A stretch of 41,675 bases of DNA from Alphaproteobacteria bacterium (GCA_024407875.1 JAKSVT010000018.1:1-41675); one strand, 5' to 3'. Positions 1 to 41,675 are shown, counted from the first letter of the stretch. Numbers and translations are program-made. Notes: a model not told the origin generated them from the sequence alone.

Positions 1-387
1 TTCATGTCCAAATGTATTAGATAGCGGCTCTGTTTTATTATCTTTATATTTTGCAATTGACGTAGCTCTTGCACTTATATTTGGACTATCGTATGCATTA
101 TTTGCTATAGTTCCTGCTTGTTGTATTAATTCATCTAAAGTTGTTAAACTGTTATCAGTTACTCGCAAAGTTGAAACCGCCTGACCAATACCATCTAACA
201 AAGTAGATAGATCATCTGCTCGGTGGGAAAGATTTACCGCTGTAAAAAAATTATTAGGATTATCCATAGCAGAATTAACTTTATACCCAGTTGATAATTT
301 CAACTGAGTAGCATCAAAAACTTTGCTAGTATTCTTCATACTTAACAAATTAGAACGCATAGATGCTGATAAACTAATTCTTTCCAT
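1..387 (-). CDS. Flagellin, N-terminal part (runs off the left edge)
   Basis: This is the first 129 codons of a flagellin; the rest lies left of the window. Translation from the ATG at 387 begins MERISLSASMRSNLLSMKN. It continues with QLKLSTGYKVNSAMDNP, then heptad-rich helix with RADDLSTLLDGIGQAVSTL. These are hallmarks of the flagellin D0/D1 N-terminal helices. Flagellin is exported by the flagellar type III apparatus and builds the filament. FlgL shares this fold, but the ASMRSNLLSMKNT start and the S-x-M-D-N-P turn favour flagellin. A sigma-54-type promoter sits just upstream. A GTG two codons upstream (393) is a possible alternative start. Confidence 0.85.
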   Translation of the reverse strand, partial: MERISLSASMRSNLLSMKNTSKVFDATQLKLSTGYKVNSAMDNPNNFFTAVNLSHRADDLSTLLDGIGQAVSTLRVTDNSLTTLDELIQQAGTIANNAYDSPNISARATSIAKYKDNKTEPLSNTFGHE

Positions 388-422
388 TTGCACCAAAATC
401 ACATATTAATCCACTTATTAAT

Positions 423-440
423 ATGCAAAAACAATGCCAA
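423..440 (-). promoter_or_regulatory. Sigma-54-type (-24/-12) promoter for the flagellin gene
   Basis: Read on the minus strand the site is TTGGCATTGTTTTTGCAT. The GG (437-438) and GC (425-426) dinucleotides are separated by exactly ten bases, and the flanks TTGGCAT and TTGCA match the RpoN consensus closely. It lies about 40 bases upstream of the flagellin ATG, leaving a short leader. Class III/IV flagellar genes in several alphaproteobacteria use sigma-54. The activator cannot be seen here. Confidence 0.7.
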
Positions 441-459
441 AAATTAACAAAAAGAAAAC

Positions 460-1428
460 TTATGAAAAATAACCGTATTCAAAATATGATTTAACATAAT
501 GATGAAAACGTAATTTTCTAATATATTCATTTGGATCTTTTACTTTAACCAAAGCATTAGGATCGCGATTTAAATAATCATATGTTCTTGTTAACAAAAA
601 TCTTAAAGCTGCACCTCTACATAATATTGGCAAAGCCTCTTTTTCTTTACCTGACAAAGGACGAACTTTATTGTATCCTGTCAACAAGTAATTTGCTTTA
701 GTTGCATTAAATTCCCAAGTATCTTGTTCAAAACACCAACAATTTATACAAATGGCTAATTCATAAACAAAATAATCTGTGCACGCAAAATAAAAATCAA
801 TAATACCTGATAAGTTCTTCTCTTGGAAAAACACATTATCTGGGAACAAATCAGCATGAATAATTCCTTTAGGTAAATCTTTAGGCCATTTGCTTACAAT
901 ATCTTCATATTCATAAGCAATTTCATCAGCTAATCCCTCAGAAACGAAATTTGCAGATTTTCCAATTTTAGCTATTAATTTAGCCCAGCCATCAGTGGAC
1001 AAATCATTCTTTCTACTTTGAGGAAAACTCATGCCCATTTTATGCATTTGTGCCATTGCCTTACCTAATTCGTAGCAATGTTCCATCCTAATATGTTTTA
1101 CTGCTTGACCTGATAAAAAAGTAGTAATACTAGCAATTTTACCATTCACTTCATTTAGCGTTTTTCCATTCTTTGCAACAACAGGTAAAGGACAATTTAA
1201 ACCATTACTGCGTAAATGAGTCATTAAATTCATAAAGAATGGCAATTGTTCTGGATTTACTCTTTTCTCATATATAGTTAGCAAATATACATTTCTATCT
1301 GTATATAAAAAATAATTTGTATTTTCTATACCACCCTCAATATCGACTAATTTTTCAACCTTACCGATATCATATAATGATACGAAATCTGCTAACTGTT
1401 TATCTGTTAATCTGGTATAAACTGCCAT
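460..1428 (-). CDS. thrB: Homoserine kinase, aminoglycoside-phosphotransferase-fold type
   Basis: It phosphorylates L-homoserine with ATP in the threonine branch of aspartate-family biosynthesis; cytoplasmic. The 322-residue protein is full length for the alphaproteobacterial ThrB type, which has the APH/choline-kinase fold rather than the GHMP fold of E. coli ThrB. The N-terminus (MAVYTRLTDKQLADFVSLYD) and GIENTNYFL near residue 33 are typical. The catalytic loop is IIHADLFPDNVFF, with H191, D193 and N198; D211 in IIDFYFAC is the metal-binding DFG-like aspartate. It is the last gene of a minus-strand run with ispH only 12 bases upstream, a pairing common in alphaproteobacteria. No terminator is obvious before the flagellin promoter. 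Confidence 0.93.
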   Translation of the reverse strand: MAVYTRLTDKQLADFVSLYDIGKVEKLVDIEGGIENTNYFLYTDRNVYLLTIYEKRVNPEQLPFFMNLMTHLRSNGLNCPLPVVAKNGKTLNEVNGKIASITTFLSGQAVKHIRMEHCYELGKAMAQMHKMGMSFPQSRKNDLSTDGWAKLIAKIGKSANFVSEGLADEIAYEYEDIVSKWPKDLPKGIIHADLFPDNVFFQEKNLSGIIDFYFACTDYFVYELAICINCWCFEQDTWEFNATKANYLLTGYNKVRPLSGKEKEALPILCRGAALRFLLTRTYDYLNRDPNALVKVKDPNEYIRKLRFHHYVKSYFEYGYFS

Positions 1429-1440
1429 TTTATTATACCT

Positions 1441-2376
1441 TTAATCTACTAAATTTGAAGGCAATGGGAAGCGCACCTTTTCCATAATTTCTGTATATTC
1501 TGACAATGTAATATCAAAATACTTTGATAAAAATGTAATAACTTCTTTAACCAGCTCTTCAGGAGCAGACGCACCTGCTGTTAATCCCAAAACTTTCACA
1601 TTTTTTAATTGTTCAATATCAATTTCATCAGCTCTTTGAACCAAAATTGAATTTGTACAGCCTTCAGCTTTTGCAACTTCAACTAATCTTTTTGAATTTG
1701 AAGAATTAGGAGCGCCAATAACCATAAGCATATCACATTTTTCTGCAATAGCTTTTACAGCTCTTTGTCTATTAGTCGTTGCATAACAAATATCATTTTC
1801 ATGAGGTTTTACAATATTTGCAAATTTACTTTTAATTTTATCAATGACATTTGCTGTTTCATCAATTGACAATGTGGTTTGTGTTACGTAGCCCACGTTA
1901 TTCCATTCCTTAGGAATCAAATCCACATCTTCCTCTGATGATATTAACTTTATTTCAGTTTCTGGAACTTGTCCCATAGTTCCAATAACCTCAATATGTC
2001 CTTTGTGGCCAATTAATAAAGTTTTACGTCCTTCCCTATAGTTTTTTAAAGCTTCTTTATGAACTTTTTCAACTAAAGGACAAGTTGCATCTATTGTAAT
2101 TAAATTGCGACGTTTAGCTTCTTCTTCAACTGATAAAGGAACTCCATGTGCAGAAAATATAACAACTGAATTATCAGGGACTTCATCTAATTCATTTACA
2201 AATATAGCCCCTTCATCAGCCAATTTCTGCACAACATATTTATTATGAACAATCTCATGTCTTACATAGACAGGTGTGCCGTAGCGCCTCAAAGCTGTAG
2301 AAACAATCTGAACAGCTCTAGTAACCCCAGCACAAAACCCTCTAGGAGAAGCCAATAAAATTGTTAGTTCTCTCAT
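1441..2376 (-). CDS. ispH: 4-hydroxy-3-methylbut-2-enyl diphosphate reductase
   Basis: This is the last step of the MEP (non-mevalonate) isoprenoid pathway: reduction of HMBPP to IPP and DMAPP by a [4Fe-4S] enzyme in the cytoplasm. At 311 residues it has normal length. The three cluster cysteines are visible: C15 in PRGFCAGV, C99 in IDATCPLV and C197 in NDICYATTNRQ. H40, H77 in SAHGVP, H127 and the catalytic E129 in GHKGHIEVIGTMGQ are also present. It sits between the esterase gene (14-base gap) and thrB (12-base gap), probably on one transcript. Confidence 0.97.
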   Translation of the reverse strand: MRELTILLASPRGFCAGVTRAVQIVSTALRRYGTPVYVRHEIVHNKYVVQKLADEGAIFVNELDEVPDNSVVIFSAHGVPLSVEEEAKRRNLITIDATCPLVEKVHKEALKNYREGRKTLLIGHKGHIEVIGTMGQVPETEIKLISSEEDVDLIPKEWNNVGYVTQTTLSIDETANVIDKIKSKFANIVKPHENDICYATTNRQRAVKAIAEKCDMLMVIGAPNSSNSKRLVEVAKAEGCTNSILVQRADEIDIEQLKNVKVLGLTAGASAPEELVKEVITFLSKYFDITLSEYTEIMEKVRFPLPSNLVD

Positions 2377-2390
2377 TAGTTTCCTTTTAA

Positions 2391-3161
2391 CTAATCCAAA
2401 ACCTTATCTAAGAAATATGGTAATTGAACATACCACCATGGCCAATCATGGAACACATCTTTTCCCCATATATCAACAAAAGCTGGAATATGTTTTTGTT
2501 CCAATATTTCTTTTAAGTGCTTTGTCTCTGTTAACATAGGCTCTTCCCAATCACCTTGTCCAACACAGAACACCAATCGAGCTTGGCGCATTTGTTCTAA
2601 ATAATCGCCTTCAGGCACATTAGGCAAGAAATCTAATGGTGAATTATAATAAGTTACTTCATCCATATAATCACCTAAGAACAAATTTGCACTATAAACA
2701 CCTGATAAAGCAATAACACTATCAATTAAATCTGGTCTACGGAAGAAGAACAAACCAGAATAAAATGCTCCCATAGAACAACCTGTGGCTAAAAGTTTTT
2801 CACTTTCTCCACCATTACATTCAGCATTAATTTCATGAATACGAGGAATAAATTCTTCTACAACATAGTTATACCAAGCTTCGTGTCTACGAATACGATC
2901 GTAAGGATGTCCATTTTTATTGGTGCAGCTTTCCCAATCAATACCATCAACACAGAATAATTGAATTCTTCCAGCATCAATATAAGGTTTGCAAATATTT
3001 ACCATACCATGGAATTCATAATGCCAAAATCTTCCATCACCAGGAGGAAATACGATTACAGGTTTGCCTGCATGGCCATATACTTTAAATTCCATGTCTC
3101 TTTGCAAACAATTTGAATATTCTTTAAAATATAATTCTTGCATTTTATTAAACTCGTTCAT
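2391..3161 (-). CDS. Esterase-D-type alpha/beta hydrolase
   Basis: A 256-residue hydrolase of the putative esterase family (esterase D / antigen 85-like fold). The nucleophile elbow is GCSMGA, with Ser129 counted from the ATG. An oxyanion-loop-like FPPGDGRFW lies near residue 40 and a candidate catalytic histidine, H238, is in DVFHDWPWW near the C-terminus. No signal peptide, so probably cytoplasmic. The frame is open from a TTG at 3164, but I chose the ATG one codon later. It overlaps the end of the upstream ATP-grasp gene, implying translational coupling. The substrate is unknown; the partner suggests it acts on the ligase product or a related ester. Confidence 0.8.
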   Translation of the reverse strand: MNEFNKMQELYFKEYSNCLQRDMEFKVYGHAGKPVIVFPPGDGRFWHYEFHGMVNICKPYIDAGRIQLFCVDGIDWESCTNKNGHPYDRIRRHEAWYNYVVEEFIPRIHEINAECNGGESEKLLATGCSMGAFYSGLFFFRRPDLIDSVIALSGVYSANLFLGDYMDEVTYYNSPLDFLPNVPEGDYLEQMRQARLVFCVGQGDWEEPMLTETKHLKEILEQKHIPAFVDIWGKDVFHDWPWWYVQLPYFLDKVLD

Positions 3162-4323
3162 CAACCAAATTAATCATTTCTTGTAATTCTTCTAAATTAT
3201 CAGAATATAACAAATAGTAATGATTGCCCATTGCTGCTGTTATAATTCCAAGAATTTCATCTTCTTGATAAAGATGATCTTTTAGCCAATCACAAATTTG
3301 TTCATGTGTATATTTGTAAGAAAATCTATATTTACGACCTACATAAGCAGAATAACGCTTAGGTGTAGTATCATCTGAAGGTTTTCCAAATACAAGAGTA
3401 TCAGCCCACAACTTGTAAATATTTACATCATGAGAAGCTTCGTATATTTCTGTAATCATGCCACCTGGTGGACGCATATTAACTTCCAAAGCCATGATTT
3501 TTGATTTACCTGTCTTTTTATCAATTGTACGGAAAAATTCAAAATGGAAATATAATTCCTTTATTCCATAAGCTTTTACAACAGCTCTTCCTGCTTTTTC
3601 CAAATCCTTAGCCATTACAGGTTCATTATGGTACATTATGCAATCATCATTTACTACAGTATCCATTAAAGATTGATGATAAATTTGACTTGCACAGAAA
3701 ACAATATCACCATTTGCATCTGTCATACCATCAAATGTTTCAACATGACCATCAATGAATTCTTCCATAATATATTGAACATCTGGTTTTGTTGCAAAAA
3801 ACTCTGCCATTTCTTGTTCATTGTGTAATGTATAAGTACTACAAGCACCAACACCATCATCAGGTTTTACAACTACAGGAAATCCATTTTCATCAGTAAA
3901 AGCTTTACCTTCATCAAAATTTGTTGGCAAACAATATTTTGCACAATCAACTTTTGCCTTTTTAAAATAAGCTTTCATAGCGGATTTTTGTTTATGTTCT
4001 AATATTTCTGGGTATCTAATTCCTGGAATATTAAAATCATTACGTAATTTAGCTTCTGTAATTAACCAAAATTCATTATTTGATCTTACATAATCAATTC
4101 TTCCATGATGACTAATTAAACATGCTGTAGCTTTGTATATAGCATCATAATCTGTCATATTAGGGCAGTAATAATATTCAGCCAAATCTTCTTTTAATTC
4201 TTTTTGCAAACTATCATATGGGGCATCACCAATAGCAATTACATTAACCCCATTTTCTTTCAAAAAATGACAAAATTTCCATCCATATGTCGGGAAATTT
4301 GGGGACAGATAAAGAAAATTCAT
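3148..4323 (-). CDS. ATP-grasp carboxylate-amine ligase family protein
   Basis: A 391-residue cytoplasmic ATP-grasp enzyme. The N-terminal ~95 residues form a pre-ATP-grasp Rossmann-like part (MNFLYLSPNFPTYGWKF). The ATP-binding subdomain has VVVKPDDGVGACSTY with K153, and IMEEFIDGHVETFDG supplies nucleotide contacts. EVNMRPPGG (E280, N282, R284) is the Mg/ATP-binding end of the core. Relatives join a carboxylate to an amine or thiol through an acyl phosphate. It is the first gene of a minus-strand group and overlaps the esterase gene by about 14 bases. The substrate cannot be read from sequence; a small-peptide or amino-acid ligase is the general expectation. Confidence 0.8.
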   Translation of the reverse strand: MNFLYLSPNFPTYGWKFCHFLKENGVNVIAIGDAPYDSLQKELKEDLAEYYYCPNMTDYDAIYKATACLISHHGRIDYVRSNNEFWLITEAKLRNDFNIPGIRYPEILEHKQKSAMKAYFKKAKVDCAKYCLPTNFDEGKAFTDENGFPVVVKPDDGVGACSTYTLHNEQEMAEFFATKPDVQYIMEEFIDGHVETFDGMTDANGDIVFCASQIYHQSLMDTVVNDDCIMYHNEPVMAKDLEKAGRAVVKAYGIKELYFHFEFFRTIDKKTGKSKIMALEVNMRPPGGMITEIYEASHDVNIYKLWADTLVFGKPSDDTTPKRYSAYVGRKYRFSYKYTHEQICDWLKDHLYQEDEILGIITAAMGNHYYLLYSDNLEELQEMINLVDERV

Positions 4324-4422
4324 TTTTTTTATCCTTAAAAATTAAAATAACATATTATTTTTATTCGGTTGTAAAATCGCAACATTTCATAATTTTGTCA
4401 ATAAAAAAGTTAATTTTTTAAC

Positions 4423-4450
4423 TTGTCTTAAAGTATTTTTTCTATATAAA
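4423..4450 (+). promoter_or_regulatory. Possible sigma-70-type promoter for the MarC-like gene
   Basis: TTGTCT (4423-4428) and TATAAA (4445-4450) are spaced by 16 bases, about 50 bases upstream of the ATG at 4504. The surrounding 180-base gap is extremely AT-rich, so chance matches are likely. The same gap must also hold the promoter of the divergent ATP-grasp gene. Nothing else is visible in it. Confidence 0.3.
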
Positions 4451-4503
4451 ATATATATATGGTTACAACTAAACGATTCCAGTAAAAAATTAAGTGAGGA
4501 ATA

Positions 4504-5139
4504 ATGTTTGCTTGGTTGATTGATTATTTGCACTTTTCTTTAGCAATGCTAGCTGTTTGTGCACCACAATCTGCAATTCCTGTATTTATTAATTTGACTG
4601 AAGGTATGGGTACTCGTGAAAAAGAACACGTTGCAAGGCAAACTGGATTTTCTGTTGGTTGTTGTTTAATTTTATCTGCCTTAATCGGTAATCTTATTCT
4701 TAAAACTTTTGGAATATCTCTTAATTCATTTAGAATTGCTGGGGGCATCTTGTTAATGTCCATCGGTTTTGGAATGTTAAAAGCTTCTGATAAACGTCAT
4801 ACAAAAGAAGAACAAGATGAAGCAGAACAAAGAGACCAAGCTATTGGCGTTATGCCTTTAGCAATTCCTGTAATTTCAGGGCCAGGTTCTATTTCTGCTA
4901 TGATTATTGCAACTCAATTAGATAAATCTTTTTCGCATTTAATTGCTGTTATTTGTTCAGCTTGTACAGTTGCTGCATTTTCATGGTTTGTATTACATAT
5001 TTCAAACAAACTAGAAAAATTATTAGGGCAAACAGGTTTAAATATTATTGGCCGTCTTTGCGGTATGTTACTGGCAGCTTTAGCAGTTGAGTTTATTTAT
5101 ACATCTTTAAAAGAGATGTTCCCTGCTTGGATAGCATAA
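4504..5139 (+). CDS. MarC family (UPF0056) integral membrane protein
   Basis: A 211-residue inner-membrane protein with about six hydrophobic segments. Typical MarC features are PQSAIPVFINLTEGM near residues 21-35, FRIAGGILLMSIGFGML in the middle, and GVMPLAIPVISGPGSIS around residues 114-130, the family's most conserved stretch. The transport function of the family is not established; the original link to multiple antibiotic resistance was not upheld. GAGGA is placed well before the ATG. It stands alone on the plus strand and ends at a bidirectional terminator shared with HU. Confidence 0.85.
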   Translation: MFAWLIDYLHFSLAMLAVCAPQSAIPVFINLTEGMGTREKEHVARQTGFSVGCCLILSALIGNLILKTFGISLNSFRIAGGILLMSIGFGMLKASDKRHTKEEQDEAEQRDQAIGVMPLAIPVISGPGSISAMIIATQLDKSFSHLIAVICSACTVAAFSWFVLHISNKLEKLLGQTGLNIIGRLCGMLLAALAVEFIYTSLKEMFPAWIA

Positions 5140-5142
5140 AAA

Positions 5143-5170
5143 TAATCTCCTATACAGTTATAGGAGATTA
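5143..5170. terminator. Bidirectional intrinsic terminator between MarC-like gene and hup
   Basis: A perfect 11-bp inverted repeat (TAATCTCCTAT / ATAGGAGATTA) with a six-base loop. A T-rich tract follows in both directions: TTAAATATTTTTAT on plus and TTATTTTTATGC on minus. It lies between two convergent genes. Confidence 0.75.
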
Positions 5171-5197
5171 CTTAAATATTTTTATCAAAAACAATTA

Positions 5198-5470
5198 TTA
5201 ATTTAATGCATCCTTTAAAGGTTTGCCTGGTTTAAATTTAGCTGTATTTGAAGAAGCAACATTCATAATTTTTCCTGTTCTTGGATTATGTGTTGTTGTT
5301 GGTTTACGAGTTAAAACAGAAAATGTTCCAAATCCAGATAAATGAACAGATTCATTTGATTTTAATGTTTCACTTATTGTATCAACTGTTGCTTTTAAAG
5401 CTTTTTCACATGCAACTTTTGTTAAGCCTGAAGTTCTGCTCATTGCATCAATCAATTCATTTTTATTCAT
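5198..5470 (-). CDS. hup: HU family DNA-binding protein
   Basis: A nucleoid protein of 90 residues, the standard HU length. It bends DNA as a dimer. MNKNELIDAMSRTSGLTK starts the helical dimer body, SGFGTFSV is the conserved turn, and NPRTGKIM is the beta-arm tip with the DNA-intercalating proline region. The C-terminus KFKPGKPLKDALN is typical. IHF subunits are similar but the HU-type arm and length fit better. CGGAG precedes the ATG. The gene is monocistronic, isolated by hairpins on both sides. Confidence 0.95.
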   Translation of the reverse strand: MNKNELIDAMSRTSGLTKVACEKALKATVDTISETLKSNESVHLSGFGTFSVLTRKPTTTHNPRTGKIMNVASSNTAKFKPGKPLKDALN

Positions 5471-5553
5471 TTTATAACTCCGATTATTTATTGAATTTAT
5501 GAGCCTAACCTACATTTTTAATAATTAAAAATCAAGGATTTATTTACAAAAAA

Positions 5554-5584
5554 AATTCCGCATTCTAATAACAAATGCGGAATT
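5554..5584 (-). terminator. Intrinsic terminator downstream of the 5606-5944 gene
   Basis: A perfect 11-bp stem (AATTCCGCATT / AATGCGGAATT) with a nine-base loop. On the minus strand it is followed directly by a run of eight T. It ends the transcript of the unknown gene at 5606-5944 and insulates hup. Confidence 0.85.
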
Positions 5585-5605
5585 CTATAAATCTTATCAA
5601 AAATA

Positions 5606-5944
5606 TTATTTTAAAACTGTTACAGGCAATTTCGAAACATGTCTAACAACTGCCGAATATTCACGAATAATACCCTTTTGTGGGTTTTCAGGTGTAGCAT
5701 CATTAAATTCTGCTACTAATACAGTTTCAGCTTTTGCTAATAATGGAGCAACATCAGGATGAATATAGTCCAAAACAATCATTTGATCAGCTGTTCTATA
5801 TAACAAAGCATGTTCTTCACCATTAAACAATATTTGAGGATGATCAGGACTACCCTCTTTTGTTTTGATACAAAACAACAATTCACCATCGGCATTTGAC
5901 AATATATCATAATATGATTCTGTCTCAACTTCTGTTTTTGTCAT
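5606..5944 (-). CDS. Conserved-looking hypothetical protein, 112 aa
   Basis: I do not recognise this gene. The product is acidic, soluble and lacks a signal peptide or membrane segment. It alternates predicted strands and short helices (DGELLFCIKTKEG, QILFNGEEHALLYRT, MIVLDYIHPDVAPLLAKAETVLVAEF) and contains one cysteine near residue 25. A purine-rich stretch (GGGAGATAAAG) precedes the ATG and a clear terminator follows the stop, so it is a real gene. It follows the membrane-protein gene at 5987-6943 by about 40 bases and could share its transcript. Confidence 0.7.
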   Translation of the reverse strand: MTKTEVETESYYDILSNADGELLFCIKTKEGSPDHPQILFNGEEHALLYRTADQMIVLDYIHPDVAPLLAKAETVLVAEFNDATPENPQKGIIREYSAVVRHVSKLPVTVLK

Positions 5945-5986
5945 CTTTATCTCCCGTCTATACTTCTATATCTATTTATAAAATTT

Positions 5987-6943
5987 TTACTTAGAATAAT
6001 TTGCTTCAGCTGTTTTCTTTTCTACATCATATTTGCATACATATTTAATGCCAACACGAATACCATTTTGTCCAATTAATTGAGCAGAATCACCACGCAA
6101 AATAATCAAATCTTTCAATACATCAATTTCATGACTATTGAATTTATATTCTTTTGGACTTACAGTCCATTCAAATCTTTCTTGAATTACTTGAGACAAT
6201 GCTTGTTCACAGAAATTCTGAGCTATATCTTCATATTGTTCAAAATATTTACTCTTATTTGTATTGACCTTACTGCATTCAGCACTATTTGTGCAAGGTT
6301 TTGAAGAAGCACTCATTTCTTTCATTCTTTCAGCATCACGAAGACGTTGATATTCAGCTTGACGTCTAATATTCTTTACTTCAACTTCTCCACCGAACTG
6401 AACGAAAGCTGATTGAAATGATAATAAGAAAGAAATTAAAAACATACTAACAATAGCTACTTGAGTTTTCGTATATCCTCTCTCAACAGCTTTGCCCCTT
6501 AAAAAGAACATTAAGCTTCCAACACCACCAACTATAAGTAGCAAACAAAATGTTGCTAATAAAGATCCACTACTAGAAATACTTTCGGCCAAAAACAATG
6601 TCATTAAACCAAAAACTAGTAATGTAAAATATGAAAATGCTGGATATTTTGTTGCCTGTTTAACGTTTTCTTCTCCTGAAACGAAACAAACTCCACCTAA
6701 AATTCCAAAAATTAATAAGCTTAAAATTAATTTAAAGAAAACTGATGCAAATGAAAAAATAATCAAAAACATACACAACAGCAATAAAATCGATGCATAG
6801 CAAATTGTAACTCTCACGCATCCATCTTTATTTTGTTTATATAAACCTTTAAAATTACCTGTTAGCAATAAAGGAACATCTTCATCTGACAACAATAAAA
6901 GTTCTTTTACTTTATTTTTTGATTCTTTTGCATCTATTTTCAT
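5987..6943 (-). CDS. Unknown membrane protein with five hydrophobic segments and a soluble C-terminal domain
   Basis: No family recognised. The 318 residues divide into a charged N-terminal ~42 residues with a Leu-rich LLLLSDEDVPLLLTG, about five membrane segments (roughly 46-66, 68-90, 99-121, 126-148 and 158-183), then a hydrophilic ~130-residue tail. The tail starts with a charged helix (RRQAEYQRLRDAERMKEM) and has four cysteines (CTNSAEC, FCEQAL, YVCKYD). Four cysteines in the tail hint at disulfides if it is periplasmic. It is a stand-alone minus-strand gene or forms a pair with the 112-aa gene downstream. Confidence 0.65.
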   Translation of the reverse strand: MKIDAKESKNKVKELLLLSDEDVPLLLTGNFKGLYKQNKDGCVRVTICYASILLLLCMFLIIFSFASVFFKLILSLLIFGILGGVCFVSGEENVKQATKYPAFSYFTLLVFGLMTLFLAESISSSGSLLATFCLLLIVGGVGSLMFFLRGKAVERGYTKTQVAIVSMFLISFLLSFQSAFVQFGGEVEVKNIRRQAEYQRLRDAERMKEMSASSKPCTNSAECSKVNTNKSKYFEQYEDIAQNFCEQALSQVIQERFEWTVSPKEYKFNSHEIDVLKDLIILRGDSAQLIGQNGIRVGIKYVCKYDVEKKTAEANYSK

Positions 6944-7007
6944 GTGTTTAATCCCGATAAAAATCAGACTCTTGTTGTTATTAAAAGCACAATTTTATTT
7001 AAAAATC

Positions 7008-7054
7008 AAGTTTTATCATAACAAATCGGTAATGTATATTTTAAGATAAAACTT
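7008..7054 (-). terminator. Possible weak terminator after dapA-smpB
   Basis: AAGTTTTATC (7008-7017) and GATAAAACTT (7045-7054) form a 10-bp AT-rich stem with a 27-base loop, about 25 bases past the smpB stop. TTGATTTTTAAAT follows on the minus strand. The long loop and low GC make it only tentative. Confidence 0.3.
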
Positions 7055-7078
7055 TGTATTGATTATGGTAAATTAGCC

Positions 7079-7561
7079 TTAATAACGTTCGCCTTTTAGT
7101 ACGCGTTGTTTTTCTCTATTCCATTCACGCTTTTTAATATCTTCTCTTCTATCAACATTAGTCTTTCCAACAGCTAATCCTATTTTAATTTTAGCCCTTC
7201 CTTTTTCATTAAAATATAACTCCAAAGGAACTAATGTATATCCTTTTCTTTGTGTTGCTCCAATTAATTTTCTTACTTCCTTTTTATGCAACAACAATTG
7301 ACGAGGTCTAGTTGCATCATGCTTCATATATCCAATTGAACCATATTCCATAATATTAGCATTAATCAAATATATGCCGCCATTTTCTGCACTAGCGTAA
7401 GATTCATTTATACTGCATCTACCTAATCGTAAAGATTTAACTTCAGGCCCTGTCAAAATAATCCCAGCTTCATATACTTCTTCTATAGAATAGTTAAAAT
7501 GAGCTTTTCTATTTTGAGCAACAGTCCCTGTAGAAATCATAGTAGAATGTTTTTTTGACAT
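7079..7561 (-). CDS. smpB: SsrA-binding protein SmpB (trans-translation)
   Basis: SmpB binds tmRNA and delivers it to ribosomes stalled on mRNAs without a stop codon. At 160 residues it is full length. Family signatures are NRKAHFNYSIEEVYEAG, GPEVKSLRLGRCSI with NESYASAENGGIYLIN, and the basic C-terminal tail VDRREDIKKREWNREKQRVLKGERY, which enters the empty mRNA channel. Its ATG overlaps the dapA stop as TAATG, so the two are translationally coupled. It matters here because a candidate ArfA-type backup rescue gene lies at 14824. Confidence 0.97.
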   Translation of the reverse strand: MSKKHSTMISTGTVAQNRKAHFNYSIEEVYEAGIILTGPEVKSLRLGRCSINESYASAENGGIYLINANIMEYGSIGYMKHDATRPRQLLLHKKEVRKLIGATQRKGYTLVPLELYFNEKGRAKIKIGLAVGKTNVDRREDIKKREWNREKQRVLKGERY

Positions 7562-8433
7562 TATAAAACGCCTACTTTCTTTAATGTATCTTTAATTACA
7601 AGCTTTGAATTATCAGATACTTCAACCAAAGGAAGTCTTAATGATCCATCACCATAACCAATTAATGATGCAGCATATTTAACAGGGCATGGATTTGTCT
7701 CAATAAACATTACTTGATGAACAGGCAACAATTCATCTCTATATTTAGCTACAGTTTTAAAATCCCCTTCTTGCCAAGCATCATGTAATTTTGCTAATTT
7801 TTCAGGAACAATATTTGCACTTACAGAAATACATCCATCCCCACCATGTGCTAAAAAGGCAACAATTGTAGCATCTTCACCAGAAAGAATAGAAAAATCC
7901 TCACCTGCAACTTCTCTAATTTGAATTGGGCGTAGCAAATCATTTGTTGCATCTTTAATGCCTACAATATTTTTTAATTTAGCCAATTTACCGATTGTAT
8001 CAATACTTATATTTACTCCAGTTCTTCCTGGAACATTATATAATATGATAGGCAAATCACATTCCATAACTACAGCTTTATAATGTTCATAAAGGCCTAC
8101 TTGTGTTGGCTTATTATAGTAAGGTGTTACAATTAAACCTGCATCAACCCCCAACTTTTTGCATAGTTTTGTATTTTCAATTGTTTTTTCTGTACTATTT
8201 GTTCCACAACCTGCAATTACAGGAACTCTTTTATTTACCGTTTTAACACACAAAGAAATACAATGTTCATACTCTTCTGCACTCATTGTTGCTGCTTCAC
8301 CTGTTGTTCCACAAACAACAACACCATCTGTACCTGCTTTAATTTGATCTTCAATTAACTTAACAAAAGCCTTATCATCCACCTTTTTATTCTTAAATGG
8401 TGTAATTAATGCAACAAATGAGCCTTTAAACAT
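7561..8433 (-). CDS. dapA: 4-hydroxy-tetrahydrodipicolinate synthase
   Basis: DapA condenses pyruvate with aspartate semialdehyde, the first committed step to meso-diaminopimelate and lysine; cytoplasmic TIM-barrel homotetramer. The 290 residues are typical. VCGTTGEAATMS (residues 40-51) is the substrate-binding loop, Y132 in ILYNVPGRTG is the proton-relay tyrosine, and K160 in NIVGIKDATND is the Schiff-base lysine. It is upstream of smpB with a one-base overlap. lysA, the last step of the pathway, is also in the window but on a separate transcript. Confidence 0.97.
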   Translation of the reverse strand: MFKGSFVALITPFKNKKVDDKAFVKLIEDQIKAGTDGVVVCGTTGEAATMSAEEYEHCISLCVKTVNKRVPVIAGCGTNSTEKTIENTKLCKKLGVDAGLIVTPYYNKPTQVGLYEHYKAVVMECDLPIILYNVPGRTGVNISIDTIGKLAKLKNIVGIKDATNDLLRPIQIREVAGEDFSILSGEDATIVAFLAHGGDGCISVSANIVPEKLAKLHDAWQEGDFKTVAKYRDELLPVHQVMFIETNPCPVKYAASLIGYGDGSLRLPLVEVSDNSKLVIKDTLKKVGVL

Positions 8434-8551
8434 AAATATTTCCTTTTTTTTCTCTTTTATTTACCGAATATTAAAAAAATATCATAAAAATAGAAATTAT
8501 CTATTATTTTTTAATAGAGAAATGTTTTTTGTTTATTTTTATAAGAAGAAT

Positions 8552-10540
8552 ATGTCGCTAAAAACAAAAATTATGTTCGTTTATCTTTCTTTATGTGGAG
8601 TTTTATGTAATTCCGCACAAGCTTATACTGTTACAAGCGACATAATTAAACAAAGAAAGCCTATTTCCGATTCTGCATCTGCTAAAGCTATAAGATCTGC
8701 TTTAAACGATGAATATTCCAAAGCAAATAGACTTCTTAAACAAACACAAGACCCAAAAGCAAAAAAAATTGTCGATTGGATTCGACTAAGCCAATCTGAT
8801 TATGGTCCTTATGATGCCTATATGAACTTTGCCACTAAAAATATGGATTGGCCAAGAATCTACCAGATAAAAAAGAACGCTGAAAGTTCTTTGATTCATG
8901 CAAACGACACTGACGTTTTATATAATTGGTATCAATCACACGAACCAACTTTTCCAGAATCAACGTTAAAGAAATCAGAAATTATGATGGAAAAACGCAA
9001 ATGGTCTATTGCTGTTCCTGAACTATATAAGCTTTGGTCCACGACAAAAATGTCTCCTGAACAATCAAGGAATGTCGAAACTGATTTAAAATTAATTCTA
9101 ACACCTCATGATTATGATGCTCGAGTTGAAATGTTATTTAACAATGGTGAAACAAATAACGCTAAAGTTCTATTGAGCAAAATATCCAAAGATTACGAAC
9201 ATAAAGCTTTATTGAGATTAGCTCTTCAAACTAATGAACGCCAAGGAGCAAAATTTTTTAAAGACGCACCAGATTACATTCAATCTGATGAAAACGTTAT
9301 GTATGATTTATTAAAATGGTATAGAAAAAACAATCAAACAAGCGAAGCTATTTCTTTATTAAATAAATTTTCAAAACTGCCTAACAAAGATATAAATTTC
9401 TTTGAAAAATTAGCAACAGAACGTTTATTTTTAATACGCAATCTTTTAAACTCTCATGACTATAAAGACGCTTATAATTTATCTAAAGATCATCATCTAA
9501 AAGAAGGCATAAATTTTGCTGATTTAGAATGGATTTCAGGATGGATTGCTTTAAGATTTTTAAAAAAGCCTGATATAGCAATAAATCATTTTAAAAACAT
9601 GTTAGCAATGGTTAAATCCCCCATTAGTATTGCTAGAGCAGAATATTGGATTGGTAGAGCTTTAGACCAATCAAAGCGCCCTACAGAAGCAAGGCCTTGG
9701 TTTGTTAAAGCTTCAGAAAAACAAACAACTTTATATGGTCAACTAGCTAACAGGCGTCTAGGCCATCAAGTTGAAATGTTAAATGAAATGCCTCCAACAC
9801 CTGAAGCTGTAAAAAGAATTGAAAATAATGAATTATATCAAATGGCCAAACTTTTATACGATAATGGTATTATGGCTTTGATTGATACATTTATAACGAA
9901 ACTCTTCTCAAACTTATCAAACAATGAAGATATTTCAGCTTTAATATATGCCCTAGCACATGAATTTAAACGACCAGACTTAGCTGTTATATGGTCAAGA
10001 AGAGCTAGAACAAACAATATTTCCTCTGTAAATATTGGCTATCCTGTATGGAATGTTGAACACGATTTAAGAATTGAACAAGCTTTAGTATTATCAATTG
10101 TTAGACAAGAAAGCAATTTCTCGACTCAAGCAATAAGTCCTGTAGGTGCTAGAGGAATGATGCAACTTATGCCTTCCACAGCAAAATTGGTTGCTAAGAA
10201 AAAGAAATTAAAATTTTCTACTCAAAATTTGAATTTAGACCCAGATTACAATGCTTCTCTAGGTAGCACATATTTGGCAGATTTAGTTGCTAAATTTGAT
10301 GGACAATTAATTCTTGCAATAGCTGCATATAATGCTGGACCTTCTAATGTAAAAAAATGGATTAAACAAAATGGAAAGCCTGGAGAAAAATATGATCCTG
10401 TTGATTGGATTGAATTAATTCCATTCCCAGAAACTAGAAATTATGTTCAAAGAGTTTTGGAAAATCTTTATATCTACCGCTCACACATGAATTATCCAGC
10501 AAATCATTTATATGATTGGGTAATCCCTATTAAGTCATAA
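8552..10540 (+). CDS. slt: Soluble lytic murein transglycosylase (Slt70 type)
   Basis: A periplasmic enzyme that cleaves peptidoglycan glycan strands to form 1,6-anhydromuropeptides. I start it at the ATG at 8552 rather than the in-frame ATG at 8522: the later start gives a clean signal peptide (MSLKTKIMFVYLSLCGVLC with cleavage near AQA) and has AAGAAG upstream. The product is then 662 residues. Residues up to about 480 are a helical superhelix with TPR-like repeats. The SLT catalytic domain is C-terminal, with the general acid Glu520 in VRQESNFSTQAISPVGARGM, the MQLMPSTA motif and AIAAYNAGPSNV. It may be the first gene of a plus-strand group running to 13744. Confidence 0.93.
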   Translation: MSLKTKIMFVYLSLCGVLCNSAQAYTVTSDIIKQRKPISDSASAKAIRSALNDEYSKANRLLKQTQDPKAKKIVDWIRLSQSDYGPYDAYMNFATKNMDWPRIYQIKKNAESSLIHANDTDVLYNWYQSHEPTFPESTLKKSEIMMEKRKWSIAVPELYKLWSTTKMSPEQSRNVETDLKLILTPHDYDARVEMLFNNGETNNAKVLLSKISKDYEHKALLRLALQTNERQGAKFFKDAPDYIQSDENVMYDLLKWYRKNNQTSEAISLLNKFSKLPNKDINFFEKLATERLFLIRNLLNSHDYKDAYNLSKDHHLKEGINFADLEWISGWIALRFLKKPDIAINHFKNMLAMVKSPISIARAEYWIGRALDQSKRPTEARPWFVKASEKQTTLYGQLANRRLGHQVEMLNEMPPTPEAVKRIENNELYQMAKLLYDNGIMALIDTFITKLFSNLSNNEDISALIYALAHEFKRPDLAVIWSRRARTNNISSVNIGYPVWNVEHDLRIEQALVLSIVRQESNFSTQAISPVGARGMMQLMPSTAKLVAKKKKLKFSTQNLNLDPDYNASLGSTYLADLVAKFDGQLILAIAAYNAGPSNVKKWIKQNGKPGEKYDPVDWIELIPFPETRNYVQRVLENLYIYRSHMNYPANHLYDWVIPIKS

Positions 10541-10551
10541 GGATAAAAAAA

Positions 10552-11001
10552 TTGAAACGTTCTGAACAAGCTGAAACAAATTTTAAAAATGGATATAATT
10601 GCTCTCAAGCTGTTATTTTAGCATTTGCAGATTTAATGAAAATTGAACCTGTAGACAATTTAGTAAAATTAGCTTCATCTTTTGGTGGTGGCATAGGAAG
10701 AATGCGGGAAGTTTGTGGGGCTGCTTCGGCTATGTTTATGATTGCTGGAGCTTTAAAAGGTTATAATGATCCAAAAGATATTGATGCAAAGACAAAGCAT
10801 TATGAATTAATTCAAAAACTAGCAAAAAAATTTAAAGATGAAACAGGATCTATTATTTGTAGAGATATGCTAGGATTAAAAAAAGATGACAATACTCCAG
10901 CAACTCCAGAAGCTAGAACTACAGAATATTATCAAAAAAGGCCTTGTCCTAAATTATGTGCTTTAGCTGCTAAAATTTTGGAAGAAGAACTAAATCTATA
11001 A
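10552..11001 (+). CDS. C_GCAxxG_C_C family (redox-type) protein
   Basis: A 149-residue cytoplasmic protein of the C_GCAxxG_C_C family, often annotated as a putative redox-active protein. The conserved cysteines are in NGYNCSQAV, GRMREVCGAASAM, IICRDMLGL and RPCPKLC, matching the pattern for which the family is named. The start is TTG at 10552, supported by AAGGA eight or so bases upstream; there is no nearby in-frame ATG. It begins 11 bases after slt and ends 10 bases before the MATE gene. The function is unproven; cluster or metal binding is possible. Confidence 0.85.
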   Translation: MKRSEQAETNFKNGYNCSQAVILAFADLMKIEPVDNLVKLASSFGGGIGRMREVCGAASAMFMIAGALKGYNDPKDIDAKTKHYELIQKLAKKFKDETGSIICRDMLGLKKDDNTPATPEARTTEYYQKRPCPKLCALAAKILEEELNL

Positions 11002-11011
11002 AGGCTAAAAA

Positions 11012-12385
11012 ATGGCAATAAAATCTGATATAGATATGATACATGGTCCAATATTATCAAAAATATGGACTTTTGCCATTCCTCTTATGTTTTCCGCAAT
11101 AATCCAATTATTATTTAATGCTTGTGATATTGCTGTAGTTGGACATTTTGGCTCTGTTAATTCTTTAGCTGCAGTTGGTTCATCAACAACAATTGTTAAT
11201 TTTATTACTAACTTTTTTATAAACATGACAATTGGATCAAATGTTTTAGCTTCACGTTGCATCGGAGAAGACAATTTAAAATTACTAAGAAAAGTCGTTC
11301 ACACAACTGTAGGTTTTTCCTTTGTCGCCGGCTTTATTGGAATGATATTAGGATTTTTAATAATTGAACATTTATTAAATTGGATGGGCACTCCAAAAGA
11401 AGTTTTACCTCTATCATTATTGTATGTAAGAATTTATCTTATTGGTGCAATTCCAACAGCAGTTTATAATTTTGGCGCTTCTTTATTATACGCCTCAGGT
11501 GAAACAAAAAAACCTTTGTATTTTTTAATAATCGCTGGATTTACTAATGTTATTTTAAATTTAATATTTGTAATTTATTTAAAAATGGATGTTGCTGGCG
11601 TTGCAACAGCAACTATTATAGCTCAAACTTTAAGCGCTTTTTTAGTTTTAAGATGTTTGAGAAAAAGAAGAGATTCATTAAGATTATTCTGGCAACATAT
11701 TATGTTGAACAAAGCTGTCATTAAGCGATTATTATATTTGGGGGTACCTGCAGGAATTCAAAGTTCAATTTTCACTTTATCAAACTTAGTAATCCAAGGA
11801 GCTGTAAATTCATTTGGCCCTGTTTATATGGCTGGTTCTGCAGCATCTCAAAATATAGAAAATTTTGTATGGACTACAATGAACACTATTCAACCAACAG
11901 CTACAACATTTATAGCTCAAAATATAGGAGCCAAAAAGTTTAGTAGAATTAACAAAATTTCATTACGTGCATTATTTTCAGTATTCACAATAGGAGCTGT
12001 TTTAGGGTCTACAGTTCTATTATTAGATAAATCCCTATTCCATATATTTACTAATGATGATGAAATAATTAGAGCTGGATTAATACGTTTTCATATAATT
12101 TGCAGTACATATTTTGTTTGTGGCTTAATGGATGTAATGACTGGTTGTCTAAGAGGTTTAGGTTCAAGTTTAGTACCTGCAATTGTTTCATTGTTAGGAG
12201 CGTGTGGACTTCGTTTAGTTTGGATTGGAACAATATTTCAAATCCCTAAATATCGTTCTTTTGAAACATTATTTGCATCATATCCTATTAGCTGGGTAAT
12301 CACGTTAAGTGTTCATATTATTTGTTTTTATTTCTTAAGGAAAAAATTCCCAAAAGTTGATGAAAATAATAACAAAATAGACTAA
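11012..12385 (+). CDS. MATE family multidrug/organic-cation exporter
   Basis: A 457-residue inner-membrane antiporter with about twelve hydrophobic segments. MATE signatures include ILSKIWTFAIPLMFSAIIQ and FNACDIAVVGHFGSVNSLAAVG in the N-terminal half, and a matching C-terminal half beginning RLLYLGVPAGIQSSIFTLSN. Family members export cationic drugs or metabolites using Na+ or H+ gradients. It follows the C_GCAxxG_C_C gene by 10 bases with AAGG before its ATG. The substrate is not predictable. Confidence 0.92.
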   Translation: MAIKSDIDMIHGPILSKIWTFAIPLMFSAIIQLLFNACDIAVVGHFGSVNSLAAVGSSTTIVNFITNFFINMTIGSNVLASRCIGEDNLKLLRKVVHTTVGFSFVAGFIGMILGFLIIEHLLNWMGTPKEVLPLSLLYVRIYLIGAIPTAVYNFGASLLYASGETKKPLYFLIIAGFTNVILNLIFVIYLKMDVAGVATATIIAQTLSAFLVLRCLRKRRDSLRLFWQHIMLNKAVIKRLLYLGVPAGIQSSIFTLSNLVIQGAVNSFGPVYMAGSAASQNIENFVWTTMNTIQPTATTFIAQNIGAKKFSRINKISLRALFSVFTIGAVLGSTVLLLDKSLFHIFTNDDEIIRAGLIRFHIICSTYFVCGLMDVMTGCLRGLGSSLVPAIVSLLGACGLRLVWIGTIFQIPKYRSFETLFASYPISWVITLSVHIICFYFLRKKFPKVDENNNKID

Positions 12386-12427
12386 GTTATATCTACATTA
12401 AATACTATATCAATAAGTTGAGAAAAA

Positions 12428-13744
12428 ATGAGTGAAATAATTTTAAAAATATCAAATTTAATTTGGGGAATACCAACCTTAATTCTTTTAATTGGAGCAG
12501 GTTTATTATTAACAATAAGATTAAAAGGCATTCAATTTACGAAATTTTTTCACGCAGTAAAGTTAACTTTTTTTGATAAATCAACAAATGCTGAAGGTGA
12601 TATCTCAAACTTACAGGCTCTCATGACAGCATTAGCCGCAACAATTGGAACTGGTAATATTATTGGTGTAGCAACAGCAATATCTTTAGGTGGTCCAGGA
12701 GCTTTATTTTGGATGTGGGTTTCAGCTTTAATTGGAATGGCTAGCAAATATGGTGAGGCTGTTCTTGCTGTTAAATATAGAGAAAAAGATGAAATTGGTG
12801 AAATGGTCGGTGGACCTATGTACTACATCGAAAAGGGCTTGCATGCTAAATGGTTAGGCATAACCTTTGCTATTTTTACAATTTTGGCATCTTTTGGAAT
12901 TGGCAGTGGCGTTCAAGGAAATTCTATTTCCACATCTTTACATGACACTTTTGGCATACCTGTTTATATAACAGCTTTATGCATTTTAGCTTTATCTATT
13001 TTAGTTGTATTTGGCGGAGTAAAATGTATTGGCAAAGTTATGGTTATTTTAACTCCTTTTATGATAGCCTTTTTCTTAATATCCTGTTTATACGGAATTA
13101 TTTTAAACATAAAATTACTTCCTCATACTTTTATGATAATTCTTTCAAAAGGATTTTCTTTAGATGCAATTTCTGGAGGTTTAATAGGTTCTGCTATTAG
13201 ATATGGTGTAGCAAGAGGTTTATATTCAAACGAAGCCGGTTTAGGATCATCTCCTATAGCCGCAGCTGCAGCTAAAACTACTCATCCTTGTGAACAAGCT
13301 CTTGTATCCATGCTTCAAGTTTTTATTGATACAATTATTATTTGTTCATTAACCGGATTTATTATTGTTTTATCTGGAGAATATGAAAACAATTATAATG
13401 GTGCCTTTTTAACCATTAAAAGTTTTTCTAAAATAGTTGGACCATATGCAAAATATATAGTTTCAATAAGCTTATCTCTTTTTGCTTTTTCAACAATTCT
13501 TAGTTGGTCATATTATGGAGAAAAAAGCATATATTATTTATTTGGAAGACGCTCTATAGTTCCATACAAAATTATATTTTTGATTTTTGCCTCTTTAGGA
13601 GCAATAGCTACTAACTTAAATATGGTATGGAATATATCAGACATATTTAATGGATTAATGTGTATGCCAAACTTAATTGCCCTAATTGGCTTATCTAGTG
13701 TAATTGTTTCAGAAACCCAAAATTATCTAAACAAGGAAAAATAA
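12428..13744 (+). CDS. Alanine/glycine:cation symporter (AGCS) family protein
   Basis: A 438-residue inner-membrane permease with about eleven hydrophobic segments. It imports small neutral amino acids, usually alanine or glycine, with Na+ or H+. Diagnostic stretches are AATIGTGNIIGVATAISLGG (substrate/cation site), GALFWMWVSALIGMASKYGE, GGPMYYIEKGL and GLYSNEAGLGSSPIAAAAAK. It lies 42 bases after the MATE gene. It converges on pnuC with a nine-base gap and no visible terminator. Confidence 0.94.
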   Translation: MSEIILKISNLIWGIPTLILLIGAGLLLTIRLKGIQFTKFFHAVKLTFFDKSTNAEGDISNLQALMTALAATIGTGNIIGVATAISLGGPGALFWMWVSALIGMASKYGEAVLAVKYREKDEIGEMVGGPMYYIEKGLHAKWLGITFAIFTILASFGIGSGVQGNSISTSLHDTFGIPVYITALCILALSILVVFGGVKCIGKVMVILTPFMIAFFLISCLYGIILNIKLLPHTFMIILSKGFSLDAISGGLIGSAIRYGVARGLYSNEAGLGSSPIAAAAAKTTHPCEQALVSMLQVFIDTIIICSLTGFIIVLSGEYENNYNGAFLTIKSFSKIVGPYAKYIVSISLSLFAFSTILSWSYYGEKSIYYLFGRRSIVPYKIIFLIFASLGAIATNLNMVWNISDIFNGLMCMPNLIALIGLSSVIVSETQNYLNKEK

Positions 13745-13753
13745 ATTATTAGA

Positions 13754-14437
13754 TTATTTTATAGCCTTCTTCCACTTTACAAAAAAGTAGAAAGACATAA
13801 ACAGATACATAGACCACATACAAACCATTGCATAGACATGATTACCGGCTAATACCTCAATAGTCCAAAGAACAACGCCTGTTGAGTTAACAATTCCCCA
13901 ACAAATCCATTGTTCAAGCTTTCTCTTAACTGTTAAAATCATTCCCGCAATACTACATATTGTCATTGTTGAATCTAACAAACAATGAGAGCCATTTACA
14001 TTTTTAAGACATACAGAAAAAACATAAATAGAAACAGCTATTACTAAAGAAAACCAAAATCTTTGTTTCCATGTTAGACTTTCTCTATAAATAGCATGTT
14101 CTTCCTTATTTATATTTTTCAACCAAGAAAAATAACCAACAATATACATAGGAATTGTATAACAAGTACCTAATAATAATTGTCCATATAAGTGATTAGA
14201 ATATAACAATACACAATATAATGTTGTTGCAACTAATCCAAAATAAAAACAAGAGACTTTTCCAATTCCTGCCATAAAAGTATAAATAACACCTGTCAAA
14301 GCAGCTGTTGTTTTTAATGTTCCATCTTTAACAATGCAAGAACAAATCAATATTCCTATACACATCAAAGAAAGAATAATAACCTCTGATTTTTTCCAAC
14401 CACTACATTCATTTTTTATAAAAGTCTTTATGCTCAT
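13754..14437 (-). CDS. pnuC: PnuC-like vitamin transporter
   Basis: A 227-residue inner-membrane protein with about seven hydrophobic segments, the size and topology of PnuC facilitators. GKVSCFYFGLVATTLYCVLL, HLYGQLLLGTCYTIPMYIVG and ICWGIVNSTGVVLW match the conserved core in shape. PnuC imports nicotinamide riboside, while PnuT relatives take thiamine; the substrate-selecting residues cannot be assigned confidently here. No NAD+ or TPP riboswitch was recognised upstream (14438-14533). Monocistronic on the minus strand. Confidence 0.75.
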   Translation of the reverse strand: MSIKTFIKNECSGWKKSEVIILSLMCIGILICSCIVKDGTLKTTAALTGVIYTFMAGIGKVSCFYFGLVATTLYCVLLYSNHLYGQLLLGTCYTIPMYIVGYFSWLKNINKEEHAIYRESLTWKQRFWFSLVIAVSIYVFSVCLKNVNGSHCLLDSTMTICSIAGMILTVKRKLEQWICWGIVNSTGVVLWTIEVLAGNHVYAMVCMWSMYLFMSFYFFVKWKKAIK

Positions 14438-14566
14438 TTTTCCTGCCTTAAATTATTTGTTCATATGAAAATATATTATAATTTTATTTCTTTCAAATAT
14501 TTTTGATTTTTTCAAAAAAATTCTATAGAATATTTGATACAATTTTTAAATATGGAGATATTCACT

Positions 14567-14827
14567 ATGTCTGATGTTTTTCAATACCAAACAAGAGGTA
14601 CATGTTCTAAACTTATTGCTGTTGAAATAGACAACAATAAAATTAAAAACATTCAAATTTTAGGAGGTTGCATGGGCAATCTAACCGGTATTAGTAAATT
14701 AATTATAGGCATGGATATTGATGATGTTATTTCAAAATTGCAAGGCATTGATTGCGGAGGCAAAGGCACAAGTTGCCCAGATCAAATTGCTCGTTGTTTA
14801 ATTCAATATAAGGAAAGTAAAAAATGA
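14567..14827 (+). CDS. TSCPD domain protein
   Basis: A small cytoplasmic protein of 86 residues belonging to the TSCPD family, named for its conserved TSCPD pentapeptide, here at the end of DCGGKGTSCPDQIARCL. The family also occurs fused to the C-terminus of some B12-dependent ribonucleotide reductases. Other cysteines are in RGTCSKL and LGGCMGN. The frame is open from a TTG at 14534, but GGAGA eight bases before the ATG at 14567 and the family's usual start support the shorter form. Its stop overlaps the ATG of the next small gene (ATGA), implying coupling. Function unknown; metal binding is plausible. Confidence 0.88.
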   Translation: MSDVFQYQTRGTCSKLIAVEIDNNKIKNIQILGGCMGNLTGISKLIIGMDIDDVISKLQGIDCGGKGTSCPDQIARCLIQYKESKK

Positions 14828-15039
14828 AAAAGAAAAAAGTCCCTCACCGAGATTTAATAGCAAAAGAAATGCTATTATCAGGTAAGTATAAATCTCAAAT
14901 TATTCCAAACAAGAAAAAGAAATTAACCCGCCCAAATCAAAAAACACTCAAAAATCTATCTGAGTGTTTTTTTATTTTTAAAGCTTATTGCAAGCATCCT
15001 CAATTTTACTTTGAACTTCCTTCAAAAATTCTCTTTTAG
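14824..15039 (+). CDS. ArfA-like small basic protein; the frame reads through an internal terminator (candidate non-stop gene)
   Basis: A 71-codon frame, very lysine-rich, coupled to the TSCPD gene by an ATGA overlap and with its own AAGGA ribosome site. The core SGKYKSQIIPNKKKKLTR resembles the ArfA ribosome-rescue motif (E. coli RQRVEKNKKGKGSY) in pattern: Leu-Leu, an aromatic residue, a hydrophobic residue, then Asn-Lys-Lys. A strong terminator at 14939-14979 (codons 39-52) lies before the only stop codon, so most transcripts should end without a stop. E. coli ArfA is made from a similarly truncated message, giving ~55 residues. Codons past ~52 overlap plsC antisense and are probably rarely translated. 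ArfA identity is an inference; it could be another small basic protein. Confidence 0.5.
   Translation: MKKKKVPHRDLIAKEMLLSGKYKSQIIPNKKKKLTRPNQKTLKNLSECFFIFKAYCKHPQFYFELPSKILF
14939..14979. terminator. Strong bidirectional intrinsic terminator inside the ArfA-like frame
   Basis: A perfect 12-bp stem (AAAAAACACTCA / TGAGTGTTTTTT) with a 10-base loop, followed on plus by TTTTTTTATTTTT and on minus by TTTTTTGATTT. It serves the plus-strand TSCPD/ArfA-like transcript and the convergent plsC transcript. It lies within the 14824-15039 reading frame, upstream of the stop. Confidence 0.9.
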
Positions 15040-15688
15040 GCATTCCTGGTTCAATTACAGGTAAAATTTTAAATACAACAGTTCCTTTATTTTTCAAGAA
15101 CGCATTCTTTGGCCAACAAACACCTGTATTTAAAGCAACAGGAACTACAGGAACATTTAATTTTTCATATAAGAAACCAACACCTGGGTTATATAAAGGC
15201 TCTGCACCTACTGGTCTACGCGTTCCCTCTGGGAAAATAATAACTGGTCTATGTTTAGCTAAACGTTTTTCAGAATACTTAAGCATTTTTCTCATAGCTT
15301 TAGTTCCTGATTTTCTGTCAATTGGAATACTTCCCTCAATCAACAAAGATAATCCAAAGAAAGGCAAGAACAATAGTTCTTTCTTTAAAACGAAAACAGC
15401 TCTTGGAAAGATTGTAAAAAGATACATAGTCTCTAGAGCTGATTGATGCTTAGATGCCACAATAAATTTATTACCAGAAGGAATATTTTCTTTTCCTTCA
15501 ACTCTAATTTTTACATTACAGAAAACTCTTAAACCAAAAGCAACAGAATGTCCCCAAACTATAGCCCCTATTAACTTAATACAAACTGGCGCCCAGAAGA
15601 ACAAATGTAGCCAAGTACAAATAAACACTGTACTTAAGAAATAGCAAAACATAAAGAATATAGAACCAATTAATCTCACTTTGGACAA
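14978..15688 (-). CDS. plsC: 1-acyl-sn-glycerol-3-phosphate acyltransferase
   Basis: It acylates lysophosphatidate to phosphatidate in membrane lipid synthesis; inner-membrane associated. The 236-residue protein has one or two N-terminal hydrophobic segments. The catalytic motif is H81-X4-E86 in SKHQSALET, the HX4E variant of the usual HX4D, frequent in alphaproteobacterial PlsC. FPEGTRR (152-158) binds the glycerol phosphate. It is the last gene of ftsE-ftsX-DUF218-plsC, overlaps the DUF218 gene by 13 bases, and its stop abuts the bidirectional terminator. Confidence 0.92.
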   Translation of the reverse strand: MSKVRLIGSIFFMFCYFLSTVFICTWLHLFFWAPVCIKLIGAIVWGHSVAFGLRVFCNVKIRVEGKENIPSGNKFIVASKHQSALETMYLFTIFPRAVFVLKKELLFLPFFGLSLLIEGSIPIDRKSGTKAMRKMLKYSEKRLAKHRPVIIFPEGTRRPVGAEPLYNPGVGFLYEKLNVPVVPVALNTGVCWPKNAFLKNKGTVVFKILPVIEPGMPKREFLKEVQSKIEDACNKL

Positions 15689-16299
15689 TCCTTACTTAAA
15701 TCAACTTTTTTATTTGGAATATGGAATAAATACATAATTTTTACAGCTAAAAATTTATGATATTCTTCTAACATCAATCCTGCACTACCAGGCCATTTCC
15801 ACCAACTATCATGCATAAACTTTTCTGGAAAAACAGGATGCAATACAATTTTTATATCAGGCAATTCATGTTTAAATTCAATTTTTGATCTTGGAATATG
15901 ATAACCTGCTGTTACTAATCTAATAGATTTAAAATGATTTCTTTCAATCCAATCCTTGCTTTCAATAGCATTTTCTTTAGTATTGCACGCAACGTGGCCT
16001 AAAGTAATCTTATCAACTATTTCTTGAGGATAGTCATCTAATGTTTGAGCTATAGACATCCAATTAGTTTTCTTATTAACGCCTGAGATAAACAACTTTT
16101 CTGCTAAACCTTGTTTTAATAAATTTACAGAAACTTTTAATCTATCCGTTCCACCAGTTAAAGATACTATAGCATCTGTTTTTTCATCTGGCGATTGTAT
16201 AGGCATTCTTACATGTTTAGCAAAGTCCAACAAACCAATTAGCCAAAACAAAAAAGCTAATGAAATTATTCCTATAAAAACAATTCGACGCTTTGACAA
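15676..16299 (-). CDS. DUF218 / YdcF family protein (ElyC/SanA-like)
   Basis: A 207-residue protein with an N-terminal signal anchor (IVFIGIISLAFLFWLIGLL) and a periplasmic DUF218 domain. Motifs include DAIVSLTGGTDRLKVSVNLL, AEKLFISGVN, NTKENAIESKDWI and RLVTAGYHIPRSKIEF, the family pattern from the GG loop to TxxYHxxR. Family members such as SanA and ElyC affect envelope barrier function or lipid-carrier metabolism, but the reaction is not settled. It sits 13 bases downstream of ftsX and overlaps plsC, a conserved alphaproteobacterial order. Confidence 0.85.
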   Translation of the reverse strand: MSKRRIVFIGIISLAFLFWLIGLLDFAKHVRMPIQSPDEKTDAIVSLTGGTDRLKVSVNLLKQGLAEKLFISGVNKKTNWMSIAQTLDDYPQEIVDKITLGHVACNTKENAIESKDWIERNHFKSIRLVTAGYHIPRSKIEFKHELPDIKIVLHPVFPEKFMHDSWWKWPGSAGLMLEEYHKFLAVKIMYLFHIPNKKVDLSKDCPK

Positions 16300-16312
16300 A
16301 GCAACCTCAAGA

Positions 16313-17212
16313 TTATAACATCTTCTTTAATGTTCTATGAACAGCCCAATAAGAAGTAATAACTGACAACACTATAGCTAAAAAAGGAACACAAATCAAG
16401 GCTAACCATCCCAGTGTGTCAAATTGTGCACTTACTAGCAGGCCTCCTTGGATTTCTCTTACTATTGATGAAATCTTATATAATATAGGTATTGCCAAGA
16501 AAAACCCTATCATTCCACCAACAGAAGATAAAATTGCTGTTCTAATTGCATATTGTTCAGCTATATATGAATCTTGAGCCCCAATTAAATGCAGCAATTC
16601 AATAATAGGCTTATGAACAGCCATTGATGTGCAAGAAACATAAATAACAATTGCTGACGTTGTTAAAATCACTAATAACAACATTATTGAGCCTAAATCA
16701 TCCAATCTAGAAATAAGCTCAATTAATTTATTTAGCCACTTTTTGTGAATATCAAGAGTAGCATTAGGAACCCCTTCTCTTAAATTTTGACGCAAAGTAT
16801 CTAAATTTACAGAAACATTTTTCATTAACTGAACATCAATCAATGCAGGCATTGGTAAATCTTCATATTCAACACTATCACCAAGCCAAGGTTTTAATAA
16901 GTCTTTCATTTGACGATCTGTCAATAGATTTGCTGATTTAACACCTGCAGTTTTTCTCAAAATTGCCAAAGCTTCTTCAGTTTCAATTTGTGTTCTACGT
17001 TTATCTATACCATTTTCATCTTCAATTGGTAAAATTTGAACAGTTAAAGACCCTGAAACAGAATCAGTCCATTTTGACAGCATTGAATTTAATGTCATAG
17101 TTGCTGCTGTAGTTAATGTAGCAAAGAATACCATCAGCATAACCATCCAAGGTAAAAACCAAGCTAAAGAGTCCTTTGCAAAAGGCAATTCTGCATTTTT
17201 TCTAAAAATCAT
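16313..17212 (-). CDS. ftsX: Cell division protein FtsX
   Basis: The membrane partner of FtsE. FtsEX sits at the divisome and activates periplasmic peptidoglycan hydrolases. The 299-residue protein has the FtsX topology: a membrane segment near residues 16-40, a periplasmic domain to about residue 165, then three segments (near 175-198, 225-248 and 265-290). The motif GAQDSYIAEQYAIRTAIL between segments two and three is typical. Its ATG overlaps the ftsE stop by four bases, so expression is coupled. Confidence 0.92.
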   Translation of the reverse strand: MIFRKNAELPFAKDSLAWFLPWMVMLMVFFATLTTAATMTLNSMLSKWTDSVSGSLTVQILPIEDENGIDKRRTQIETEEALAILRKTAGVKSANLLTDRQMKDLLKPWLGDSVEYEDLPMPALIDVQLMKNVSVNLDTLRQNLREGVPNATLDIHKKWLNKLIELISRLDDLGSIMLLLVILTTSAIVIYVSCTSMAVHKPIIELLHLIGAQDSYIAEQYAIRTAILSSVGGMIGFFLAIPILYKISSIVREIQGGLLVSAQFDTLGWLALICVPFLAIVLSVITSYWAVHRTLKKML

Positions 17213-17916
17213 TTGTCCCCCTTATCTTGTGGCATAAAACCAGCAGGATAAATAGCTAATCTTCCATTTGTTAAGTGCATTCTTGGAAAATTAAAAGCTT
17301 TAATCAAATTTTCGTTATGAGTAGCAATTACAATTGTTGTATTTCTTTTATTTAATTCTTCAAACAATCTTAATAATCTTAAAGCTGATTTATCATCCAT
17401 ATTACCTGTAGGTTCATCCGCCAATAATAATTCAGGTCTATTAATAATAGCTCTACAAATAGCAACACTTTGTTTTTGACCGCCAGATAAAGCCTCAGGT
17501 TTAGTTTTTAATCTATCACCTAAACCAACCCAATTTAATAATTCTACTACTCTTTTCTTTATATCCGCTTCACTCATTCCTGATAATCTAAGAGGTAAAG
17601 CTACATTATCAAAAATAGATAAATGATCTAACAATCTAAAATCTTGGAAAACCACACCGATTCTTCTACGAAGTTCAGGCAAGTCTTCTCTTGGGGTTAC
17701 TGAAATTGTTTTTCCAAACATTCTAACTTGGCCTCTAGTTTGTGATTGAGCCAAATATAATAATGACAGCAAAGAAGTTTTTCCAGCTCCACTTTCACCA
17801 GTTAAAAAATGAAAAGAACCTACTGGCAAATTAAATGTGATATTCTTTAAAACTTCTGCATCAGTACCATAACGCAAACCAACGCCATCGAACTCTATCA
17901 GATTTTCTGTACTCAC
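17209..17916 (-). CDS. ftsE: Cell division ATP-binding protein FtsE
   Basis: The cytoplasmic ABC ATPase of FtsEX, which powers hydrolase activation at the septum. The 235 residues contain Walker A (GESGAGKTS, from residue 40), the FtsE-type Q-loop VVFQDFRLLD, the signature LSGGQKQSVAICRA and Walker B LLLADEPTGNMD. The signature differs from the usual LSGGQQQRVAIARA at two or three positions. It is the first gene of a four-gene operon, divergent from the zinc-ribbon gene across a 135-base AT-rich gap with no other visible feature. Confidence 0.95.
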   Translation of the reverse strand: MSTENLIEFDGVGLRYGTDAEVLKNITFNLPVGSFHFLTGESGAGKTSLLSLLYLAQSQTRGQVRMFGKTISVTPREDLPELRRRIGVVFQDFRLLDHLSIFDNVALPLRLSGMSEADIKKRVVELLNWVGLGDRLKTKPEALSGGQKQSVAICRAIINRPELLLADEPTGNMDDKSALRLLRLFEELNKRNTTIVIATHNENLIKAFNFPRMHLTNGRLAIYPAGFMPQDKGDK

Positions 17917-18051
17917 AACAGCACTCCATAATTTTTTATGTTATTTAGCATTCATTAAACATTTTATATTAATTTAATACATATATATATTTAAAAAAAT
18001 ATAAATTTAAAGTAAAATATCCTCCATCTAATAAATATAAGGATTCTTTTA

Positions 18052-19092
18052 ATGTTATTTACTTGTCCGAAATGTCATACAACTTATAATGTACCTGACG
18101 AATTAATGGGTGATGCATCTAGAGTACGTTGTGCATCTTGCGGACACGAATGGGATATTACAGAACAACGAGCTTCCTCCTCAGCAGAAGCTTACAACAC
18201 ACCATCTGCTGAAGATTTATTACAAACAGAAAATTTAGAAAATCAACAAGAAGAAGTTTCTTCTAATAATGAACAAGCAATTTCTGATGCTGATAGTTTT
18301 GCAATTTTACAACAAGAGATGTCTGATTTAGATCATGATTCACAAGACAACGATCTCGTAGACAAGCTTTCTCCAGGCCATCTTGAACCAGCGGTTGAAG
18401 AATTAATTAATGGAGACACATTAGACATTAACAAACATAGTATATCTGATTACGAGCCTAATCAAAAAAATGCTGACAATAAGGAAGGCAACTCAGAAAA
18501 TAATCCTGAAACTCCAACTATTGAGGGTGGAGATGAAAGTCTAAACATTGAAGAAATTTTAGCTAGAGTAGATATTGAAAAAGAAGCTGCTGAGGAAAGA
18601 GAAAAAAATTTGGAATATGAAGAAAGAAAGAAAAAATTTGAAGCCTCTGAAAAAGTAAGACTTCTCATCGAAAATCAAAAGATTAAAAAGAAAATTCGTT
18701 TATTCTACTTAATTTTTGTTTCTTTAGCATCACTAGGTGTATATTTATACTTCTTCACACCCCTTGCTAAGTTTCCTGTTGTTATTCAATCAGTTTCATC
18801 AAAAACCATTGAACGTGATTATGAAGTCACTTTAGAAGTTGCTGCTCAAATTACAAACAATGCCTCAAAAGATATAACTATTGCAGATTTACAAATCACA
18901 TATTTTGATGCTTCAGGTAAACCTTTATCAAAACAAGTAATAAAAGGTTCTGGTAGAACATTTAAAGCAAAGGAAAACGTTACAATTAATTACTCTTTAG
19001 AAAGACCTCCTTCATTTGCTAAAAGAGCTCTTTTAAAAATGGGAAAATCTAGCTCAGTGATACTACTGGATATATCTCCAAAAGATCCTTAA
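18052..19092 (+). CDS. MJ0042-type zinc-ribbon, single-pass membrane protein
   Basis: A 346-residue protein with an N-terminal MJ0042 zinc ribbon (C5-x2-C8 and C27-x2-C30 in FTCPKCH and RCASCGHEW). A long acidic low-complexity stretch (residues ~45-170) follows, then a charged coiled-coil-like helix (~170-215), a membrane span (LFYLIFVSLASLGVYLYFF) and a C-terminal domain like the DUF3426 portion of related alphaproteobacterial proteins (DLQITYFDASGKPLSK). AAGGAT precedes the ATG. The zinc ribbon would be cytoplasmic and the tail periplasmic. The function is unknown; a regulatory or division link is guessed only from its place next to ftsEX. Its last 44 bases overlap lysA antisense. Confidence 0.85.
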   Translation: MLFTCPKCHTTYNVPDELMGDASRVRCASCGHEWDITEQRASSSAEAYNTPSAEDLLQTENLENQQEEVSSNNEQAISDADSFAILQQEMSDLDHDSQDNDLVDKLSPGHLEPAVEELINGDTLDINKHSISDYEPNQKNADNKEGNSENNPETPTIEGGDESLNIEEILARVDIEKEAAEEREKNLEYEERKKKFEASEKVRLLIENQKIKKKIRLFYLIFVSLASLGVYLYFFTPLAKFPVVIQSVSSKTIERDYEVTLEVAAQITNNASKDITIADLQITYFDASGKPLSKQVIKGSGRTFKAKENVTINYSLERPPSFAKRALLKMGKSSSVILLDISPKDP

Positions 19093-20284
19093 TCGTTTGA
19101 CGATTTCTAATTATTTCAAATTTTTCGTCTTTGATCATGACCTCTGCACACAAAGGATGACCATTATATGTTGATGACATAACTGCGCCATAAGCACCAG
19201 CGTTGCCTATTCCTAAATAATCACCTTCACTTAGCTCTAAAATTTCTCTGTTAGTAGCAAAACTGTCTGACGATTCACAAATAGGACCAACTACATCATA
19301 AACTACATTCTTTTCATTACCATTTGGTTCAATTTTATCAATAGGATGATATGCATCATATAGTGCAGGTCTAATTAAATCATTCATTCCCGCATCAATA
19401 ATAGCAAACTGCTTAGATTTTGTTTTCTTTATTCTTATTATTTTTCCAACTAATACACCACAAGTTGCACTGATATAACGTCCAGGTTCAAAAACAAATT
19501 CACCACTAAAATCACCTAAACATTCTTTCAATATTTCCACATATCTCTTTGGAGGCAAAGGTTTTTGATTTGGTTCATAAACAACGCCTAATCCGCCACC
19601 CAAATCAATAGTGTTTATATTAACACCATCCTCTTTTAAGAAATCTAGCATTTTTTTAACTTTTAAAAATGTTTCTTTAAAAGGAGCTTCATCTAAAATT
19701 TGAGAACCTACATGAATTTCTATTCCATGTAAATTAATAAAATCATTATTTTTATACTTAGTAAAAAGTTCTCTTGCCAAGTCCCAATCAATACCAAATT
19801 TATTTTCAGATTTACCTGTTGTAATTTTCGCATGAGTATGAGCATCAACATTTGGATTTATACGAATTCCAACATTAGACTTTTTACCCATTTCTTTTGA
19901 AATTTTGTAAATGGTTTCAAGCTCTTCTTCTGATTCAGCATTTAATTGTTTAATTCCTACATCAATTGCTTTTTTTATCTCTTCACAAGATTTTCCAACG
20001 CCTGAAAAAACAATCTTAGATGGATCAACACCACAATATAGAGCTAAATCTAATTCTCCTCCTGATACAATATCTGCACCAGCGCCTAAATTTGAGAGTA
20101 TTTTAACAATATTTGGATTTGAATTACTTTTAACAGCAAAACAAACTGTAGTATTTTGCTTAAGCAATTTTGTTGCATCATTAAATTCATTAAATTTTTT
20201 TGTTAATTCCTCATAAGAATAAACAAAAACAGGAGTACCCGTTTTAGCAACAATATCATTAACTTTTACTTTTCCAAAATCCAT
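19049..20284 (-). CDS. lysA: Diaminopimelate decarboxylase
   Basis: A PLP enzyme that decarboxylates meso-diaminopimelate to L-lysine, the last step of the pathway begun by dapA. The 411 residues cover the alanine-racemase-like barrel and the C-terminal beta domain. The PLP lysine is in CFAVKSNSNP. HVGSQI, DLGGGLGV, FEPGRYI, GPICESSD (catalytic Cys/Glu from the partner subunit) and GAYGAVMSSTYN are all present. GGGG precedes the ATG. It is 10 bases downstream of the lptM-like gene and overlaps the convergent zinc-ribbon gene at the 3' end. Confidence 0.96.
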   Translation of the reverse strand: MDFGKVKVNDIVAKTGTPVFVYSYEELTKKFNEFNDATKLLKQNTTVCFAVKSNSNPNIVKILSNLGAGADIVSGGELDLALYCGVDPSKIVFSGVGKSCEEIKKAIDVGIKQLNAESEEELETIYKISKEMGKKSNVGIRINPNVDAHTHAKITTGKSENKFGIDWDLARELFTKYKNNDFINLHGIEIHVGSQILDEAPFKETFLKVKKMLDFLKEDGVNINTIDLGGGLGVVYEPNQKPLPPKRYVEILKECLGDFSGEFVFEPGRYISATCGVLVGKIIRIKKTKSKQFAIIDAGMNDLIRPALYDAYHPIDKIEPNGNEKNVVYDVVGPICESSDSFATNREILELSEGDYLGIGNAGAYGAVMSSTYNGHPLCAEVMIKDEKFEIIRNRQTIKDLLEIYPVVSLS

Positions 20285-20294
20285 GATTACCCCA

Positions 20295-20690
20295 CTATTT
20301 TTCTAAATTATCCATAATCTCATTAATACCCTTAGGAGAATTTTCGTATGATTTCTGAACATCTTCTATAAATTCTTTATTTTTTTGAATTTCTTCTCTT
20401 CTTTGTTTTTTCTTTAATTCTTCTTCTTGTTTCTTTTCAAAATACAAAGGATCTTTTTTAGAAGCTAAAAGTTCATCATATTCTTCTTGAGATAATGGTT
20501 CCCTCTTTTTTGGATAAGTTCTTTTTGTATACTTTACATTATCAGTTGTATTTTCATCCATTAATCTTAAAGTTGCTTCACCTAAAACAGTATGATTACC
20601 AGAATTTGGCCAATCTAAATTACCTCTTCTACCACAACTTTGAAGTAAAATTACAAAAGAAAAAATCAACAAAAATTTATTTAATTTCAT
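20295..20690 (-). CDS. lptM: LptM/YifL-like lipoprotein with a long charged tail
   Basis: A 131-residue lipoprotein. The signal sequence MKLNKFLLIFSFVILLQSC has a lipobox LQSC with the lipidated cysteine at 19. The CGRRGNLDWP directly after resembles the CG(K/Q)KGPL start of LptM (YifL), which assists maturation of the LPS translocon LptDE. LptM-like genes commonly lie immediately upstream of lysA in proteobacteria, as here. The lysine/glutamate-rich tail (EEELKKKQRREEIQKNKEF) is much longer than the E. coli form and may be coiled coil. AGGA precedes the ATG. Confidence 0.75.
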   Translation of the reverse strand: MKLNKFLLIFSFVILLQSCGRRGNLDWPNSGNHTVLGEATLRLMDENTTDNVKYTKRTYPKKREPLSQEEYDELLASKKDPLYFEKKQEEELKKKQRREEIQKNKEFIEDVQKSYENSPKGINEIMDNLEK

Positions 20691-20865
20691 AATAACAAAT
20701 CCTAAAATTATTATCGATTTTATATATCATAAAAGAATTACAAAAATCAAGAATCTCTAAAATTACAAATAATAAAAAGTCTTGTTTTTTAAATTTAATG
20801 TTAAGCAATTTTAAATAAATTTAAATTAGACTGTAAAAAAAAGTTTTAAAAAGGGAGTTCTTAAA

Positions 20866-22395
20866 ATGAGCCGCTTTACCTTGTCTTTATTGATTTTAGC
20901 AGGTTTATGTATAAGCACTGGCAAAAATGCAAATGCTCAGCAATCAAGTGCTCGAGAAGCAATGGATGCCGCTATTGAACAATCAAACGGGGAATATTCT
21001 GAAATAGATATGCCTTATTTATGGTCATTAGGCATGCAACAAAAAGCATGGAATAAACCTATGGAACATCTAGGAGAAGGTCAAACAAAACCAGGATATT
21101 CTAGATATTTCTGGACACCTGATTTAGTGCTGCCTATTCGTATTCGTGAAGGAATGCACACATTAATCAACTTCCCTGCTTGGGAATACATTGAAAATGT
21201 ATTTGTTGGAAATGAAAACGGATTTGGCGTACAAAAAGTTGCATCAAACGCTTTAATGGTTTATGCAAGCAATGCTGAATTAGTTGGAATGGATACAAAT
21301 ATGATGGTATTTGGTCGTTCCGGAAATAGATATGTATTTTATTTAAGAAGTGAAACCTTTAACACAGACAGAATTACAAATGCTGTTGTAGATATTGTAG
21401 TAAATGACAACAAGTATGTACCAGATGATTCTGGAAGAACTCCATTCTCAGAAGGAGCTGTTGGAGCAGGATCAATTGGTGGATCAGGTGCAAATGGAAC
21501 AGGTTTTGGTGCACAATATGGAAACAACTCCAAAAAGAAGAAAAATAATAGTGACGATGATTGGTTAAAAGATATTGAAGTCGACCCTGAAAAAATAAAA
21601 TTTGATATTGATGTATTTATACCAAATCCTGATGATTATGATATTGCACCAGAAAGAGTATGGCGCGATGAAATATTTACATATATTGATTTTGGCACAA
21701 GAGCATTATCAATGCTACAACGCCCAATTGTAAATATTATAACAGATAATTCAGAAACACCTGTTGGATTTAGAACACGTGGTCCAAATGGACGATTAAT
21801 AGTTGTTGAAGCAATTGGTGATTTAGTATTAAGAAACGGCAAAAAATTAGTTTGCTTAAAAATTAGAAAAGATCCAACTTTTGGCTTAGATTGGACAGAA
21901 TATGAAAAATCAGTACAGCCAAAACGCGATGATCCAAAATTCAATATTAATCAAGCTCAAGGTCAAAGCATGATGCAAAATGCAAACATGACACCATATC
22001 CAATGAATAACATGGGTGGTGTAGCATATCCAGGAATGAATATGGCTCAAATGAATGCTATGATGCAAGTTCAAAAACAAGCTGGAACCAAAAATGCAGG
22101 ATCAAATTTTGGAGCAAGATATAGACAAACAGTTCAAGAAAATATTGCTGTTGAATTAGCTCAAGACTCAAACATTGCAACTTTAGAAAAGAAATGGGAA
22201 GGATTAGCAAGAAAGAATAAAGATCTTTTAAGCAATTATGAACCTTATTATTCTTTAGATACAGCTGCAGAAGGTGAAGCCCGCGATTTATTTAGATTAA
22301 GAATTGGACCAGTAGAATCAATTCAAGCAGGTGACACTTTATGTAATAAATTAGCTAAACGTGGAATTACATGCGTAGTTGTTAGAACACAATGA
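20866..22395 (+). CDS. virB9: VirB9/TrbG-like type IV secretion protein with a C-terminal SPOR domain
   Basis: The likely outer-membrane-core component of a type IV secretion complex. The signal peptide MSRFTLSLLILAGLCISTG ends near ANA|QQ (residue 24). A VirB9 N-terminal beta domain spans roughly 82-185 (IRIREGMHTLINFP, VFVGNENGFGVQ, RSGNRYVFYLRSET). A Gly/Ser/Lys linker precedes the VirB9 C-terminal domain, ~240-345 (PERVWRDEIFTYIDF, RTRGPNGRLIVVEAIGDLVL). A Met/Gln/Asn-rich region (~365-420) follows. The last ~80 residues are a typical alphaproteobacterial SPOR domain (KKWEGLARKNKDLLSNYEP, DLFRLRIGPVESIQAGDTLC, ITCVVV). SPOR domains bind denuded glycans, and a fusion to VirB9 is unusual. 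AAGGGAG precedes the ATG. First gene of the 20866-32378 operon; 175 AT-rich bases upstream. Confidence 0.82.
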   Translation: MSRFTLSLLILAGLCISTGKNANAQQSSAREAMDAAIEQSNGEYSEIDMPYLWSLGMQQKAWNKPMEHLGEGQTKPGYSRYFWTPDLVLPIRIREGMHTLINFPAWEYIENVFVGNENGFGVQKVASNALMVYASNAELVGMDTNMMVFGRSGNRYVFYLRSETFNTDRITNAVVDIVVNDNKYVPDDSGRTPFSEGAVGAGSIGGSGANGTGFGAQYGNNSKKKKNNSDDDWLKDIEVDPEKIKFDIDVFIPNPDDYDIAPERVWRDEIFTYIDFGTRALSMLQRPIVNIITDNSETPVGFRTRGPNGRLIVVEAIGDLVLRNGKKLVCLKIRKDPTFGLDWTEYEKSVQPKRDDPKFNINQAQGQSMMQNANMTPYPMNNMGGVAYPGMNMAQMNAMMQVQKQAGTKNAGSNFGARYRQTVQENIAVELAQDSNIATLEKKWEGLARKNKDLLSNYEPYYSLDTAAEGEARDLFRLRIGPVESIQAGDTLCNKLAKRGITCVVVRTQ

Positions 22396-22422
22396 GACCT
22401 TAAGGCCAAGGATCAATAAAAA

Positions 22423-25400
22423 ATGCGAAACGATGAAGAAAAAGAGGAACAACTCTTAATTGGTACTGAAGAACAATATCTCGAAAAATCAAACAAACGT
22501 TGGTTGATTTTCGGAATTGTAATGTTTTTTCTATTCTTAATCAGTGTTTGTATATATTTATTAGGTGGAAATGACGAGATTGCAGATGGAAAGCTTTCTG
22601 TTGGAACACAAAGTGAAGCTAACACTGTAGTTAAAAGTGGTGATACTGATCTTACAGATTGGGAAGAAGATCAAAATACAGCTCATGCAGAATCATCTGT
22701 AAAAATCAATGTAACTCCAGAAAAACTAAGTTTTGATCAAGTTGTCTTAGGAACAATCGCTGAAGGTGCTATTACCGTTTCACCTGGTCAAGGAAGCAGA
22801 ATATCTATTTTAGATGTTAAATTTGAAAACATGCCTGATTCAGATAACGGTGACGTATTTACATTAGATAGTAAATGTAAACCAACAGAAATCTTATCAG
22901 GTGATACATCCTGTCAAATAAACGTTAAATGGGATCCAAAAACAGCAAGAACCATTTCAGCTAACTTATTGATTAAATGGCGTAATGAATCTATTGGTGG
23001 AACAAGCAACAATTTTTATGTTCCTGTAAGTGCAATGGCTATAGATACTTCATTATGCGGAGTTTGTGATGAAGCACCTGGTGGTGGCGGAAGCATTGTT
23101 GACCAATTAAGAGCAAAAGGAAAATTAATATTAGGACCTGATGGAAAACCAATTGGATACGCTGATGAAAACGGCGTAGTTTATGGTTTAGATGGAAAAC
23201 GTATTGGAACGTTAAGACCTGATGGCAAAGTATATGATGATGATGGATATGTAATTGGCGTTGCCGAAGGAACAAAAATAGCTCTTGGCGAAGGTGGCAA
23301 AATCATTGGAAACATATTACCTGATGGAAGAGTAATTGATAAAAATGGTAAATTAGTTGGATACGCTCTTCAAGACGGAACCATTATCGATATGGATGGT
23401 AATATAATTGGTTCAGCTATAAAAACAGGACCTGTTGTAAACAAATTTGGACATATAATCGGTAATGCAATGCCAGATGGCAAAGTTCTAAACGCAGGAA
23501 ATGTAGTTGGATATATAGAGCCTGATGGATCAGTTATAAATGAGCAATATGAAATACTTGGTTCTTTACTTCCAATGGGAACAGTTGTTGATGTATTAGG
23601 AAAAGTACGAGGTATTGTATTACCTGAAGCAACAATAGCTAATGCTGGTGGTGAAACTGTAGGAAGAGTATCACCAAATGGAACAGCAATATCTAACGAT
23701 AATGAACCTTTTGGACATGTAGTAGAAGAAGGATTAGCAATTGGACCTGGATGTAAATTCTTAGGAAGAATTAGCACTGATGGTTCAGTTATGAACCAAA
23801 ACAAAACTATTGGTCATGTAAACAATAACAATTTAATTTTAGACTCAGGAAATAATGTAATTGGTGGCGCTGTAAAAGAAGGAATCATTATTGACCTAAG
23901 TGGTAAAGTAATTGGTAGAGTTGATAAATCAGGAAATGCTGTTGACTTTAAAGAAAACTCTTTAGGTTGTTTATTACCTAATGGGATGATTGTTAATGAA
24001 GCTCAAGAAGTTGTTGCCGGTGTAATGCCAAAAGGCACTGTAGTTGCATCAAATTGTGGATTTGCTGGAAGAGTATATCCTGATGGAACTGTTATATTTA
24101 ATAATGAAGAACATGGTAGAGTAACTCCAGATGGAACAGTAATTGATGAAGCTCATAATATCATCGGTGCAGTATCAAAGAATGGTGTTGCAGTTGCTGG
24201 CGGTTGTAAAATAATTGGTTTAAACTCAATTGATGGCGATATAGTTGATTTATCATCAGAAACAATAAATGGTTGTATTAGGGCTGATGGTCAAGTAGCA
24301 TCCGAACAAGGTGTAATAATCGGTGGTTTTCCTAAAAACTACACAGTAATCGGATCAGATGGAAGATTAAATGGTTTCGTCGATGAAAATGGAAATGTAG
24401 TTGACAGAAACGGCAAAAAAACATCTTGTGCCGATTGGACAGGATTAGCATTAAATAACAATCAAACATACGGCTTTATGCTTCCAAGCAATTCAGCTTT
24501 AGATAGAGATGGTCATACAATTGGTTGGACATTTGGTGATGGTATAGTTAAATCAACTGATGGTACAACTGTTGGTAAAGTAATGCCAAGCTCCGATGTA
24601 GTTGATAATAATGGAGCTCAAATAGCTAGATTAACACCAGAAGGATTAGCTCTAAATTCAGCATGTGGAATTTTAGGACGTATCTATAAAGATGGTCGTG
24701 TTATAAATGATAACTTTGAAAGAGTTGGCTATATTACGTTTAGTAACACAATTTTAGATAAAGAAGAGAAATTTATAGGTCGTGTTGCTACAGCTAAATA
24801 TGGTATTAATGGTCAAAACAAATATATTGGATATGTAGATGAAAACGGTGCTTTAATAAATCCTCAAGGAGAAAAAGTCGGCTGTTTAAGACCTGACAAT
24901 ATCTTTGTAGATGATAATGAAAAATTTGTTGCAGGAGAACTTAAAACTGGTGTTGCTGTAAATGAAACAACAAATTTATATGCACGTGGTGATGTAATCG
25001 CAAAGGCAAGCGACCTACCTGTAGATGCATTCATTGGAACTGTTGGAATAAGTTCATATATCCAAACTCCTGAAAAGAAAATTACTGGTGGTATTGTTCC
25101 TCCAGGTGCTGCAGTTTTAGACATAAAAACATCAAAAGTTATAGGTAAATTACTTCCTGATGGTACAGCAATAAATAAAGCTTCCAAAATATTTGGTAAA
25201 TTAAGAATGCCTGGTGGAGAAGTTATCGACAAAGCTGGAAAAGTTGTAGGTAAAATCTTTGTTGGTTTAAGACAAGTAATTGGTCCAAATGGAGAAATTA
25301 TTGGTGTTGTTTTAGATGATGGAACTGTTATCGATAAAGATGGCAAAGTTATCGGAGCAGCAACCTTAGATGGAAAAGTTTTTGATGAAAATGGAAATTC

Positions 25401-28400
25401 AATTGGTGAAATTTTACCTGTTGGAATGCCTGTAATTGGTTTAGATGGAAAAATTATGGGATATGTCGGCGTAAATGGTGAAATCGTTGACGAAGAAGGA
25501 AATCCTGTATTAGGAAAAAATGGTAAGCCATTAAGATATATCGGCAATGGAATGGTTGTCGATGAAAGTGGCAATGTAATAGGAACTGTAATTGGAGAAG
25601 GAATTGTTGTTGATTATACTAATAATGTAATTGGTATAATTGATGATACAGGCAACATAAAATCCAAATCAAATGTACCATTAGAACACAAACTAAAATC
25701 CGATAATACGGTCGTCGATAATACAGCAACAGAAATTGGTAGAGGTATTTTTAATTCTGTAGCTGTTGATAGCAAATGTAAAATTTTAGGCTCAATGAGC
25801 AAAGGTGGTAAAGTTATAAATAAGACTGGTGAAGAAATCGGTCAAATAATGTATGACAGAGCTATCTTAGACAATGAATACAAACAAATTGGTGTAATGT
25901 TGCCAAATGACAACATAATTGACGAACCTTGTCAAATTATTGGTAAAGTTTCACAAAATGGAAAAGCTCTAAATGATAGAAATACAGAACTAGGATGTGT
26001 AAACTTTGACAACTTCGTTCAAGATAGTGACGGTAAAACAATTGGAACAATGATTGTTCGTGGGCCTGCAATTGGATTTGATGGAAAGAGAATTGGCCGT
26101 GTAGTTTCAAGCGGTGAAATCATTAATGATGATGGTGAATCTATAGGTTGCTACGGAAAGAAAGGTGCTATTTACAACAAGAAAAGAGAAATTATTGGTG
26201 TTAGTGATTTACTAAAATACGCTATTAATAACCAAGGTAAAGTTGTTGGAAGAGTTGTAGGTAATAAGTATGCAATTAATAGAGATAGCAATTTAAAGGT
26301 CGGCGAATTAAACGGAAGACAGATTAAAGAAAAAGATTCCAATATCGGTGAATTAACGTATTCTGGACGTAGAGTAATTGGAATTGATGGAAAAATCGTT
26401 GGTACTGTTTTGCCAATAGGTGAAGTTGTTGATGATAGTGGTAAATTACTAGGTACGACAACATCTAGAACATTAGCATATACTCCTGACAATAAATTCT
26501 TAGGAAGAGTTGTACCATTAGGAGATGAATGTAAAAATGCATCAGGTAAAGTATTAGGTAAAGTAAACTTCGATGGTACAATTATTGATGCAAATGGAGA
26601 CGTAATTGGTCGTATGATGGCTAGAGGTAATGCAATTAGCAACTCTGGCGAAGAAATGTGTTCTGTTAAAATATTAAGCACAAGAAATGGAGGCTTATTA
26701 GGAACACCTATATATGATGCTAATGGTAATTTAATTGGTTATGCTGATGAAAACGGCGTCGTAAGAGACATAAATGGAAACGTTATTGGAAAATTATTAC
26801 CTGATGGTAGAGTAGTAGACAATAATGGTAATGTTGTTGGATTTGCAGGTACTCCTGTTTATGATGCTAATGGCAACTTAATAGGATTTGCAGGTGAAGA
26901 CGGTATCGTTAGAGACTTAAATGGAAAAGAAATAGGAAAACTGTTACCTGATGGAAAAGTCGTAGATAATAATGGTAATGTAATCGGCTTTGCTGGTACT
27001 CCTGTTTACGATGCTAATGGTAAATTAATTGGATTTGCCGATGAAAATGGTATCGTTAGAGATCTAAATGGAAAAGTCATAGGCAAAAAATTATCAGATG
27101 GAAAAGTTGTAGATGAAGATGGAAAACTATTAGGTTTTTCAGGAACACCAATATACGATGAAAATGGTAATTTAATTGGTTATGCTGATGAAAATGGCGT
27201 CGTTAGAGACTTTAATGGTAATGTAATAGGAAAATTATTACCTGATGGCAGAGTATTAGATAAAAATGGAAAAGTAATTGGCTTTGCAGGAAGCCCTGTT
27301 TATGACAAAGACGGTAATTTAATTGGCTTTGCTGATGCTACTGGAACCGTTAGAGATTTAAGTGGTAACGTCATTGGAAGAAGGTTAGCTGATGGAAGTG
27401 TTGTTGATAGTAAAAACAACGTGGTTGGTTATGCAGGAACACCTGTTTATGATAAAGAAGGTAAAATCATAGGCTTTGCTGATGCTACTGGAACTGTTAG
27501 AGATACAACAGGAAAAATCATTGGAAAAATGAGACCAGATGGTACAGTAGTTGATGCATCTGGAAAAGTAATTGGAAGAGCAAAAGCTGGCGTTAGCAAA
27601 AAAGCTAATGTTGCTGCAAAAAAAGTTAAATTAGCAGTTTCAAAAGATGGCAAATTCTTAGGTATTGTTGGTGATGACAACTTAGTAAGAGATGCTGAAG
27701 GTAAAATTATTGGCAAAGTTCTAGATGATGGCTCAGTTGTAGATTTAGAAGGAAATGTAGTTGGATCAACAATTGAAGGCGAAGCTGTATTTGATGATTC
27801 AGGAAACTTAATTGGTGTAATATCCAAAGATGGTACTGTATATGATGTAAATGGTGTAGTAATTGGACATATCAACGAAAAAGGCGAAATTATTGATGAA
27901 AAAGGTAATATCGTTGGAACATGGTCTGGTGGAAAATTCACACCTGGAAATGCATCAGGAAAACGCAAATTCCATTTCGGTGATAATAACGATAAAATCG
28001 GATATGTTGACGAAAAAGGAAATGTATACGATGAAAATGGAAAATTAATAGGACACATCGGAGAAGATGGAATAATCTATGATTTAGATGGAAATCCTAT
28101 TGGTGAACCTTATTTTGATGATGAAATTGGTCCAGATGGAAAACCTAAAAATAAAAAAGGTGCAGAAATCTACGGCAAATTTGACCCAAGTGGGTATAAA
28201 TACATGGGTGGTCGTGGAGGAAACTCTGGATTTGGAAACAAGAATAAGAGATACGACCCTGTTAAAGTAAAGGAACTTCAAGCTAAACAATTAGCATACA
28301 GAAAAGCTATTAGACCAGGTATTACTGCAATAGAAAGCGAAGAAGAAAGCAAAAACGCTCTATTAAAGAAACAACATAAAGCTAATAGTTGGAAAGATTT

Positions 28401-29346
28401 AGAAATTGAAAAGAATGTTTCTTCTTATAGAGTTGATATGAGCAGAATGATTTTAGCGGATAAAGCTATACCTGCTGTTTTAACAAGATCTATTGATTCA
28501 AGATATCAAGGAGCTCCTGCATCTGCTATAGTTGAAAGAAACGTCTATGCTGAAAATGGCAGAAAAGTGATAATTCCAGCAGGCTCAAGATTAATTGGTA
28601 AAGTTAACCAATCATCTGATGCTGGTGGTTCAGCCGCTTCTTTCGCTGTTAAATTAGACATCCAATGGAAACGATTAATACGTCCAGATGGTGCAGCATT
28701 CACATTTGAAGAAGGATCTAGTGGAGATTCATCAGGTAGAGGTGGTGTAGCAGGTTATGTAAACTTACAATTACTCAAGAAATATACATTACCTTTGTTA
28801 ACAAGCTCACTTAAATCAGGTGTATTAATTCAAATGGCTTCTAAAGACAAACCTGAAGTTGGTAAAGATGGCCAAGTTGCATTGTCAGATAGACAACAAG
28901 CAAACCAAGATGCACGTGATCAGTTCTCTGATGATATGGAATCATTAATTGATGATATGAGAGAATTGTTGTATAATTCAATTAAACCTGTATTATTCAT
29001 TCCTTCTGGTACAAGAATAACAGTATATTCAAATGCAGATTTATGGCTTCGTTCAGAAGTAGAAGATGATAATCCAGATGATGGCTATTCTAAAGGAAAA
29101 GGCTTAATTAATGAAGCTCATCCTGAAATGAAAGGTGGTAAACCAACAAACAGGAGTTCCGTTTCTGATAGTTCAACAGATGACGCACAACAAGGTAATA
29201 ACCAGAATGGTCAAAGTGCTGCTGATGCTAATGCTCAAAAGCAAATATATTATAACAATTATGGTTCACAACCACCACCGCAGCAACAGTCAACATTACC
29301 ACCTGTTCAACCGCCACCTAAAAAAGACGCACCAGATTTGTTTTAA
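22423..29346 (+). CDS. virB10: Giant repeat-containing VirB10/TrbI protein (2307 aa)
   Basis: The bridging subunit of a type IV secretion core, about five times the usual VirB10 length. It has a ~26-residue cytoplasmic start, a membrane span (27-49) and an Ig-like domain (~95-208; FDQVVLGTIAEGAITV, CKPTEILSGDTSCQINVKW) recalling ASPM/HYDIN-type domains. Then come about 1675 residues of Asp/Gly repeats (from ~234), a charged helix (~1945-1995) and the TrbI beta-barrel domain (~2000-2215; SSYRVDMSRMILADKAIPAV, VIIPAGSRLIGKV, FIPSGTRITVYSN), ending in a Gln/Pro-rich tail. Giant repeat VirB10s are known, such as Helicobacter CagY and the repeat-bearing DotG/IcmE, but these repeats differ. AAGGA precedes the ATG; 27 bases follow virB9. 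The frame is intact throughout. Confidence 0.88.
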   Translation: MRNDEEKEEQLLIGTEEQYLEKSNKRWLIFGIVMFFLFLISVCIYLLGGNDEIADGKLSVGTQSEANTVVKSGDTDLTDWEEDQNTAHAESSVKINVTPEKLSFDQVVLGTIAEGAITVSPGQGSRISILDVKFENMPDSDNGDVFTLDSKCKPTEILSGDTSCQINVKWDPKTARTISANLLIKWRNESIGGTSNNFYVPVSAMAIDTSLCGVCDEAPGGGGSIVDQLRAKGKLILGPDGKPIGYADENGVVYGLDGKRIGTLRPDGKVYDDDGYVIGVAEGTKIALGEGGKIIGNILPDGRVIDKNGKLVGYALQDGTIIDMDGNIIGSAIKTGPVVNKFGHIIGNAMPDGKVLNAGNVVGYIEPDGSVINEQYEILGSLLPMGTVVDVLGKVRGIVLPEATIANAGGETVGRVSPNGTAISNDNEPFGHVVEEGLAIGPGCKFLGRISTDGSVMNQNKTIGHVNNNNLILDSGNNVIGGAVKEGIIIDLSGKVIGRVDKSGNAVDFKENSLGCLLPNGMIVNEAQEVVAGVMPKGTVVASNCGFAGRVYPDGTVIFNNEEHGRVTPDGTVIDEAHNIIGAVSKNGVAVAGGCKIIGLNSIDGDIVDLSSETINGCIRADGQVASEQGVIIGGFPKNYTVIGSDGRLNGFVDENGNVVDRNGKKTSCADWTGLALNNNQTYGFMLPSNSALDRDGHTIGWTFGDGIVKSTDGTTVGKVMPSSDVVDNNGAQIARLTPEGLALNSACGILGRIYKDGRVINDNFERVGYITFSNTILDKEEKFIGRVATAKYGINGQNKYIGYVDENGALINPQGEKVGCLRPDNIFVDDNEKFVAGELKTGVAVNETTNLYARGDVIAKASDLPVDAFIGTVGISSYIQTPEKKITGGIVPPGAAVLDIKTSKVIGKLLPDGTAINKASKIFGKLRMPGGEVIDKAGKVVGKIFVGLRQVIGPNGEIIGVVLDDGTVIDKDGKVIGAATLDGKVFDENGNSIGEILPVGMPVIGLDGKIMGYVGVNGEIVDEEGNPVLGKNGKPLRYIGNGMVVDESGNVIGTVIGEGIVVDYTNNVIGIIDDTGNIKSKSNVPLEHKLKSDNTVVDNTATEIGRGIFNSVAVDSKCKILGSMSKGGKVINKTGEEIGQIMYDRAILDNEYKQIGVMLPNDNIIDEPCQIIGKVSQNGKALNDRNTELGCVNFDNFVQDSDGKTIGTMIVRGPAIGFDGKRIGRVVSSGEIINDDGESIGCYGKKGAIYNKKREIIGVSDLLKYAINNQGKVVGRVVGNKYAINRDSNLKVGELNGRQIKEKDSNIGELTYSGRRVIGIDGKIVGTVLPIGEVVDDSGKLLGTTTSRTLAYTPDNKFLGRVVPLGDECKNASGKVLGKVNFDGTIIDANGDVIGRMMARGNAISNSGEEMCSVKILSTRNGGLLGTPIYDANGNLIGYADENGVVRDINGNVIGKLLPDGRVVDNNGNVVGFAGTPVYDANGNLIGFAGEDGIVRDLNGKEIGKLLPDGKVVDNNGNVIGFAGTPVYDANGKLIGFADENGIVRDLNGKVIGKKLSDGKVVDEDGKLLGFSGTPIYDENGNLIGYADENGVVRDFNGNVIGKLLPDGRVLDKNGKVIGFAGSPVYDKDGNLIGFADATGTVRDLSGNVIGRRLADGSVVDSKNNVVGYAGTPVYDKEGKIIGFADATGTVRDTTGKIIGKMRPDGTVVDASGKVIGRAKAGVSKKANVAAKKVKLAVSKDGKFLGIVGDDNLVRDAEGKIIGKVLDDGSVVDLEGNVVGSTIEGEAVFDDSGNLIGVISKDGTVYDVNGVVIGHINEKGEIIDEKGNIVGTWSGGKFTPGNASGKRKFHFGDNNDKIGYVDEKGNVYDENGKLIGHIGEDGIIYDLDGNPIGEPYFDDEIGPDGKPKNKKGAEIYGKFDPSGYKYMGGRGGNSGFGNKNKRYDPVKVKELQAKQLAYRKAIRPGITAIESEEESKNALLKKQHKANSWKDLEIEKNVSSYRVDMSRMILADKAIPAVLTRSIDSRYQGAPASAIVERNVYAENGRKVIIPAGSRLIGKVNQSSDAGGSAASFAVKLDIQWKRLIRPDGAAFTFEEGSSGDSSGRGGVAGYVNLQLLKKYTLPLLTSSLKSGVLIQMASKDKPEVGKDGQVALSDRQQANQDARDQFSDDMESLIDDMRELLYNSIKPVLFIPSGTRITVYSNADLWLRSEVEDDNPDDGYSKGKGLINEAHPEMKGGKPTNRSSVSDSSTDDAQQGNNQNGQSAADANAQKQIYYNNYGSQPPPQQQSTLPPVQPPPKKDAPDLF
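23122..28150 (+). repeat. Coding repeat region of the giant VirB10: ~16-17-aa Asp/Gly units
   Basis: Degenerate in-frame repeats of the form G-x-V-x-D-x-x-G-x-x-I-G-x-x-x-x-D fill about 5 kb. From total length and unit size I estimate around one hundred units. Three units make a super-unit of about 50 residues. The stretch to about 26700 is diverged and contains all the repeat-region cysteines; the stretch after it is more uniform. Similar GkVvDkdGnviG repeats occur in DUF3659-type proteins of fungi and bacteria, a resemblance recalled rather than searched. Confidence 0.9.
26704..27585 (+). repeat. Six tandem 147-bp repeats within virB10
   Basis: Six head-to-tail copies begin at 26704, 26851, 26998, 27145, 27292 and 27439. 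Each encodes 49 residues, starting (T/S)P(I/V)YD and ending (V/I/L)(V/I/L)G(F/Y/R)(A/S) (protein residues 1428-1721). Copies 1-4 are the most alike, with blocks such as GCTGATGAAAATGG shared; copies 5 and 6 share DATGTVRD. Unit length is a multiple of three, so gain or loss of copies would keep the frame. Confidence 0.92.
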
Positions 29347-29357
29347 CGGGGGAAAAA

Positions 29358-30335
29358 ATGTCTTCAGATCCGTTTCAAGTATTAAGGTCAACTCTACGAT
29401 ATTTATCATATTGGTATGAACAAGATAACGTAGAAGAAGTTGCAATAAACCGCCCTAATGAAATATGGCTTCGTTTACGTGGTCGTAGAGCTCACCCATG
29501 GGCATGTCAATCTGATAAGAACCTTTCAAGGACTTATTTAACCGACATCATGCATATTATTGCAAATACATTCGAATTACCTTTTGATCCTGAATGTGGT
29601 TCACCAGCAGTATATGCAACATTACCTGGAGACCACCGTTTTACAGGAATTGCTGGTAAAAACGTAATGTATGATAACGAAGATTTAACTGGTGGAATTG
29701 CAATGGCAATTCGTGTTCACTCAGAAGAATTAAAATTCGGATTAGATGCTTATGGTTTAAAACAAGGTGAACGACTTCAAAAATTAAATAAATTAGCTGA
29801 AGTTGAAAACCCTGAAGATCCATATGAACGTTTATTATTATCTATTAAACGTGGCGATCATATTTTAGTTTCTGGTGCTACAGCTACAGGTAAAACAACA
29901 TTTTTAAACAACTTACTTACAATTCTAGAGCCTCATAAAAGAGTTTTAACAATTGAAGATACTCGAGAATTGATTGTTCCTCATCCTAATCATGTTCATT
30001 TAGTATTATCTCGTACAGAACAGACTAATACAATGACCTACCCAAAGCTTATCGACTTAGTTGTGCGTTTTACTCCTGATGCTATTATTGGTGGTGAAAT
30101 TTCAACAGCTAACGCTGGCGCATTATGGGAATTAATGGGATCAGGACATGATAACTGTTTTGCAACAATCCATGCTGAAAATTCTGAAGCTGCATATAAA
30201 GCATTTACAGATAGAATCTTACACTGCTATCCAACAATTGATCGTGAAAAAACTATTGCAGAAATGCATGAAAAATTGCGTGTTGTCCAAATTAACCGTC
30301 AAGGCAATATACGTGCTGTAACAGAGGTAACCTAA
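29358..30335 (+). CDS. virB11: VirB11-family type IV secretion ATPase
   Basis: The hexameric ATPase that energises secretion or assembly at the cytoplasmic face of the inner membrane. At 325 residues it has typical length. The N-terminal domain (residues 1-~150; VEEVAINRPNEIWLRLRG) is VirB11-like. Walker A is SGATATGKTT (K179), the Asp box is LTIEDTRELIVPHPNHVHL, Walker B is DAIIGGEIST (E247), and the His box is GSGHDNCFATIHAENS (H264, H272). GATATGKT replaces the common G(G/P)TGSGKT but keeps the essential GKT. It starts 11 bases after virB10 with a GGGGG ribosome site. No VirB4 or VirD4 partner is in the window. Confidence 0.93.
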   Translation: MSSDPFQVLRSTLRYLSYWYEQDNVEEVAINRPNEIWLRLRGRRAHPWACQSDKNLSRTYLTDIMHIIANTFELPFDPECGSPAVYATLPGDHRFTGIAGKNVMYDNEDLTGGIAMAIRVHSEELKFGLDAYGLKQGERLQKLNKLAEVENPEDPYERLLLSIKRGDHILVSGATATGKTTFLNNLLTILEPHKRVLTIEDTRELIVPHPNHVHLVLSRTEQTNTMTYPKLIDLVVRFTPDAIIGGEISTANAGALWELMGSGHDNCFATIHAENSEAAYKAFTDRILHCYPTIDREKTIAEMHEKLRVVQINRQGNIRAVTEVT

Positions 30336-30359
30336 TAATTCTTACAAAGGGAGGGTACA

Positions 30360-32378
30360 ATGACCGATATGATATCTACTTTACCGGAAATTACACTTCC
30401 TCGTAGCTCAATTAATGCCAACACATTAACGATAGAAGACGCTCCTGAAGTAGTATGTAAGTTACCTTATTACTCTGAGCTTTCTGCAAGAATACAACCA
30501 TCTAAAACTTTAGAAAATAACGCTACTCTTGTTTTGAATTTACCGGAAATAAGCGTAACAGGTGAAAATGAAAAAGTTTTAATACCTATAAATTTTCCAT
30601 TTAGACCTGATGCACCAATTGATTTAATTGTTAGAACTTTACCTGCTGAAAAAAATACAGCTGTATTAAAATTATTATTCTCAAACAATCAATATAATCT
30701 AAATACTCATATACAAAAGAATTTTAGTTCAAACAATTCTAACAATCAAAAACTAAATAGTGATAATATTATAAATAATCAGATTAAAACAAATGTTGAA
30801 GACGTTTATTCTGAAATTGCTCCAATAAAAACTGTTGGTTTCGTAATTAAACTTATTCCTGATCATATTTTTAAAATTGTTCCTGAAATAAACAATCAAA
30901 AAAATTTTAAAATGCATGATGTAAAGATGGAATTAGAAATAACCCCTTCTAACCAAAATTCTTTTACAGAAAGATTAAATGCTTTTATTGATGATCCAAC
31001 ATATGAATATAAAATTCCTGAGGAAACTGCAGAAACCATTGAACCTGAACAAGAAATTGCACAAGAAAAAGTTCAAAATCAAGATGATGGAATCAATGAA
31101 ACTACACCAGCAAAAATCCAACCAATAATAGATGATGATATAGATGTAGATGAATTGTTATTCAAAAAATTGAGAAAGCCTAGTGAAGAAGGAACAAATA
31201 ACGAATTAAATGACGATCAAATAGATGATGAAAGTGAAGCTGCACAAACATTAAATATTTCTGAAAATGTAGAAGAGTCCGTTTCATTAAACGATGAAAG
31301 TATGACAAGTGCTATACACGTACTTAAAAACAACCACTTGAATAATCTCTCTATAAATAAAGACAAAGCTGAAATCGATAGTGTAAAATCTAACGCTGGC
31401 AATGAACAAGTAAACATTCAAGAAATTCCAGAAGTTGATGAACATGATAAAGAAGTTATGACTAGAACAACAATCAACAATTTAAAAAATTGTATTGAAG
31501 AAAGAATTGATGGATTTATTTATCATCCTACGAATTCAAAAATGCCTATTGTAGTCACGAAAATAGGAGCTTTTGCACTTGAAACAAATAATACTATCCC
31601 TGATTTATCTACAATTACAGTAAAAATAAAAAATTTAGAGATACCCCTTGAACAAAATTCTTTAAATTCAATAATTGAAGACGGTGAAAATTTACCTCAT
31701 CCTTTTAAAAATGATTGGAAAGCATTAGGATTTGCAATTGATCGATTAAATGATGCTGATGAAAAATTAGCAAATAGTTTTAAAGATTTAATACCACAAC
31801 CAAATCCTCGATTGGCATCTGCGTTAATCAATTTTATAAGAACTCATCAAAGCAATTTTAATTTTGCTTCATGGGCTGGAGAAAATGCTTACAATATTCT
31901 TTCAAAAATAGATAACGGAAGCAAATTAATAAATAAGATAGAAAAAGATTTCAAATTATCCAGCAAAAAAGCTGTTGATAAATCAGGAAATCCGTGGAAA
32001 GCTTATGATATACCAATCCTAAATGGAAATGCTATTGAGCCTGTATCCCTATATATATGGAGAAATAGCGAAATTGATGAAGAATTATTAAACAAAGTTA
32101 GAATTCAAACCGAAGTAAGATTTGTTCTAGATTTGAATTTATCCAAAATGGGAAAACTTCAATTAGAAGGATTAGCAAACAGATCTAAAAAAACTTTTGC
32201 TCTTACAATTAAACATGAACATAATCTACCAAAAGAATTTGCAATAACATGCCAAGACATTTTTAATCAAACATTATCTGCTATGGCTTATAATGGAACG
32301 CTTAGTGTTAAACAAAGCGATGAATTTATAAAATTTTATCCAGCTGAGGCTAAACAAACCTCAGGTTATTGGGCATAA
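30360..32378 (+). CDS. Acidic 672-aa protein with FliK-like C-terminal region
   Basis: Not firmly recognised. There is no signal peptide or membrane span. The N-terminal ~190 residues are beta-rich. Residues ~215-360 are an acidic, presumably disordered linker. A second folded part begins near 375 with GAFALETNNTIPDLSTITVKI, a pattern seen in FliK-type proteins. The C-terminal ~120 residues (RFVLDLNLSKMGKLQLEGL, FALTIKHEHNLPKEFAITC) have the beta-beta-alpha rhythm of the FliK C-terminal domain, which controls hook length. GGGAGG lies just before the ATG, 24 bases after virB11, and a strong terminator follows the stop. In context it could be a length-control or assembly factor for the VirB9/10/11 complex, or for flagella; both are inference. 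Confidence 0.5.
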   Translation: MTDMISTLPEITLPRSSINANTLTIEDAPEVVCKLPYYSELSARIQPSKTLENNATLVLNLPEISVTGENEKVLIPINFPFRPDAPIDLIVRTLPAEKNTAVLKLLFSNNQYNLNTHIQKNFSSNNSNNQKLNSDNIINNQIKTNVEDVYSEIAPIKTVGFVIKLIPDHIFKIVPEINNQKNFKMHDVKMELEITPSNQNSFTERLNAFIDDPTYEYKIPEETAETIEPEQEIAQEKVQNQDDGINETTPAKIQPIIDDDIDVDELLFKKLRKPSEEGTNNELNDDQIDDESEAAQTLNISENVEESVSLNDESMTSAIHVLKNNHLNNLSINKDKAEIDSVKSNAGNEQVNIQEIPEVDEHDKEVMTRTTINNLKNCIEERIDGFIYHPTNSKMPIVVTKIGAFALETNNTIPDLSTITVKIKNLEIPLEQNSLNSIIEDGENLPHPFKNDWKALGFAIDRLNDADEKLANSFKDLIPQPNPRLASALINFIRTHQSNFNFASWAGENAYNILSKIDNGSKLINKIEKDFKLSSKKAVDKSGNPWKAYDIPILNGNAIEPVSLYIWRNSEIDEELLNKVRIQTEVRFVLDLNLSKMGKLQLEGLANRSKKTFALTIKHEHNLPKEFAITCQDIFNQTLSAMAYNGTLSVKQSDEFIKFYPAEAKQTSGYWA

Positions 32379-32410
32379 TAATCTTCAAAAAATTATTTAT
32401 ATCAATAGTA

Positions 32411-32443
32411 AAAAAATGTGGAGAATTTTTCTCCACATTTTTT
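32411..32443. terminator. Bidirectional intrinsic terminator closing the virB9-11 operon
   Basis: AAAAAATGTGGAG and CTCCACATTTTTT form a perfect 13-bp stem, extendable to 15 bp with a three-base loop. T runs occur on both strands. It lies 32 bases past the stop of the FliK-like gene and three bases from the stop of the convergent outer-membrane protein gene. Confidence 0.92.
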
Positions 32444-32445
32444 AA

Positions 32446-33807
32446 TTAAAATAACAAACCAAAACCTGCTTTATATGCTTTATAATGAGGTCCTGTAATA
32501 TAAGTTGCTTCAAAATCCCAACCTGTTATAAAGCCAAGCATTTTCCAATTATTATTGAATGGTTTTGTTAACTTAAATCCAACTTCTTCATTGCGATCAA
32601 TATACATTTTTGTTTTGCCACTAAAACGTGTATCATAAAAGTATAAATCTAAATCAAAATTTTGAGAGAGGCCCGTTCTAACATTGATACCGTTTCTAAA
32701 TATATTTGAATCAATGTCGTATTCAAATTCATAACCGTTTACTTCCAAATCATAGCTTTTTGCTTTAGAAGCCATATTTATCAAATCAAATCCGAAACGA
32801 TTTGTAAAATTAAACACCATTTTAGATGTTAAAGAGCCCATATATAAAGCGCCCCCAGATAATAAATCCTTAGATACCGTTCCACCAAAACGAACAGAAG
32901 GAATAAGATGCCATGCTTCAAATCCTGGACGATCTTGAATTACTTCATTTTCTTGTTTTTTAGAATCTTTAATATCCTTACTTTCTAAATATACAACTTT
33001 TGATTTTGCTTTTGATGTATGCAAAGGAATTTGAAGGGAAAGTCCCATTTGTCCTGTGTATGTTTTTGATCCTTCTGTATCTGTATATGATATAGGCATA
33101 TCAAAACCAAAAGCCCAATCATTATCAAATTTAAAAGTATATCCTAATGGCAAAGAATATTGTTTAATTTGTGTTGATTTTCCACCCATCTTAACTTCAT
33201 GATTAGAAGCTGAAGGAGATAACATTATATATCCACTGCCATTTGATGTACTTATATACGAGCTAGCCATTGATGTGGTTGATAATACGCCATTACTTGT
33301 TGAAAGCATAGCCATTTGAGATAACAAAGATGATGGGTTACCTGCTATAGCATCATAAGGTGTATTTTTAATAGCAGCTTTAACAACTTTCTTTAATAAT
33401 CCATCCTTATTCTTTTTCAAATCTTCTTTAAATTGTTTAAATGCACTTTTTAAAGATTTTTCAGAATCTGTTGCAGAATACACTTTATGATATCCAATTG
33501 ATGGAATAGATACCTCCAATTTACCATCCCCACCTGCAACTAAAGCACCTGAAAAGTGTAAGTCCATTTTAATTCCACGAAAATTCAAATATCCTAAACT
33601 TTCTTTATCAACATTAAATCCTGAATAATACTTATCTAAATCACCATCATTATAAGCATCAATAATATCCATTGCTTTTTTGAAATCTTTTTTTTGAGAA
33701 CCCCATCCAGATTGCTCAATTTTTAAATCAATTACAGCAGCCTTAGCTGATGATAAAAAAGATACTATTCCTAATAACGAAAGGAAGAATAACTTAAACA
33801 TTTTCAT
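32446..33807 (-). CDS. Putative outer-membrane beta-barrel protein
   Basis: A 453-residue secreted protein of unrecognised family. I chose the ATG at 33807, although the frame is open to 33843, because it gives a clean signal peptide (MKMFKLFFLSLLGIVSFLSS, cleavage near AKA|AV) and AAGG lies about nine bases upstream. The N-terminal ~100 mature residues are mixed. The rest alternates short amphipathic strands (YSLPLGYTFKFDNDWAFGFD, YTGQMGLSLQIPL, WHLIPSVRFGGTV), and the chain ends in GFGLLF, an aromatic barrel-insertion C-terminus. A porin-like or autotransporter-unrelated barrel is likely; no substrate can be proposed. Confidence 0.7.
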   Translation of the reverse strand: MKMFKLFFLSLLGIVSFLSSAKAAVIDLKIEQSGWGSQKKDFKKAMDIIDAYNDGDLDKYYSGFNVDKESLGYLNFRGIKMDLHFSGALVAGGDGKLEVSIPSIGYHKVYSATDSEKSLKSAFKQFKEDLKKNKDGLLKKVVKAAIKNTPYDAIAGNPSSLLSQMAMLSTSNGVLSTTSMASSYISTSNGSGYIMLSPSASNHEVKMGGKSTQIKQYSLPLGYTFKFDNDWAFGFDMPISYTDTEGSKTYTGQMGLSLQIPLHTSKAKSKVVYLESKDIKDSKKQENEVIQDRPGFEAWHLIPSVRFGGTVSKDLLSGGALYMGSLTSKMVFNFTNRFGFDLINMASKAKSYDLEVNGYEFEYDIDSNIFRNGINVRTGLSQNFDLDLYFYDTRFSGKTKMYIDRNEEVGFKLTKPFNNNWKMLGFITGWDFEATYITGPHYKAYKAGFGLLF

Positions 33808-33893
33808 AAAATTAAACCTTAAAATAATTGTAAGAACAAGCATTCTTATTATAAAAACTAGAAAAAATCAATCTTTTTTATTTACTCAAAAAA

Positions 33894-33921
33894 AATTCGC
33901 AGTTTATATAAACTGCGAATT
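33894..33921 (-). terminator. Intrinsic terminator of the lysyl-tRNA synthetase gene
   Basis: A perfect 12-bp stem (AATTCGCAGTTT / AAACTGCGAATT) with a four-base loop, followed on the minus strand by nine T. It begins about 25 bases after the lysK stop. Confidence 0.9.
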
Positions 33922-33945
33922 CCTCATAAAAAGTCTTATTTAGAA

Positions 33946-35523
33946 TTAAGCTAACTTGCCTAATAAAGCAGCGTCAATTAAATCTTTAGATTCATTAACA
34001 CCATATAAAGCAATAAATGATCCCATACGCGGTCCTGTAGATTGACCTAACATGGTTTCATACATAACTTTAAACCACCCTTTTAAGTCTTCAGCAAAAT
34101 ATTTTTTACCAATTTCATAAACTTGAGTTTGAATATCTTCTGCTGTAGCTGATTTATCAAAACTATCTAATGCTGCTCTTAAATCTTTTAAGGCATCAAT
34201 TTCAACACCGACTGGAGCACGATATTTTTGTGTTGGTTTAACAAAATCGTTGTAATAAGCAATTGCAAATGGAACTAATTTTGCTAAATAAGGACAAGTT
34301 TCCTGAGTTGCTTCTGGGGCATAAGAAGAAATATATTTCCACAATGCAGAAGGTTCTTCTGTATGAGCAACACTTACTAAGTTCAACAAAATACCAAATG
34401 ATAAACCTGTTTCTGCTTTAGGAGGTTTACCACTATGAATATGCCAAACAGGATTATTAAATGTGTCAACACCTGATTGACGAGCATAAGCTGATAAGAA
34501 ATTTAAATATTCATCTGTAGCACGAGGAATTACATCAAAATACAATCGCTTTGCTGTTTTTGGCTTTTGGAACATAAATAATGATAATGATTCAGCAGGA
34601 GCATATTTTAACCATTCTTCCATAGATAAACCATTACCTTTAGATTTAGAAATCTTTTCGCCTTTTTCATCTAAGAATAATTCATATGTTAAGTTTTGAG
34701 GAGGATTTCCACCTAATACTCTACAAATTTTTCCAGATAATTTAACTGAATCTGTTAAGTCTTTACCAGACATTTCATAGTCTACGCCTAAAGCGTACCA
34801 ACGCATTGCCCAGTCAGCTTTCCATTGTAATTTTACATGTCCACCTGTTACAGGAACTGTTGTTTCAGTACCATCTTCATCGACAAAGGAAACTGTTCCA
34901 TTTTCTTTATCAAGTTTCGTCATAGCTACTTGCAATACATTACCTGTTTTTGGAGAAATAGGTAAAAATGGGCTATAAGTTGCTCTACGTTCTTCACCTA
35001 ATGTTGGCAACATAATATCCAAAATTTTTTCATGATTTTCTAAAACTTTTAACAAAGCTGCATCATATGCACCAGTTGTATAAAGTTCTGTAGCAGATTT
35101 AAATTCATATTCAAAACCAAACTTATCTAAAAATGCTCTTAAACAAGAATTGTTATGATGACCAAAACTATCATGACAACCAAAAGGATCAGGAATTTTT
35201 GTTAAAGGTTTGCCTAAATGCTGACCTACTAATTCTTTATTTGGAATATTATCAGGAACTTTACGAAGTCCGTCCATATCATCTGAAACGCAAAACAACT
35301 TAACAGGAATATCTGGATATAATGTTTTAAAAGCATTCATAACCATTGTTGTTCTAGCTACTTCACCGAATGTACCAATATGAGGCAAACCTGATGGACC
35401 ATAACCTGTTTCAAATAAGACATAACCTTTTTCTGGAACCTTACCATGTAATTTTTCATTAAATAAAGCTCTAGCTTCTTGGAAAGGCCATGCTTGAGAT
35501 GTCATTGCAATTTCATCTGTCAT
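33946..35523 (-). CDS. lysK: Lysyl-tRNA synthetase, class I
   Basis: It charges tRNA-Lys in the cytoplasm. This is the class I form found in archaea and most alphaproteobacteria, not the class II LysS of E. coli. The 525 residues include the HIGH-type motif [13 protein letters not shown] (P47-G50), followed by VARTTMV, and the KMSKS-type motif [11 protein letters not shown] (290-296). The start [13 protein letters not shown] resembles other alphaproteobacterial members. It is monocistronic with its own terminator and diverges from tolQ across a 226-base gap. Confidence 0.95.
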
Positions 35524-35577
35524 TTTAATTTTCCTACTAAATTTGAATAATAAACTGCTACGAAAATAATCTTTATA

Positions 35578-35670
35578 TACTTAAATATCAACAAAAATAT
35601 ACTTAAACAAATATTTTACTGTAGAGCTATAAATATTTTAATTAATCCGCAAAATTTATTTACTTAAACA
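35578..35670. promoter_or_regulatory. Three copies of TACTTAAAYA in the lysK-tolQ gap
   Basis: TACTTAAATA at 35578, TACTTAAACA at 35600 and TACTTAAACA at 35661. The first two lie inside an 11-base direct repeat (ATATACTTAAA) spaced 22 bases, about two helical turns. They could be a regulator site for lysK or tolQ, but the gap is very AT-rich and chance is a fair explanation. Nothing else stands out in 35524-35749. Confidence 0.25.
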
Positions 35671-35749
35671 CATTGCTTTTTAACTAAATTTCAACAAACC
35701 TATGCAAAAATATTGAAAAATATTTTAGTTTAAGGAGAAATACGTCATC

Positions 35750-36478
35750 ATGACAGCGGGATTACAACCAGCAGTAGCCGATTTATCAATGTGGGCTTTA
35801 TTTATACAAGCCGACTTGATTGTAAAAACAGTTATCATTCTTTTAGCAATGGCATCTGTTTGGTCTTGGTCAATTATTTTTGAAAAAGTTTTATTACTAC
35901 GTTCAGCACGTGAAAACGCTTCAGATTTCCAAGAAAAATTCTGGTCTGGTGGCTCTTTAGATGAAATGTATGATTCATTAGAAAAAATTCCTTATAGACT
36001 TGACCCTATGAGTCAAATTTTCGTAGCTGCTATGAAAGAATGGCGTAGATCTTCTGGAATTCTTTCTTCTAATGGAATTCATGGCACTAGCTTATCTCAA
36101 CGTATTGATAGAGTTATGCAAATTACCTTAGAAAGAGAAATGGATAGAATGGAAAAGAGATTAACATTCTTAGCTTCAGCAGGATCTGTATCTCCATTCG
36201 TAGGGTTATTTGGAACCGTTTGGGGTATCATGAACAGTTTCCATAATATTGGTGCAAGTTCAAATACTTCTTTAGCTGTTGTTGCTCCAGGTATTGCAGA
36301 AGCTTTATTTGCTACAGCTTTAGGCCTAGTTGCTGCTATCCCTGCAGTTTTAGCTTACAACAAATTATCAAGTGATATGAGCAGATACTCAAAAATTTTA
36401 GAAAATTTTGCTGGTGAATTTTCAACGATTTTATCACGTCGTATAGATGATACAACATCCAAAAGGAGCATGGGGTAA
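35750..36478 (+). CDS. tolQ: Tol-Pal system protein TolQ
   Basis: An inner-membrane proton-channel subunit that, with TolR, energises TolA for outer-membrane constriction at division. The 242-residue protein has three membrane segments: near 15-40 (ADLIVKTVIILLAMASVWSW), near 140-165 (FLASAGSVSPFVGLFGTVWG) and near 180-205 (APGIAEALFATALGLVAAIP). The GLFGTVWGIM and EALFATALGL motifs are TolQ/ExbB hallmarks. AAGGAG lies 12 bases before the ATG, a slightly long spacing. tolR starts two bases after the stop. Confidence 0.95.
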   Translation: MTAGLQPAVADLSMWALFIQADLIVKTVIILLAMASVWSWSIIFEKVLLLRSARENASDFQEKFWSGGSLDEMYDSLEKIPYRLDPMSQIFVAAMKEWRRSSGILSSNGIHGTSLSQRIDRVMQITLEREMDRMEKRLTFLASAGSVSPFVGLFGTVWGIMNSFHNIGASSNTSLAVVAPGIAEALFATALGLVAAIPAVLAYNKLSSDMSRYSKILENFAGEFSTILSRRIDDTTSKRSMG

Positions 36479-36480
36479 TT

Positions 36481-36927
36481 ATGGGAAAATTTTCTAGAAA
36501 TTCTGGAAAAAGAGGAGCGTTCTCTGAAATCAACGTAACACCAATGGTCGATGTTATGATGGTTTTACTTGTTATCTTTATGGTAACTGCTCCTATGTTA
36601 ACCACAGGCGTTTCTCTTGACTTACCTCATGGCGATGGTCAAGCAATTGAAGATGCTGATAAAGCAATTGACATAAGTGTTGATGCTGAACAAAACATCT
36701 GGATTGGTGATGAAAAAATCCAACCTGATAGATTAGTAAAAAAAGTAAAAGCTATGCAAAGAAGCAATAAAGAATTAAAAATTATAATCTCAGGAGATAG
36801 AGCGGCATCGTATGGTCAAGTAATCGAGTTAATGAGCTTACTTAGATTAGCTGGAATTTCTAAAGTAGGTTTAAAAACTGGTGATATTTTAGATACACAA
36901 TCAAAAGATTTAAAAGATAAGAAATAA
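36481..36927 (+). CDS. tolR: Tol-Pal system protein TolR
   Basis: The TolQ partner: one membrane segment and a periplasmic peptidoglycan-binding domain. The 148 residues begin with a basic stretch and FSEINVTPMVDVMMVLLVIF, in which D24 is the conserved proton-path aspartate. The periplasmic part (SGDRAASYGQVIELMSLLRL) has the ExbD/TolR fold. AAAGGAG overlaps the end of tolQ as the ribosome site. Confidence 0.95.
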   Translation: MGKFSRNSGKRGAFSEINVTPMVDVMMVLLVIFMVTAPMLTTGVSLDLPHGDGQAIEDADKAIDISVDAEQNIWIGDEKIQPDRLVKKVKAMQRSNKELKIIISGDRAASYGQVIELMSLLRLAGISKVGLKTGDILDTQSKDLKDKK

Positions 36928-36941
36928 AGGCAAAAATCTAT

Positions 36942-37976
36942 ATGAATTTTTTAAAGAAATTGCGATTTGCCATTTTATTACGATTACGTAAAATGCCGTT
37001 TGTAATACGTGCATTTTGTTATTATCGTGAAAATACCGGTATTTGCCTTTCTTTAATGCTTCATTTAGTTTTCTTTATTGCGATTACAGTTGATTTCTCT
37101 GCCCGTCCTCAAAAAAAGAATGACGTTATTTCTGTTCCTATGTTTACAGTAGATTTGACAAAAGTAAAAATTGCAGAACGAACAAACTTACCTCCTAAAT
37201 TAGTAGAAGGGAAATCTTCAGGTAATGTTACTGCAAACAATCCTCCTAAAGTAAAATCTTTAAGGACATCTGTTTATTCTCGTGCTAGTGCTAATGCTGG
37301 ATCAGAAAGCTCTGCATCTTATCAAGCTCCAACAGGAGCACATTTAACGACGGGAATGGAAAAAATAATTTCTAACGTGTCCTCTAAAAAGTCAAAATCT
37401 ACAGATTCATTAACTGGATTATTAAACAGCATTAAAAACACTGGCAATGGAGGTAGTGGTTCAGCCAGCAGTAAACCTTCAAACGCCCCTATTTCTCCAA
37501 AATTTAAAACACTATTAGCTTCAATAGATGGAAAGGCTGATGGTTCTGGAGATGTTCCTGATGAAATTATTGATAATATTACAGAATTAGCAAATACAGG
37601 TATAGAAGGTGGCAGTGGTGGATCTTATATGCAAGAGCTTACTGTTTCTGAAAAAGATATGCTCGGCATAAAATTAAGAGGATGCTGGAATATTGATGCT
37701 GGCGTCAAAGGCATTAACAATATGCTAATCGAAGTTAGAGTTTATTTAGACACTGATGGCAAAGTTAAAGACGCTAGAATATTAGATAGAGGACGCATGA
37801 AAAAAGATTCAGCCTTTAGGTCTATAGCTGAATCTGCTAGAAGAGCTGTTTATATTTGTGATAAAAAAGATGAAGAATCTCCGTTTAGAATTTTCCCTAA
37901 ACATTATCCAAAACAATATGAAGATTGGAAAACATTATTATTAAGATTTAACCCAATGAATGGAGGCATAGGATAA
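36942..37976 (+). CDS. tolA: Tol-Pal system protein TolA
   Basis: The transperiplasmic link between TolQR and the outer membrane. The 344-residue protein has a basic N-terminus of 30 residues, a membrane span (~34-52), a Ser/Asn/Gly/Lys-rich periplasmic linker to about residue 225 instead of the long helix of E. coli TolA, and a C-terminal TolA/TonB-like domain (GIKLRGCWNIDAGVKGINN, EVRVYLDTDGKVKDARILDR). Two cysteines in the C-domain (CWNID and YICDKK) could pair, as in other TolA domains. It lies between tolR and tolB. Confidence 0.88.
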   Translation: MNFLKKLRFAILLRLRKMPFVIRAFCYYRENTGICLSLMLHLVFFIAITVDFSARPQKKNDVISVPMFTVDLTKVKIAERTNLPPKLVEGKSSGNVTANNPPKVKSLRTSVYSRASANAGSESSASYQAPTGAHLTTGMEKIISNVSSKKSKSTDSLTGLLNSIKNTGNGGSGSASSKPSNAPISPKFKTLLASIDGKADGSGDVPDEIIDNITELANTGIEGGSGGSYMQELTVSEKDMLGIKLRGCWNIDAGVKGINNMLIEVRVYLDTDGKVKDARILDRGRMKKDSAFRSIAESARRAVYICDKKDEESPFRIFPKHYPKQYEDWKTLLLRFNPMNGGIG

Positions 37977-37977
37977 A

Positions 37978-39315
37978 ATGCTAAAATTAAAATCAAAAAC
38001 AACATTAATATTATTCATAATGCTTTCATTATTTATAAACAAAGCAAAAGCAGAACTAAGTATCGATATTACTGGAGCTCAATCAGCTCCTATGGCTGTT
38101 GCTTTACCAGATTTTTCTTCAAACAATGAAAATACAAAAAAAATATCAGAAAAAATTGGATCTATTATTCAAACCGACTTAGAAAGCACAGGCATTTTTA
38201 GAATAGTTGATAAATTTGCATATATTCAACATTTTAAATCAGCAAACGATATCCCAACATTTGTTGACTGGCAATCTATTGCAGTTGAAGCATTAATCCA
38301 AGGTGAAATTAATAAAAATGAATCTGGAAAATATAAATTAAAATATAGATTATGGGATATTCCAGCTTCAAAAGAAATGATTTCAAATGAATTAGAATTC
38401 GATATGAATGGTTTAAGACGTGCTGCTCATATGATTGCTGATACAATTTACCAAAGAATTACTGGCGAAGATGGATATTTTGATACTCGTATTGTTTACG
38501 TATCTGAAACAGGCACTACTTTAAAAAGAAAAACTAGACTTGCTATTATGGACCAAGATGGTGAAAACCATAAATATTTAACAAATGGCTTGGATTTAGT
38601 TTTAACACCTCGTTTTTCACCAAATATGCAACAAATTACATATTTATCTTATTATAATAACACTCCTAGAGTTTATTTATTTGATATTGAAACAGGAAAA
38701 CAAAAAGTTGTAGGTAATTTCCCAGGAATGACATTTGCACCGAGATTTTCTCCTGATGGTAAAAAGTTGATTATGTCCATGGCATTAAATGGCAACTCTG
38801 AAATTTATGAAATGGATTTAAAAACTAATGTAGTAACACAATTAACAAAACACCCTATGATTGATACTTCTCCATCATATTCACCTGATGGTAAAAAAAT
38901 CACATTTAACTCTGATAGAGGTGGCAACCAACAAATCTACGTAATGAATAGAGATGGTTCTGGTGTTAAACGTATTAGTTGGGGAGTTGGAAGATATGCT
39001 ACACCTGTATGGTCCCCACGTGGCGACTATATCGCTTTTACAAAAATTTTAGGTGGTAAATTTTATATTGGTGTTATGTTTCCTAATGGCAAAGGAGAAC
39101 GTATTATTGCAGAAGGATGGATGGTTGAAGCCCCTACATGGTCTCCTAATGGACGTATCTTAATGTACTTTAGCCAAGAAAAGCCAAAAAATCCATCTGT
39201 AGCACCTAAGACAAAAATTCATGCTGTAGATATTACAGGATATAATGATCGTATTTTAATAACTCCAAGTGATGCTTCACATCCTGCATGGTCTCCATTA
39301 TTGACTAAACACTAA
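37978..39315 (+). CDS. tolB: Tol-Pal system protein TolB
   Basis: A periplasmic protein that binds Pal and TolA. The 445-residue protein has a signal peptide (MLKLKSKTTLILFIMLSLF, cleavage near AKA|EL). An N-terminal domain runs to about 170, and a six-bladed WD40-like beta-propeller follows, with repeats such as PRFSPDGKKL, PSYSPDGKKITF and PVWSPRGDYIAF. It starts one base after the tolA stop. Unlike most tol loci, no pal or ybgF/cpoB follows; recD2 starts 18 bases later. Confidence 0.95.
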   Translation: MLKLKSKTTLILFIMLSLFINKAKAELSIDITGAQSAPMAVALPDFSSNNENTKKISEKIGSIIQTDLESTGIFRIVDKFAYIQHFKSANDIPTFVDWQSIAVEALIQGEINKNESGKYKLKYRLWDIPASKEMISNELEFDMNGLRRAAHMIADTIYQRITGEDGYFDTRIVYVSETGTTLKRKTRLAIMDQDGENHKYLTNGLDLVLTPRFSPNMQQITYLSYYNNTPRVYLFDIETGKQKVVGNFPGMTFAPRFSPDGKKLIMSMALNGNSEIYEMDLKTNVVTQLTKHPMIDTSPSYSPDGKKITFNSDRGGNQQIYVMNRDGSGVKRISWGVGRYATPVWSPRGDYIAFTKILGGKFYIGVMFPNGKGERIIAEGWMVEAPTWSPNGRILMYFSQEKPKNPSVAPKTKIHAVDITGYNDRILITPSDASHPAWSPLLTKH

Positions 39316-39332
39316 TAACTTAAAGGTTATGA

Positions 39333-41459
39333 ATGGATAATATATCTGTCAGCATAAAAAAAATAACATTTCAAAATAAAGACAATGGATTTTGTGTTTT
39401 AAAAGCAAATGAATTCGGACACGCTGAAGAATTTACTATGCTTGGAACATTTGCTAATGTATCTATTGGAATGTGTTTAAATGTTTATGGTGAATGGTTT
39501 ATTGATCCAAATTATGGCAAAGAATTTAAAGTTCAAACTTATACTGAAACAGTTCCTGTTACAACTAAAGGTTTAGAAAATTATTTAGCTGGAGGAGCAA
39601 TAAAAGGTGTGGGCAAAAAAACTGCAAAAAAAATTGTTTCAGCGTTTGGAAAAGAAGCAATTGATGTTATTGAAAACAATCCAGAAAAATTAGCAAAAAA
39701 ATGTGAAATCTCTTTAAAAAAAGCTAAAGAAATCCAAAAATACTGGATTGATCAAACATCGATAAAAAATATAATGATGTTTTTACAAGGGTTTGATTTA
39801 ACTCCCAAAATGGCTGCAAAAATTTATGCTGTATATGGTCCTGAAACAATAAAAATTATTCAAAATAATCCTTTTAAAATTGCTGATGACATTAACGGTA
39901 TAGGTTTCAAAAGAGCTGATGCTTTAGCACAGACTTTAGGTATTGCACAAGATGACGAATATCGCATACGCAGTGGAATAATTTACGCATTAAATCAATT
40001 TAATGAAAATGGACACACCTTTGCTAAAAAAGATCAACTCATCAATGCAACTAATGAAATGCTAAACATTTCTTCAGAGAAAATTGAAAAAGAAATAGAT
40101 CATTTAGTTGAAAATGAAAAAGTCATTTTAGAAGATGAAGCTATTTATATACCGACATATTATTATTCAGAAAAAAATGTCGCTAAGATACTAAAATCAA
40201 AAGCTAAGAATACAAATCAAAACGATTTATTTAATAAAAATTATATTGATTCAATCTTATCTAAATCTGAGATTGAATATAATGAATTACAAAAAGCAGC
40301 TATGAAAACCGCTCTTGAATCAAATGTAATGATTTTAACAGGTGGACCAGGAACTGGTAAAACAACAACTATTAAAGCTATAATTGATATATTTCAAAAA
40401 CAAGACTTAAAGATACTTTTAGCATCCCCAACAGGAAGAGCTGCAAAAAGGATGACAGAAACAACAGGTGTATGCGCAAAAACAATACATCGTCTATTAG
40501 AATATAAACCTGGTGAAGGATATAAAAAAGATAATGATGATAAACTAACCGGAGATGTTCTAATCATCGATGAAATATCAATGGTAGATATTTTATTAAT
40601 GAATGCATTACTTAAAGCTGTGCCATTTGATATGAAATTAATTTTAATTGGGGATTCTGATCAACTACCATCAGTTGGTGCTGGAAATGTTCTTCATGAT
40701 TTATTAGATTCAAACATTATTCCTACAATTAAATTAACAGAGATTTTTAGGCAAGCTCAAACAAGTAAAATTATTACGAATGCTCATAAAATTAATGTTG
40801 GAGAATTTCCTGATTTAAACAATAAAAGAGATTCTGATTTTTTCTATATAGAAAAAGAAACTCCACAAGAAATAGTAGATACGATAAAAGATTTAGTTCA
40901 AAATCGACTTCCTAAGGCTTATAACATCGATCCAAACGTAATACAGGTATTAACACCTATGCAGAAAGGAACAGTAGGTACAATAGCTTTAAATCAAATA
41001 TTACAAGAAGCTATTAATCCATCAGCTGAAGGGCTAAAGTATCACGATTATAAATTTGCAATAAATGATAAGGTTATGCAAATAAAAAATAATTATGATA
41101 AAGAAGTTTTTAATGGAGATATCGGAACTGTACTTGGAGTAGGAATTAAAGAAAAAGAAGTACTCGTCGATTTTGAAGGTAAAAGCATATATTATGATTA
41201 TGATGAATTAAGTGAACTAGTACCAGCTTATGCAATAACAATACATAAATCACAAGGTTCAGAGTACCCTATTGTTGTTATGCCTATTTGTAACGCTCAT
41301 TATGTTATGCTACAACGCAATTTAATATACACAGGCATTACAAGAGCAAAAAATTTATTAGTACTTATAGGAAGTAAAAAAGCCATTAGTATTGCTATTA
41401 ATAATACTAAAATTAAAGAACGTAATTCAAAATTAAAAGAAAAACTTTTAGCTGATTAA
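39333..41459 (+). CDS. recD2: RecD2-type ATP-dependent DNA helicase
   Basis: A 708-residue 5'-3' superfamily 1B helicase of the RecD/TraA family, acting in DNA repair without RecBC. It has an N-terminal OB-like part (ISVSIKKITFQNKDNGFCVL) and helix-hairpin-helix repeats (GAIKGVGKKTAKKIV, DINGIGFKRADALAQTLGI) typical of RecD2. Walker A is LTGGPGTGKTTT (from ~337), motif II is IIDEISMVD, followed by LIGDSDQLPSVGAG, and motif V/VI is AYAITIHKSQGSEYPIVVMP with YTGITRAKN. AAAGG precedes the ATG. It is placed where pal would be expected. Confidence 0.93.
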   Translation: MDNISVSIKKITFQNKDNGFCVLKANEFGHAEEFTMLGTFANVSIGMCLNVYGEWFIDPNYGKEFKVQTYTETVPVTTKGLENYLAGGAIKGVGKKTAKKIVSAFGKEAIDVIENNPEKLAKKCEISLKKAKEIQKYWIDQTSIKNIMMFLQGFDLTPKMAAKIYAVYGPETIKIIQNNPFKIADDINGIGFKRADALAQTLGIAQDDEYRIRSGIIYALNQFNENGHTFAKKDQLINATNEMLNISSEKIEKEIDHLVENEKVILEDEAIYIPTYYYSEKNVAKILKSKAKNTNQNDLFNKNYIDSILSKSEIEYNELQKAAMKTALESNVMILTGGPGTGKTTTIKAIIDIFQKQDLKILLASPTGRAAKRMTETTGVCAKTIHRLLEYKPGEGYKKDNDDKLTGDVLIIDEISMVDILLMNALLKAVPFDMKLILIGDSDQLPSVGAGNVLHDLLDSNIIPTIKLTEIFRQAQTSKIITNAHKINVGEFPDLNNKRDSDFFYIEKETPQEIVDTIKDLVQNRLPKAYNIDPNVIQVLTPMQKGTVGTIALNQILQEAINPSAEGLKYHDYKFAINDKVMQIKNNYDKEVFNGDIGTVLGVGIKEKEVLVDFEGKSIYYDYDELSELVPAYAITIHKSQGSEYPIVVMPICNAHYVMLQRNLIYTGITRAKNLLVLIGSKKAISIAINNTKIKERNSKLKEKLLAD

Positions 41460-41482
41460 ATTATTTTCATTATATTAAACAG

Positions 41483-41516
41483 CCCAAATAGGTCTCTTTA
41501 ATAAGAGGCCTTTGGG
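41483..41516 (+). terminator. Intrinsic terminator after recD2
   Basis: CCCAAA pairs with TTTGGG and, after a two-base bulge, GGTCTCTT pairs with AAGAGGCC around the loop TAAT, one pair being G-T. TTTAAAATAAATTT follows. It starts 23 bases after the recD2 stop. Confidence 0.75.
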
Positions 41517-41553
41517 TTTAAAATAAATTTATAAAGCGAGAGAACATTTAAAA

Positions 41554-41670
41554 TTAACGTTTAAATTGATTTACTAAAGGACCATAGCAACTTTCACAAT
41601 CTATTGGTTCGCACGCTTGTAGAGCGAGAGAAGCTACAACTAAAGCAATAAAAAGAAGTAATTTTTTCAT
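41554..41670 (-). CDS. Tiny cysteine-rich lipoprotein, 38 aa
   Basis: A small frame with ATG at 41670 and TAA at 41554. The product is MKKLLLFIALVVASLALQAC followed by EPIDCESCYGPLVNQFKR. The first 19 residues are a textbook signal sequence, LQAC is an acceptable lipobox, and the mature peptide would be only 19 residues with three cysteines (C20 lipidated, C25, C28). The ribosome site lies at the very edge and cannot be judged. It resembles the very short entericidin-like lipoproteins in architecture only. No function proposed. Confidence 0.6.
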   Translation of the reverse strand: MKKLLLFIALVVASLALQACEPIDCESCYGPLVNQFKR

Positions 41671-41675
41671 GGCAG

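Follow-up and report, generated by a model that had tools for sequence, protein, structure and literature searches.

The locus analysed here raises the question of why a VirB9-VirB10-VirB11 cluster with a giant, repeat-rich VirB10 stands apart from the other genes of a secretion system (T4SS): does it encode a device of its own, or is it a piece of a larger machine? The window, that is, the whole stretch of 41,675 nucleotides analysed, is contig C10 of a 1.77 Mb assembly in 47 contigs, and the assemblies behind all of the results are mostly metagenome-derived. Judged from gene identities, co-occurrence, ancestral order, domain layout, the splitting of VirB10 in some species, the repeat pattern and cysteine spacing, all of them features of the sequences, the three genes very probably encode the outer-membrane core and the assembly ATPase of a VirB/VirD4-type T4SS that is chromosomal, complete or nearly so, and inherited vertically, and whose ancestral operon has been broken in this genome.

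The cluster comprises four co-directional ORFs on the plus strand, virB9 (20866-22395), virB10 (22423-29346), virB11 (29358-30335) and a fourth gene, P0004 (30360-32378), which encode proteins of 509, 2307, 325 and 672 a.a., respectively, and are separated by gaps of 27, 11 and 24 bp. An intrinsic terminator, composed of a hairpin followed by a T run, lies at 32411-32443 on the same strand (−18.9 kcal/mol, z −6.8). The AT-rich intergenic region 5′ of virB9 (20691-20865, plus strand) would have to contain the promoter; a promoter scan of this region gave no signal above shuffles, with fewer sites than in the shuffles. In family members elsewhere, a virB8-virB8 pair occupies the position directly upstream of virB9.

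VirB9 has a signal peptide, a CagX/VirB9 domain (residues 80-331; PF03524 (CagX), 61 bits against a cut-off of 34, 1.7e-16), a low-complexity linker and a C-terminal SPOR domain (residues 462-507). The SPOR domain was called by Pfam in the VirB9 of the window, the same C-terminal block aligns in all of the sampled relatives with a giant VirB10, and this end is missing from the VirB9 of G021, an outgroup with an ordinary VirB10. The domain probably seats the outer-membrane ring on peptidoglycan, to which it would bind. VirB11 is a traffic ATPase with an intact Walker A motif (GATATGKTT); it matched TIGR02788 over its full length (3.3e-41, 141 bits, below the equivalog cut-off of 250), and its identity is 92-96% across the aligned family members.

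The layout of the giant VirB10 was established from HMMs, a predicted structure and Foldseek. An inner-membrane hydrophobic helix (residues 15-47), a disordered linker (residues 49-91) and an Ig/ASH/PapD-like domain (residues 93-207) precede a long region of 17-residue β-hairpin repeats (residues about 234-1890; 23122-28092, plus strand), which was matched by Bflower_2, Bflower, DUF3659 and YD. After a further linker, the TrbI/VirB10 C-terminal outer-membrane-core domain occupies residues 2010-2209 (28450-29049, plus strand; HMM and Foldseek), followed by a disordered tail. The HMM scores were 2.6e-27 and 96 bits for TrbI (PF03743) and 2.4e-34 for ComB10. The model of the C-terminal part matched 6gyb in Foldseek (1.5e-12), and also 8rt6, 6x6k (CagY), 3jqo and 2bhv; the solved VirB10 cores matched by this last domain are those of Xanthomonas, R388, pKM101, Cag and ComB. 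The AlphaFold model of residues 1-640 showed the helix, the Ig-like domain and β repeats that mostly had pLDDT >90, and the repeats in the model of residues 1380-2224 had a moderate pLDDT of about 75-85. Foldseek matched the Ig-like domain of the N-terminal model (ASH/PapD) and found no convincing solved structure for its repeats; nothing useful was gained from a comparison with viral structures. A PHROGs search gave no match. Taken together, these results uphold much of an earlier, sequence-only reading of the locus, which had described four tightly spaced genes ending at a strong terminator, had assigned three of them to VirB9, VirB10 and VirB11, and had seen a giant repeat bridge in VirB10.

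We then characterized the repeats themselves. Bflower_2 matched VirB10 at 7.5e-118 in 21 stretches, the PF21784 and PF21785 matches reached 146 and 387 bits in 9 and 21 stretches, respectively, and the NCBIfam YD repeats and Pfam DUF3659 also matched the repeat region. Autocorrelation of the VirB10 sequence peaked at 17, 34, 51, 101 and 49/98, and residues about 1425-1715 contain closely similar tandem units of 49 a.a. Even the units that resemble each other most are about 69-76% identical in DNA, indicating that the array is not freshly duplicated. The length of the repeat region is fairly constant across species, and complete single-chain VirB10s range from 1273 to 2831 a.a., with a median of 2254. 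Of the 475 cysteines in the repeat regions of 54 chains, 354 are paired with another at a distance of 71-75 residues, whereas random positions would give 25; since these chains are related, the count measures conservation and not independent events. Cysteines 73 residues apart probably form disulfide staples between neighbouring turns. Some of the VirB10 pairs interleave, namely 545-618 with 595-669, and 1119-1192 with 1170-1243.

VirB10 is divided between two ORFs in 12 species (L152-L157, L169-L171 and L173-L175). The first carries the inner-membrane helix and repeats and terminates in NRRN, while the second starts with a signal peptide, in most cases bearing an AxA cleavage motif, then has further repeats and carries the TrbI domain at its end, wherever the available sequence extends there. 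The second ORF is in a different frame and its Shine-Dalgarno sequence, GGAGGA, lies inside the last codons of the first, suggesting that the two are probably translationally coupled. Left out of this count were L150, L142 and L168, in which the contig ends within VirB10, and L166, in which the second part of a two-part VirB10 has no signal peptide. In the VirB9 tree, the species with a split VirB10 form one clade, broken only by L150. We found no earlier report of a split VirB10 in the open-licence literature.

VirB10 is described as spanning from the inner to the outer membrane at the centre of the T4SS, where it passes energy from the ATPases of the inner membrane to the gate in the outer one. 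With VirB10 split into two ORFs, no single polypeptide would span both membranes in those species, and therefore either the halves must bind each other or a continuous bridge is dispensable. The split thus challenges the idea that VirB10 must be one continuous molecule, and a sub-clade with a two-protein VirB10 offers a natural experiment in which the need for a continuous bridge becomes testable.

Two geometries can be considered for the repeats. Our tentative proposal, to which we give almost an even chance, is that they form a continuous, disulfide-stapled β-hairpin spiral. This would be a T4SS stalk or sheath of a new type, running through the periplasm and joining the motor at the inner membrane to the ring at the outer membrane; its covalent link would have been lost in one clade without loss of the machine, provided that the halves can dock there end to end. 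The repeats might instead be separate, closed β-flower beads within the same T4SS, a serious possibility that we nevertheless place below even. The matching of Bflower_2 in discrete stretches, the agreement of the hairpin and [DNEQ]xxG pattern with the described β-flower fold, and the 73-residue cysteine spacing, which suits the closure of about 4-5 hairpins, are all consistent with beads. However, the interleaved cysteine pairs are easier to accommodate in a continuous spiral, and a long match to an Rhs shell protein in Foldseek, although its TM score was very low, is a further point against beads.

The sequence-only reading had stated that VirB4, VirB6, VirB8 and VirD4 were not near. This is correct within the window but not genome-wide, since a search of the genome recovered all four, with two copies of VirB4, three of VirB8, two of VirB6 and three of VirD4. 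Contig C5 carries a VirB2-B3-B4 set, in which VirB4 belongs to the CagE/TrbE family by HMM, VirB2 scored 26.2 bits against TrbC, slightly under the cut-off of 27.9, and VirB3 was recognised by its position and its homology to G032, a relative from another family. Contig C3 carries two tandem TrbL/VirB6-like proteins near the threshold, one of them just under the gathering score, as well as VirD4, of which another copy is on C12. VirB8 (PF04335, over the cut-off) is encoded as a pair on C18 and as a single copy on C6, and C11 has a second, ICE-like VirB4 set. The components identified did not include VirB5 or VirB7. The T4SS genes of this genome are thus dispersed over C3, C5, C10 and C18, and a single contiguous locus, the usual but not an obligatory arrangement, is absent. 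The break between virB8 and virB9 looks genuine, because C18 extends 262 bp beyond virB8 without virB9 or window sequence. In addition, flhG in this genome abuts its next gene by 4 bp, at the place where P0004 would be expected. Relocation is therefore likelier than misassembly, and we rejected an operon split by assembly artefact.

The related genomes show what the undivided locus looks like. In G032, VirB2-B3-B4, five secreted proteins and B8-B8-B9-B10-B11, with a VirB10 of 2831 a.a., lie on one contig and one strand. The order B8-B8-B9-B10-B11 is near-invariant in dozens of loci, and P0004 follows virB11 in none of the related loci, so that the four-gene order of the window is not conserved across relatives. 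Pfam gave no informative match for the secreted proteins that precede VirB8 in relatives. In the family members that bear VirB9, orthologues of the C5 VirB4 are 77-81% identical and those of the C3 VirD4 79-82%; G003 has no VirB4 match and only a VirD4 paralogue, a gap that probably reflects a fragmented assembly. All 12 genomes that represent the order have VirB9, with identities of 61-70%. From the T4SS genes encoded genome-wide, their co-conservation in the family and the contiguous G032 locus, we infer that the window holds part of what was once a single vir operon. This ancestral operon would have run VirB2-B3-B4, several secreted proteins and B8-B8-B9-B10-B11 before being broken here by rearrangement. 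In the assembled machine, the N-terminal helix would anchor VirB10 in the inner membrane, and the Ig-like domain followed by about a hundred 17-residue β-hairpins would make up a long stalk or sheath in the periplasm. The usual end domain of VirB10 would form a ring with VirB9 at the outer membrane, and transport would be powered from the inner membrane by VirB4, VirB11 and VirD4.

The fourth gene, P0004, encodes a protein without an assigned family. In most relatives, its homologue is encoded in a flagellar locus, directly after flhA-flhF-flhG. None of the related loci examined has a homologue behind virB11, an adjacency seen only in this genome, and the homologue in G003 is placed elsewhere, indicating that its position varies. 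The sequence-only reading had regarded P0004 as FliK-like, possibly a ruler protein. We rejected this identity, as PF02120 (Flg_hook) was absent by HMM from P0004 and 15 homologues, and hhalign of P0004 with the sole PF02120 protein of the genome (a single FliK sequence), which is encoded on C23 next to genes that are likely flgD and flgE, gave a probability of 0.2%. P0004 lies outside the conserved secretion locus and is probably a bystander that moved in from the flagellar locus, with a function that is probably flagellum-related.

Could the genes instead be the decayed and dispersed remains of a conjugation system, the mating-pair apparatus of an integrated element? VirD4 is present, the NCBIfam names are those of conjugative VirB9 and VirB11, and separate ICE-like VirB4 loci occur on C11 and in relatives. 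We nevertheless consider this improbable. The set is found in every genome of the order and VirB11 is >90% identical, which argues that the system is vertically inherited, whereas the ICE-type sets stand apart, occur patchily and have diverged much further (26-28% identity in VirB4). A DNA-uptake machine like Helicobacter ComB is very improbable: ComB10 gave the best score for the VirB10 domain, but ComB functions without VirB11 and VirD4, whereas here virB11 belongs to the operon and orthologues of VirD4 are conserved in every case. The least credible reading, and the one that the sequence-only account had suggested, is a separate four-gene, envelope-spanning, non-secretion device whose reach is set by the VirB10 repeats and a ruler-like fourth protein; the compact spacing, the strong terminator and the lack of a further T4SS gene inside the window would suit it, but VirB2/3/4, two VirB6, two VirB8 and VirD4 are encoded in the genome, VirB4 and VirD4 are co-conserved, G032 retains one operon, and P0004, which is without a FliK domain, adjoins virB11 in none of the related loci and is flagellum-linked in most relatives.

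A VirB9 scan of genome contigs gave 64 loci, nearly all labelled as uncultured Alphaproteobacteria, many of them with rumen or gut in their names. When the VirB10 C-terminal domain was used to scan 385 genomes of the class, the result was cleanly two-peaked: 16 matches had at least 42% identity and lay in ORFs of 1280-2838 a.a. (one of 669 a.a. near a contig start), and all remaining matches had at most 40% identity and lay in ORFs of 284-843 a.a. The giant form is therefore a group of its own that extends across several families. On these sequence data, it is the mark of a single clade of Alphaproteobacteria, uncultured and mostly from the gut, which as a whole has VirB10 rebuilt from β-hairpin repeats.

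Overall, the system is a T4SS and not a new kind of machine; what is new is the giant VirB10 of β-repeats, its fission and the SPOR-tailed VirB9. We found no description of this system among open-licence papers. It shares with VirB/VirD4 (P-type) systems homologues of VirB2, B3, B4, B6, B8, B9, B10, B11 and VirD4, and the ancestral order B2-B3-B4 ... B8-B9-B10-B11, as seen in G032. It differs from them in the giant repeat VirB10, the SPOR domain on VirB9, the paired VirB8 and VirB6, the scattered loci and, in relatives, the presence of several large secreted proteins encoded after B4 and before B8. DotG of the Legionella Dot/Icm system is likewise a VirB10 homologue, matched by Foldseek in its C-terminal fold, and is enlarged by repeats, but the components here are VirB-type by HMM (CagE/TrbE-family VirB4, VirB9 and VirB11). 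The VirB10 of the Rickettsiales rvh T4SS is of ordinary size, whereas the present system has a giant one, and a single full VirB9 was found here. Likened by description and not by sequence, the two are both alphaproteobacterial chromosomal systems in islets, and the rvh system is vertically inherited, with duplicated VirB4, VirB6, VirB8 and VirB9 (PMC2653234).

CagY of the H. pylori Cag T4SS is also a VirB10 homologue enlarged by cysteine-bearing repeats; it has about 1900 residues, with a repeat region and regular cysteines, and its repeats are modelled as α-helical (PMC9371333, PMC10706595). By HMM and model, the repeats described here are 17-residue β-hairpin/β-flower repeats and not α-helical, so the enlargement looks independent of CagY, probably a second route to a giant VirB10. 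The β-flower fold was described as small barrels of four to six hairpins with [DNEQ]xxG tips (Durairaj et al. 2023, PMC10584680). The PF21784/PF21785 matches and the short β-hairpins with such tips agree with this fold, whereas about a hundred tandem hairpins are contained here within a secretion-system subunit, a large tandem use of a recently named repeat, and a SPOR domain, of the peptidoglycan-binding type, is built into VirB9. The VirB10 repeats also showed a weak sequence match to bactofilin (E 0.001).

The giant VirB10 of the window (2307 a.a.) has cysteines spaced by 73 residues in its repeat region (residues 444-1243, window:23752-26151), a spacing that occurs far more often than expected by chance, with certain pairs interleaving, and the same pattern recurs in most relatives. 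In 12 species forming one clade (loci L152-L157, L169-L171 and L173-L175), VirB10 is encoded by two genes, as in L152:11605-15045 and L152:15047-19537. The first protein consists of repeats with an inner-membrane anchor, and the second of a signal peptide, repeats and TrbI, the C-terminal outer-membrane-core domain. The Shine-Dalgarno sequence of the second gene falls within the last codons of the first.

The protein encoded by the fourth gene (window:30360-32378) belongs to an uncharacterised family, with no Pfam model, found behind flhA-flhF-flhG in many Alphaproteobacteria (L043-L059); its C-terminal 290 residues are conserved.

In the source genome, a divergently transcribed type IVb-pilus-like set, comprising PilO, a secretin, TcpQ and an 830-a.a. 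protein, adjoins virB2 (contig C5, L003:4-7780). Since two of these genes have homologues at the same position in G032, a relative from another family (L201:13089-16000), the set is possibly connected with the secretion system. Upstream of virB8, several secreted proteins of up to 1926 a.a. (L170) are encoded in tandem (L131:2209-8232, L152:2-8137, L170:289-8087 and, between VirB4 and VirB8 in G032, L201:2995-9406). Pfam gave no informative match for these proteins, which are possibly VirB5-like or surface components.

Family members carry a second VirD4-like coupling protein (in the source genome, C12:7338-9560, L041), 35-40% identical to the copy on contig C3. We also found traces of at least one integrative conjugative element in the source genome, on contigs C11 (L004:7730-13677) and C2 (1524-3428), namely a gene resembling an integrase, together with VirB2-B3-B4-like genes and a VirD4 that are separate from those of the secretion system.

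Elsewhere in the window, a flagellin N-terminal domain occupies the left edge (window:1-402), and a run of tolQ-tolR-tolB-recD2, with a 344-a.a. gene in the tolA position, lies downstream of the four-gene cluster (window:35750-41459).
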